From assembly GCA_021234155.1 (NCBI GenBank), contig JAJEKV010000049.1, positions 10,516,292 to 10,580,291 on the forward strand: a DNA stretch of 64,000 bases, given 5' to 3'. This document shows positions 1 to 64,000 of this stretch, one piece after another. This DNA comes from Isoetes taiwanensis (lineage: Eukaryota > Streptophyta > Lycopodiopsida > Isoetales > Isoetaceae). The notes beneath the pieces are model-generated. The model ran no database searches. It was not told where the DNA came from and saw nothing but the letters and a program-made list of their open reading frames with translations. How positions within the stretch are numbered: position 1 is the stretch's first letter; each line of letters starts with the position of its first letter. Made by a program: the position numbers and the translations under genes.

Positions 1-164
1 AGGAAAGTTGATCATCGTTCTTCTTTATGCTCCAATGGTGGACCGCCATATGGCAACCATTCTATCCCAAATGACAAATCGCAACACCATTCTGTCACAC
101 GACCGGTTGGATCCAGTTATCTGCACACCTGAAGCATCGCCATAGCTAAATCTGCAAGAGCCAT

Positions 165-370
165 CGCAAGAAAGCTTGAAATTGGCAAGATTTTCATCCA
201 GCAGGCAAGTCCAAATACAAGAAACCATTGCAAGAGCTTGAAATCCCCAAAATCGCAAGAGCTTGAAATCTGCAAGAGCCTAAAACCTTAGCATCTCTGG
301 ATCATCTGAGCTTGAAATCTGAAGCATATAGCCAGATTTGAAGCTCAAAATCTGAAGCGTATAAAGCCGG
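165..370. repeat. Short degenerate repeats in an otherwise gene-free start
   Basis: The words GCAAGAGCTTGAAATC and AGCTTGAAATCTG recur about five times, imperfectly, between 165 and 370. I see no credible gene in 1-510; the 77-residue open frame there has no recognisable motif. Confidence 0.5.
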
Positions 371-531
371 ATCTTTCCTTGACGTTGTGGAGTAGGGAGC
401 CCCTATTCCCATTCCACATAACGTAAAAACCACAAAAATATCTCATATTTGGTTCCACATAATGGAAAAGTTCGATCATATTACATCCCGGACATGTCAA
501 TTCATGCCTCCGCCTAAGGTGTCGGCATGGT

Positions 532-557
532 TCTCAGTGGACGATAAAAATCATTCT
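532..557 (+). mobile_element. LINE family 1 3'-terminal remnant
   Basis: The words CTCAGTGGACGATAAAAA and TCATTCTTTC match the last bases before the short-repeat tail of the LINE 3' end at 48060-48380. The upstream structured module is missing, so this is a small leftover terminus. Confidence 0.5.
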
Positions 558-665
558 TTCTAACTTTCTTTCTTTATACGAAATGGCCAATCTCTGCCAT
601 TTCACAACATTAAGGAGAGCAGGAGTTTTGGCTATGGTGATGCTATAAGGTAAATGGATGCGCGA

Positions 666-800
666 TGTGACGACCCCTTACTCCATACGATGCCCCGATC
701 GTATAGAATTGGGAGGCCTCGGGGTCGAACTAAGCTGGGAAGCATAAATATAAGCACAAGCAACATGCGCATATCAACATGCGCATAGATATATTCTTCA
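666..800 (-). mobile_element. LTR end fragment
   Basis: It starts with TGTGACG, like the plus-strand start of the full LTRs at 8496 and 16753, and has the same layout: a perfect 7-bp hairpin (ATACGAT at 685-691, ATCGTAT at 698-704) about 20 bases from the terminus, then a G-rich stretch. By analogy it is the 3' end of an LTR on the minus strand. Similarity fades after about 800. Confidence 0.45.
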
Positions 801-1610
801 TAAACAGTGGAGATCCCACCCCAAGCTCTAACTCAGTATGGTATGACTGATGGTCTGGGCCACAAGATGATAATCTTCTCTCTTTGGCTATGGCGCCACA
901 AGTGTTTTGCGACTCCTGCTATGGCGATTGCAGAGCATTCAGGCTCTAGCAACCCGGTCTGCCAGACTATGAAATTATAAGCATGATGCTGCAGTGGCAC
1001 ACCAACAGATTGGGCTAAATGTATTAATCTTTGCCCCAAAGCATGAATGACCCTTTTTAGAGGCCATAGCCAATTTCGGCGAGTTGGCTGCCACAACAAG
1101 CTGTAAATACAATTTGTTTCATTTGATTCTAATGCTATACATTCACTGAGTTCAGATTCATAAAATCGGTATGCCTTACATTGGTATTCATTGATTTGGA
1201 AGCTGTATCATATCATTTTTATTTCTGTATTTACTCCATGGTTGGCTGCATTGTTGCAAACTGAGCCGGCAGAGTGTTCTCAATGGGATCTGGAAAAGCG
1301 GCCAAAAAAGCAAAAGCAGCGCTGTATATAAAGAATCTGTTCCATTTTCATACCTCAATATCGCACGAGGACAGAACTTCAAGATTCTTGCCGAGAGGGG
1401 TTTCTTTTGTCTCAATTTGTCTTAAAGCTTTTCAAGCAGATCCAGTGGCTTTGTATCCTACAACTAGGTTTTTGCCATTAATCTGGCAGACAAAGCATAG
1501 CCATAGATAGGTGCAAGCATTCAAAGAAAAGACTGTGCCATAGCAAGGAGGAAGCCATTTCCTCTATAGCTGTTTATGTATGTAATTTCAACCTCCAGTT
1601 TATTACGTCA
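801..1610. other. No gene seen
   Basis: Short open frames occur on both strands (for example 833-1099 minus and 1274-1510 plus), but none has a domain, a repeat or a splice pattern I can recognise. Confidence 0.5.
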
Positions 1611-1768
1611 AGTAATGCACGCCGATCGAAATTCCGACAATAATTTTTTTCGGCAGCGCCGCTAGACTCTGCAGCACACTCGCGGCTCCGCCGCTTGTGC
1701 ACCGCCTCATCTAGCGGGGCCGCCTCAAAAAAATTATAGCACGGAATTTCTTCTGGACGTGCATTACC
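1611..1768. mobile_element. 158-bp near-complete hairpin, MITE-like
   Basis: The two halves pair along most of their length: GTAATGCACG (1612-1621) with CGTGCATTAC (1758-1767), GAAATTCCG with CGGAATTTC, AATTTTTTT with AAAAAAATT, CTAGA with TCTAG, and a tip stem GCGGC-TCC-GCCGC at 1682-1694. This is the form of a foldback element or MITE. I could not find a clear target-site duplication. It lies against, and probably interrupts, the methyltransferase-like remnant that ends at 1769. Confidence 0.6.
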
Positions 1769-2040
1769 TAGTACATCATATCTACTTCCGTTTATGTGAA
1801 ACCCATAAGGAATATCAGCAATAATCAAGGTAAAATCTTGGGCCTTCACAAATTGGTCAAGTTTTTTGCAATCTCCTTGAATAACAGAAAACAGATTATT
1901 TTAATCAAAGAGAGTAAAATTTTCATAATGAGACTGGGAACCTTGATCTTCAGGTAAAACCCTTCTCAAAGCTAGGGCCCTTCCATTATTAGCAAGCCTC
2001 ACAAGGTTCAAGAAGTCCTCAGGTAAGGTACTACCTCTTC
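1769..2040 (-). pseudogene. Methyltransferase-like gene remnant (DIPY motif)
   Basis: Read on the minus strand from about 2040, one frame stays open across nearly the whole piece with a single TAA (near 1908). It gives segments LPEDFLNLVRLANN, FSVIQGDCKKLDQF and DFTLIIADIPYGF. In amino-methyltransferases (N6-adenine or N4-cytosine) a G-D-C segment followed by hydrophobic residues and then D-P-P-Y forms the catalytic region; here the motif reads D-I-P-Y. This supports a link to that superfamily but does not prove it. The frame then runs into the hairpin at 1611-1768 and loses meaning. The piece is too short to hold a cofactor-binding domain, so it is a remnant, perhaps one once carried by a transposable element. 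Confidence 0.4.
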
Positions 2041-2044
2041 TTCA

Positions 2045-2890
2045 ACATTCTGCCATGAAGCGCCATCTCCACTATATCTGCAAGGTGCACCACATGGATG
2101 ATGTTAGGTATCCTGTTCTTGCACTTGCCATGGCTGAATCTCCTCAGCGTTTGAAACGATGTTGGAAAGAGCATTGCACTACCGGTTTTGCGGATTGGGC
2201 TGTTGCAAACCGAGCATCGCTGATGCTTGCCGATTCGATCCCGAGCTTTTGCAACAATATCTCAATAGTTTTTCTCAAAAGATATAGGATGCGCCATTTT
2301 GGCCCAAGTGAAACCGGTCATTATCATGCACACATAAATCCCACCTTGGCACCGGGCCCCAAGCTTATTTGCTTGCCGTTGTCCAGAACAAGCTTGTAGC
2401 TATTGCATCAATTCGCACGCGGGGTCCCACAGCTACTGGATTGAGGCGGTAGATGGGAGCTGCCGCAATTGCCGCTGAAAGCTATGACTATGTGCCCGCT
2501 TGCCGCCATGTGGTTATTGAAGATGAAAGCGATACTCTTACGAAGTTGCCCTAGTTTTGAGATAGTCCGGAATCATTTTTTGACCTTAGCATTCCATTCC
2601 ACGCTTCCACAACTTCTCAGAGCACCATCTGTGCATGACTTGGCATTATACATATTTGAGGTTCTAGATAAACATCGGCAATTACTGAGCCCTTAGTAGT
2701 CATTATCTCCGCTTGTCTAGTATCATCATTGCTGCAAAGGTTTTTCCCTTGAAAACCTTTCAAGGCAGGGGTTTTTTAATCCTAGTAGTAATGATTGTAC
2801 TAGCCCATTGTATGGGTCCCATGACCTATTGGTCTCCGTGGACGTTAAAAAAACTAAACTATTCTATTCTATTCTATTCTATTCTGCAAA
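2045..2890 (+). mobile_element. LINE family 1, 3' end (copy a)
   Basis: The frame from 2055 contains PQRLKRCWKEH after a run of residues that aligns with the copy at 31780-32905 (PQRLKACWKER) and that at 35470-36690 (PQCLKVSWKEK). This is the region downstream of the reverse transcriptase. The copy ends with the structured 3' module at 2727-2793, a conserved stretch containing GTCTCCGTGGACG, an A-rich stretch and a TTCTA pentamer tail (about 2860-2888). It is 5'-truncated, as is usual for LINEs, and carries stops, so it is inactive. Confidence 0.75.
2727..2793 (+). other. Structured LINE 3' RNA module (copy a)
   Basis: The stem-loop GGTTTTTCCCTTGAAAACC is followed by a second pairing, GGGG-TTTTTTAA-TCC, both enclosed by an outer helix (CATTGCTGC at 2727-2735 against GTAGTAATG at 2785-2793, with a few imperfect pairs). 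The same arrangement recurs at 32753, 48226 and 58841. By analogy with other LINEs, such a structure may be the site the element's reverse transcriptase recognises. Confidence 0.6.
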
Positions 2891-3431
2891 ATAAATAGAG
2901 CACAAATTTAAAAGTGAAACATAAGTTCAAAATGCAAAAAACAACTTACTCAACGATTAAAGTTTAGAGCATATTGAATGATTCTTTAATCAGAGGCTGT
3001 GGAGAGCTAAAGTTCCTTCATTTTTTCCCAGCTGTCTACATTCAATTGTTCCATCAAAATAGACTAGCAGTGCATAACATTTTTCTGACTGCATGAAAAG
3101 AGAGATTGCATAAGAATAGTTTTGGGTAAGTGGTTACATTTCATAAGTGCAGTGCTTATTGAACAAAAACAAAAAAGGCAACAAAAGAATTCTATTCCAG
3201 AGTAGAAACAGGAGAAAGGATGTACAATGTAGAGGAAAAAAGAAATAAATACCACCGTGGAGTAGACATGAAGCTAAAAAATACGCATAAGGGAAAATAA
3301 AAAGAAGAATTAGAAAGGAAGTAGCTATTCCAGAATAGGACCAAAGAATATTAGGCTGCTCGAAAATAAAAAGCAAGATCAAATGCTTGAAGACAAAAAG
3401 CAAAATCAAATGTTGTTCAAGAAATGAAAGT
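2891..3431. other. No gene seen
   Basis: AT-rich DNA. The hydrophobic minus-strand open frames (for example 3134-3451) are explained by base composition. Confidence 0.5.
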
Positions 3432-3857
3432 TTACTTGTGAACTTCGGCAAACATCTCTTCGATTGTAAATTCTTTATCCACTACGTTTTTTAGCAGAGT
3501 CTCTAAAAATGCTTGATCAACAAATCTTTGGACCTCCTTCCAAGCTGTGATCGTCATCTCCTTTTTAGGAACGTCTGCCCCTTCTTTCTTGTCACTGGAT
3601 TTTACCTTTTTGTTTCAACTCCCCATGTTCATACATAGTGAAAATTTGATTCTGCATATCCCAAATCTGTAAATGCATAAGGGTGTTAGTACTAACAGAA
3701 AACAATATGGATATCTTACAAGAGATACTAACCTTTCCTTCCTTGAAAGTGAGCTGAAAATAGTTGTCGTGCTTGGTGAGTGTTGCCCTTTTTGCTTCTT
3801 GTTCATAGTCAAGGCAACAGTCAATAGCACATTGCTCTTTTAATTCAAACCAGTTTG
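3432..3857 (-). pseudogene. C-terminal two-exon gene remnant, function unknown
   Basis: On the minus strand exon 1 (3857-3733) follows a CCAG acceptor and reads NWFELKEQCAIDCCLDYEQ... to LTFKEGK, ending at a GT donor. Exon 2 (3666-3432) follows a TTTACAG acceptor, starts IWDMQNQIFTMYEHG, and after one single-base frameshift in an A run (near 3600) continues with KKEMTITAWKEVQRFVDQAF and EFTIEEMFAEVHK to a TAA stop. The clean splice sites, matching phase and charged, non-repetitive composition argue for a real former gene. I do not recognise the family. The frameshift makes it a probable pseudogene, and upstream exons were not found. Confidence 0.5.
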
Positions 3858-5734
3858 CTGGAGTTCAAAGGTTCTCACCATATCTTTCTTTAACACTAGA
3901 CCTGTCCCTGGGACCATTCCTGATCCATGGACCAGAACTGACCCACATGACCTCTGCCACTTAAACCCATGTAACTCACTAAAATTTCAATTTTATAATA
4001 TATCACCATCATTTGAGTCTTCACTTGTTTCTTAATGACCTCTGAGAATTTCGAGACCAATGGGGTCACCTATACCTTGTGGTGATTACTCAAACATTGG
4101 AGAATTTGGCAGTTTTTGCACCAGTCCAGAACTGCTTTCTTTGATATTTCTAGCATAAAGTGACCTAAACCTTGCTAAAATTGGAGGTATTTGCATGTTT
4201 ATCATAGAACACGTTGAGTTTTATGTTCCCATGTTTTCTTGCGATCATCTGACATCGGTGGAAGCTGCCAAACCCTATTTTGCTCAAAAAAGCTGCTTGA
4301 GGTTCAAGAATTGTTTCTCTTTCATTATAACAAGTTTTGATTTAATTCTTGTGGCCATGAGTTGCTAATTGTAGGAGCTATAGTTTCATGATTTTTTGGA
4401 GTGTTCATAAGTCATGTTAACCTCAATATTTACTAAAAGAATCTACTATACAGAATTCTGGACAAAAGTATATGTTAAAATGCTCCAATAACAACTATCC
4501 ATAATGCCATGGTGGTAATAAATGATGTGTTCTATTTATATCTACATATAACATAACCCTTGTCAACCTACATATAGTGTAACTAGGGTGTAACCACGCA
4601 ATTTTTGGAATTCAAACATGATGTACAACAAATGTTTATTAACACATTAGAGCATAAAAAGTTGGGTCAACTCCATAATTATAGGTCCAAAACTCCACAA
4701 TCATTAAGTTAGTGATGTTTATTGATGAATTCAAGTGGATGTTGTTAAGTTTAGCCATGACAATATATAAATAGACCACATAACATTTCATATATGCTTC
4801 TTTGGTTCATAGAAAGGGACACTACTTTTCCCCAAATATGCATTTAAAATAGTTCAAAATGTGAGAAATGATATATATAGAAATCTCTCTTATATAGGTT
4901 GCATGGTCTTATTGAAAAAAATACCATGAAATCTGCTTATTTCTTATTAGCATAAACTTCATATCTGTGTTACTGCTATAAAGCATTGTCATACAAGTAG
5001 AATAATATTACATGTAAGTTGTCTTTCATGTATATTATATTTTTTATGGATGCAAACCTTTCTTGGCAATAGAAATCTCTAGTTGCATGTTAAAGGAATA
5101 TGTTATTTCTAAGGTTCTAATTTATATAAGCACGCATCACCATTTATGGTCCATGAGACCAATTATATAGAGCAGATATCTCTCACTAGCCTTATCCATT
5201 TTCCCACATAGAATGATACTATGGCTTTTTAGCTTCGATCACATGATTTTTGAAAAGTTCATGTAGGTCCAATTGGTCATAAATACCCTATAAATTCTCA
5301 ATTTTTTGTGCTTCAATCTTACCCTTAAATTATGCAAGCTAACCTAATCAATTAATTTTGTCCTATAGAGAATCATACAAGTAAACTATATGTGAAAGTT
5401 GAGATCAAAACTTATTAAGATGGCACTATTAATGATTTTTAAACTTTCAGTCATTTGGACCAATGATGGCCTGCAATTGGACTGCAGATAGCGGTCTATC
5501 TTGATTTTTTATAGTAAAAGTTTTTCATATTGTGATTCTCTCCCATGCCTCCGAGCACTGCCATCATTTGCCACATATCATGTAACCAACGAACAAATGT
5601 AAGTGGACTGTACACTACAAGAGAACAAACATTTTTTGTCATTTTGTAGACTTCTGCAAATTTCAGTGAGAACCCGACAAAATGTGACCATAAAAATATC
5701 AAAAATTACTGATAATACATCATCAGTTTCTTGT
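3858..5734. other. No gene seen
   Basis: A long AT-rich stretch with only short open frames. No structural RNA, long repeat or conserved protein segment was apparent on either strand. Confidence 0.5.
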
Positions 5735-6040
5735 CACTTTTTTCGGCAGATTTCTAACACCTATTTTGTCATATTTTAAGTTGTTTTTTGGCAACTTGTT
5801 GTCATTTATAGTGTCATATTTTAAATTTCTTTTTTTTTCTTGGTCACCTTTTTGGCAATTCTTGGACATCTATTATGTCATATTTTTTATCATTTCTTGT
5901 CAATTTTTTGGCAATTCTTTGGCACCTATTTTATCATTGTTTAAGTTGTCTTGGCACTTTTTTGTCACCTATTTAAACATATTTTACGTCATGTTTGTCA
6001 CTTTTTTGAAAATTTTTGTGTCATGTATTTAGTCATACTA
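5735..6040 (+). repeat. Degenerate tandem repeat, about 50-60 bp units
   Basis: About five diverged units share the words TTGTCA, TTTTTTGGCAA, GGCACCTATTTT and GTCATATTTTAAGTTGT. The plus-strand hydrophobic open frame (5766-6032) follows from the T-rich repeat and is not a gene. Confidence 0.6.
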
Positions 6041-6530
6041 AGTTATTTTCGTCATCTGGCCCATTCTATTGGTGATGAAGCTAAAATTTGTGTCTCTCTT
6101 CCTTCCGGCCATGGTCTTCCTGACTGTATGATTGTGAAAAGTGGCCCTATCTTTCTAAATTAGGCCCTTCAATTGCTTAATGGCCTTTAGCTTGCAAACT
6201 TATTTCCTCAACTTACTCTATTTGCAAATTTTCGTGCTAAGAGAGATTGTCCTACAATGGTCTCTTCTTCCTCTGTGCCTCCTACCTCTGTTGTGTCCCC
6301 TTTACCTTCTGTTGTCCCTTCTACCAATGCTATTGCTACCTCTGTTGCTGCTATTCCATCTGCTCCTAAAGCCTCTATCCCACAGAAGATTGTGCATACT
6401 CTGACTTTTAATCAGGATGTCTGGTTGAACTACATAATATCCAGGAGATGCAAGAGCGCATGGTAGTGTTTAGGTGCAATAAGGCTAGTCAACATATCTT
6501 CCATGTCATGAACTAGTTTGATAATTTGCA
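6041..6530 (+). other. Unrecognised coding-like remnant
   Basis: One frame reads a plausible segment (IGDEAKICVSLPSGHGLPDC), then stops, then a serine/proline/valine-rich stretch (6257-6400) leading into IPQKIVHTLTFNQDVWLNYI. It could be a decayed retroelement gag or a gene tail. No family was recognised. Confidence 0.25.
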
Positions 6531-6726
6531 TGGAAGGGTGGAGTAAAGAGGAGGCTCTCCCTTATCAGTTATCCATTTTTTTTTTTTTTTTTTTTTTGGG
6601 GGGGGGGGGGGGGAGGGAGGGCGAGAATAGAATAGAATAGATTTTTAGGCTCTCCCTCACCAAATGCTAGACAAAATGGAAGGGTGGAACAAAGAGGAGG
6701 CTTCCCCCTTGCCAATTTCCAGGATG
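6531..6726. repeat. Duplicated flank around a T22-G16 run and a pentamer tail
   Basis: A segment containing GGAAGGGTGGA and AAAGAGGAGGCT occurs at about 6533-6575 and again at about 6678-6722. Between the copies lie 22 T (6576-6597), 16 G (6598-6613), GGGAGGG words and, on the minus strand, an ATTCT pentamer run (6625-6641). The arrangement suggests a minus-strand LINE terminus inserted with a long target duplication. Confidence 0.5.
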
Positions 6727-7749
6727 AGATGGACTGACCTCCCGTCAAAATCATGTGAGATGGAGATGGTTGTTGCTGGCTCTATTCATATGGAGGTGGA
6801 ACATAGTATTTAAATCTCATGAACCTTTTGTCTTGGAATGTGAAGGGCACATATCTTCTTATATTATAAAAAATTATCCTGTAGGTAGGTCATGCATCAA
6901 ACATGGGCGGCTCGGATTGTGCCACATGGCATGCCACGTGTGCTTTTTTTACTGCGAAAAGGTGCGGCATTATCCAAACGGTTCATAGGCGAATACGACA
7001 TAGAGGGGAAAAAAAAGGGCCCACCGGAATGGAGAAGGGAAGCCCGTATTTTTATTCCTACACGTCTGCTCCATTCAATTTTTGACTTGGGCTGGGCAGT
7101 GTTAGATTCAGGGGTTAATCCCGCAGGTGAGTCTTTGTGGAAGGAGTTTGATATTACGACAGGGCAGTGCAGTACCAACACAAATGGCCGCCAAACCCAC
7201 AGCCCATTTTCTTCTTCTTCGTATTCCAAAGACCCATCTGGATTCCCCATTTTCTTCTTTTTCTTCAGCCTAATCTGCGGGATTGATCTCTGTAACGTTA
7301 GCTATGAAGGCTTATACCAGAATCTAGCGGCAAATTTCTGGAGATAGGGTTTCAGAATCATATGATTTTGTCGGGCAAAACCAAATTGAAACTTTCATAC
7401 GCAGGATCATACCGAAATGGCAAAGGGTTAGGGCTTCTAATGCAGAAATGGGCGATGAGTTTTTGCCCTGGCGATGGCCTTGAAGGCCCAGAAATATTTT
7501 ATCCTTTTAACTCTGCATCTTTCCTGTCCTTTATTTCTTCTAACTCTTTGCTTTTAAAAACTCTGCACCTCTGCTTCAACATGGAGCCAGGGCCTTCAAA
7601 GAGGGAGGTTTTCGATTCAAACAAAGAGGCAAATCGAGCTTTACTTCTGAAGCTTTGGCTATGGCGGCAAAGAGGGTGGTTTTCGATTTAGTTGATGTCA
7701 TGTCTTTTGCATCATAGCCTTTGTTGATCACTTTTTTCTTTTAGTACAG
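6727..7749. other. No recognised gene
   Basis: It has several overlapping open frames of 60-151 codons (for example 6892-7347 plus) that contradict each other, none with a known motif. It lies directly upstream of the FHA exons, so it may contain decayed 5' exons or introns of that gene, but I could not show this. Confidence 0.4.
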
Positions 7750-8029
7750 GCATAACTTTGCAATTTACTGAACCACCTGAAGCTCGCAACCCAACTATTA
7801 GGTGGGATCTGTATGTTTTCAAAGATGGAGAACCTTTATCGGGTAAGTCAGATTTCATTCTGTTACTGCTTAGGTGGAATGAATGATGTCAGATACTGAT
7901 ATTATTACATGAAGATCCCCTATATATCCATTGTCAAAGTTGCTACTTATTTGGACTGGAGAGGAGGATTGTAGACATTCCTACGGACCATCTGTCTTGC
8001 AGCAAGCAACATGCTGTGATGCAATATAG
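7750..8029 (+). pseudogene. DDL-like: DAWDLE/SNIP1-type FHA domain, two exons
   Basis: Exon 1 (7750-7842, after a TACAG acceptor and before GGTAAGT) reads ITLQFTEPPEARNPTIRW then DLYVFKDGEPLS. Exon 2 (7915-8029, split codon in phase) reads PLYIHCQSCYLFGLERR and IVDIPTDHLSCSKQHAVMQY and ends at an AG|GT donor. This is the N-terminal half of the FHA domain of plant DAWDLE and animal SNIP1, nuclear proteins that bind phosphothreonine and help microRNA processing. FHA domains bind phosphate through an arginine after a conserved glycine (usually F-G-R-E-R-R); here it is F-G-L-E-R-R, so that residue is lost, and the usual HRQ is HCQ. The next exon (with LGSTNKT) is not visible before the LTR element at 8496. 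Probably a decayed or partial gene copy. Confidence 0.75.
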
Positions 8030-8490
8030 GTCCTCTTTTATGGATTTCCAATGTACCTATATCTTTGTTTATATATCTTTGTTTGGATTTTCAATGTATC
8101 TATATCTTTGTTTTAATTTCACTGAAATTAGTTATATATATCTTTATTTGTTTGTTCTCTCTCAGCATTGATTGGATGCAGGGTATTAGATATTATAATT
8201 ACCTCATGCATTGACAATAATATTTGATATTTTGGCCTCCTATTGTGGCCATTCCAATTAAATTAATTTGAAGGGAGTTTACTTTATCCATCTATCTAAG
8301 TTGCACAATGTGATCTAAGAAACTCATAGTGGCCTAGACATTTCGTACTTATTGCAGAATTAAAGAGACTCAAAAGTTCCACGCATGAGAGATTGAAATT
8401 GAGAAGCGAGAGAAATGATTCATGTAATATCCTTCAAACATTGCTTAGAGACAAAATGAACAATTATTACATGGACTTAATTATTACATG
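8030..8490. other. No gene seen
   Basis: AT-rich sequence, possibly intron of the FHA gene. No further FHA exon was recognised. Confidence 0.4.
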
Positions 8491-8495
8491 GCTCC

Positions 8496-10065
8496 TGTGA
8501 CGCTCCCTGAATATATACGACACCCGGACGTATATATACGGGGACTTTCCCCTCCCATGGCAACCACCTCGCCATGAGCAGGGCCCTCCGTCTATTCCGG
8601 CCACCCATATTATGGTGCCCGAAAGAAGGACACGAAGGGGTCATTCGGCCCACGCCTTCAATGGGACTCCTACATCGCGGAAGCATGAATACAAGGGTTA
8701 GCACACAGCATAAATCACATATAAATAACCACCACGAAGGGTGGCGCATCCATCCAAATACCAATGGCAAAGAATATGCATCTAAAACTAAGAAAACACC
8801 CAAACCTCAGGTTCTACCCCGGCTCAGACTCCAGTGAGGATCGACTGACGGTTGGGCCTCAAGAGATCAGCAGACCGAGTCTTGGCATGGCATTGGCTGG
8901 CATAGAACATCGGCTAGGGTTGTCCACTCCATCCGCCCCTCCTGTGCACACTTTGCAGATGGGTCAATTCACGCTATGGCATCGCTATAGCCTTCCGGAG
9001 ACGCAGACTCAAGGTATCACCCTTTTGAGCCTACTCCAGGGTTCATGAAGCCCCGGTCCGATGAGGCAGGTCAGGGAAGCGTCCCCTTCCAGAATCACAG
9101 TGGTTCCATGGGTGAGCTAGAGAATGCGTGCTGCATCAGCGACCCCCGCATCCGTACCCGACTTACTCACCCTAAATCTACTCAAAGTGCAAGGTGCCCC
9201 ATACGGGTCACACCACTACACCCAGGGAGTGTCAGACCCATACCCGGCCCTCTACGTGACCGGCTATCAGGCCTAGCCCACTGTAGAAGTCTCAGGAGCC
9301 TTTTATGTTCATGCAAGACCCCACCCCCACTTCACCACTGTGTTCCTTGTCTGGTGCTAAGCCAGTCCATAGCGTCTATGACCCGGTGGGCTCTTGTGCA
9401 CAGGCCGCATCTAATGGGAATAATACAGGGCTCTATCTAGGAGCATACTACAATACATGGGCTCAGAGGTCTCTACCCCCCGTAATCCCCCATCTCCGGA
9501 GTGCTAACTAAGCAAAGAACTACTAAACCATCAACCAAAGCACATACAGAGACTAGAGATAAGAATACTCACCATATCAATCAAGGGTTAGTCTAACAGG
9601 TAAACCACAGAGAAAACAGAGAGAGAACACACCACAGAGAGGCGCTATACTATAAATCAACAAAGTAACCTACTGACTAACCGTCAAATCGGTCTTGGGC
9701 TGCTCCATCTCGACTAACTGAAGGGCGCCCGGCACGCTCCTCCTCCTCCATCCCCAATTGCTCCCAATTCGAATTGGGGCACAAAAGCCCTAATTTGGGT
9801 GTCCAAAATGGAAACCCTACCTTGCCCAATCGATTTGGGTCAGGTGGCATGTCAATAATTAACTAATTTGGTATTTTAGCCCTTTTTAATATTAGGATAA
9901 GCCCTAAATTCGAATTAGGGTTTTGGGTTAGGTTTCCACCTTCATAATTTAATTATTAACATAGCTAACCTTAGCTTATGAATAATTAATGTGCCATTAA
10001 TTATTCATAGTGACGTGTCATGTATTTATACTTAAATATGCGTTATAAATATGTGGAACGTCACA
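8496..10065 (-). repeat. 3' LTR of the LARD-like element
   Basis: 1570 bp, TG...CA termini, near-identical to 16753-18311. A hairpin (ATATATACG 8511-8519, CGTATATAT 8529-8537) sits close to the end that corresponds to U5. Confidence 0.9.
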
Positions 10066-10082
10066 TTCTCCCTTACCTTTAA
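10066..10082 (-). other. Polypurine tract of the LARD-like element
   Basis: On the minus strand AAAGGTAAGGGAGAA runs directly up to the TGTGACG start of the 3' LTR, the expected site for plus-strand DNA priming. Confidence 0.65.
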
Positions 10083-13000
10083 AAATGATGCCGTCCTCAA
10101 GATCAAGACTACTCTTGTTGCAGGGCAACACATCGTACATTGGAAGGAAGTCTCCCTCCTTAAAGAGATAGCGTGAGATTATAAGTCACACAGACGTTGT
10201 CATGTTCAAAGTGATTAAGTTTGAAATGACTTGTATAAAGCAGACATGATCATCGCTTAGGACTGTCAAAAGTGAACATACATACAGGTAACTGATTATA
10301 TATTAAGACAGGTATAGATATAAAGAACTTCTATTTGTTGTTATATTATAATACAGAGTTACTAACCTCAAGACCGCTTAGTAGAAAACCATTCTAATGA
10401 TATTAACTTCTGTGTATATGTGTATTATATTCCCGCTTCACCTTGTAATTCATTTCATTACAGCCAGCCCTAATTTAATTTTGCAGCAAAATTTTGTTTT
10501 CCCATTTTGTTACAGTTTTAAGAACTCGTATGTTGCTATCCTGAGTGTTTAACAGGCCCTTCACAGTTATACTTACGCTTTAATACCATTATATATTGTA
10601 CTGTATCAGACAGTTTTACCTATATACTTTAAAAGTAGAAACAAACGTTCTTCATGATTTATTATTCATAACCTTGTTATAACCTAATCTAAGTCTCGTT
10701 ATCCCCTCAGCAGTTTGTATAACCATATATACTTATCTGCTTCTATTATATTTGATTATGTTTTCTTTTTAAGTAGCTTGCTCCTTTCGATTATCTTTAA
10801 TCTTTCCACACTCACACTCTCTATCTTTAGCATAGATTACAGTCAAATGAGGACACATATTAATTCTACATTTACCAGACGTCCGGATATTCTTACATTT
10901 GAATTACTTATTTATTTTATTGCTATTTTCGTAAATTTATCACGCATATAGAGACTCTTATATGTAAAGGGACAGTATACAATGCCATATACATTCGACG
11001 TAATTGGTACCACACCCGGCCGCTATCCGGGATTGCTATGGCTATGCAATCGTCTTTGTATCACGTAAGGCCAATTGTGACTATGGTGTCCACGGGCGAA
11101 AAGCATCGAACCGATGCCCAGTCCGCCCCGAGCACATTATATGGTGATGATCGAAAGGTCATGGGCCCTTACTTGAAGTAGAAGTGCTAAATGTTGGGAA
11201 TAAGGAGTGTTAAGGTATCCCTACTTTGGATGGATACTCGAAAAAAAATTGGTATGACGATGTTTGGTATCTGATTGAAACACTGGACTTAATAATTACG
11301 AGGATTGATTTATTCTGCGGCATATATATTGCCACTCAACGTAGAAGAAGACTGGATATAGCACCATATATCCGAGGAAGAAGTGGTTTATGTTTATCTA
11401 CCATATACTACGTAAGAGAGGTACTATACTAAGGTGGAAACTGGATTATGAGTACCCAGCTCGTGAGAGGGAAACCACTTTAGAAGTGTAGGTTTCGACC
11501 ATGATGGTGCAGGCATAGAATGTCGGGCCAACATTTTTTATAGCTATTGCTACTTGAATAGAGGTATGATTCGCGGAAAGGTAGAGAATAATATCGTATG
11601 AGGATGCGGATCCATAAACTACGGATTATAAAATTACGCATACGTTGCGTTTCGTAAGGAGATTGATGTTCCTGAAGTGTGCAATAACGATGCAAGCATG
11701 TGCATGATTAAGATGACAACATAGTCACTTGGATACGCTTAATGACGTCGGTCAATTGCATGACGATTATGTAGGATATAAATTAAGGAAATGGACACAT
11801 CTGATGTCTGCTGGGAACATCGAGATGTCAGATATAACATTGGACACTAGTGTGGAACGTACGCCACACAAGGTCAAGAGAAGACGACAATTGGTAGGAC
11901 CAGGCGCAACCATCGAAAGTAATATACCCACACGACAAGTGGGAGACAAGAGGGGTTTGAAAGTTGTTGTAAACAACGTTTCAAATATAGAAAGTTTGGA
12001 ATGAGGCATTGAATACACCAAAGTCTGGAGAAGGAGGATGTGCTTTGGACTTGGTATCGTGTGTGTATCGCGAGGAGTAACTCCGCGTTGGTATATGTGT
12101 ACTAGGAACATTTAATAGTAAAACATAACTAAAAGAAGATAAGATATATACTAGAACTTTTAGTTCACATATATGAATACAGAGGTAATGAAGATAAGAA
12201 TTGCTATACTAGACATTAAGTATGTCCACTAGGAACTTAGGGTGGCATGTGCCCCTGTGGAATTTATGACTAGAGCGTGAGGACCAAGGCAACCTAAGGA
12301 TAGAGAGTTTAGAAGGTGTGCATATATAGTACAAGCAGCTAGGGGGCTACGTCAATGAATTACATATGAGTCTAGAGTTAGGGTTGGTGCACACATGTTA
12401 CTATATCTCATAATAACAACGTAGTGGTTTCGGATGTTTGAAGGATTTAGTAGTATTACATACTACAGTAGTGAGGAGATCAAAGATGTTAATTGTGATA
12501 TTTAGATGTATATCATATTAAGAGATAGAAGAATAGTCGTACGAGGTGAGTGAAACATTACTTAACAAGGTCTAAAGAATAAGCATAATTATATGCTTAT
12601 ATACGAAGATATTGGGTTAGGTATGTTTTAGCAGAGATAAGCATTCAAGCTATCCCAATGTTTAGAGTTGACTATCTTAGATACGTCGTACCAAGGAAGA
12701 TGAGAAAAGTTTAAATCAGTGAGAATAGCTAGAGTAAGTCTAGCATATACGGTGATGTTACATTCAAAAACATCCCGAGGATGGTTGGAACGGTGTTGGA
12801 ATAAACGATAATGAGAGCTTAGCTGCTCAAAGGTTCTAGATACCAATGAGTTACTTCATTGTTATAAGTTGAGAGCATTTATGTGGTTTTGGAAATAAAA
12901 AAAATGTATAAAATATCGCATCCCCCTGATGGAAGAAAAGAAGGAGTACGATGACTTTGACAATTATACTTTTAGGGATAACCGAGAAGAGGCAATACAT

Positions 13001-15715
13001 AGCAATCCAAGTCCCGATAAAAATCAAGACGGGGTGTGTAGATTACAAGGAGTGAGATCATATAGACTAGTAGTCCATATATCTTAAGAGTTACGGTACT
13101 CGCGGGGAACAATTGTAGGTACTGAAGTAGAAGGTAGAGGATCCGTTGCCTTGAGGCATAGACCCGTTAGAGATTATGACTTTGGAACTCTTAAGAGGGT
13201 AAGGAATTGGATAATCATATGGCGGTTACTAACGAAGATTGAAACATTGGGTGTTCCTATTAGAAGACCAGAAGGTTTGAGTGCCGCCACTTCATTATGA
13301 GGGAGTCAAAGACGGCAGCATTTGAAGCTGATCAAAAGCTGAAGTCCACCTGATAACTTAATAACAATAGGTTAATTGTAACTAAGTATGGGTGGTATGG
13401 AACACAAAGGATCCTTAGCGAAAGAAGCCTTTAGAAAAGCTCCTCATCTGGGGTAGTAAACCTTCGGAATTATGGCATAATCCCATGGCTGGTATGATAG
13501 TGTATATACACGACTGGAATACCATAAGGCACTAGAGGGGTGGCTAAAGTAGCTGGGGATCCTATCAAAAATGTAGGCAGCATATGGATTTCCAACATAG
13601 AGTTGGCCACTGCCCAGTTGGGAAGTCGGTGGCTCAGCCACATTATAAAGGTACATAGGCAATAGGTTTGTTTGAAAGAACTACCACGGTTATAGTTTAG
13701 CTAAGTTAGAGCAGAGCTCTAGCATTGTGGGATGTGGAGATATGTTTATTATGTACATACCATGTACACATACGATAAACATCTTAGGGAGGTAATCTAG
13801 GTGGCGACACAAGGAGAGAAAGACGAGCGTATCCTAAAGTTACTGGTGAAGGGTCTGGAGATACGAAGGACTGTCAATCCGTTGCATGCTAGGGTATGAT
13901 GTGGTAGTTGGCACTTGAATTAAATGTCAACAGCCACTAGAATAAAGCTTAAGGTAGTGGGGTTGAGTAGTACAATAGTACAATTCCAGGATAAGTAGCG
14001 AATAGCAGTTACCTGCTAACTGTTCGAATGTGTCTTGCATAGACACCTAAGACTAGCTTTCCCACATGATCCATACCTGGATCAGGCAGAGGTGACGCCA
14101 TGGATTACATGGGGGTGCAAGTTAACATATAGAGGACTCGAACATTGATACAAGCCCGGGTTATATTAAACGTAGGTAATTGTAGAAAGGCTCACAAAAT
14201 ACAAGGCAAGCACCTTGATGACTCCAGGTAATTCACAATTTATACGAAGGCTCACCCGCTCTTAAGTCATTTGGAATGCCAGAACAACAGCATGACATCA
14301 TGACAGAGAAATGTAATGACTAACATTTCCAGGATGTAGGACAACGTTGAATCATAACCCCCAATGATAGGTGGGTTAACAATATAGGGAACATATAATA
14401 GCGGCTTAAAAGCCACAAGACGATTAATGAATACGTAAAGGAGTGAATGAATTAGTGACTCTACTGAATAAAGGTCACAGCCAAAGGGTGAAATGTGTAT
14501 GCTGTGGCAGGCATATCATAGACGTAGAAAACATATTGAAGAAGAGAAGGGTAGTCTTTGCTAACATGCAAAGGTATACACAATGGGTTTGAAAGGCAAG
14601 AGCTGGAAAACTCTTTTAAGATTTGGTGCATGGCTTAGGGAAGAAGACTTGCATGTCTTAGGACAACATGGTGAATTGAATTCACCAAGGATATTTTTAA
14701 TAATTAGATAGATAGGTAGATAGCATTTATATGTCATGCCATATTGGCAGCGTCCATGAGGACATATGATGACTCTGCAGACTTTGAACACAAGATCTCC
14801 GAATAGAGGAGGCCTATCTTGAGAGGTCTTTGGGTGGTAATTGTCCTTTGGGATATTCATATAATCCCTTGGAATATGTAAGTTCATTTGCGTAACCTAA
14901 AGGCGTTTAGGTATTAAAATAATGGTTGGAAACATTTTGCTCGGACCTTATCTAGGTACCCTAGAAGGAGGTGAGTAATCAACAATGGTTGGGTGGCATT
15001 GGAATGTATGGGAGAACACTCCAAAAGAGGGTAGACGGTTGTCACTTTGACAGGCGTGTGGCACAGATAATTAATCACATCCATATAGACGGTGAAGTTT
15101 GGCACAAAGTGTTGACATGATTATGGGGGTTCTAACACGGGCACTCACTACGTTATTCACAGAGTTTGTACCGCAGTCCGGGGAAAATGGTCCATAAAAA
15201 GAACACGACCATTGAGAAGAAGTAGTGAGGGGTGGTAGGATTAAAGCTACCCATGGTCTAGAGGGTGCTTTGCATGGCGGATCCCTAGTTGGTTGGGCTT
15301 AAAAGAGATCCTTTCTCCGGGAAATAAGATTTAGCTAAGGGTTAGACGTCGAGTAAGGTCTAACATAAAGCATATGAATATAGTATGGATTGAATCATGG
15401 CAAGGCCCAAGAAATTGTGTTATCACGATCTACCAAAGGAAAATAATTAAAGGTATAGGTCGAGGAACGCCGATAACCGACATTATTATCGTAGCCTAAG
15501 GAATATCCAAGGATATAACACGTGCTGCTATTCTAGAGAGTTACCCTGTCGTTAATTAAATTCTGGAATTAGTCCCACCAAGTGAGTTGATGTTATCATA
15601 ACAATTGGACGGACTTGCTAGATTACGTCGTGTCATTTGGTCGGTTTATTCCTAGGGGATACTAGCTTTATATATGGTTAACAGTTATCCAGTTGACTAT
15701 GGCAGAGAGAGGTCG
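10066..15715. other. Interior of the LARD-like element, non-coding
   Basis: After a short T/C-rich part (10080-10960) the plus strand is rich in A and G up to about 15700. Open frames are short (at most 114 codons) and carry no retroelement motif. Confidence 0.7.
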
Positions 15716-15948
15716 ACTCCCATGGCTATGGCAAGACTGCTTACTCCGGCGGCTATGCCGAGAGAGCTTGCTCCGGCAGCTATGGCGGAAAGAGCTTGCT
15801 TCGGCGGCTATGGCGGAAAGAGCTTGCTTCGGCGGCTATGGCGGAGAGAGCTTGCTCTGGCGGCTATGGCGGAGAGAGCTTGCTCCGGCGGCTATGGCAA
15901 AAAGAGCTTGCTCCGGCGGCTATGGCGAAAAGAGCTTGCTCCGGTGGA
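15716..15948. repeat. 28-bp minisatellite, about 8 copies
   Basis: The unit contains CTCCGGCGGCTATGGCG and GAAAGAGCTTG. Copies from 15744 are 27-28 bp and differ at one to four positions. Because 28 is not a multiple of three, all three frames stay open on the plus strand and cycle through the same peptides (A-A-M-A-E-R-A-C, L-L-R-R-L-W-R), which explains the overlapping open frames here. Confidence 0.9.
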
Positions 15949-16049
15949 GTTGTTGCCTCCACAACGTGGGTTTACCAAAGGCACGCCTCTAATTTAAGTA
16001 TGGAATAGATGCACTACCTATAAATATTAGAAAGCAGGTTATATTCCTT

Positions 16050-16140
16050 CAAGAAAGAAGTTAGTTTATTGGTAAAGGTGTTGGCTTAGGTGCAGAAGGT
16101 CAGGGGTTCAATCCCATGATGCACCTTTTTCTTAAAAGAA
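16050..16140 (+). mobile_element. tRNA-like SINE head
   Basis: TTAGTTTATTGGTAAAGG resembles a tRNA D-arm (A box) and GGGGTTCAATCCC the T-arm (B box), spaced as in a tRNA, followed by a T/A-rich stretch. It is inside the LARD-like element. Alternatively it is a degenerate tRNA gene. Confidence 0.4.
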
Positions 16141-16204
16141 CTGCTAACTGGACAAAACAGAATATTAGATATGTATAACAAAGCAATAGAATATATATAT
16201 ATTA

Positions 16205-16310
16205 CATAAAGATAGTTGGCAAGATGGAAAGAGTGTTGGGTTGGAAGTGGGAGGTCACGGGTTCAAAACGCGGGCGGGAAGTGAAAAACTTTATTTAAAA
16301 AAAAAAAACG
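16205..16310 (+). mobile_element. Second tRNA-like SINE with A tail
   Basis: TTGGCAAGATGGAAAGAG and GTCACGGGTTCAAAAC form an A-box/B-box pair, and the piece ends in an A run at about 16297-16308. The GTCACGGGTTCAA word is shared with the SINE at 44440-44652. Confidence 0.45.
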
Positions 16311-16738
16311 CATATTTTTGTACGGCGGACCGTATATGGGGCGCTGCGATCCTTATACGGCTTCAGTTCGTCGAGAAAAACACCTCCAAAGACAGCAGCG
16401 CCCCTTTTGATTTTTCGGTGGCCTGTTGTCTTTTCGACCTCAAGAGACGTGCCCCTTAGGGTATTTGGGAGGTGCCCGACCCATTGGAGCCGTTTTCGCC
16501 TTCATCCGAACTGCGTACAAAAAGTTATAGCCCTTCCAAACTTGGGTCCCCCAGTCACAACTTTTTCCCTCCAAAATCGCCCTAAACTTCCTAAAACTCA
16601 CAATTTATTACATCCACCTAACACAAAACTAAATCACCAAAAAGTTAAGCAGTCCAACTAGCCTAAACTCCCACTCAACTACCGAACTAACGGGTTAAAG
16701 ATTTGGTCAGTGCTATGATTCCGGTCAACCAAAATCAT

Positions 16739-16751
16739 GGCTCTGATACCA
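16739..16751 (-). other. Primer binding site, tRNA-iMet
   Basis: The minus strand reads TGGTATCAGAGCC, the complement of the plant initiator tRNA-Met 3' end, one base from the 5' LTR. The same word is used by the element at 43287. Confidence 0.85.
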
Positions 16752-16752
16752 C

Positions 16753-18311
16753 TGTGACGCTCCCTGAATATATACGACACCCGGACGTATATATACGGGG
16801 ACTTTCCCCTCCCATGGCAACCACCTCGCCATGAGCAGGGCCCTCCGTCTATTCCGGCCACCCATATTATGGTGCCTGAAAGAAGGACACGAAGGGGTCA
16901 TTCGGCCCACGCCTTCAATGGGACTCCTACGTCGCGGAAGCATGAATACAAGGGTTAGCACACAGTATAAATCACATAAAATAACCACCACGAAGGGTGG
17001 CGCATCCATCCAAATACCAACGGCAAAGAATATGCATCTAAAACTAAGAAAACACCCAAACCTCAGGTTCTACCCCTCCGGACTCCGGTGAGGATCAACC
17101 GACGGTTGGGCCTCAAGAGATCAGCAGACCGAGTCTTGGCATGGCATTGGCCGGCATAGAACATCGGCTAGGGTTGTCCACTCCATCCGCCCCTCCCCGT
17201 GCACACTTTGCGGATGGGTCAATTCGGCGCTATGGCATCGCTATAGCCTTCCTGAAACCTTGACTCAAGGTATCACCCTTTTGAGCCTACTCCAGGGTTC
17301 ATGAAGCCCCGGTCCGATGAGGCAGGTCAGGGAAGCGTCCCCTTCCAGAATCACAGTGGTTCCATCTAGAGAATGCGTGCCGCATCAGCGACCCCTGCAT
17401 CCGTACCCGACTTACTCACCCTAAATCTACTCAAAGTGCAAAGTGCCCCATACGGGTCACACCACTACACCCAGGGAGTGTCAGACCCATACCCGGCCCT
17501 CTACGTGACCGGCTATCAGGCCTAGCCCACTGTAGGAGTCTCAGGAGCCTTTTATGTTCGTGCAAGACCCCACCCCCACTTCACCACTGTGTTCCTTGTC
17601 TGGTGCTAAGCCAGTCCATAGCGTCTATGACCCGGTGGGCTCTTGTGCACAGGCCGCATCTAATGGGAATAATACAGGGCTCTATCTAGGAGCATACTAC
17701 AATACATGGGCTCAGAGGTCTCTACCCCCCGTAATCCCCCATCTCCGGAGTGCTAACTAAGCAAAGAACTACTAAACCATCAACCAAAGCACGTACAGAG
17801 ACTAGAGATAAGAATACTCACCATATCAATCAAGGGTTAGTCTAACAGGTAAACTACCACGGAAAAAGAGAGAGAACACACCACGTAGAGGCGCTTATGC
17901 TATAAATCAACAAAGTAACCCTCTTGACTAACCAAATCGGGTCTTGGGCTGCTCCATCTCGACTAACTCATAGGGTGCAGCCGCTCCTCCTCCTCCATCC
18001 CCAATTGCTCCCAATTCGAATTGGGGCACAAAAGCCCTAATTTGGGTGTCCAAAATGGAAACCCTACCTTGCCCAATCGATTTGGGTCAGGTGGCATGTC
18101 AATAATTAACTAATTTGGTATTTTAGCCCTTTTTAATATTAGGATAAGCCCTAAATTCGAATTAGGGTTTTGGGTTAGGTTTCCACCTTTATAATTTAAT
18201 TATTAACATAGCTAACCTTAGCTTATGAATAATTAATGTGCCATTAATTATTCATAGTGACGTGTCATGTATTTATACTTAAATATGCGTATAAATATGT
18301 GGAACGTCACA
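16753..18311 (-). repeat. 5' LTR of the LARD-like element
   Basis: 1559 bp, TG...CA termini, same family as 8496-10065 with a few substitutions and small indels. The terminal hairpin (16768-16776 with 16786-16794) is preserved. Confidence 0.9.
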
Positions 18312-18539
18312 GCTCCTCAAACTACTGGCAACACATTACTACCCACAGTTGAACAATCACATGTAAAGCCCACCAACGGTGGGCAATTTACTAGTATAAA
18401 AGACATTTATGGCTCATATATAAAAGATATATGATTGTTAGCATCACAATGTCTGAGAAAAATGATTTATACCTATATTGATTGTTAAATCTCGGTGAAA
18501 TGATTATGAAATACAAGGATAAAGGAGTACTAATATTGA

Positions 18540-19732
18540 TAGGAATAGAACAGAATAGAACATGGCAAGAGCAAGCATAAAAGGCAGACATAGATGAAAT
18601 AGACAGGCAATGGATACAATGCAAGAGAGGGGACAAATGGCAAAGAACCACAGCTGGCAGCATGGACACAAATACAAAAGGAGAAATGCTGCTAGAAATA
18701 TATACTACAGCAGGTACAATCTTCTGCAATGGAGTACACAGATGGAGAGGATCCGGGGATTTCACAAGCTAAAACAAACACAGAAAGAGCATAGTGGATT
18801 ATATCATTGCAAATGAGGAGGCAATAGGCAACGTACTAACAATTGAACTAGGGGAAAGGCCAATGGGGAGATGGAAAGGACACAGAGCTATTCACCTGCA
18901 GATAGAGCAATCCAACACAAAGCACATCAAACAGGAAAAGTGATGTGGGTAAAATTCAAATTCAAAGGAAATAATGCACCAAGTTTTCTATTTAGGATTG
19001 AGGAGGAAATTCAGAGCAGAGGAAAAGGGAAAGAATAGAATAGCTCACTTTGGTTTGACAACGAATGCAGGGACCAAAGAATGAAAACCATGCAGATGAG
19101 AGGAGCAGAACAATATCAAGAGGAATGCCAAAAATACATTAGAACGTTGAAAACCAAGAAAAACAGGAACCTGAAACAACATTAATGGGATCTAGCAAAC
19201 AAATTAAAGAAGCACCCAGAGAGTTTCTGGTTGAGCATGAAGACGGAAGGAAGGCCATCTCACAAGGAAAACACTTAGATTGTCCTAGTGCTAAAGACTT
19301 AGCAGCCACAGAATCGGCCATAAGAGGAATAGTTACTGACACTTTCAACAAGATAGTACATACATACATGCCAGAGAGATGGCAATACAATAAGATGATC
19401 CCATTGCACAAAGAGGGAACAAGAACCGAGCTGGGTAACTATAGAACCATAATGGTAAGCTTAATCTTCGCCAAATGGTTCGGTAAATCCCTACATGAGA
19501 AACTTAAACATTGGAAAATGGAAAGCTAAGAGCATAGGGACGTGTGGAATTTAGGCCAGATCATTCCATCAAGGATCACTTAGTCACCTTAAGGATTTTT
19601 ATACAATAGGCCAGGGATCAGAACAAGAAGATCATGTGCTGCTTTGTGGACTTCAAAAAAGCCTTTGACACAGTCCCCAGGAAAAAGGTACTACAACGAC
19701 TACCAAATTTACAAGTATCAGAGGGATTGGTA
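18540..19732 (+). mobile_element. LINE family 2, endonuclease and N-terminal RT part
   Basis: Frames joined by small shifts show an AP-endonuclease C-terminus (SIVDYIIANEEAIGN, then GHRAIHLQI in place of the usual SDHRPI), a linker with WFDNECRDQRMK, and the start of a reverse transcriptase (LGNYRTI, then CCFVDFKKAFDTVPRKK). Stops and frameshifts show it is inactive. The RT is cut at 19732 by a DNA transposon and resumes at 24202. The endonuclease N-terminus is missing. Confidence 0.75.
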
Positions 19733-20057
19733 GGGTGCAAAATCGGTACTGGGTAGCAGAAATCACCGTCCGGACGCCGCTTACAAGTGCTTAAAATCGG
19801 TGTGTTTTAAACACGACGTGCGTGATTGAAGTATTGACATGTAGGGTGCGCGCCCGTCAAATGACAGGCTGAGAGAATCATGAACATGTTTGGTGCCGGA
19901 AACATGAATGCCTGTAGCCCGCCATATTCCTGGATGGCGGGCTAACCCATCTTGAATTCAAGCAAAATGGAGGGACTAATTGTTTCCAAGAATTGCCTGA
20001 ACCGAAATTCAACAATTTGCCCTCAACAATTCAGCAATACACAGAAATCCGGGATAG

Positions 20058-21797
20058 ATGAAACCCAATTCCTCTCCCCGTTCAATTTACAGAGCCATTG
20101 ATGCAGCAAGGAAGAGAGATCAGAGGCAGAGATTATATGCAAAGAAGGTAGCAATGAAGAAGAATTCCCCTTCTAAAGATTCGCCTTCAAAGACGAATAA
20201 GAAATTGAGACTGAGTGACCGCAGAATAAGAGAAATTTCAGGAGAAATTTATGAAGTATTCAACCAAATCAGTACAAATGTTGATGACAATGACAAAGGC
20301 CGCATCCTTGACAGTCTTCTTTGGAGGGCAAGGGATTTACCAATTGCTTCTATAAAGAAATCTAAGCAGGTTACTATGGCCGAGCAAATGGTGAAGAATT
20401 TGAAGGAAACAATGCAAGAACATAAGTTTGAGAGGAATTATGACATGCTTCGTGCAAGGAAGTCCACCCTGATAATGGCAGCAGCAGGTACAAATGGTGT
20501 CAAGCCATTGAATCAAGCAGAAGTGGCCAGATTGCTCAGCATCCCCAGAAAAACAATTTCAAATGCTTTTCAAAGAAGGGTGCAAGCTAACAAAGGGGAA
20601 GGACCTTGGTCAATGTTCAGGAGGAGGAAGCGGATGGATAGCATGTTAGATCACAATAGAGAAGTCATTATCAAGTTCGGGACAGAAAATACAAGAGTTT
20701 CTCCATACAAGAAAAGACGTGAGGAAGTATGTATCGAGACGGGAATAAAGATGGAACATCAATTCACCTTCTTGAAGTCACCCAAGTAAGTATTCATCCT
20801 ATATTGTAGTGTTCATTATATGTAGCATTTATTTGGCATTCACACGATTTCCCTGCAGTTGCAATTCTACCTCAGGTTTAGAGAGGAGAATCCTCATATC
20901 AAAATTGCATTGCGAGACTTTTGAGAGGTTGAAACCTAGTTTTGTAAGGAGGATGCGTGAGAGGCATACATCTTTGTTGCATTTACCACTTGAAATTTGA
21001 ATACATCATGCAAGGATTGAACAGTGAGAAAAAAATGGTGGAGTTCATGACAATTGCAACCGCCATCGTGAGATTTGTGGCCCCGCCCGTAATGTGCAGC
21101 CAAGGAGCATACAATCAAGTGTACCGGTGATTTATGGAGACAAGTGGTCCGCAAAGAAAGGTGATGATGAGGAGTGGTTTGATCATAACCGCTTGATGTT
21201 GGCGTGTAAAAATGTGGGTTGGATAGAATTAGAAAATGTCCACAGGAAATGGATGGCACGGGTTCAAGACTAGTTAATTGGAAGACATTTGAAAAGCAAC
21301 CTGTGGACCGGACAGAGAATTGAGGGGATCCAAGAAAGGCTTTGAGGTACAAACCTGCCTTGAGATTAGTACGAATGACGAAGTCCCAAAGAATTTCAAG
21401 AGGAAGTGAAGAAGGTAATATCAGATTTTGTTCCACACAATTACATAGCACATTGGCGTGCCAATCGGTTTTAAACAAAGTGTGTGTCATCATTTCGGAA
21501 GATACAATTGTATCACATTATTGACTTTGCGTAAAAATTACAGCATCAAGATCCGAATGAGCCCCGATCAATGCACCGCATACGTATAAGTTTCTATACT
21601 TGTTCACATAACATATAGGCATGACAAAAGTGCCGATATTCCCGCTTCGCGTGCATGTAAGAAGACCGTCCAAAGAAGAGAAAAAGAAAACGAAGGTTGG
21701 AGCGGATCGGGGAATAGACTCAACAACGGTGGGAAGATCATAAAAGAGACTCACTTTTACATTTCTGATGATAAAGTGCATGACTCATTATTTGTGG
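20058..21797 (+). pseudogene. Putative DDE-type transposase, spliced, decayed
   Basis: Exon 1 (20058 to about 20785) is intact: a basic N-terminus, then a helix-turn-helix-like part (LNQAEVARLLSIPRKTISNA), and TRVSPYKKRREEV. An intron with GTAAGT and CCCTGCAG (about 20786-20858) leads to exon 2, which reads LRFREENPHIKIALRDFERL, a pattern typical of uncharacterised transposase-like proteins, then decays with several stops and frameshifts. Later pieces include YGDKWSAKKGDDEEWFDHNR, VISDFVPHNYIAHW, a frameshifted IDFAENY-like segment near 21520, and KETHFYISDDKVHDSLFVEK at 21740-21797. The separated acidic motifs (DFA-NY and SDD) fit a DDE/RNase H-like catalytic core. The family is not named because I cannot search. 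Confidence 0.55.
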
Positions 21798-22815
21798 AAA
21801 AAACTGGTCTCGCACACATTTTTCCCCGTCCCCATACAAATTCAAATCATCCCTCAAATGACATAGTACTTGCAAAGACATCTTCCACATTGGAGAGTTG
21901 CATTGATGACCATATACCAACACGACACACTACGTAACAAAGTCTTCAAGAAGAACACTGCTTCGGTCCGAATATCACTTTCTTTACGCTAGTGTATGTC
22001 ATTGTCAATCCTGCTTCCAAGCGTATGTGTTCATTTGCACCAAATGTTTTTACCAACACACCATTTAAATCCAAGACAATGAGTTTATCTTTGGCTGGCA
22101 AATCAATATTTAGTACGTTGGAACATCCTGAATACCTACACAACAGGAATTACTACATGAATAAATAGATGAAGATGAAAATGAAAAATGGGTTGAATGT
22201 GGAAACCTTTTCAGATCAACAAAGGATTCTCTCGACCCTAACGTAATGAACTGTAATCCTACAAAGAATGCAACAAAAGAAAATCAATAATATTCAATGT
22301 TTTAATCAACACTAAGTTGTGGACTTGCCCAACAATGCCCATACCCCCTTTCCAGGGTTATTAATGGCAGAAATCACTTGTTGAAGATCAGGCTCACCTG
22401 AACCTTGAGGGCCTGATTCTGCATTTTCTTCAGAACACACTTCGATATGTGTGGTGTCATGATTGAGACTGCTTCCTGCATCTTTTGCATAGCTACTTCT
22501 TGTTCTCTTTCTTGTAGCCTGAACAACTACTTTGCTATCCTCCAGCTTACCCCTCTTTGTTCTTCTGCCCTTTCCTTTCTGCAAATATTCAGCCAAGTTG
22601 CCCTCATCCGATGGAATTACTCCCTCAACTTCCTTAGGTGCTTCAGTGTGTACAATCGGGTCTGTTGTTTTTTCCACAACTGGTGTTGTGTTTACAGCTT
22701 CTTCTATAGCTTCTTGGACAGCTTCTTGGACTGGTGGTGGTGGTTCTGCTGTTGCAATCAAATCACCTGAATTGATTGTACTCCTATAGGACTTTGCGGT
22801 GTTGTGCATCTTCAA
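21780..22815 (-). pseudogene. FCP1/NIF-type phosphatase-like cargo with linker
   Basis: On the minus strand a frame at 22815-22312 gives a proline/glutamate-rich, probably disordered segment with basic patches (GKGRRTKRGK). Further on (22143-21946) it reads KLIVLDLNGVLVKTF, which matches motif I of plant FCP1-like (NLI-interacting factor) HAD phosphatases, where D-x-D/N-G is catalytic. A later segment reads RVGIWSSM and SNVEDVF, matching the second conserved block of that family. Stops and frameshifts separate the pieces. Lying inside the transposon, it looks like a captured or carried gene. Whether it forms one gene with the RING-like part upstream is inference. Confidence 0.5.
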
Positions 22816-22926
22816 ATGGCACCATTGTCCTTCTTTGAACCCTCAACGGTGAGACCTCAATTGCGAGGACGGATTAACACATCCTTTTTGGTGTACTATT
22901 TGAAGCACCCGCAACATGGCCAAAAC

Positions 22927-24052
22927 CTAGCTCAAATCAAATACACCCTCTGGCACCTTTCCAGGGCAACCATGAATACATTGTCCTCCTCTCAACAATG
23001 AACAACAAGCTATATGATACTCATGTTGGCAATTCAGTGCTAAACTTAACCTGTAAGCTTTAGTGAATTCCAGACCACATGCCGAACATGTATAAAATGA
23101 ATCTTCCACTAGCAACTTATCTCGTATAATAGTAGAGATGCTAAATGTTGCGAGAGTATCCATTTTCGCCCACAAATTGTTTATGTAGAAATGCAGGAGT
23201 CTCTCGTTCTTCTTCGAGAACTTTTAACTCCTCCTCAAGTTTGAGTTTACGTTTGACCTGCTCATTAACGGATGTAGGGTTCATTGCTTTTTGTACCTTG
23301 TTCCTCGTGCCAAGTTTCCATCCGGACGATCTGCTCCCAAATCTTTAATTTCGCCTCCAACTCACATGTTGGATTAAGCTTGAACTCCTCCCCGTTTTGT
23401 AGCCAAATCATTTGTGGCTTTGTCTTAAACTGTTTTCAGCCTCTTCCAACATCATTTTCTCAGGATTCGAGGCCTTCTCATTGCCTTTCAGCTCACTTCC
23501 CTCTTTGCTTCCAGATTCTTTGTGATAAGTAAAACTGAGTTTCCAATCTCTGTCTTTTGCATTCTCTAAGGTTTTTATGTTTTCATCACATGCACCGACC
23601 TCATTTGATCCACCGCCACCTTTGGCTTTGCCTTCATTTCAGTTTTCCTAACATGTGCTACAACATACGCCTCTGTTTTTACTTGTCTATTGTTGTGGTA
23701 TCTTTGACATTGCCGCGACAAATCAGCCGCCCTTTACTTTGTGTTCCTCGGTGCAAGTATTGATCTAGTGCAATTTTCAAACGCAAAAAGCAAGGGCCGG
23801 TTGCTTTCTTACTTCTTTGTTGTGACAATTCTTGTAGATTTTTCTACAGAGTGTTTCCAACTTCTCTTGAAGATGCTCCTTTGCACAAGTGCCATTTTAT
23901 CTTTCCCTTGTTCAACTTCTTTGTCCAAAGCAATCCCAATCTCGATCCGCGACATTATTTTCCAACCAAGCTTCTTCCTCGTGGGGCTTCACCCCCGAAT
24001 TGCACAGACCTCTGATGGTGTGAAAATCATCCGCGCTCCATGCCTCCATCGT
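22927..24052 (-). pseudogene. RING-like zinc finger with coiled-coil region, transposon cargo
   Basis: The minus-strand frame 23175-22927 holds CSACGLEF, then LNCQHEYHIACCSLL, then CIHGCPGK: ordered Cys/His pairs spaced much like a RING or related cross-brace finger. Upstream (24052 to 23180) the translation, with frameshifts, is rich in K, E, Q and R (for example LEEELK-like runs), as in a coiled coil, and begins MEAWSADDFHTIRGLCNSG. A RING finger after a coiled coil would suggest a ubiquitin ligase, but metal ligands alone do not prove it. It lies 200-300 bases inside the right terminus of the transposon. Confidence 0.45.
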
Positions 24053-24197
24053 CAACAGTGAAACACTGATCTGAGTTTTCGCGCCCAGGGGAAAAGGAGG
24101 GAGAAGGGCGTGACGGGCTTCGACGTCCGCGAGTTTCAGCACTTAAAGTGCTTAAACGCTTCGCCAAAAGTTGTACCCCACTAGCGATTTTACACCC

Positions 24198-25690
24198 GGT
24201 AGTCAATTGCCAGATTATAGCTAAGGATGTATGCAAAGTTAGAAGAGGAAGGCCAGGAAATTGATTGTGATACGGGGGTGAAATAGGGATGCCCTCTATC
24301 CTCCACGCTTTTTGAAAGTTATATGGATGCATTCAAAGAGTACATATACACAAAGGGGACGCGGATGCACCAACACTAGAAAAGACAAAAGTGCCAATAA
24401 TGTTGTATGCAGATGTCCTAGATATAATGGCAATAAAGACAAAGGGAATGCACATAATGCTCGAAGTGCTAGAAAATTACTGCACCCACAAAACACAAGT
24501 CGTTTAAATATAAAGGGTTATACTGGTGGAAGTTACAAATGCCCAGGGTATCACACACATGGGGTAGAAAAATGGTCTAAGGGATCGGACACCAGGTTTC
24601 AAGCTACCATAACAAACTATTATGTTATGAAAAATCATTGTAACAGAAGCAAGATCATAGGTTGCGAAATCAAAGAATATATATTAAACACATTGGTAGC
24701 ACAAACACGGCTTTATGGGTGTGAAGCATGGGGCCCAGGATTCACAGACCATATAAATGGGAGAAACAGGAAGGTACACTCCACCAATGGCACTGTCAAG
24801 AATTTTAGATTAAATTCCACACTTATGTATGAGACAAGAGAAAAACTAATGGAGATAAGGGCTTGGGAAGATAACGAAAGTTGATAAAAACATGAAGTCG
24901 GATAAGCTATCAACAACAGCCATCACAGAATTAGATAAGCAACATTTGCTAATAGGCCAAGGATGTTTTATGAGATATCAAAATGGACACAAGAAACGGG
25001 CATAGAATTAAGTCATATCCTTAAAGAAGCTATATGGGATGATATGTGGACGGTTGTGCAAACACTTAGGACCTATGATAGACTGGCTTTTGGAGGTTTT
25101 TAATTCAGAAGGACATATTGGCGAGAAGCTATACCAGAAGTGTACGATTGGGAAAGCCAATATGGATGCCATAGTGAAATCGAGAATGGGCAGCCATGAC
25201 CTGAGAATCGAACAAAACAAATGGAGGAAAATCGACACGACAGACCGAACATGCAGGACATGTAAAATGGATAAGATAGAGGATGAGAGTAACACACAAG
25301 ATCAATTGGAACCTTCCAGTCCCAACATTGATGAAAAATGAAGATCTACTAGGGGAGCTAGCAAAAGCCATCTATGGGATGATGAATAGACACTATGGGG
25401 TGCACAAAGACAGAGGGCTCATAATCTGGCAAACATTTATGTTAGTCAGAGGAGCCCGCAATGTACAGCTTTAAAGTTGAGGATAACGATGGATCGCATG
25501 GTCAAGAAGCCAAGTATAAGTGGAGTGGTGCGAGTACATAATGACAAGTTAAGTCTGCATGATGGCTAAAACAACGTTGCATTGAATGCTGGTAGCATCC
25601 TCTTCTGAAGCAGCTCGCAAATGCTGCATAAGTCCAAGAGCCGCTAGATCGAAGGGACATAAATATATTCTATTCTATTCTATTCTATTG
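24198..25690 (+). mobile_element. LINE family 2, C-terminal RT part and 3' end
   Basis: It continues the RT interrupted at 19732: GVK-stop-GCPLSSTLFESYMDAF (the G-V-K-Q-G-C-P-L-S block), then TLVAQTRLYGCEAWGPG, then a C-terminal Cys/His-containing segment (DTTDRTCRTCKMDKIEDE). The 3' end has a segment shared with 38255-38345 (CTCGCAAATGCTGCATAAG-like) and an ATTCT pentamer tail (about 25667-25688). Many stops are present. Confidence 0.75.
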
Positions 25691-28273
25691 CTTATTACTA
25701 CCGAGTCAAATCTCATGAATAGCTATAGAATGCCAAATAGTGATAGGGATTTTCATGAGTGGATCAAAAAAGAAACTTGGTTAGAGCATGGGATACAGGA
25801 AAAGGATATTTGGCAACAACGAAAAACACATGTCCAACTGTCTATCTGAATATGTTCAGTACAGATTCTCATATATCAGGACATGGTTATAGAAGTAAAA
25901 GTGAGCCAAAAAGATTTGATAATTGTTGTTTAGGTTATCTATGGTCAGTATATCTGATTTGACTGTAAGCTCCACCTTAAAATCATAATCTTCCATTTTC
26001 AAATTACTCTGAAAATTTGAAAAACAAAATAAATTGTCTTATTCTTGCTTATAAAAGGACTAGTAAGAATAGAGATTGGAGTTGCCACATCATTTTTTAT
26101 AACCTGCCAATGAATCAATACCCAACATGCAGTCATTCTACAAATCCACAATGGAATTCAGGTGACTCCATCTTCATTTAGAACATCACTGCTATTGCAA
26201 ATTTATGTATGGATAACGATTTTTTCATAATCACATGGGCAGTTTGCTAATGTGGATTTTAACGCGGGGGGACCGGGGAGGGGAGGGGATTTGCAAAGAA
26301 GGAGATTGTACCATATATACAGTTCCATGTCGTTTGGTATTACTCTAGATCAACTTGGTACCATGAGCAATAATCACCTATGTCTATTACTGTACACACA
26401 GCAAGACAGGAAACACCAAGGATCTCTAAGAATATTTTCAGCAATATAGACCTTAATTAGCATGCATAACAATTGTGTATTATTTTTCAAATGAGAGAAA
26501 GATATTTGTGTCCAAGCAAAGAAATGACATGTTCAATATTGAGAAATCAGCCTGTTTTATGAGATTCATTGTATCCAGCCTTTCCCCTCCAAATTAATTG
26601 GTGTTGGATTTGATGCTCAGTGTTGGTTCACTTATGGAAGCTTGTGCTATTCGTGATAGACATTATTAAGGCCTAGAGGTGTTGGTTATGGAGGTCTGCA
26701 CTATTCATGGTAGACCTTATTATGGCCTAGAGCAAGATCAAGACATGTATGATGATGTTAAGGACATTTGGCTTTCTTACAAACATGCAAACAATGCTGA
26801 TAGAATTGTAAGAGAGCATGCCACTGAAGACATTTATGCAATTAATCAAGAATGTGGAAAACCCAGATGACTGGTTGGTATTGATTCTTAATTTTATTAC
26901 GTTTCTAAATCTTTGTGTAGTTATTTAACTGAGTTATTCTGTCTTTTACAATAGTATGCTGGCATCTTATACAGCCAACGCAGTTAAGTTTATAGAGTTG
27001 ATTGAGCCACCAATTATATTGCCAATAGAAAGGAGGATAAAACAATATATTTATATATGGATGATGCGGCAGATGAGGAGGCAGATGAGAAACAACAGGG
27101 ATTGATTGTTATCATCGTTGGTACTTGATGTTGGTTATGCATGCATCATCTGATTACGAGTAGCTTAAATTTGGTAGTTTATGAATGATTAGACATATGA
27201 TCCAAAAAAACCATTAGAAGCTTGGTTATAATCATCAAGTTTTGTGCAGCTGAGGATTACCATTTGAAGTTGTATGAGGTTTTTTTTGTTCCATTTTATG
27301 TGAGCTTTTCCTCTGCTAACTTTTGTGATAATAACTACTGCTAGTGTTTCTTCTTTTGCTATTAGATAATGTGGCTTTTCTTCTTTTGCAATTTATGTTG
27401 TCTCAAACTTTCAAGTTAATTGAATGCATAACTATCCCTGAAAACAAAACTATTGTGCATAATTAAACTTTAAAAATTTATTTTTAGAGCGGGTTGTGTT
27501 GACTTCTTAATTATATGTAAAGATAATATTTTCTATCGGATCATCAGTTTCACCTTAACCAGACAGTTTAGTTAAAGGAGTATAGTATAGCTTATGTAGC
27601 TAATATAATTTGTAACTCAGGGTGCAAAGCAATCAAATGTGGACACAAATCTAGGCAAAAAAGATAACCTATTGTGTTACGCTATTTATTTTAACATGTA
27701 TTACACTATTCATTGCAATTTTATACTTCACATTTTATAGACGTATAATTTAAGAAGGTGAAAAACCAATTGGGAACAGGTAGTTCTTATAACACCAAAA
27801 ATCTGGATTACATTACGACAAAATGAAGAATGCTTTGGATCCAATAGCATATGCATCTCCAACTAATCTTTGGTAGGGAAAACGGGTCGCTAGAAGTCTA
27901 TTGCATTCTTTCATGTGAATTAAGTAACTGATGGAAATTCATATCATGTCATCTACTTATATTAGATTGAATTGTGGAGATGTCAATTCAAGTACTAATC
28001 TAAGAGTTGTTTTTGCCGTCACTAATTAAAAATCCACGTCTGAGATTATAGATGTCTTGTGCTGTGCATACCTTAATTAGATATGCTCGATGTGCAGTGA
28101 ATCATGATGTTCATGTGATGAGCTAGTTCTGCACATCAGAACCAACTTTTCATAGCGACATATATGAATAGCAATTAATTTTAGCATGAACATAAATGTC
28201 CCAAAAAAGAAGTCACGCCAACTATGAAAAACACTTTACCTTAGGTTTCTAAATTTTGCAATGTCATTTCCTC
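25691..28273. other. No recognised gene
   Basis: AT-rich DNA with short open frames. One of 63 codons at 26679-26870 (MYDDVKDIWLSYKHANNAD) looks compositionally normal but matches nothing I know. A strong G-quadruplex motif lies at 26266-26289. Confidence 0.4.
26266..26289 (+). other. G-quadruplex motif
   Basis: Four G runs of four or more (GGGGGG, GGGG, GGGG, GGGG) separated by ACC, A and A. Isolated in AT-rich DNA; no gene start nearby. Confidence 0.6.
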
Positions 28274-28714
28274 TTAGATCATTATAGATGAGAAAAACTT
28301 GTCTATCTTGCTTGGCCTTTCATAATTTTTAGCTTGATCTTGCTCGGCCACAGCCCCCCTGGCGTGCTTTTTTCTTTCATAATTTTTAGCTTGATCTTGC
28401 TCGGCCACAGCCCCCCTGGCGTGCTTTTTTGCTAGTTTTTTAGACTTCATTTTCCATGGTAAAAAAGGGAGTTGCAAGGCCTGCAGCCTTCAATTTCCAA
28501 CCTCCCATTTCTGAAACAAATCCATGGAACCCACCTGCTCGAAACGGACTTCCCCCCTGCTAGAATCCGGCATAACAGAGCAGATCTGCCCCGCTGCAAG
28601 CAATTCAACTTGTAAATCGGGCATGTTCTCAGGTTCTTGGGCTCTTCTTTTCCCTAACCGAGTAGAGGGGCAAGATGAAATTAGCGCATGAATGAGGGAT
28701 GATTTTTCTGTCAT
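28274..28714 (-). pseudogene. Unrecognised ORF with a 19-residue duplication
   Basis: One minus-strand frame runs from ATG at 28714 with a single in-frame TGA at about 28488 and then continues to 28274. The last part contains a perfect in-frame duplication of 57 bp (28317-28373 and 28374-28430), giving KKHARGAVAEQDQAKNYER twice. The protein is basic, with no recognised domain. The in-frame, exact duplication suggests recent slippage in a coding-like sequence; the TGA suggests loss of function. An upstream TAG argues that 28714 would be the start. Confidence 0.35.
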
Positions 28715-29508
28715 CTAACATTTGGTTGATTTGCTTTGGCTTATCGGTCCGCCACAAAAGAGGAAAGACGAACCTAGAGAGACAATCTTATAGCATATAA
28801 TAATATCCTGATTTCTTCAAAGGAAGTTTCTTGGTTTATGCCAAAAAATGTCCGGCATAGCTGCTTCCCGAGCAACTATTTCTGATTATATGATGGAAAG
28901 CCCAAATCATGCGCTCCAATTTATGAGTCCAGAATCATCTTCCTATTTCTTCACCGGATTTAACCCCTGGGTCATTTTCCTGCGAGAATCTTCAGCATTA
29001 CCTAACCTGCTGATGCAAAAAAAACCTGTAGCAGGGCAAACAGAGGCGCATAGCCAGACTTTATCTCATTAGGAGTGCTTGCTTCACCGGATAACCCATC
29101 AGCTTGTCTGGAGGCGACATTTTCTGCGTCAGATTTGCTTGGAAAGACCTCAGAACTACAAAAGTTGCTTGTAATGAAACTGTAAACTGATTCTGCAGCC
29201 CATATCCTTCCGCCAGATCTTCCACAGCTAGATGTCTACCAGAAGAGGGCAGGATTCGAACATCTTGCTTGCTTTTGGAGGCCCTATTCTGATACCAACG
29301 GTCTGACTATCGTAGCCCCCTGCCATTGACACAAAATTAAAGTTCTTGGGCTGCTTACAGTGTAATTCCACCATTAACTTCATTGAATAAAACAGAGTTT
29401 TTCAAAGGTTCCTCCAGTTTTTCTGTAGTTTTCTATGCTTTATGTTCTATGCTTAGCTAGCTGTCATTGTAAACAAATTCTGCCAAGCTTTTAACTTTAT
29501 GTATACAG
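28715..29508. other. No recognised gene
   Basis: It contains a short plus-strand open frame at 28848-29072 (MSGIAASRATISDYMMESPN) without a known motif, then nothing supportable. Confidence 0.35.
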
Positions 29509-29602
29509 GAAAGGCAATCTAGTTGCCTTCCCTGGCATGGCATGTCAACAGGGCTCCGCGAGCCCTGTTGACATGCCAAGGAAGGCAACTAGATTGCCTT
29601 TC
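29509..29602. repeat. 94-bp near-perfect hairpin with a 3-base loop
   Basis: The left arm (29509-29556) and the right arm (29560-29602) are complementary except for about five extra bases (around 29531-29540) in the left. The tip is GGGCTC-CGC-GAGCCC. Such a long, tight palindrome could be a young MITE, a small-RNA precursor or a palindromic duplication. Confidence 0.75.
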
Positions 29603-29607
29603 TTGTT

Positions 29608-29862
29608 ACGTGGAAAACACTTAAGCATCATTCTGCGCCCAGTAAAAATCTTCAGAATGCAAGGTAAGTTCTTGGAATGCAGGGTAAAAGGGCCGGAATG
29701 TGGGGTAGATCCTCAGAATGCAAGTAGAAACGTTGCAGCAGCCCGCCGTAGTAGCTCCGTTCTTCAGCAAAATTTTTTACTTGCATTCTTGTTTTGAAAC
29801 ACCGCCACGTGGCATGCTTCTATTGGCGGATGCGACAGAATGATGCTTAAGTGTTTTTTACG
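29608..29862. mobile_element. Small inverted-repeat element with inner tandem repeats
   Basis: Arms of about 29 bp, ACACTTAAGCATCATTCTG at 29618-29636 and its complement CAGAATGATGCTTAAGTGT near 29836-29854, extend to TACG/CGTA-like ends. Inside, four 19-20 bp units around GAATGCAGGGTA repeat between 29648 and 29730. The right end has been duplicated (see 29801-29992). Probably a MITE. Confidence 0.55.
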
Positions 29863-29992
29863 GTGACAGATTCCTATCTTCTGGTTAAGACATTTGCACC
29901 GCCACGTGGCATGCTTCTATTGGCGGATGCGACAGAATGATGCTTAAGTGTTTTTTACGGTGACAGATTCCTATCTTCTGGTTAAGACATTT
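29801..29992 (+). repeat. 96-bp tandem duplication
   Basis: CACCGCCACGTGGCATGC begins a 96-bp unit present twice in succession with essentially no differences, so it is recent. A partial third copy (GACCGATTCCTATCTTCTG) follows at about 30020. It lies 370 bases upstream of the synthase start. Confidence 0.8.
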
Positions 29993-30190
29993 GGTTAAGA
30001 CAGATAATGCTTTTAATTAAGACCGATTCCTATCTTCTGTACTCTGTTCTGTAGGCTAAGCTAGAATAAAATCTAATTATACAAGTACAGTTGCTTACAC
30101 CTTATGGTCCAGCAGAAGTAAACGCTTACCCGAAATAGGCCTATAGCCTAACAAGTTGGGTCTTGAAGAGATACAATAAGATAAGTTGCT

Positions 30191-30198
30191 GTCCAATA
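30191..30198 (+). promoter_or_regulatory. CCAAT motif upstream of the synthase
   Basis: GTCCAATAG lies about 165 bases before the chosen ATG. No convincing TATA box was seen. Its role is inferred from position only. Confidence 0.2.
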
Positions 30199-30271
30199 GC
30201 GATCCTCAGAAATCCAGTGATAAACCCAAGGCGATGTGGACCCTAGCGCAATAAGGGATATGCGGCCCTAA

Positions 30272-31507
<1,236 letters not shown>

Positions 31508-31779
31508 ATTATCCTTATTGATATGAACTGGAAAACAGAACAAAGGAATTGTATGTACAGGTGAACATAAAAGAAGAGATGATGTTTATGAATGGGATAG
31601 AACATTTATGATTTATATGAATGTAGAATGGCATGCAAAAGCCTTAATCAAGATACAAAGTTCCAAGACCTTAAGAAGTGCTCATTTTTCTACAATCTTG
31701 TTATCTACAACATTAATTATAGAAATAAAATAGAATAACATTATAGAATAGAATAAAAAAGAATAATATTTTTTATTCC
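31508..31779. other. Synthase 3' flank with minus-oriented pentamer remnant
   Basis: About 200 bases of likely 3' UTR, then an A-rich stretch with AATAGAATA words at 31716-31770, which on the minus strand resembles the TTCTA tail of the LINEs. Confidence 0.4.
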
Positions 31780-32905
31780 ATTCGATTGCGAATGACGGCC
31801 GGTTGGAAGGCACTTTATGCAATGCAAAAAGCAGAGCTGTATGACTGGCCCCATCTGTCCCACTTGTTCGGGGTTTTGGTGGACCTGTTCTTTTATATGG
31901 GGTTGAAGTCTGGGGTCCGGTCATATCCCCAACCACATAGAATGAAATAGAGCTGGTACAAAAAGCCTTTTTGGCCCGGGCGCTCGGGGAGAAATCTATT
32001 GTTCCATATCAGATCCTCCTGCAGGAGACCAGTTTCTTACCTCTACAACGGGCCGCACTTGACCGCCACATTATTTACTTTCAGAAGGTGGTGGGTATAG
32101 GCAATGAACGTCTCCCCAACCTGGCTTATACTGTGGCCATGGGCCCGCAGCGCCTCAAGGCATGCTGGAAGGAGAGGCGAGCACAGTGGTTCTCCAGATG
32201 GGGCGTACAAGAGCATAGGTGCATCCAAGTTGAAACTGAAGAGGACCACCATTAGCTGTAGCAATACCTAGATGCTTGCTTTCTCAACAAGCTTTGGGAT
32301 ACTGGTGTCCTTGAACATGTTAAGACAATGCACTATAAGGTCCAGATCAGTCCCACACTTGCACATGGTCTATAGCGCTACCTCCGTGCACATTTGCTAT
32401 TGAAAAGGCATAGATTGATAGCTTCCATTCGCACAGGTGCATATATCACTTGCGAATTGAGACATGCAGATGGGCTCGGGAAGCACGTGAGGATAGACTG
32501 TGTCTGTGCTACCAACAGGGTGCTATTGAAGATGAAAGCCACACTCTACAACATTGTCCAGCATTCAGTCACATTCGCACCAACTATGCTTAGTTGATCC
32601 TGCCTACCCAGCAGCTGCATGCACTGCTGGATACAACGTCAGTGGGCTCGCTAGGATCTTATCTTTCGGACATCATGGATGCCCGCACTCAGTTATATCC
32701 TCGAATGAGGCACGGAGACACATCATGTCATTGTACAGTTTCTCAACATACCTATTACTGCACAGGTTTTTCCCTTGAAAACCCTCCAGGGCGGGGGTTT
32801 TTTAATCTTAGCAGTAATATGCCTTGCTGTATTCCTTGTTTGGATTCCATAGGCCAATTGGTCTCCGCAGATGATAAAAATCAATTCAATTCAATTCAAT
32901 TCTAC
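31780..32905 (+). mobile_element. LINE family 1, 3' half (copy b)
   Basis: The translation gives the end of a reverse transcriptase (GWKALYAMQKAELYDW) and the downstream block FLPLQRAALDRHIIYFQKVV, then PQRLKACWKERRAQWFSRWG. The 3' module lies at 32753-32819, followed by GGTCTCCGCAGATG, an A run and a tail of AATTC pentamers (32879-32903). Stops show that it is dead. This is the clearest copy for aligning the family. Confidence 0.8.
32753..32819 (+). other. Structured LINE 3' RNA module (copy b)
   Basis: The outer helix TATTACTGC (32753-32761) pairs with GCAGTAATA (32811-32819) without mismatch. It encloses GGTTTTTCCCTTGAAAACC and the G-run/T-run/TTAATC hairpin. Confidence 0.65.
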
Positions 32906-35469
32906 ATATCACATGAAAGCCAATCCACTATCTAGGCGCGATACGCCAGGAGCTGCTTTGCATGTTATAGTAATTTTGGTCTAGGTGCTACAAAAGATGT
33001 TGATGACCTCTCTAGCAGATAATAATTTGTTACACTTGGTGACACTGCAAAATGACTAGTAGAGAAAACATAATTACATAAAAGGAATAAAGATTAGCCA
33101 AGTAAGTGGGAGCATTTGGTAGCATTTATAAGTTGTAAGATATATTTGTGTCAACTATACAATCCTGATGTCCTTATTTGATGGGGCCATAGTACCCACT
33201 GCAAAGACAAATACAGCAGCCAGAATAGGCCTAATAAATATTCCTGATCTCTTTACTTGACAAGTTCATTGTATCCATTGCTGACGCATGTAAGAATACA
33301 TCAGCCATAATATGCCTGACATGGGAGAGTTTAAGACATGCAAGAATATAGCAGCCAGAATAGGCCTGATAAATATTCCCGATCTCTTTACTAGACAGGC
33401 TCATTGTCTCATTGTCAAGGCATGTAAGAATACATCAGCCATAATAGGACTAACATGAGAGAGTTCATGTGATGCAGCATTGTACTTTGGGATATAATGC
33501 CTAATAAATGCTATGTCAGCATCATGCCGTCAAATGGTGAATTTTGGGATAACTATTACTGATCTATTTAATTATCAAAGAAGATTCTCTTTTCATGAGA
33601 TAGGCACTTTAACTTCCATATCTAATTGTTGTAGCAATAGTCTAACTAACATGCCTAATTGTTGTAATAATATTATAGTAGTAAAGGGTACCCGGCGTTG
33701 CTGGGCATAAATACAGTTCTATTGCATAAATTGAACTTAATTCCCTACACTTGTAAATGATGATGCCTCTTGTTGCATTTGGATGGTTATCTTACTTTGA
33801 GTTGTATAAATATAGGGGTAGATAATAGGATAATAAAATGAGATCTTCTAATCTTACAAATGAGAGGAAGTGCATTACTTTTGGATAGTCCCATTTTTTT
33901 GGACACGTATTTTTTTTCGCATTGGACTTTGGACATGACACTAAAAGAGGGGCATGAATGTATGTTTTGTGGTGACTTGCTCTAGAACTGGGCATATATA
34001 TATAAATTTTGCCTTAAGCCTAGATAACATCCAATTATAAATATAGCCATCTAGAAAAATGTTCTAACATGGAACTTGGTGGCTAAATGTCAATACATTT
34101 GTGTTGAATTTGGTCTATTTTGTTTTAATAGCTATCTATATACATGTGCTTCAAACATAGATACATACGACATTTAATATGTTTAAGTGAAGTCATGATT
34201 GTCCAATGTAGAACTTCACTTATATTGAATAAACTACTTAGAATGTGATGAAGGTGGTAAATCAAAGATCTGTTAAGGAGAATGTGTATATGAGGCAAAT
34301 TGTGGGAAGCCAAAGACATGTTAGGAAATGTGAACGTACCACTTCTTGAAATGACATCCTTGATCTACAAGCATTAATATGGTAACACTGATGTTAAAGT
34401 TGGGGATCTCTTCTATTAATTGAAAGGCTTATCCTTCACCAAAACTATTGTGGTAACTACTTTGGAAGACTTATCCTTCATCAAACAAATATTGTGATTT
34501 GTTAGACTACTTTGTTTTCGTGCAACCAGCCCTAATAGAAACAATGCACAAACATGATGTTTGTATAATTGCAAGACACCAAAGAACAATTATGAATGCC
34601 TTTTCTAATCTCATTGCCAGTATAGATTTTATTAATAAAAGTTAAAATACTAAGATACTCTTGGCGTTTGATATGTTAAGAGTAATTAGAAAATGCATTC
34701 TCGTGCAAAAGCATATGACATTCACACCTTAGATAAAACTAATAGACATGTTTCATGTTTACACATCAAATTTCATCAATGCTAGAGCATTTCCTTGTGT
34801 TCACAAACAGTGCATGTGCAACATGTCAATGATGGCTTTTATTCATCTACCATTAACATACACAATGTTGCTATAAGGTTGTGGGGCATTCCCGAATCAT
34901 GTGCTATTTAAACCAATGGATTCTGCTTCATATAGAAGCAGATTCTGCTTCATAAGATTCTGCTTCATATAGGAGCTTGAATGTGAGTGTGGGGTAGTGG
35001 GGTAGAAGATGAGATAATAGAATACCGACAGGTGCCATGTGATGACAACGTGGATGCAACATGATGAGTCATATGGATGAGTAGGCTATGATGGATAATG
35101 GCGCTTACATAATTAGTTGTAAGAATACTTAAAAAATCACATCAGATTAAGAAAACCATACTTCTTAAAAAGAAACGCACACGCACACATCATCTTAAAA
35201 ACTACACTTATAAATCACACACAAAAAACCACATCTTCTAAAGAACAACAGCTTCAAAAACAATAAAAAAAACACACTTATTCTTTGATAACCACCCCTC
35301 CCCGTGTCAAACAAACAAAAAAAAAGGCTGCTTAGGCAAAAACAATTAGTGTCTCTTGAATTAACCACACCTCCAAAACCATGCCTAGATTTTTTTTTAT
35401 GTCTTCGCAAAAACGACATATGATCCTTTTTTTTCTATTGTTTCAAATATGGACCTCTTTGGAGGGTCG
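32906..35469. other. No gene; AT-rich with local repeats
   Basis: A 135-bp tandem duplication (33216-33350 and 33351-33480, about 85% alike, starting GCAGCCAGAATAGGCCT) and a short repeat with hairpins built on GATTCTGCTTCATA (34918-34975) are the only structure seen. Confidence 0.5.
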
Positions 35470-36690
35470 TAGTGAATACAATATACAAGACGTATGCGTC
35501 GGGGCGTCCACTGTCCCCTAGGCTATTTGGACTGTATATTGATCACAACTAAAGGGATGGCTTGCTCTACATGGAGGAGGGGGGCTTGATTCACTAATTA
35601 CATCAAGATAATTGACATAACCAAATGGCATGGACAAGTTAGCCACACCTTAGCAAATATGCAGCAACATCTAGTCGCATTGAGCACTTTTTGTCAGGAA
35701 AATGGAATGCACGCCAACTTCGCAACGACCAAGGTACTCCTCATATCATCTTCTAGACAATCTCACTTCACTTATTAGGGTCAAGACTTAGAGGTTATAT
35801 AAACATACAAATATTTTGGAGTACAGTTCACTACCACCACATGTTAGTACACTTGTATTCAATAACAAGTAACAACATGTTGGAAAGGCCCTCTATGCCA
35901 TGTAGAATAATTGACATAAAGAAGAGCTCTATAATTGGTTCTATTAGGCACGCTTATTCATGATTTAATGGAACTAGTTCTTTAATAGACCGTGGAAAAG
36001 GAGGTTAGTGATATCTCTTGCCACTTGAGAAGATTTGGAATTGGCCAAAAAGCCTTTTAGACTTGGGTCAAGTCTATGGTTTTGTACCTAATTCTCCTCC
36101 AAGAAATAGGATTCTTGCCTCTATAGCATGTCGCTCTAAAAGGCATTTTGGAGTGGCATATACTTTATTGCTGGAAGGTGGTGAAAATGGGATACACCAG
36201 ACTTATACACTCGCCATGGTTCCACAATGTTTGAAAGTCTCTTGGAAGGAAAAGCAAAAATGTTGATTCTTCAGATGGAATTTTCAGGAGTAGGGATATG
36301 TGCAACATCGCACTCAAATGACACGGTATCTTGATCCAATGGTAAGCTTTGAATGCCAGTGCTTTAAAAATTGTCAAAACAATACACCTTAAAAACCAAA
36401 TTAATTCCACAATTGTCTGTGTCTCCCAGCAGTATCTATTGTCACATTTTCCATGAAGAGATGTACAATGATTGCGTCCATTCGTACTAGTGTACATCGC
36501 CTCTGAATTGAAACAGACAGGTGGGGCCATGAAAAGCATGAAAATGGATATGTGAATATTTCCAGATGGAAGCCGTTGAAGATCTATACCACGCTCTTCA
36601 GTTTTTCAATCAATCCTGCTATCCAATCACTAGCGTCTTTGCTCTCATACCTGCTCTGATTTTGGTCGATCCATTTACTATTTATTATAT
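35470..36690 (+). mobile_element. LINE family 1 (copy e), decayed RT region
   Basis: With frameshifts it reads VGASTVP-AIWTVYIDHN (corresponding to GCPLSPTLFGLYID), then VGKALYAMQNN, then RILASIACRSKRHFGVAYTL and PQCLKVSWKEK, in the order seen in copies a and b. No 3' module or tail is visible, so the copy lacks its end. Confidence 0.6.
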
Positions 36691-37799
36691 CAGCTGCCCT
36701 CATTCCCTACACCACCCTTCTTGCTTCTAAGATTTCTATTGCATCTTCATATGGACATGGATAAGAGCAAGAGAATGACGAAGAACAGTCGAGGAAGCCA
36801 CTGCAAGAAAAGATGAAACAAATCAGATACTCCATGCATTTAGATCGTTCCATTCAACACGAAGTTGGAGAGAATTGGATCGTGATGTATCTGCGAGGAT
36901 GGCATGTGCTTGGAGAAGGAAAAAACTTCATACATAATCTATGGGAGGGTCCATTTTAACTCATATGCAATCAATTTTACCATATTCAATTCATGAAGGA
37001 CGCTGGGCACAATCCTTATATTTTAAAAATCATGAGAGTTTTAGCAGAAAGGAATGTCACAACAATTTTTAATGATGTGATGAAAGCTCGTAGATGCTAT
37101 AATATATTGCAGATGATTGGTGACCATGATTTAATTGTTGAAGGTACCGCCAAGGTCTGCATCAACTGTTGTGAGAAGAATTCCATTGATTATAAGTGCA
37201 AAACACTAGTTGTCAGGAGCAATGAAAAGATCAAGGAAATGATTTGGACAAAGCTTGGCAAAAAGGGTTAAAGAACCATGATTACTAGTTCCATCTACCG
37301 TCTTTATTATTTTCTGATTTGAATCATACATCGGGCGCTACTTCATCTTCTCTACTTATGGCATCTACACCAACAGCTTGTTGTTTACTCCACCAGCAAC
37401 TTGCTTCAATTGTTCTATCTACCTTATGGTAAAAATTTCTGTTGCAGATCTTAGATATTTAGATTTCAATTTTGGTTTCCTTTTTCTGGTTGTGTTCATA
37501 TTGGTAACCTTTTAGATCAAATCCACCGGTTAATAATGTAGTGTTCGAAGACCTGCATTGTAACATTTCGTAAATTTTGCACTAAGTTAATGAATCATGT
37601 CTTGGACTCAACAGTCATTATCTTCTAAGCTGTATTGCATGAACACAAGGAACTAGGTTGATAGATATGATGCATAAAGTTAGAATAGATAATGCTGGTC
37701 TATAAGACAATAGACAGCTAACCTATGGATGAGTTAACTGACGTCACATGACAAATACAATAATAAATAAATCAGTAGTATTGTAAGATATAAAAAGCA
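36691..37799. other. Unrecognised remnant
   Basis: A plus-strand frame at 36993-37271 (ILKIMRVLAERNVTTIFNDV, then KVCINCCEKNSIDYKC) looks protein-like and is preceded by a segment reading RSFHSTRSWRELDRDVSARM in another frame. I cannot name it. The rest is AT-rich. Confidence 0.3.
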
Positions 37800-38470
37800 T
37801 ATACTAAAAGTGAGTCTATGTGGGGGGTTGTAGAAAATATGTATTATAATTTGTTGATACACCTTGAAACATAGCCAATCATGGTAAATAAGGGACAAAT
37901 TTGCATCCCAGATGAAATCTATATGAACAGAGAAGGACTGATATATGCAGACATAATGGATAAGGACTGAAATCCAAGACGTTTGGGACTGCCCAATCCC
38001 AAGATTGATGACCCAATATAGCAAATTAGTAGATGTTGCTAATTTCATCAGGGAGACCAGACATCGAGGGGTGCACCAAAAAACAATGGGTTCATAATTT
38101 GAGATGCACGTGATGCGGATCAAACGGGAGCCCACAAAGCACGACCGGAAGCTGGAGATAACGATGTCCACATGCATAGCTAGGAAGCCAATCAAAAGCG
38201 GTGTACATGTATATAAAGAAATAAGTGAAGCCTATAAGATGGCTACAATAATTCCAGCATTGTATGCTAATAGCACCTCTTTGAGAGGAGCTCACAAATG
38301 CTACGCAGGTCTAATGGCCTTCTGGTCTTAGGGATAAAAATACATCCTATCCTATTATACTCTACTCTACTCTACTCTACTCTACTCTACTCTACTCTAC
38401 TCTACTCTACTCTACTCTACTCTACTCTACTCTACTCTACTCTATTCTATTCTATTCTATTCTATTCTCT
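37800..38470 (+). mobile_element. LINE family 2, 3' end copy with long pentamer tail
   Basis: The segment PIPRLMTQYSKLVDVANFIR around 37990-38060 aligns with PVPTLMKNEDLLGELAKAIY of the copy at 25300-25380. The DNA at 38255-38345 matches the 3' end of that copy (GCTCACAAATGCTACGCAGG). The tail is exceptional: about 16 CTACT units (38357-38440) followed by CTATT units to 38470. Confidence 0.65.
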
Positions 38471-38549
38471 CTTACATTAATATACAGGTAAGGTACGGGA
38501 ATGATAAAAAACACATAGTTGAGAAGACACATATCCTCTCACCAAAGGG

Positions 38550-38834
38550 AATGCATCATGGATACACCAGATAAAAGGAAGACATGCTACGTTATGGGAC
38601 AGAGATGCTAAACCTTGGCCATATGGTACAACCCACTAGTTGGTACCTACTCCTTGAAATATACTGGAATACCTTCTGCATTGATGATAGGGGTTGATAA
38701 TGCGCAAGCAATTGGATACACCAGATGAAAGAAGGACATGCTAAATTATGGGACAGGGACGTTAAACCTCTACCACATATTAGGATAGCGAGGGTATAAT
38801 GCACCAGCTGGTACCTCCTCCATCAAATACTGGA
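38550..38834 (+). repeat. Imperfect direct duplication, about 125 bp
   Basis: GGATACACCAGAT, ATGGGACAG and GGTACCT(A/C)CTCC occur in the same order at 38558-38672 and 38713-38834. The second copy ends where the LTR at 38841 starts. Confidence 0.55.
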
Positions 38835-38840
38835 ATATTA

Positions 38841-40224
38841 TGACGTTCCAGCATAATATACGGTACGAAATATGTATATTATACTGCCACGCCACTCGTA
38901 CATTGTCACCTTGATGACATGTACTTGGAAACCGTAAAGCTTGCACCCTAGGGGGCAACCTCTTATGTTGCACATGTCTATAAACATATGTGTATAACCC
39001 TTTTGCCACATGGCACCCCATATGTCCTTTTAGCCCTAACCCTAAAAGGTCATGTAAAGGGAACAAATGGGGAAACCCTAAACCTTTTCCATTTTCACAT
39101 TTCGGCTTCCGTGGGCCATTCCCCCATTCCGGCCAAGGCAAGCTACTAATTTGCATTGCCAGATGCCGCCAAGCTGCTTTTGCACAACAGATCCTCCAGG
39201 TTCAGCCGTCTTCGACCCAAGCAAATGCATGGACGCGATTCGAGATGCGGGAGCAAGCCATGGATCAGGTAAACAATGATTCTGTTGTGCAATGTTGACT
39301 TTTAGTCTAGTAATGAGTTGGGTTAGCATGTTAGATTAGCCTTAGCAGCCTTATAGATCTATTCTATGTGCACTCCTGTGTATTGGGTAGGGGGGTAGAG
39401 ACCCTGAAAGCTTCAGTAGTGGATGTATCTAGATAGCCTCATTAATTCCCAATTAATGAGGCCTATGGATAAGAGCCCACTAGGCTGTGGGTGGCGGAGC
39501 TAGACCGTGGATAAGGATATGTTCCATTGCAGATCGATCCCTCTGGTGTGTAAAGCCTACCAGGGAGCTTAGCGGGCTAGGGCTAATGGCTTGCCACTGC
39601 GTGTGTCAATGAGGTTCAAGTCGTAGACGGCAGTGGCCCTCTAGCCGTCGGTGATGGGCATGTATACCTCTGGAGGGAGTGATCCCCTCCTGCCTCATCA
39701 GGACTTGGGAGATGAAACCCAGGAGTAGCCCCCTTGGCTATGCACTCGGCAGGCTATGATCCAGTCCCAAGACTTATCAGCCTATTCTGCAAAGTATGCA
39801 CAAGAGGGGCAGATGAGAGAACTACCCAACAAGCCATGTTCTTATGCCAGCCCAATCCATTGACATGAATTTTGTCTGCAATGACTTCTAGAGACCCAAG
39901 CCATCAGTCCATACCCCTTGAGTCTGAGCCTTGGGTAGGATCTCCCCCATGATGATGTTGTTGACGTGTTTACACATATATGCTATGGTGAGTCGCCCTT
40001 CGAGGTGGAGCTATTTATATTTGATGTCATGTGCTCATGTTTATTTATGCTTCCGCAGCTAGGACGGTCCCGAGGGAAGACGGGATGAATGACATGTCCA
40101 TTCTTCCTCACCGATTCCTTGCCAAGGGTTTGGTGTCAGATAGACGTCCTCTGTCAACTTGATTGCCAGAGGGATGAACTCCGGCTTCTGATACGATGGG
40201 AGCATCGTAGACGAAGTAAGGGAC
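38841..40224 (+). repeat. 5' LTR of element A
   Basis: It starts TGACGTTCCAGCA and aligns with the LTR at 41703-43286 through shared blocks such as GGGGGGTAGAGACC (near 39390) and the TCTGGAGGGAGTGATCCC region (near 39670). Near its 3' end is the hairpin ATACGATG-GGAG-CATCGTAG (40191-40210). Compared with element B, about 12 bases covering the LTR end and the first part of the primer site are deleted after GGGAC. Confidence 0.7.
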
Positions 40225-40450
40225 TCAGAGCTATGATCTTGATAGACTAAGATCGAGCACTGACCAATTCCCTGATAGGACTAGCAGTAGAGCTTCAGTC
40301 TTGGGGATTATCAACCCAAGCATGAACTTCAAAAATTGAAGAAAAATTTTTCCCATCTTTTAGAACAATAAGCTAAGATAATGTTAATTAGAAAAAGTAA
40401 AAATTAAGAATATTTGAGACCTAAAAATTTTAGCCATTAGGGAGTAATCC

Positions 40451-40722
40451 CTCACAGAGTGCGCCAGAACCCTTAGCAAAAGTTTAGCTTGAGGCTCTCG
40501 CGCACTGTGTGAGTGTTTGACCATTATTGACCCAGAAAGATGCATAATTAGAGTAATCTAATAGTTCAGGGCAGCTTAGAATTTATATTTAAACCAGAAA
40601 AATATGTTACAACACTAAGACAATGCTTAAAAAACCTAAAATAGAGCCAAAAAAGGAGTAACCCGTCACAAAGTGCGCCCAGAGCCTTTTCAAAAATTTT
40701 GAACAGGCCTCTTGCATGAGTG
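40451..40722 (+). other. Two leader hairpins of element A
   Basis: Hairpin 1: CTCACAGAGTGCGC (40451-40464) pairs with GCGCACTGTGTGAG (40500-40513). Hairpin 2 (about 40664-40722) is more decayed, with a palindromic tip around TTCAAAAATTTTGAA. They lie between primer site and gag, as in element B. Confidence 0.6.
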
Positions 40723-40947
40723 GTAGCAATACTTTTTGTCTAAAAAAACCTAATGTCTTAATCCAGCAGATACTAATGTTTTAAATAATGGTATAACATG
40801 AAAATTGCAGGTCGGAATCCTAAAATTTCCAGACCTATGAATAGACCCTTAGGGTTCTTCATTCTCACCATACTTCTCCAGCTTGCAGCTCTCTGACCAA
40901 GAAGGCGATTTTTAGGTGCTCGAAATGCGGTTGCGATATTTCAAAAC

Positions 40948-41702
40948 ATGGCCCGCACCAATCAGATCGCTCGAGTGGTTATGGAGGACGGATCGATAAG
41001 CCCGCCATTTTGCCGCCGGGTATATGAAAGGCTCGAGAGCCGAGCCCTAAAATGAAGAGACTCCCAAACCCGCACTGGTCAAATCCAAACCCGGAGAACT
41101 GTGAGAGGAACGAGCAAGATCGATCAACAAGAGCACCAAATGTAATCATGATCGCTAAGAGAACCCGGAGAACCAGGAGCATGGGGACGAGAAGGACGAT
41201 AATGAGGAGGACCGCCCAACAACAGAAGAGTAGGCCCGTCGCATCAAGAAAGTCGGCAAGAAGAAGAGGGAAGCCAAAAGAAGGAAACTTGTAAAGAAGG
41301 CAAAACTCTTAAAGCAGAGGGAGGACGAGGGGAAGAATCAGCTCTCTCAAAGAAACACCAGAGGAAAACCAAGAGCACACCCAGCAAAGGGGTGAAAATA
41401 ACAGAGAGGGAGCCCGATAGGCCAGCATCGTCCTCATCAGAAACAGAGTCGGATGATGATGCTTGGAGGATTCCCTGCCAGAGGAAAGGATCGGGACCCT
41501 CCAATCCCGACAACTAAGAAGTTGCAGCACCACCTCCCTACCCGACATGGCCAAAAGCAACTGCAGATCCTAAGAAGGCCAAGCCATCATGAGAGCTATA
41601 TATACTCAAGCACGAGTGAGAGTACAAGAAGAAGCTGAGGGAGTACAAACGTGAAGATGTACGAGGCATACTCCAAGGAAGGAGGAGGGCAAACAAAGAA
41701 AG
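40948..41702 (+). pseudogene. Gag-like ORF of element A, decayed
   Basis: It starts M-A-R-T-N-Q-I-A-R, clearly related to the MARTKQTAR start of element B, and stops after 35 codons. Further on, shifted frames give a strongly basic segment (RRIKKVGKKKREAKRRKLVK) typical of gag. The element is cut at 41703 by the LTR of element B. Confidence 0.5.
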
Positions 41703-43286
41703 TGTGACGTTCCAGCACAGTATACGGTCCCAGGACGTATATTGTACTGCCTCGTCACGCGTACACGCCATCCCGACTAACGTGTACGCCGACGTGTAGC
41801 CAAGCAGGTAGCACCCTAGGGGGCAACTTGCTAGGTGTGTCCATTTATAAATGTGCACATTTACCCATGTGCACATTTATCCAAGTGTACACACTTACCC
41901 ATGTGGACACTTTATGCCACCTAGTTAATAAAGGCAAGTGGGCCACACCAATTATCCCACATGCTTAGAGGGATAATGGGAAACCCTAGCCCTAACTCTT
42001 TGTCTATTTAGGTAGAGCAAATCCTAACTTGCTATTTTCGTCCATTAGCATTCTAGGACTCTGTTTCACTTGCTCCAGGAGCCAAACCCACCTCCCAGAC
42101 TCTGTCTGAGCGATCTATCTCATCAGTTTCCCCTTCTAGCTTCATCTTCTAGCAGTTCAGCAGGATGATCGAGTTCAGAACAGGAGGAGCGAGCCAAGGA
42201 TCAGGTATTTTGTCATTTTAATAGCCTAAACCGTCTCCCAGTCATTGAATCAGTAGGTTTAGCCTATTAAATTGCCCATAGCAGCCATTTAGATCCCCAG
42301 ATACCAAGCTCTAACTAAAGAACCTAACTCTATGATATAGATTAGATCTTGCTCTTTAGTTTTCTGTGATATGTATGACGATGTATCTCTGTGAACTCAT
42401 TGTATTGGGAAGGGGGGTAGAGACCTTAAAGCCTGGTAGTTGATGCTCCTAGTTAGCCTCTTTAGTGCACTATAAATTCCCCTGTCTCTACGAGCCACAC
42501 ACTGTTCTCGTGAAGGGGCGACCGCTCATAAGGAGGTTCATGTCCCGACTCATGAGAATGATCCCTCGGTGTGTAAGGCCTCACCGGGATCCCCCTCGTG
42601 GACTAGGTCTAATGGCTTGCCATCGCTGCGTGTGGGCGAGGCATGGGCTCCACACCCGTGGAGTGATCGTCACTCTCCATTGGGTTCAAGTCGAATAAAG
42701 GGCGGTGGCCCTCTAGTCGCCTTTGAGTCGCATCTGATCTCTGGAGGGAGTGATCCCTACCTGCCCCATCGGAACTGGGGAGATGCAACCCAGGAATAGC
42801 CCCTTTGGCTATGCATCCGGCGGGCTACAGTCAGGTCCCAACGCTTTTCAACCTACTCTGCAAAGTGTGCACAGGAGGGGCGAGTGGACTACCCTTACCC
42901 ATGCTCTTATGCCAGCCAAATCCATTGCCATGAATTCTGTCTGTAATGACCTCTGGAGACCCAAGCCATCAGTCATCCCCTTGAGTCTGAGCCTTGGGTA
43001 GGATTCCCCATGTGATGTACTGATCTTTGTCTATGCAGATATGTGATGTGCCACCCTTTGAGGTGGTAGGTGATATTGATGTTGTATACTGATATGTATG
43101 TTTACGCTTCCGCAGCTAGGTCGGCCCTGAGGGAGACAGGGCAAATGACCCCTTCATTCTTGCCACTGGAACTCATCAAGGTTGCAGTGATACGTGGAGG
43201 GCCCTGTATCAGTGTGGAGCTGGTATGGGGGATGAACTCCTGTTTGTATACGGTGAGAGCACCGTATATGAGTAGGGGACGTCACA
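41703..43286 (+). repeat. 5' LTR of element B
   Basis: 1584 bp, TGTGACGTTCCAGC at the start and GGACGTCACA at the end. A 6-bp inverted pair near the start (TATACG...CGTATA) and the hairpin ATACGGTG-AGAG-CACCGTAT (43248-43267) near the end frame it. It is followed directly by a primer site. Confidence 0.8.
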
Positions 43287-43300
43287 GTGGTATCAGAGCA
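43287..43300 (+). other. Primer binding site, tRNA-iMet (element B)
   Basis: GTGGTATCAGAGCA, complementary to the initiator tRNA-Met 3' end, one base after the LTR. Confidence 0.85.
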
Positions 43301-43490
43301 ATGTTCTTGGTGACCAAGAGCAAAGCACTGGCCATGCTCCCAGTAGTACTAACTTGATAGGATCCTCAAACCTCGAAAAAGTGGGAAAATTTTTTCTCAT
43401 TTTTGTAGTATATACTAAGCTAGTAACAGTTAGTAGAACTGAAAACCAAGTAAACTAAAAAGTTCAACTAAAATTTGACCAAAAGTAGAA

Positions 43491-43772
43491 ATGTCTCACA
43501 CTGTGCGCCAGAGCACCAACCTAAAATTTAGGTCGAGCCCTGAGTGCACAATGCGAGACATTGGCCATAATCACCTCAGAACTTGATGAATTTTAATAAG
43601 GTAAGATGCTAAATCGAGTTTTTAAGTAGGAATTAGTTAGATTTGTATATTAGATCCCTAAGAATATGCCTAGAAATCACAAAATTTAGTCTAAAATGCA
43701 CAATGTCTCACACTATGCGCCAGAGGCTCGATCTAATTATTAGCTGGGGGCTCCAGCGCACAATGTGAGACA
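43491..43772 (+). other. Two leader hairpins of element B, candidate packaging signal
   Basis: Hairpin 1 (43491-43561): ATGTCTCACACTGTGCGC pairs with GTGCACAATGCGAGACAT, and the tip is the perfect palindrome CCTAAAATTTAGG. Hairpin 2 (43704-43772): TGTCTCACACTATGCGCCAG pairs with AGCGCACAATGTGAGACA. They sit 200-490 bases after the primer site and before gag, the usual place of retroelement packaging and dimerisation signals. Confidence 0.65.
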
Positions 43773-43984
43773 AGTAGCTTAGAAAATTCTGAAATAAGTA
43801 TATGTTTTAAGTCAATAGGTGCCCTGGCACATTAAAAAAGAGCAACTTAAATTTTGACCTAAAATTGCCCAAGCTATAAATAGACCTAGACCCCCGTCAT
43901 TTGTACGTTCCCTCTTTAGAAAATTGCTCCCGCTTTTTGAGGCGATTTTTGGGCGCCCGGCCTCCGATCGGCGAGCCGTAAGAC

Positions 43985-44150
43985 ATGGCGAGAACTAAAC
44001 AGACTGCTCGGGTTCCTCGAGGAGACAGAACGGCCAGCGCCCAACTTCAACAGATGCTTCGGGACCGTCTTCTTGCAAGAAGAGACCAACCTTCATTGAG
44101 CGATGGGACATTCTCAGAGGAGCACCAAGGGGAAGGATCCCAGCAGGGAG
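43985..44150 (+). pseudogene. Gag-like ORF with histone H3 tail mimic, truncated
   Basis: It opens with an ATG about 685 bases after the primer site and reads MARTKQTARVPRGDRTASAQ, then LQQMLRDRLLARRDQPSLSD. Residues 2-9 equal residues 1-8 of mature histone H3, including the K4 position; Met before Ala is normally removed, which would expose the same free N-terminus. After this the sequence is not histone-like, so this is not an H3 gene. Element A has the same start with K replaced by N. No Gag domain is visible because the ORF is cut near 44150, where minus-strand copia sequence begins. Position after LTR, primer site and leader supports gag. Confidence 0.55.
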
Positions 44151-44154
44151 CACA

Positions 44155-45000
44155 AGAATTGTCTAAGCCAAAAAGATTCCCCACTCTTTTGCCAAAAAAC
44201 TTGATTTCATTATTTAGAAGGATAGTACATTGTAATCTGTTGAATACAACAGTATATCCCATATCAACCAATTGACTAACAGAAATTAAATTTCTAACTA
44301 ATGATGGCACACATAGCACATCCTTTAACACTACTGCATTCCTTTGTAAATCAAATAACTCTAGAACACCAGCACACTGAACCTTTTGCATCTCCCCATT
44401 TCCAAGCTTGACATATCCTGTCCTGCTTTGGTTTTCTTCGTTAAACTGCCATACCCAAGGTCACGGGTTCAACGCCTCGTTGTGAAAGTGGCCATGCAAT
44501 GTAAAGTTGGTGGGGGAAGGACCCACTTCAGCAATGTAAAGTGGTGGGGGCAGGACCCATCTGGGTGTGTTGTAAAGTGTCACATGTCCGATAGGACGCT
44601 GCCTTGTGGCGTGACGTTAAAATCTCTTCTTCTTCTTCTTCTTCTTCTTTAAGCATTTTGCTTGAGCTTGTCACTGTTTTTTCTGTTCCACTATCTAGGA
44701 TTAACATATCATTCTCCATGTCAGCTTTTTTATTTTCAGAAATAGCAGAAATTGTATTGTGACTTACCTCAGCTTCCTCGTTTTCTTCACTTATGCCTTC
44801 CTCACTTTCTTGAGTAAAATTTACAGCAGCATTTGTTTTGGATTTCCCTTTGTATGGACTATTAGTTCTGCTGGATTTTCCTCTCCCTGTCTTGCTACTA
44901 GAGCATCTGTTTGCAAAGTGGCCTTTTCCACCACAATTATAGACATTCTCAGAATCAACATTAGAGTTAGGTAATATTTCTTTGATACTTATCTCCTCTT
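44155..45000 (-). pseudogene. Second copia zinc knuckle and protease start, SINE-interrupted
   Basis: Directly after the integrase C-terminus the same frame (45502-44528) continues into NCGGKGHFANRC (a CCHC knuckle) and DMLILDSGTEKTVTSS (protease active site D-S-G). After the SINE the frame resumes as CAGVLELFDLQ and LKDVLCVPSLVRNLISV, the pre-integrase region. It parallels 46950-46000, so two related elements have been joined with loss of the pol genes between them. Confidence 0.6.
44440..44652 (+). mobile_element. SINE with CTT tail inside copia
   Basis: A B-box-like GGTCACGGGTTCAACGCC is followed by an internal duplication (GCAATGTAAAG...GGTGGGGG twice) and a CTT trinucleotide tail (44624-44650). 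It splits the copia protease region. No clear A box or target duplication was found. Confidence 0.55.
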
Positions 45001-45089
45001 CATCATCTGTATCAATCATCATTGCAGGCTTGTCTAGCTCCTTTTCAAATTGTACCCTTTTATTATTCTTGCATTCAGCTATATCTTCA

Positions 45090-45806
45090 TGGCTGTTAAT
45101 TCTTGGCAGTACCTTGTAAAATTGCTCCTCATCAAATAACACATCCCTACTTATTATAATTCTTCTTTTACTTGGATCATACAATCTATAAGCTTTGGAT
45201 TGCGGATCATACCCTACCATGTAAGTGATGTAAGCCCTGTCATCAAGCTTTTTTCTGAGTTCTTCTAGCACACGGGCATATGCTAAGCAGCCAAAGGCTT
45301 TCAGCCTGGTATAGTCAGGAGTCTTTGAACACCATAGTGTCAAGGGAATCTCTCCCTTGATGCTTATAGAACGCAATAAGTTCTGCACAAATATTGCTGT
45401 CTTGACAACCTCTTCCCAGAGAAAGTTTGGCAATCCTGAATACTTGAGCATGCTCCTAATTGCAATTAAGTATAGTTCTATTCCTTTTCTCAGCAATTCC
45501 ATTTTGTTGGGGGGAGAATCTGCATGTCAAGTGCCTCTTGATGCCAAGTTTATTACAATAGTACTTAAATTCATTTGACAAGAATTCATCTCCCATATCT
45601 GTGCGTAAGCATCTAACTTTTCTTCCAGTTTCCAACTGTACTTCATTTACAAACTGCTTAAATGCTTGAAGAGCCAGGTCCTTGGTACTTAGACAATAAA
45701 CTTTTGCCATCCTGTTATAATCATCTACAAAAGTTATAAAATAGCTTTTCCCTGAGAGACTGGTCACATTTAATGGTCCACATAAGTCAGAGTGAATTAA
45801 ATCCAA
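45090..45806 (-). pseudogene. Copia integrase
   Basis: The frame 45806-45456 reads MDLIHSDLCGPLNVTSLSGK, YFITFVDDYNR, LRTDMGDEFLS and SPQQNGIAEKRNRTIL: the D-D-E integrase core, with D of HSD, D of RTD and the glutamate of NGIAE. The frame 45502 onwards continues with LPNFLWEEVVKTA, KAFGCLAYARV and YDPSKRRIIISRDVLFDE. A frameshift lies near 45480. This is the strand-transfer enzyme. Confidence 0.8.
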
Positions 45807-45809
45807 TAC

Positions 45810-46376
45810 TCATTTTGCCCTTTTTAAGGATTTCTTGAAAGGCAGCCTGGTATGCTTGCCTAGAATACATCCTGCACATTTAAACTTTTCATCTTTAATT
45901 TCAGATGCTTCAATCAGGCCCCTTTTAATTAAGAGCTCTATTGTTTTGGAGTTCACATGACGCATTCTTTCTGGCCATAATTTAATATCTGAACAAGTCA
46001 CCAGATTGATACTTTGAGCATAATGATCAGGATTCAATCCAAATAAATTTCCAACTCTCTTGCCAACAAACTTCAATTTATTATCATGAAACACCTTACA
46101 TTGTAACCTTTTAAATAGAACGTTGTATCCAAGATCTACTAATTGGCATACAGAAATTAAATTTCTAACTAGTCCTGGTACACAGAGTACTTCTCCTAAT
46201 TTGACAACCTTTCCTTCTAAATCAAATAGTTCTCCCGGTGTCTTTAATTTCTTGCGATTCATCATTTCCCAACTGCACATGTCCTCCTTTGACTTGAAGT
46301 GTGTGGAAGATGTTATTGTCCTCTCAGCTCCTGAATCTATAATCATCATATCATGGTTATTTACATCATTCAACAA
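45810..46376 (-). pseudogene. Copia protease and pre-integrase region
   Basis: It starts MLNDVNNHDMMIIDSGAERT: D-S-G is the aspartic protease site. It then shows CVPGLVRNLISVCQLVDLGY and a zinc-binding pre-integrase segment (H...H...CAGCILGKHTRLPF) feeding into the integrase. Confidence 0.75.
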
Positions 46377-46540
46377 GTGACACAGTTCAGGGTACTTTAC
46401 CTCATCATCTTCATTTTGTTCATCTTCATCTCCTCGAGTCTCCTGAGTTAGATTCAGAGATGGATTAGTTTTAGCTGTTCCTCTTCCTCTCGCAGCAGAT
46501 CCCCCTCGATTTCCCCTGCCTCTGCCTCTTCCTTTGTAGT

Positions 46541-47422
46541 TCAGTCCCCTAGGGCTTGAACAATTTGAAGCAATGTACCTTTTCCCTCACAATTGAAACA
46601 AACTGTGTGTTTTCTTATTTTAGGACAGTCAGCCTTCAAATGTCCATAATTATTGCAATTATAACATGGTCCAATCCTTTCCTTATCACTATTATTACTA
46701 TTTTTCTTTCCTTTATATTTTCCAGCATAAAGGACTTCAGTGGTCTGCTCATCATCTTCCTGTCCTATTTGCTTTTTCTCAAATTCTGTCCTTATCATTT
46801 GAATAGCATGCTCCTTTGATTTAGCAACATTTCTCAACAATGTAGCAAGGCAAGAATTATGTGAGACTGCTCTAGAGATAGCCAATAGCTGATATTGCTC
46901 ATTTAAAATAACACCTGCCCCTTCTAAGTCAGCTATTATGGAGTCAAATTTTCTCAAGAAATTCAGTTATGTTCTCCCTGTCATGCAACTTCAACTTTCT
47001 TAATTGCTTTTCTAAAACATCTATTTGGAAGTTTTAGCTTCATAATTTTTGATCATGTATAGCCACATCAATTTCAACTTAATCACAGGACCAACCTTGC
47101 AGCAAATGATTGCTTGTGCCTCCATGATTTTAAGTTGCTCATCCACTTCTGTACTTGTTGCAGATATTGCTTGTGCTGTATTGTTGCTCCCTTCAGCAAT
47201 TCCTACACCTTCACCAGTTGTTGAGCTTTCTCCATTTGAACTGGAGCTAGTTCCCCCTGTACTTGATGTCCCTAAGACAACATTAGTACCATAACGTCTA
47301 TTTGTACTTGGCTCAATCAAGTACCACAGATTTTCAAACTCCAGAACTTCTTTAATACTTTGTTTCCAGATTTGAAAACCACTCTCACCTTTAAATACTT
47401 CAATTAAGTAGATTAGCACCAA
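46541..47422 (-). pseudogene. Copia gag with zinc knuckles
   Basis: The upstream frame (47422-47021) reads FQIWKQSIKEVLEFENLWYL, a typical copia gag start. The next (46957-46541) has FDSIIADLEGAGVIL, CYNCNNYGHLKADCP (CCHC knuckle) and CFNCEGKG. A frameshift lies near 46960-47020. Confidence 0.7.
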
Positions 47423-47689
47423 ATCTACTTGACATATTTACCAAGCTCTGATACCAAAGAAGAAAATAATGCTATAGTTTATCTTGTCTAGACACTTCAA
47501 AGATAAAATTGAATGTCTATTCTTTCAACTCCTTTCAAGACCTTCAATAACTCAATAGTCACAATATGTTAGAATTCAAACAATAGTTTTAACCATTAAC
47601 TTGCTACAGTAAAAAACACTGTAGCAGAGGTATTGACCGATACACTGTAGCAGTGTTGACTATGCCTTCGATAGCCCAAGCATCACTTC

Positions 47690-48380
<691 letters not shown>

Positions 48381-48595
48381 ATTTACAGATCAAGATCCGG
48401 CCGCTATGGCGAGCCGATCGACCTGCTACCATCTAGATACAGCAACTGAGTTCTACTCTCAATACTTCATATAACCTTGAAGTTCAACATCTTGACCTTA
48501 GATTGCTCAACTTTTATCAACCTAGAATTTATCTAGGTCATATCACATTTTCATGCAAGATCATGATTATAACATGATTAAATTCTACACGTGAA

Positions 48596-48810
48596 CATGT
48601 GGAAGACGTCCCTGTCAAGCATGGAGTAGGTCCTCATGCAAGGTGTCCAATAAAGCACGACCTGCTGCTGCAGACTCTCGGCCCCACTGTTTAGCAAAAT
48701 CTTTGACTGCTGCAATTGCGTTCACTATGCCAGTCATGCCTCGACGTCGGCTAAAGGCAGCTGTCCAAGTGTTCTTGCAGCCTTCTTGAAAGGCAGCATC
48801 CTTTATATTT
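48596..48810 (-). pseudogene. Unrecognised coding-like fragment
   Basis: The minus strand has an uninterrupted frame reading DAAFQEGCKNTWTAAFSRRR then GMTGIVNAIAAVKDFAKQWG and RALLDTLHEDLLHA before a stop. The alanine-rich amphipathic pattern looks real, but I do not recognise it. It may be an isolated exon. Confidence 0.3.
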
Positions 48811-48860
48811 ATTTGGTCTGACGTCTAATGAAAATTATTCATTTTTCTATTTTGATGCAG

Positions 48861-49017
48861 GATTCAATGATGCAGGAAGAAGAATCGACAATAACAGGAG
48901 ACCGGAATGCTCTAAATTCTTCAACATTATCTCAATTAGTCTCACAATAGATCAATCACATGATGCCCAAGATGCCGAGCCTTGAGTTTACTCTTGGAAG
49001 ATTGAACTGTGTGAAAG
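48861..49017 (+). pseudogene. KANADI-like exon remnant
   Basis: After a TTTTGATGCAG acceptor one frame reads DSMMQEEESTITGDRNALN, SSTLSQLVSQ, a TAG stop, then MPKMPSLEFTLGRLNCVK, ending at an AAAG|GTGAGC donor. The block (P-S-L-E-F-T-L-G-R) is, from memory, the conserved C-terminal motif of KANADI (GARP-type MYB) transcription factors, which set lower-surface identity in plant organs; there a tryptophan usually follows, here Cys. No GARP DNA-binding exon and no final exon were found nearby, so it is a broken or scattered copy. Confidence 0.4.
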
Positions 49018-50416
49018 GTGAGCATTCTAAAACAAGTTTATTTGATTTGGTTTTTACCTTTCTATTGAAAACCCGATGAAACATAACAGGTTGTGATTTT
49101 AGAACAGTCCAATGTAATTGCAGTCAATTGATTTGTTGTGATAAATAACCTCTTCATAATCAGGTTTAAAATCTGCCTTAGATCCTCATTCTAGAACATT
49201 TTTATGCAAATTTTCTTTATGCCATTCCTATTCTTCTAAATCCTAAAAACAGTTAAACTTGTAAAACTAGGAAGAATACGAACACCTTGTTATGTTGTAG
49301 AAGCCAATCTTCCAAAATACATTGGATTTGAGCTGTTGTGAATTTTTGGGATTTTCTGGCTTTGTGGGCATGCTTGGATTTTTGCTAAACATAGTATTTC
49401 CTAATTCTTTTTCTCAACATATCATTAGCACGCTTGCTTAACATTGGGATATGTAGCCTTGAACGTGAAAGATGTGTTCCTACAAGTAAATAATGACACT
49501 GCTAATTTGTTAGATAGCTACTTTATTGATTTGTAGCACGCCAGTATGCAATTATCAAAGCTATCCAGCAATGATGCCTAGTCACTTATTTAACCAAAAC
49601 TTTGAAAAGAATAACCTTGTTGTCTTAAGTCGACCTATGCATTGCTGGACATTGTTGTGCTATTCATTCTGCAGTAGCTGGAGTTGGCTTTGTTGAATGC
49701 TTGATTTGAGCACATGCTTGCAAAGTTTGCACGCTTTTCATTTGTTAAGTATGGTCATTGTTCATGCCATACCACTCCACTTAATTGGTATATGTGCTTT
49801 TCTTGGGAGCTTCATATTGCTTGTTTGATATTCTTGCTTGGCAAAGAACTAACTTACTGTCTAAATGAAATGCAACAATTTATAGGATTTGCTGCAGGTG
49901 TCCCCCCTCTCAGATTGCTCCTAATGCCGAGGATCCTTAAAGATTTAACATGTTGTTATGTGGTCCCTATTTATCTATTCACCTCAAATTGCCTTCCTAT
50001 CCATGTCGCACATTTGCGTTGCAAGAAGCCGCATTCTATCCAATAGCCAAATACAAATATTCTAATTGCCATTTCTATAAGAGTAAGAGAGCATGTTCCC
50101 CTTGTTCCCAACTGTTACAATCAAGGCAATGTTCTACTTCATATTGAACAAAGATAATATGGATGTCTGTCTCTTCATTGTCACTTTGATAGCCAAATTC
50201 TTGCAGGCATGAATGCATGTATCAAAATGACTATTCATGCTTTAGGCTTGCTTTTGGAAACTCTAGATGTCTTTACTATGATGTACATATTTTTTTTTAC
50301 TATGATGCAACATTCTAGTAAAAACATAAAGACATTCCTACAAAAATCTCAAAAGCTGAGAGGCACCCAAACAACTCATAATTGTTGCAATCAATAGATA
50401 AATCTAATAAAGATAA
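49018..50416. other. No gene seen
   Basis: AT-rich, intron-like sequence. Open frames such as 49714-50046 have no known motif. Confidence 0.4.
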
Positions 50417-50955
50417 TGCCATTGATCCGAGCCATCGGATTGGTATTCTCAAATGAGCGAGCATGCATTTCTCCCATGCATGCATGCATTTTCTGGGGCT
50501 TTGGTTCGTTTGGGGATCGCTATTTCTTGCAGGTTCTTCATCGACTTCTCATCACCGTTTTCTCCTCTCTCAAGAGTTCCCTTGACTCTCCCTTGGCAGG
50601 GCAGGGGCGTCTCCTTGCTTGCTTTGCCAGTTTGGTGTCTTTTTCCATGTTGTGACATGTTCTTCCCCTTGTTCCTTTTTTGGCCATCTTTCAACCTTCG
50701 ACCTCGATCTCATTTTGATAAGGAAGTTCTCTTTTTGTCGGGAGCTTTTGTCTATTTTCATGCAAGCCCTTATTCGAGAATGCCATCGATCTGAGCCATT
50801 GGATCGGTATTCTTAAATGGGCAAGCATGCATCTCTCCCATGCATGCATTTTCTGGGGCTCTGGTTTGTTGGGGGGTCGCTATTTCTTGCAGGTTCTTCA
50901 TCAACTTCTCATTGGCATTTTCTCCTCTCTCAGCAGTTCTCTTGATTCCCACCCA
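50417..50955 (+). repeat. Direct duplication of about 175 bp with GCATGCATGC palindromes
   Basis: 50417-50590 and 50779-50955 are about 85% alike (ATGCCATTGATC/ATGCCATCGATC, CATTTTCTGGGGCT, CGCTATTTCTTGCAGG, TTTTCTCCTCTCTCA). Related words appear inverted at 55725-55915 and 56100-56292, so these may be ends of one decayed element. Confidence 0.6.
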
Positions 50956-51310
50956 TCCTCCCTTATGGTGTTCTCATTGAGCTTTGTAAAACATTGAGTA
51001 CAAATAGATCCCTCACTAGGGATAGATAAATTTGGAAATATGAACTTTAAATGCTCCGAAACTAGACAATCATCGACAGCATGATGAAACTGAAGAATAC
51101 AACATAAAAGATGGTTTTATCCGCCACTAGGTCGATGCAAAGGTGAGAAGACTTGGTGACTGCTCCTCATTAGGTTTTGAAAAAACCCAAGCAAATAGTT
51201 GAAGCACGACCCCACGCACTATGGCAACCACAAGACCTCACACAATCCTGTAGAATGAAGGCTGAAAGAAAAATAACCCGTCAATGAGTTAGATGCCATA
51301 GGCAAGAAGA

Positions 51311-51628
51311 CTCGGAGGCTCCAAGGCCACGCCGAGAAAGAAACAACAGCCGACCAATCGGGAACCCTCCGCGGAATGACCATCGCCAAAAAAAAATAAC
51401 CGATTAGTGCTGCCTCGGAGGCTACAGCGCCACGCCGAGAAAAAACAATAAACATGATCTCGGAGGCAATAGCGCCACGCCGAGAGAAAATATGAATAAT
51501 AAATATTGACTCAGAGGCTACAATGTCACATCGAGAGAAAACATGAATGAATAAATAAAAATACTAGTGCCATGCCGAGAAAGAGTAAACCAATAAGTAT
51601 GCCTCAGAGGCTACAAAGCCACGCTGAG
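51311..51628 (+). repeat. Array of 26-bp palindromic repeats
   Basis: Copies at 51311-51336, 51414-51439, 51459-51484, 51510-51535 and 51603-51628, plus a half copy ending at 51579, follow the pattern CTCGGAGGCTACAGCGCCAC then GCCGAG. Stems are CTCGG/CCGAG and GGC/GCC. The last copy has CTCAG with CTGAG, which keeps the pair. Spacing is 45-51 bp except for the first gap (103). Confidence 0.7.
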
Positions 51629-51717
51629 AAAATAAAGAATGCAAATTTAAAGGACATAGAAAAGGAAATAACGAACACGATCAAATGAAAAAACCATCAA
51701 GGGAGGGAGGGTGAGGG

Positions 51718-51872
51718 AAACTGATAGGATAGAGAAGAAGGAGAAATCTAGCTCAAGAGAACGCCGATGACAGAACAATGAAGAGAGGCTGAATAAATAG
51801 GATGAGTGACAAAGGGACGTCCCCATCCAAGGAATGTCGGATCTATTGCTGTCGCAATATAACCGTGGCATT
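51718..51872 (+). repeat. 155-bp direct repeat, left copy, ending in a hairpin
   Basis: It matches 58439-58593 at all but about three positions. At its end a larger imperfect palindrome (about 51824-51882) runs CCCATCC...GCAATATAACC...GGATGGG. The outer part of the palindrome is lost in the right copy. Confidence 0.85.
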
Positions 51873-54800
51873 CCTAGGATGGGTCCTATGATAGGCATAT
51901 ACTGGCCAATAGAAGAGGAACAAACTCAAAAACTACTCAGCCCTAAAAGAATAATGCAAACTCTGTTGACAGGAGGGAAAAAGACGACACAAATGACAAA
52001 TAGGATGGTAGAAGACAAGACGAGAGTGGCAAATTTCGGAAAAATGATATAACAGATATCAAAGGGGCAAAGAAGCAACAAGATAATAGAGCAATAAGAT
52101 AAACGTGCAGAAGGGGCAAGTCAGAGGTACTAGAGTACCGAAGGAAATGGCTCGTCGAGAGCAGAGAGCAACCAAGGCAACCGAAGTAAATGAAGGGAAG
52201 AAGAAACCAAGAAAATGGAGCAAAACGGGATAAAGAGAAGAAAGAGACAATGGAGCAATAAAGAAGTAGAATGAGCAAGTAACGCCGGAAGATAATGGGA
52301 TGAGTAAAAAGGACACAATGGAAAAATGCAGAGAGATAAAGGAACATCAACAAAATGACACAATGAAACAATGTAGTAAGAGATGGAGAACGGAACTTAC
52401 GGACAACAGCAGTCCAAACCACAAACATATGTAAAGATCTCAAATAACTAATATAGCAGTAGATACTACACTAACAAAGATACCATAAAACCGAACTAGC
52501 CTTCATGGCAATAGAAAAGAGCAAAAAGACAAAGAAACCAGATACGGAACCATGCAATAAAAGAAGTAATAAGGTCAACAAAGTTAAACAGAGCAACAAG
52601 CCAAAGGAATTCTATGAAGGAAAGAATGTACCGTCAAAAAGGAGAAATGATATCCAATGGCGCTATTGAGATAATGAGGAGCATATAGCCACTCGAGCAC
52701 AACAAATCCACAATGGGTTAACGCAGAAATAATAGAATAGTCAGAGCAAAGAAGTGAAGTGGAGAATTGGGTCATCTATCAACATCAAAACTAAAAAATG
52801 ACGAATCGAAACTGAAGAAACAACTGAGATTACGGTAATAGAAGGAGGAAGGTGAAACAAGAGCCAATATAATGAAATGGAAAAATGAACGTGGCATACG
52901 TTGATAGAGAAAATGGCCAAACGACCGCACATCGGTATCATGCCGAAAAAGAAACAAAGGTAGGCCACTGGAACACATGAAGAAACATGAACATACGTAA
53001 CATCATACCATACTGAAGCACAAAGGCCATCTCTAGCACCTTGATCAACGTCTCAACTAAAAGAAATGAATTCAATCACCATAGGAGATATGGGGAACGA
53101 CGAGGAAAGCAGTCGCCTATGGGACAAGGCCTCCCTCGACAAAAAAATACCAAGCCAATGTTAGCATAAAGATCTGCCAATTGTATTTAGAAGGAAATAC
53201 ATCATAAACATGCAAAATAGAGAACTATAAAACTAACTATTATGGGACAAAAAAGCCCTAATAGGAGCAAAGCAGAGGAAAGAACAACGATGTGTAAAGA
53301 ATTAACAAAAAAGGAACATGAGAAGAATGGGTTAACCAAGACAGATGGAACAAACACAAAAATAGCAGACCAAAGGAGCAGCTAGAACGATGGGGTATAG
53401 AAACTAAAGATACAAATGAATCAAATAGGGGCAAATGGATACAACTAAGGGGCGCCTAAGGTGGAACAATCATGGAGCAAGGGAGCACATAAGCAAGTGG
53501 CTAGCAGAGACGATGAGGTAATGGTAACCAATGAAATGAAGAGACCAAAGGGATTACATGAACTTGACCAATATAGATGGAGCAATGACAACAAAGGAGC
53601 TGACGTGGCTGGGAACCATGGTGCCCTCAGACTACAATAAAAGAAAGAAGCAAGCAAGAGCGGAACAATGGAATAATAGCGGGCAAATGTAGGATGCAAG
53701 AGAAAATAGAAAGACTAAAACAAAAAGGAACAAAGAATGAGATATAAAGAAGAAAATGAAAGGGACAAATCTTTTCAAAGAGATCAACAGCATAGTCAAA
53801 GTACCATTAACCCAGCAAATTCAAGGAACACAAGGAACCACTAGAATCATAACTAGCCATATGTAATGCCCTTTCAATGGCAAGACTAAGAACCTACCAC
53901 AACCCAACAATCAGAGAGCAATAAAAAATGGACCCCATGACCAAAAATAATAAATGGGTTAAGTGGGCAAAACCCAATCAAGCTATGGCATAACAAGAAA
54001 ATGAAAAATAATAATAGAGATAAGGAAAGAAATGGAAGTCACGAGACAAAAATCGTGCAAGCATAAGAAATCCCAAACAAAACCCAAGAACGACGTAAAT
54101 GCAGAGCACAAATAGTGAACCCCGAAAACATGCAGAATAAGAAGAATAGAACTCCTGTCAAAAGTCATATTCACACCGGACGATAAGCACTTGTCAAACT
54201 AAAAAATATAACATCACGAGAATGCAAAGATAGAATTTGACGAAATATCAAAGTGATTAACTAGACATCCAACTATGAAAATACCACATGCGAAATGAAT
54301 GCCGATACATTCTACGAAACAACGTGTAACTGGAACGAAAACAACTAAATAAGCCTCTATGACTAGAAGTGAGGACTAAAACCTGTGCCATCCAATGCGG
54401 AGGATCAACTAAGGAGAAATAATACCAAACCGAGACCTTCCACGTGAGAATGGCAAGGGCATAGAAAGACCAGATCTACCCGGACATAAACTGTAGAAGC
54501 CTAGAATAACTCGTCTGAATTTGCCTTAACCAATGCATATGAAACCATGAGCAGATCACGTATAAACAGCACCAGGTAGATGAATCAAGTAACATTATCT
54601 CTCGCGGTGTGAGATCATGTAACCCGGAAACCCCAAGATAAAGGTGCAGATGCCACTGTAACAAATATGCAGGACTCCAAGATGCATACATCGTATAGAC
54701 ACACAATGCAGCTTCTCGACAACACAAGCCAACTCCTAGCATGGGATGTAAGGACTATCAACATAGATGAAAATTGCCAAAAAATATGCACTGACATGAA

Positions 54801-55724
54801 ACTTGACAAATGATCACACCGTAACTTAACGTCATACCACTTTGGTAGCATCCCTTCCGGGATCCATGACATCACATTTTCAAGCACACACCACATACTG
54901 ACCCAGAGATGGAAAGATGAAGGACGACAACAAGCACCGATCCTGGCTATAGTAACATGAAAACGACACGAGGACAAAATATATGTGCAGCAATTGGAAA
55001 ATGAATTAGCAACCTAGATGGAGATAAGGCAAAGGATGCAAGCACACATCTCTAACTACAGTAAGAACCATATGTAAATGAGGATACACCCTGTGCAGAT
55101 CGTCGAGCTAAAAAATATCTCAGCACGATGCAAAGAGGAAAGGGAACTCACTTTAAAGATAATAGAAGGAATTGGTGAAGTTCTACCAACTGTAAAAGAA
55201 AGGCAATGCTAATGTTGGGTTCCAACATAACCACAAACAAAAAACATAAAATAACCCATAAAGAACTCCTTAGGTCGTCACCCATCTGTGGCATTGGCTA
55301 AAAGAAAAATCAAGATTCTTGCACTGCGACTCGCATGAAACCAACAAATAGATAGGCTTCTCATTCATCTCAGCAGATTTTCTACAATGGTGGACACTGG
55401 ATAGCCGCACACATGCGAACTACCCACGAAAAATAAAGGGAAAATCCAATTATATCATTTGGACCCCAAAAACAAATACAATGCTTAAGGGGCTTAGACA
55501 AACGTAAGGCATAGAATCGCTCCCAAAAACCCGCGCATGGAGAAGTCAAAACGGATGGCGCTCGCCAACCTGTACCTGCACATCACCAACAACAAACGAG
55601 AAACATACCAAAGAATAGCATCACCCGATTGGGTGGAAAAAAAGCATCACCCAAGGGGAAAAACATGATAAACGTAACTTGTACAAAAAATATAATAAAC
55701 AAAGAAGGGGGGAGGGGGTGGGTT

Positions 55725-56292
55725 CAAAGAGAATAAGGTACTCACTGAGAGAGAGAGGAAGCGCCCGATGAAACGTCGATGAAGAACTCGCAATAAGTAG
55801 CAAACACCCAACCTGATGAACGGCCCAAAGCGCATCACGATGCGATGCATGCATGCAATGCATGCATGCTCGTCTTGAGCAAGAATGCCAATTCGCTACG
55901 CGAATCGACGACATTCTTGCACTGCGACTCGCATGAAACCAACAAAGCGCCCGAATACCAAAGGACTTCCTTAACAAACTAGGATCGAGGGCCGAAGGTC
56001 ACAGGGATGAAGGCTAAAGGCCTGGAAAGGACAAAAGAGAAAGCAACGCCAAATTGGCCAAACCAGGCAGGAAGAAGCCCCTCCCCTGCCTGGAAACAAA
56101 TCAAAGAGAATAAGGTACTGCTGAGAGAAGAGGAAGCGCCGATGAAACGTCGATGAAGAACTCTGCAATAAGTAGCAAACACCCAACCTGATGAACGGCC
56201 CAAAACGCATGCGATGCATGCATGCGACGCATGCAATGCATGCATGCTCGTCTTGAGCAAGAATGCCGATTCGCTACGCGAATCGACGACAT
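55725..56292 (+). repeat. Direct duplication of about 190 bp
   Basis: 55725-55915 and 56100-56292 share AAAGAGAATAAGGTACT, GATGAAACGTCGATGAAG, ACCCAACCTGATGAACGG, the GCATGCATGC palindromes and GCTACGCGAATCGACGAC. This produces the paired minus-strand open frames seen here. Confidence 0.75.
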
Positions 56293-58438
56293 CAATTATG
56301 TTAGACCTCAGCACCACATAAGGTGAGTGTTGTGAATTGCAACCAACGGGCCACAACACTGATAGACAACAAATAGTAGCGCAAATAAGGATAACAAGCA
56401 TGTGTGAGCGTATCCTCGAAAACACCTACAATAACAATGGTTAATGCTAAACGAAACCAACATATAGAAAAACAACTCTAAGAACCGTGTATACACATAT
56501 ATTGAAAATAGAACGAGTGAAGTTCCTGAGAATGCATACCTGAACCCCCTGTTGATAGAAGAACGTACCCTAAATAGATGCACGAGCAATAAAAAACTAG
56601 AAACCTCCAACAAATTGACCAAAAAAGGCTAAACTATAAACACACCAGGAATACTGGAATGTAAAATTAAGGAAATCGTAGAAAACAATTGGGGCATCGA
56701 AATACCATTACTATATTATGGTTAAGGGAAGAAAATAGGGAAGAACGTCACAAGAAGCCTAGGCAAAGCGGCAACCATGCTAAACCTGGAACTCCTAATA
56801 CTAAACTTCTCGCTCAAGAGAAACTTGTCAGGAACCAAACAACAAGGACGATGGAGCATTAAACCCCCAACCCAGACTGCGAAGCTAGATTCAGAGAGAA
56901 ACCAAGCCGGACTCACCAATCCAAGGGTTAGTTATATTCACAACATCAACCAACAAGAGAGAGGCACCTCTATTACGCCATTAATATGCAAACAAGAAGA
57001 AAAAACCCTCAGAATGTTATGTACCAAAATACAAAATAAGGAGAAACTACGAAACCAAAAAGGAGGGGAGAAAAGGGGCAACTTAACAACAAAGACTAAA
57101 GCAACTTTAAAGGAGACGAAGCAAGCAAAAGAGTAGATGCAGAACCAACAAAAAGGAGCAGGAACACACAAGCTCGAGAAAGAAAAATAAAGAGCACAGG
57201 AACAAGGATCTAGGCTCTAGCAAGTACAAGAAACGAAAGAGCGAGAAATAATAAAGCTAATAGGAAATATACGAAAACCATAAAAAGCAAAGGATAATGC
57301 AAGGCATATTAAAGATAAAAACGAGAAAAGATAAAGCTGAAAGGAAAGAAAAAGATAAGATAGATAAACAGATGGAATGAACCCTGTCGGGGCCTAAAGT
57401 AAACACAGAGGATTGAATGGGAATAAACATAAACGAAAGGAGGTGCAAGGGCCCTATAACAAAATAAAAAAGGGAAAGCAGAATTCCGGTATCCCCCAGC
57501 AAAAAGGGGACAACCTGGTAACCCGCTTCCAAGTGTTTGCAACAGAGGCGGAAGCGGTTGCCGATTGCAGGGGAAAAGAAGCGAGAGAGGGATTGCGAGG
57601 GACGATTGCAGATGAGTGATTGCGAGGGAAGATTGCAGAAGATTGAAGATTGCTGAGTATGCCTCATAGGATCAGCCAAGGAAAGCAGAGGCGGTCAAAG
57701 CGAGAACCGATGGCAGAAGCGAATCTAAAAGGGAAATGCAATAACAGATTTAACCCCTCAAATCCGGCAAGGTAGGTCGGAATAGATCTTCACCGCCAAC
57801 TATTCTGTATAACAAGGGCAAAATCGATCCACAAACCAGACAGAAGCAAAGATACGACCTGAGGCAGGAGGAAAGCAATTCTGGAAAACCTAATCCAGGG
57901 CATGATGTCGAAACCAAGGGGCTGGATAAGAAGAGATAAGAGAGAGCAGCAGACATACAGAGGAAAAAGGGAAGGAGTAAAAGACCTGAACCATGAATCC
58001 ATCATCGCCAAAGGGATGCATGATCACGAACCCAAGGACATCATGCTTTCAAATCAAACAAAAAGCAAAGAAGGAAAAACCTGACTGACAAGCCGTGGCA
58101 CTCTATTCCTGTACACCGGAGCAGAACAACCACCACCGATGCACGAAGCCTGCAAAACAAAAACCAATAGCAGAAATATTGTAAACAACGAGATTCATAC
58201 CTTCCGTGTAAGAAATTCATTCTGGGAGCATGGAGTGCTTGATGCAAGTCAGGCGGCTTGTGGAAATCCGAGTTTGTGGAGCGTGATGTGCCTTGAAGCA
58301 GGTCGTGCTGCCTGGAGAAACATCTGAATTTGTTTGTGGCCAGAGATGGAGCGAGTGGGGCTGCTTGTAGAAAATATTGAATCTTTTAGTGGAGCGTGGA
58401 AACTGATTGGACAGGCAGCTATCCACAAAGAACCCTAG

Positions 58439-58593
58439 AAACTGATAGGATAGAGAAGAAGGAGAAATCTAGCTCAAGAGAACGCCGATGACAGAACAAT
58501 GAAGAGAGGCTGAATAAATAGGATGAGTGACAAAGGGACGTCCCCATCCAAGGAATGTCGGTTCTATTGCTATCGCAATAGAACCGTGGCATT
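58439..58593 (+). repeat. 155-bp direct repeat, right copy
   Basis: Second copy of 51718-51872. It contains the perfect stem GGTTCTATTGC/GCAATAGAACC at 58560-58584. Confidence 0.85.
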
Positions 58594-58720
58594 GTAAATA
58601 TTGTTTTTTATCGCGTGGCATGCGTGAACAGCCCCTTGCTTTTTCGAGGTGTAAATGTTGTTTTTTTTTGTCGCAGTGGGACGCGTGATCAACCCCTCGC
58701 TTTTCGAGGTTTTTTCTAGC
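58594..58720 (+). repeat. Two diverged units of about 60 bp
   Basis: GTAAAT(A/G)TTG, TTTTTT, CGTG(A/G)(A/T)CA and CCCCT(T/C)GCTTTTTCGAGGT occur twice in the same order, from 58594 and from 58651. Confidence 0.5.
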
Positions 58721-58840
58721 TATTGGTTTTTTTGTTTGTGATGTGAAGGTCCAGGAGTGATGTGCGACTTCGGTATTCTCTGTGGAGCATGGGCTTTTTG
58801 TTTTTGTGGGAACGTTTATCAGTCTTGCGTTGTCCAAGCC

Positions 58841-58926
58841 CCTTGCCGAGATTTTATCGCTAGGGTTTTCCCTCGAAAACCCGAAACGGTGGGGTTTTTT
58901 AACCCCGGCGATAAGCTCTCGGCAGG
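58841..58926 (+). other. Structured module related to LINE 3' ends (copy d)
   Basis: The same inner parts (GGTTTTCCCTCGAAAACCC and GGGGTTTTTTAACCCC) are enclosed by a longer, different outer helix: CCTTGCCGAGATTTTATCGC (58841-58860) with GCGATAAGCTCTCGGCAGG (58908-58926). No LINE tail follows, so the module may be mobile on its own or belong to another element. Confidence 0.6.
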
Positions 58927-59183
58927 TACACTAGCCAACATCTGTAGCACACAATTTTAATTGGGGCCCAAGTGTTATAACTGGATATCCCCTATGTTTT
59001 TCATTTTTTGGGTAGCCTGCGATGTGCAGCTATCCACTCTAGACCATTGTAGAAAAACTGCTGAGATGAATGAAAAGCCAAGCTATGGGAGCTAATAATG
59101 ATGGAAAAAATTTGTATACGTTAAATGTTTGCCTTTGCTCCAGGTGCTTGCAGTCATTAGTATTTTTAGAGTCACTAGTATTC

Positions 59184-59215
<32 letters not shown>

Positions 59216-59991
59216 AGATAAGATAAGATAAGATGAATTTTTACGTCCACGGGGTATTCTTAGGGAACAATTAAAGAAAGCAATTCCAAAATTCTAAATG
59301 ACAAACAATGGTTGAAATTTCAATAATGTAAATCGAAAATAGAAATTAAATAGATGGAACGCACGTTATAATACGTATGTTCATACAAGTAGTTATGATG
59401 CAATAACTTAACAACCTATAAGGGCAATCCCATAATGTTTCATCTTTTTTTTTGTGTTACTACCACCCTTTACCTCCACCCAACTATTTATCCAAGAAAA
59501 TAAGAGATGACCTAGAGTATAGACACATTAAATTGCAAGGGGCTAGGTCTTGCACGTAAATTTCTAAAAAATGAATGCTAATTGTTTTAAGAGGAACCTC
59601 GTAGCATATGCTAGTCCATTTATATATGCTTGTTATATATTTAGAACATAATATAAAGGAAACTCATTACAATTTAACAAGTAAAAATTTAATATAAGTG
59701 GTCTTATAATTTCAAATTGATTACTTTTTGTTGCAGGCTTCTATTTTCAGTCATCTTCATCTACTGTTTCATAAACATAACTATTCGTGCTATAACATTT
59801 AAAGTATATTATATATCAATGTGGATCCATATGCAATGGCGCCTCTATGTGTATGGCTTCCACTAATTCGAAGCACTAAACAACTTTCAGTTCATGCACA
59901 AACTCCACAAGACGGTCGTGTCAAAATAAGCCTCGTTAATGTAACTACTCTATCCCCGCCCCAATATTCACCACAACCCTGCATTTCCGCT

Positions 59992-60027
<36 letters not shown>

Positions 60028-60243
60028 CTCCGAAAATGTTATTTTTCGTCGGATTTGAGCCCATTGGATTTGGGGAAGGCAGCGAGATTGTTGGAATGCA
60101 TATATGTCGTGTGGGCATCCGATTTTCGTCCCTGGTCTGCTACGTGGTATCGAAAGTCAGCCTGTTTCCAATTTTGGCTGCCAATTTGCTAATAAGAGGA
60201 TGTTTGCATTGATGTCCTGTACTTTTGGTGATGGCATCTCCGG
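58927..60243. other. No gene; LINE-tail remnant and T run
   Basis: A minus-strand LINE terminus lies at 59184-59262: the pentamer run (AGATA, 59184-59233) followed by a complement of CCCCGTGGACGTAAAAATTC. A 29-base T run lies at 59999-60027. Otherwise AT-rich with nothing supportable. Confidence 0.55.
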
Positions 60244-63025
60244 CTAATTCTTCTGCAGCTGAAAGCAACACAAATAAAAGTATATTTTAGGCCTTATTTT
60301 CTCAAAATTTAGGATGTTGAAGAGGATAGCTAGGCAATTTCCATGCTCTAGGATGATCTTCCCTGTTTCCAAGTCCATAGTGGCATTGAGATGGCCATCA
60401 GTGATGACCAATTGATCGGTAGCCCAATAGTGAATGCTCTTAGCTTGGCGGAGAAAGGGTCGTCCAACCAGCATTTCATAATCACCTGGGTCTTCACCAT
60501 CTTTCCAGACCCCAAATTTCAAGGGGAATTGGAGATCACCAATATTAATGTGAAGGAGAGGTGTGACGCCTTGAGGGCGCGTGATATGACCATTGGCCAA
60601 CTTGATGTCATAGAGGGCACGACAGAGTTGCGTAATGCCCAATTGCCTTCAAAGCTTATCAGTAATGAGATTGACGGCACTCCCGCCATCAATTTGCACA
60701 TGATTGACCTGATGATTGCCCACCGTGGCATGTACCTTAGGAGTTCAAGTAGCCACTGCCTCTACCATCACCGTGGGTAGAGGCAGCTGATCTTTGAGAG
60801 CAGGACAGAGTTTGAGTATAGTTGCAAGGCTCAAAGGAATCTTAATTTTGGCAAGCTCTTCTTGAAGTTCCAGGGGAACATGAGAAAATGAATCAGCAGG
60901 ATCCAAAGAGGCTGGAGTCTGAGGTAATGAAGCTGAAACCTCCTTGAGAAGCTCCACCTCTGCAGCAATATTTGGATATGTCTGAGAGCGAGAGGGGTTT
61001 GATGAAGCCAGTGTTGCCTGATTGTGCTGGGCACGCGTGGTGGCATGAACATTTGCAAGGGTGCGACCTTCAGTAGCTTGCATGAGCTTGAGGATACTCT
61101 GGCGGACTTTGGGCATAACATGAGGCATGAGTGCATCGAGATCAGGTGGAAAGTGGACCTTTTTTTATCATCATATGGAATGGTGTCGACTGCAAACGCA
61201 GGTTGCGTGTCATGAGAAAGGATAGTCAAGGGACGGGAGGCCCTGTTTTGGTGCGAAACCAAGCCAACCCAATTTGATTGTTGCAATGGAGGATTTAGAG
61301 CCTGGTAAATTTCTTCCTGAGCTTGTTGATTCATGGGAGGAGTAGACGATGCGGCTGGTTGATGTCGTGATTGCTGAGGCGACCGTGGTGGCTTTCTCAA
61401 AACAGGACGTGGTCCTTGTTTGCCATTGGCAATCCAAAGTTGATACGCCGTGAGTCGGACTGAGGTGGTTTGATTGGTACCTGGAAGTTGTACTTGTACC
61501 TGAGGAAGTTGAGGACATGTCGTGGTGGTATGACCCCATTCTAAGCAATGATAGCACTGAGCTTTAGAAGGATCAAAAGGTGGACGTGATCCAGGATTTT
61601 GAGCTTGCTGAGATTGTTGACTGGTTGATACTGCTGAGGGGGGTATGATTTTTGCTGTGATGGCATGGTCTGCACTTGGTAAACCATTTTTTGTCGGAAA
61701 GGTGTGGGGTGTGCACGAGTACATTCTTCAGTAGCGTAGTTGCACATGTTACACCTTTTACAATGAGGAGGACCACTGGTGGAATTGCACTCATTGGCAA
61801 GATGTCCTTGATATTTACAGATGTGGCACCAAATCTGACTGCGTTGCGGGGCAGATTGTTGAGGCTGAACTGTAGTCTGAGGAACCATAACAGAAGGCAT
61901 GAAAGGTAATCCATGGGAGGAAACGTTGACTGAGTGATTAACTAATTCAATAGCCTGCTCCAAGGTCTTGGGTCGCAAGTATTCAGTCATGAGACGAATA
62001 GCAGGTGGGAGTCCCTACAGAAACCAGACCAGAATCTGGCTTTGCGTGGGGTACTCTTGGAGTTTGCTGATGAGGATGTGAAGGCATCCGCAAAATCACG
62101 GGCAGACTCCGTGGGCTCTTGCTGCAAATCATTGAGTTGCTTAAGAAGAAGTTGATCGTCATCTGTGGTACCATAGTGTAAGAGAAATGCTGTTTTCATC
62201 TCCGGCCAGTCTTGTTTCCAGTGACTTTTGTTGGCCATGAGCCATTGATGAGAGGCGCCTCGCAGCGTGGTGGAAAAAATATGGAACTTGAGTTGAGGTT
62301 GATCGTGGCTATTCAGGACAGCTAATGCCTCGAATTCTTCCATGTGTGCTTGAGTGCTTTGATCCAATGGTTTTTCTTTTGTGTTGCCGAAGGTGGGGTA
62401 CGTCAGCTTGAGAGTTGGAAAAGAGGATAGAGACGGATCTTGCGCATAAACAGGCTGAGCATAAGCCTAAACATAGGCGTGGGGCACAGCCGTGGGGTGG
62501 AAATGAGGTGGCATTGGAACTGAAAAACCAGGAGGGCCGGATAGAGGAGCATCCTGGGGCGAAGGAGCATGTGAGCCTTCCTCATTAAGCTTGAGATCTG
62601 AGAGATGATAGGGTATTTTGAAATGAAGGAGAGTGCGGATATTCATGGACCTGGGGAGGGCCAAAGGAGACATGTTGATAACCCATCCCAGGGGGAGAGG
62701 AGGGTTGTGAAGGCAAAGGGGTGTGACCTGAGGGGATGTGAATGTAGGTACTTTCCGGAGTGTGAAAATAAGGCGGAGGAGGTTGAACTGGTGTCTGATG
62801 GGGCGACTGAGGTTGAGAGCAATGTTTACAGGCTGGGGGAGAGCCGGGACGAGAATTAACACGAGGTGTAGGTGGCGCCGACTGAGTGCGTGAGCAGATA
62901 CGGACACCCTCGATATCATAAGTAGCGTCATACATGTCTCGGGCAACTGCTCGATGCTGATGGCGCTCCAAGCGAGACGCCGTCTGACAGAGGAGTTCTT
63001 CAGGGGTGAAAGCACGAGTAGACAT
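60244..63025 (-). mobile_element. Ty3/gypsy-like gag-protease region, no RT
   Basis: From 63025 the minus strand reads MSTRAFTPEELLCQTASRLE and a proline-rich N-terminus, then TLKLTYPTFGNTKEKPLDQS and FHIFSTTLRGASHQWLMANK (a retrotransposon gag domain), CHICKYQGHLANEC and CYHCLEWGHTTTTC (CCHC knuckles), and a retropepsin-like protease VQIDGGSAVNLITDKL, then YEMLVGRPFLRQA. Frameshifts separate 62585-63025, 61987-62367, 61541-61990, 60831-61724 and 60244-60642. The protease site is D-G-G-S, as in several plant gypsy elements. Reverse transcriptase and integrase should follow below 60244 but are absent, so it is 3'-truncated. Confidence 0.75.
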
Positions 63026-63569
63026 GGAGAAAGAAAGAAAAGTAGATCCGGCAATCGGCGACAGTGTTTAGGGTCTGGGTTCAGGAACTCCTACAAGACA
63101 GCCCTCTGTGGGGACCCTTGGATCAAACAGGAGAATCCGGGAGCTGTGTCACGCGGGATTTGCAAAAGAACAAGAGAAGTGAGGAAAAGAAGATAAAGCA
63201 AATGAGACACAATGATGTGAATGAGACTTCTTGATATCAATCAGAACACATGAGCTCTCGCAATCGAGAGAAAAAAAGACTAGAGATAAGAACCAAAAAC
63301 TCATCTAGCCTTCGAATGCTAGCTCTACTCATATATACAATACAATGGCCTCTGGCCCAATATAGTCACTTTGGCAGATCTCGGTGCCGACTCCTGAAAG
63401 GAGGCCTGATTTGCAGGAATGCTGGCGGTGCCTCTTGAAGTGCCTGGAATCACGCTGACGCTGATGGGCCGTCATTTGTCTGTTCTCTGCTTCTTCTTTG
63501 GCTGAGTCTTGGGCGTGGTCTTCTGCGTGGTCTTGGGCGGGGGTCTTGATGACTGACCTTGACCTGGAT
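63026..63569. other. Possible leader/LTR sequence, not defined
   Basis: It lies upstream of the gypsy-like gag (minus strand) and of the copia piece (plus strand). No primer site or LTR end was identified. Confidence 0.3.
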
Positions 63570-64000
63570 TAGGTGCCTTGTTCCTGGTCTGTTCCGAGGT
63601 GTGCATGAATAGTCTTGTACCAGGACGTACAGGACTAACAAGAGGAACATCAACAATTAATATAACTCGAGAGGTGGATGCTGAGCAGAATCATGAGAAA
63701 GAACAAGGCGATGAAGAGGTAAACCCATTTGTCTTATCAACTTGTGAAGCTAATAAATGCTTTTCTAATGGTGAGACCGATGTATTTATAGTTGATAGTG
63801 GAGCTGAATGATCAGTAGTGAACTCTGCTGACCTTCTGAGTAGTGTTTGTTCTAGTAAACATTTGAGTCATGTACAGTTAAGAAATGGATATTTGCAGGA
63901 GGTAATCGAAAAAGACATGCTGCAATTATTCAATTTGCAAGGAAATGGTGTGGATATTTCCAATGTCTTGTGTGTTCCTGGTTTATATAAAAACCTTATA
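63570..64000 (+). pseudogene. Ty1/copia protease and pre-integrase, partial at window edge
   Basis: The translation gives TDVFIVDSGAE (D-S-G protease site), a TGA, SVVNSADLLSS, then LQLFNLQGNGVDISNVLCVPGLYKNLI, parallel to the copia copy at 46376-45810. It continues beyond the window. The in-frame stop right after the active site suggests an inactive copy. Confidence 0.7.

Follow-up and report, generated by a model that had tools for sequence, protein, structure and literature searches.

The open reading frame (ORF) that starts at position 43,985 of the window, the whole 64-kb stretch of Isoetes taiwanensis DNA that was analysed, is almost certainly a gene for an element-encoded variant of histone H3. 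It stands first among the genes of a clan of chromovirus-type LTR retrotransposons (Ty3/gypsy, with a chromodomain), and in its relatives the ORF consists of an H3 tail tip, a long charged linker and a divergent H3 histone fold. The best overall explanation, in which the element H3 would act at the level of nucleosomes, has in our estimate a probability of about 0.6. All genomic results come from this one genome.

Anatomy of the copy in the window

Re-reading of the sequence confirmed the start M-ARTKQTAR-V described in the initial annotation: the start codon and the H3 tail tip, ATGGCGAGAACTAAACAGACTGCTCGG (43985..44011, plus strand), encode MARTKQTAR and are followed by VPRGDRTASAQ. The LTR end, primer site and leader reported ahead of the ORF were likewise found, at 41703-43984. 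The 5' LTR (41703..43287, plus) was delimited by blastn with pieces of the relatives L027 and L025 (88-91%), and its start is approximate, being the onset of similarity to the 3' LTR side of L027. Abutting its end is an exact primer-binding site, TGGTATCAGAGC (43288..43299, plus), which we take to be of the tRNA-iMet type; among 14 relatives scanned, 8 have the same site 579-971 nt 5' of the ATG. The non-LTR leader, or promoter module of the histone gene (43300..43984, plus), is 70-77% identical to the leaders of relatives and aligns over most of its length with those of L013, L025, L009, L027 and L011. Within it lie two imperfect inverted-repeat blocks, GTCTCAC...GCGAGAC (43493..43559, plus) and GTCTCAC...GTGAGAC (43705..43771, plus), and a TATA box, TATAAATAG (43875..43883, plus), 110 nt upstream of the ATG.

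The histone gene itself (43985..44157, plus) is truncated. It belongs to the RVPRGD subfamily, as does L027, and retains the tail tip and the start of the linker; alignment to the ORFs of L027 and L025 stops at 44152 and 44157, respectively. After about 58 codons the copy is broken by an antisense Copia-like insertion, so that the rest of the linker and the H3 fold are missing, and no H3 fold was found anywhere in the 64-kb window. The interrupting fragments extend over 44158..47422 on the minus strand (outer limit approximate), and the Copia-like label is based on motifs recognized by eye, with minus-strand ORFs at 44047-44391 and elsewhere. The older, decayed copy previously noted at 40948 does begin with MARTNQIAR (40948..40974, plus) and is accompanied by LTR- or leader-like similarity at 39365-40274. 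These two are the sole ATG starts on either strand of the window that match at least six of the nine MARTKQTAR residues. Pieces similar to element loci, some of them LTR or leader and some on the minus strand, are present at 8814-8957, 16704-17214, 31924-32864, 39365-40274 and 48116-48347.

The ORF encodes a histone and not gag

The host H3 sequence of this genome (L015) was used as a tblastn query against relatives of the window copy. Fold pieces were found mostly about 0.9-1.3 kb downstream of the tail, with 44-58% identity to host H3 in the better-preserved copies. The tip corresponds exactly to H3 residues 1-8, usually with K9 as well, and the linker comprises about 280-350 residues in the best-kept copies. 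The whole open 388-codon ORF of L039 matched Pfam Histone (PF00125) with an E value of 2.4e-21, and its best PDB sequence match was H3.3 (2e-19), H3.3 and H3 being the nearest solved structures. Seven other copies matched PF00125 at E 1.5e-23 to 1.6e-28, decayed L006 at 1.2e-13 and decayed L024 at 1.9e-5. Nine of the ten proteins exceeded the curated Pfam cut-off of 26.4 bits (eight at 76.7-99.9, L006 at 51.8), and L024, at 25.3 bits, fell just under it.

These results revise the initial annotation in several respects. It had called the ORF gag-like; the open L039 ORF, however, matches Pfam Histone only, and the tail ORF of L009, a copy without its fold, has no match to Retrotrans_gag or any other Pfam family. 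In L009, gag is a separate ORF about 3.7 kb downstream of the tail ORF (Retrotrans_gag PF03732, E 1.5e-7). The statement that the residues after the tail are not H3 is correct locally, but relatives carry the H3 fold further downstream. The start was also rightly described as a feature shared by the family, and it is strongly constrained; the accompanying view that no histone gene had been captured has to be given up in light of the H3 fold in relatives.

Compared with canonical host H3 (L015 and L020), the element protein has an identical tail tip, whereas the stretch from H3 residue 9 to the fold is swapped for the long linker. The fold has diverged unevenly. Over 17 copies, identity to H3 was 0.55 for the whole fold, 0.89 for residues of the H3-H3' four-helix bundle, 0.69 for the H3-H4 core, where many changes are conservative, and 0.54 for DNA contacts, the three residue lists being provisional. 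Changes fixed in at least 90% of copies include R63P, F84V, G102Q and L109A. This pattern fits a protein that may still make H3-H4 tetramers, perhaps holding DNA differently. The structure models obtained are weak, and some of the H3 reference letters are provisional.

Architecture of the element

The order of the element was pieced together from several copies, the part from gag onwards from L009/L045, L010 and L013/L043. The LTR and primer site are followed by a leader, TATA-like box and histone gene, then by another leader, TATA-like box and ORF2, and finally by gag, protease, reverse transcriptase (RT), RNase H, integrase and chromodomain. L009 contains the tail ORF, ORF2, the gag ORF and a retroviral protease in this order, RT was identified in L010, and RNase H and integrase in L013 (all domains by Pfam). 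The 3' parts of four copies were fetched. A Pfam chromodomain closes pol in L045 (E 1.6e-10) and L043 (E 1.5e-8), the 3' continuations of L009 and L013; in the other two, read by eye, L044 has a decayed chromodomain trace and none was seen in L046. By eye, the aromatic cage has an aromatic residue at just one of its three positions, as is described for seed-plant chromoviruses in the available part of PMC6317226.

In L027, the 5' LTR ends right before TGGTATCAGAGC, which is followed by a leader of about 690 nt, two inverted-repeat blocks, a TATA box and the histone gene; past the end of the histone gene, like blocks and a second TATA box precede ORF2. The imperfect palindromes of L027, GTCTCACGGTATGCGC...GCGCACACCGTGAGAC, are thus duplicated before both accessory genes, with counterparts in the window at 43493-43559 and 43705-43771, and are possibly a shared regulatory element. 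Among 13 long loci, 12 have a TATA-like box 97-111 nt before the histone ATG. The ORF2 start motif could be placed in 8 of these loci, and 7 of the 8 have a TATA-like box about 110-149 nt upstream of it. By consensus match the boxes are candidate promoters, and their spacing is steady across families whose leaders differ by eye. Since pairs of LTR type are 97.7% (L027) and 93.0% (L009/L045) identical, the elements appear to have been active until fairly recently.

ORF2 of these elements (kind 1; a second kind is described below) is a conserved second gene with an acidic stretch (e.g. L016:5515-6702 and L023:5046-6335, both minus strand), estimated from broken copies at about 500 amino acids. 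The ORF2 pieces of L023 and L009 gave no Pfam match. A structure model was poor, and its Foldseek matches were all insignificant, many of them to winged-helix regulators. The function of ORF2 is probably linked to the adjoining histone gene, and given this neighbour it is worth testing as a candidate histone chaperone or DNA binder.

The tail motif across the genome

A degenerate 26-base pattern for MARTKQTAR matched the 1.658-Gb genome exactly at 1,888 sites (904 + 984), some of them in host H3 genes, whereas the same pattern read backwards gave 0 + 0. The 100 matches listed, which include at least two host H3 genes (L015 and L020), contained 52 distinct spellings of the peptide, and used all Ala, Thr, Lys and Gln codons and, at Arg 2, all six Arg codons. 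The variety of spellings, 52 among 100 matches, shows that it is the peptide that is constrained and not the underlying DNA.

We then considered 45 distinct loci selected by the tail, a nonrandom set made up of the first 8 listed matches and of picks from the 100 listed for varied spelling and two subfamilies. An H3-fold match (E 1e-4 or better) lay within 1.45 kb in 37 of them, namely the two host H3 genes and 35 loci of element type, and reversed-sequence controls of the 45 loci gave no H3-fold match. Host H3 genes as the chief source of the 1,888 matches were rejected, as they accounted for only 2 of the 45. The residue after the tail is K in most copies read, V in the RVPRGD group of the window and I in the IHPVV group.

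No H3-fold match was obtained at eight of the 45 loci (L017, L030, L019 twice, L022, L037, L042 and L067). L017 and L030 are another element type, L067 is unrelated, and both L019 loci, L022, L037 and L042 are, by eye, decayed or interrupted. L017 (1657-2661) and L030 (C8:79591-81041, minus) represent a different repeat whose ORF starts with MARTKQTARVPG[ST]GP. Their residues agree at 14 of the first 15 codons, the next aligned 177 residues are 47-49% alike, and a later 49-residue stretch reaches 71%. This ORF has no histone fold, and that of L017 has no notable Pfam, NCBIfam or PDB match; the repeat is a possible independent use of the H3 tip. A further ORF of L017 (5033-5920) contains the motif CSVLDFFSGGSFSRAAMCEGYKATAFESD, by eye like that of a SAM-dependent methyltransferase, with no significant Pfam match. 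L067 (C86:3314-4464, minus) starts with MARTKQTASVKVEIFG, has no histone fold in the fetched piece, and is a chance or unrelated match.

Selection on the tail tip and the fold

Purifying selection is strong on the tip and the fold and much weaker on the linker. For a sample based on the fold, the 88-residue L025 fold was compared with the genome, and 150 matches out of 8,986 first-look candidates were scored; their E values were 4.9e-45 or lower and their identities 88-100%. The test copies were all 14 of these matches whose frame stays open for 450 codons or more, taken regardless of their starts; because an open frame was among the selection criteria, decayed copies are under-represented. 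An exact MARTKQTAR start was present in 10 of the 14, including L051, whose frame is broken behind it. The other four had Q5E (L047), A7T (L049), a deletion (L048) or no alignable start (L052).

Ten copies were open from the ATG through the fold (420-467 codons), nine with the exact tail plus L047. In these copies, which cover subfamilies near L025 only, pN/pS summed over pairs was lowest in the tail (residues 2-9, 0.022). Residue 10 gave 0.17, residues 11-40 reached 0.51 and the linker 0.39, and the values were 0.27 in the basic stretch ahead of the fold and 0.12 in the fold itself. The initial annotation had asked whether the first 8-9 codons are more constrained than what follows, and in these copies, chosen blind to the start, they are. 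Synonymous change in the tail (pS 0.68) was as high as elsewhere in the gene, and the only 8-codon windows as constrained as the tail started at codons 410-414 and 423, inside the fold. Pairwise comparison of the fold in nine copies picked by the tail gave dN of 0.01-0.26 at dS from 0.18 to saturation; between subfamilies the fold is at or near synonymous saturation, with dN not above 0.26. Since selection bears on both tip and fold, and far less on the tether between them, we argue that the two act together. The sequences argue for a protein that would present a true H3 end, tethered to a histone-like anchor.

A second kind of mobile H3

The genome was also searched with a provisional rice CENH3 fold sequence, and 150 of 7,896 first-look candidates were scored. 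Host H3 genes aside, about 40 of the 150 scored rows (by eye) had open frames of 420-567 codons. Seven such loci were read (L068-L074, at C974:15273700, C1034:23104490, C1050:4840870, C1038:3198250, C919:9624560, C996:11418200 and C1052:1794600, respectively). Six of them, L068-L073, make up this second kind. They combine a new N-terminal domain, about 250 residues long (MAITK.AP.. or M.RFKLTVDLK..), with a basic linker and a near-canonical H3 fold; L074 has the fold and a mere trace of this domain. The ARTKQTAR start is absent from the fetched pieces of L068-L073. The H3 fold of L069 matched Pfam at E 3.2e-41 and is 78% identical to host H3 over 114 query residues, compared with a mean of 55% for kind 1 (17 copies). 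In five copies counted, the kind-2 fold was more constrained than the remainder.

A relative of ORF2 follows the histone gene in L069/L075, the one kind-2 copy read downstream (hhalign probability 97.1, E 4.9e-11, 200 columns), so the pair of H3 gene and ORF2 occurs in both kinds. Copy number, dispersal and the ORF2 relative in one copy suggest that kind 2, read here over its histone gene and, in that copy, ORF2, is an element.

In a tree with all kinds, kind 2 formed one clade (99/89) and kind 1 fell into two parts, a split due to the long branch of L062. In a tree without L062 and kind 2, eight kind-1 folds formed one clade (100/99). The trees, built with provisional CENH3 references other than that of the host, are compatible with one or two captures and with H3 or CENH3 ancestry. 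The CENH3 loop-1 insertion is absent from the eight aligned kind-1 folds and from L062, judged against provisional reference CENH3 sequences. L062, of the ERPTLSMA group, has a fold nearer to canonical H3 (61% over residues 55-134).

Discussion

The constrained, exact H3 tail suggests that these parasites may supply some of their own chromatin, or imitate it. An initiator methionine before alanine is normally removed, and readers of the H3 N-terminus need a free A1-R2-T3-K4 end. The element histone would be made from its own transcript, driven by the internal TATA-like box, and would lose its initiator methionine to expose this end. It could then form pairs with host H4, as well as with itself or with host H3, and enter nucleosomes or pre-deposition complexes, where an authentic H3 N-terminus would be displayed at the end of a long tether. 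In this way, the host proteins that read or write K4, K9 and the free N-terminus of H3 might be drawn in or diverted, either at the chromatin of the element or where it integrates, and the element would gain expression or integration in spite of silencing. Incorporation into nucleosomes or H3-H4 complexes, with engagement or diversion of H3-tail readers, appears the likeliest action, at about even odds.

The protein could instead remain outside nucleosomes as a soluble, H3-like decoy that titrates H3 chaperones or the writers and readers of K4 and K9, and so weakens silencing. Diverged DNA-contact residues beside a perfect tail tip, and a long tether under low constraint, would fit such a decoy, yet residues of the H3-H3' four-helix bundle, which tetramers require and a simple decoy could do without, are better kept (0.89) than either of the other two groups; we regard this reading as unlikely. 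Packaging, in which the histone condenses element RNA or cDNA in the particle or pre-integration complex, is improbable. Histones that pack viral genomes are known to be encoded by viruses, the element encodes its histone along with gag, and a basic stretch precedes the fold, but packaging accounts neither for the tail tip being the N-terminal stretch under the tightest constraint nor for the separate promoter-like module of the gene. Slightly more doubtful still is targeting of the centromeric type, by which a fold imitating or derived from CENH3 would direct the element, or the integrase with its chromodomain, to the chromatin of centromeres. The motifs LLIPxAPFxRLVREV and VTLMRKDM do resemble plant CENH3, and the element has a chromodomain. 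Against this, there is no CENH3 loop-1 insertion, and the CENH3-like residues look convergent, because the ERPTLSMA family retains the H3-like LLIRKAPF, NLCAIHAKRV and MPKD.

If host H3 genes had been captured passively, or had decayed into pseudogenes, the tail would be a functionless leftover of retro-copied genes. Many copies are indeed decayed and the fold derives from H3, but high synonymous and very low nonsynonymous change in tail and fold contradicts passive capture for the lineages sampled (near L025); linkers diverge while tail and fold stay, and the gene keeps a fixed position with the primer site before it and ORF2 after it. We consider passive capture very improbable. A constraint on DNA or RNA, such as initiation context or a packaging signal, might preserve the first codons, in keeping with the location of the motif at the start codon; the 52 spellings in the 100 listed matches (host H3 included) and the tail pS of 0.68 contradict it, and it is the least probable explanation of all.

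An extension of the nucleosome-level reading is possible, and we hold it tentatively. The elements, as a long-lived clan, may carry a chromatin kit of their own, made up of an H3 gene and ORF2 under internal promoters. The element H3 would mark nucleosomes at element copies or targets, and the chromodomain integrase or hijacked H3-tail readers would act there. This would amount to a parasite-specific chromatin state. Two architectures of the kit, one with the H3 tip on a long tether and one with the new N-terminal domain and a near-canonical H3, would have radiated widely, in keeping with the 1,888 exact tail starts (host H3 among them) and with the thousands of first-look fold candidates, 150 of which were scored in each search. 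If nucleosome-level action is borne out, LTR retrotransposons encode part of host chromatin rather than merely meet it, and how elements manage to thrive in the face of H3-based silencing, a long-open question, can be put to the test. It would also provide tools, namely a natural H3 variant with a tip under tighter constraint than its linker, many naturally diverged versions of it and, in ORF2, a partner gene. As a caution for annotation, ORFs that resemble H3 and peptides of the H3 tail do not necessarily come from host histones in such genomes, which bears on work with H3 antibodies and mass spectrometry.

Parasite-encoded histones or H3-like tails are known from giant viruses, from polydnaviruses (H4) and from the tail of influenza NS1. 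Compared with these, an LTR retrotransposon here joins the exact H3 N-terminus and the H3 fold in one protein. The clan shares with plant chromoviruses, as they appear in the available part of PMC6317226, the order gag-PR-RT-RH-INT and a chromodomain after integrase; unlike them, it has a histone H3 gene and ORF2 before gag, its placement being by domain order. The Retrosat2, RIRE3 and RIRE8 elements have an ORF0 upstream of gag-pol (PMC3485330, in part). The Retrosat2-type ORF0, compared by description only, is an extra, fast-evolving ORF in the same position as the histone gene, and the LTR ends are of similar type (by eye). In the accessible portion of that paper, its function is called unclear, a metabolic enzyme is suggested from models, and a histone is unmentioned (PMC3485330).

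In orchids, Gypsy elements carry an ORF for an m6A demethylase (2-ODD), according to the available text of PMC9289625; there too a Ty3/gypsy lineage captured a host gene as an accessory ORF, the cargo being an enzyme. The screen of 121 angiosperm genomes in the same source has no histone among the captured domains discussed in the available text, which does not name all 15 (PMC9289625). Additional ORFs in plant LTR retrotransposons are also known from PMC12786077, as far as its accessible part goes. Full-text searches of the open-licence literature listed no paper that we recognized as describing an LTR retrotransposon with a histone gene, and since only this literature was covered, novelty is but weakly evidenced. 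Capture of accessory genes by plant LTR retrotransposons is known; a core histone as the cargo is far from the known examples.
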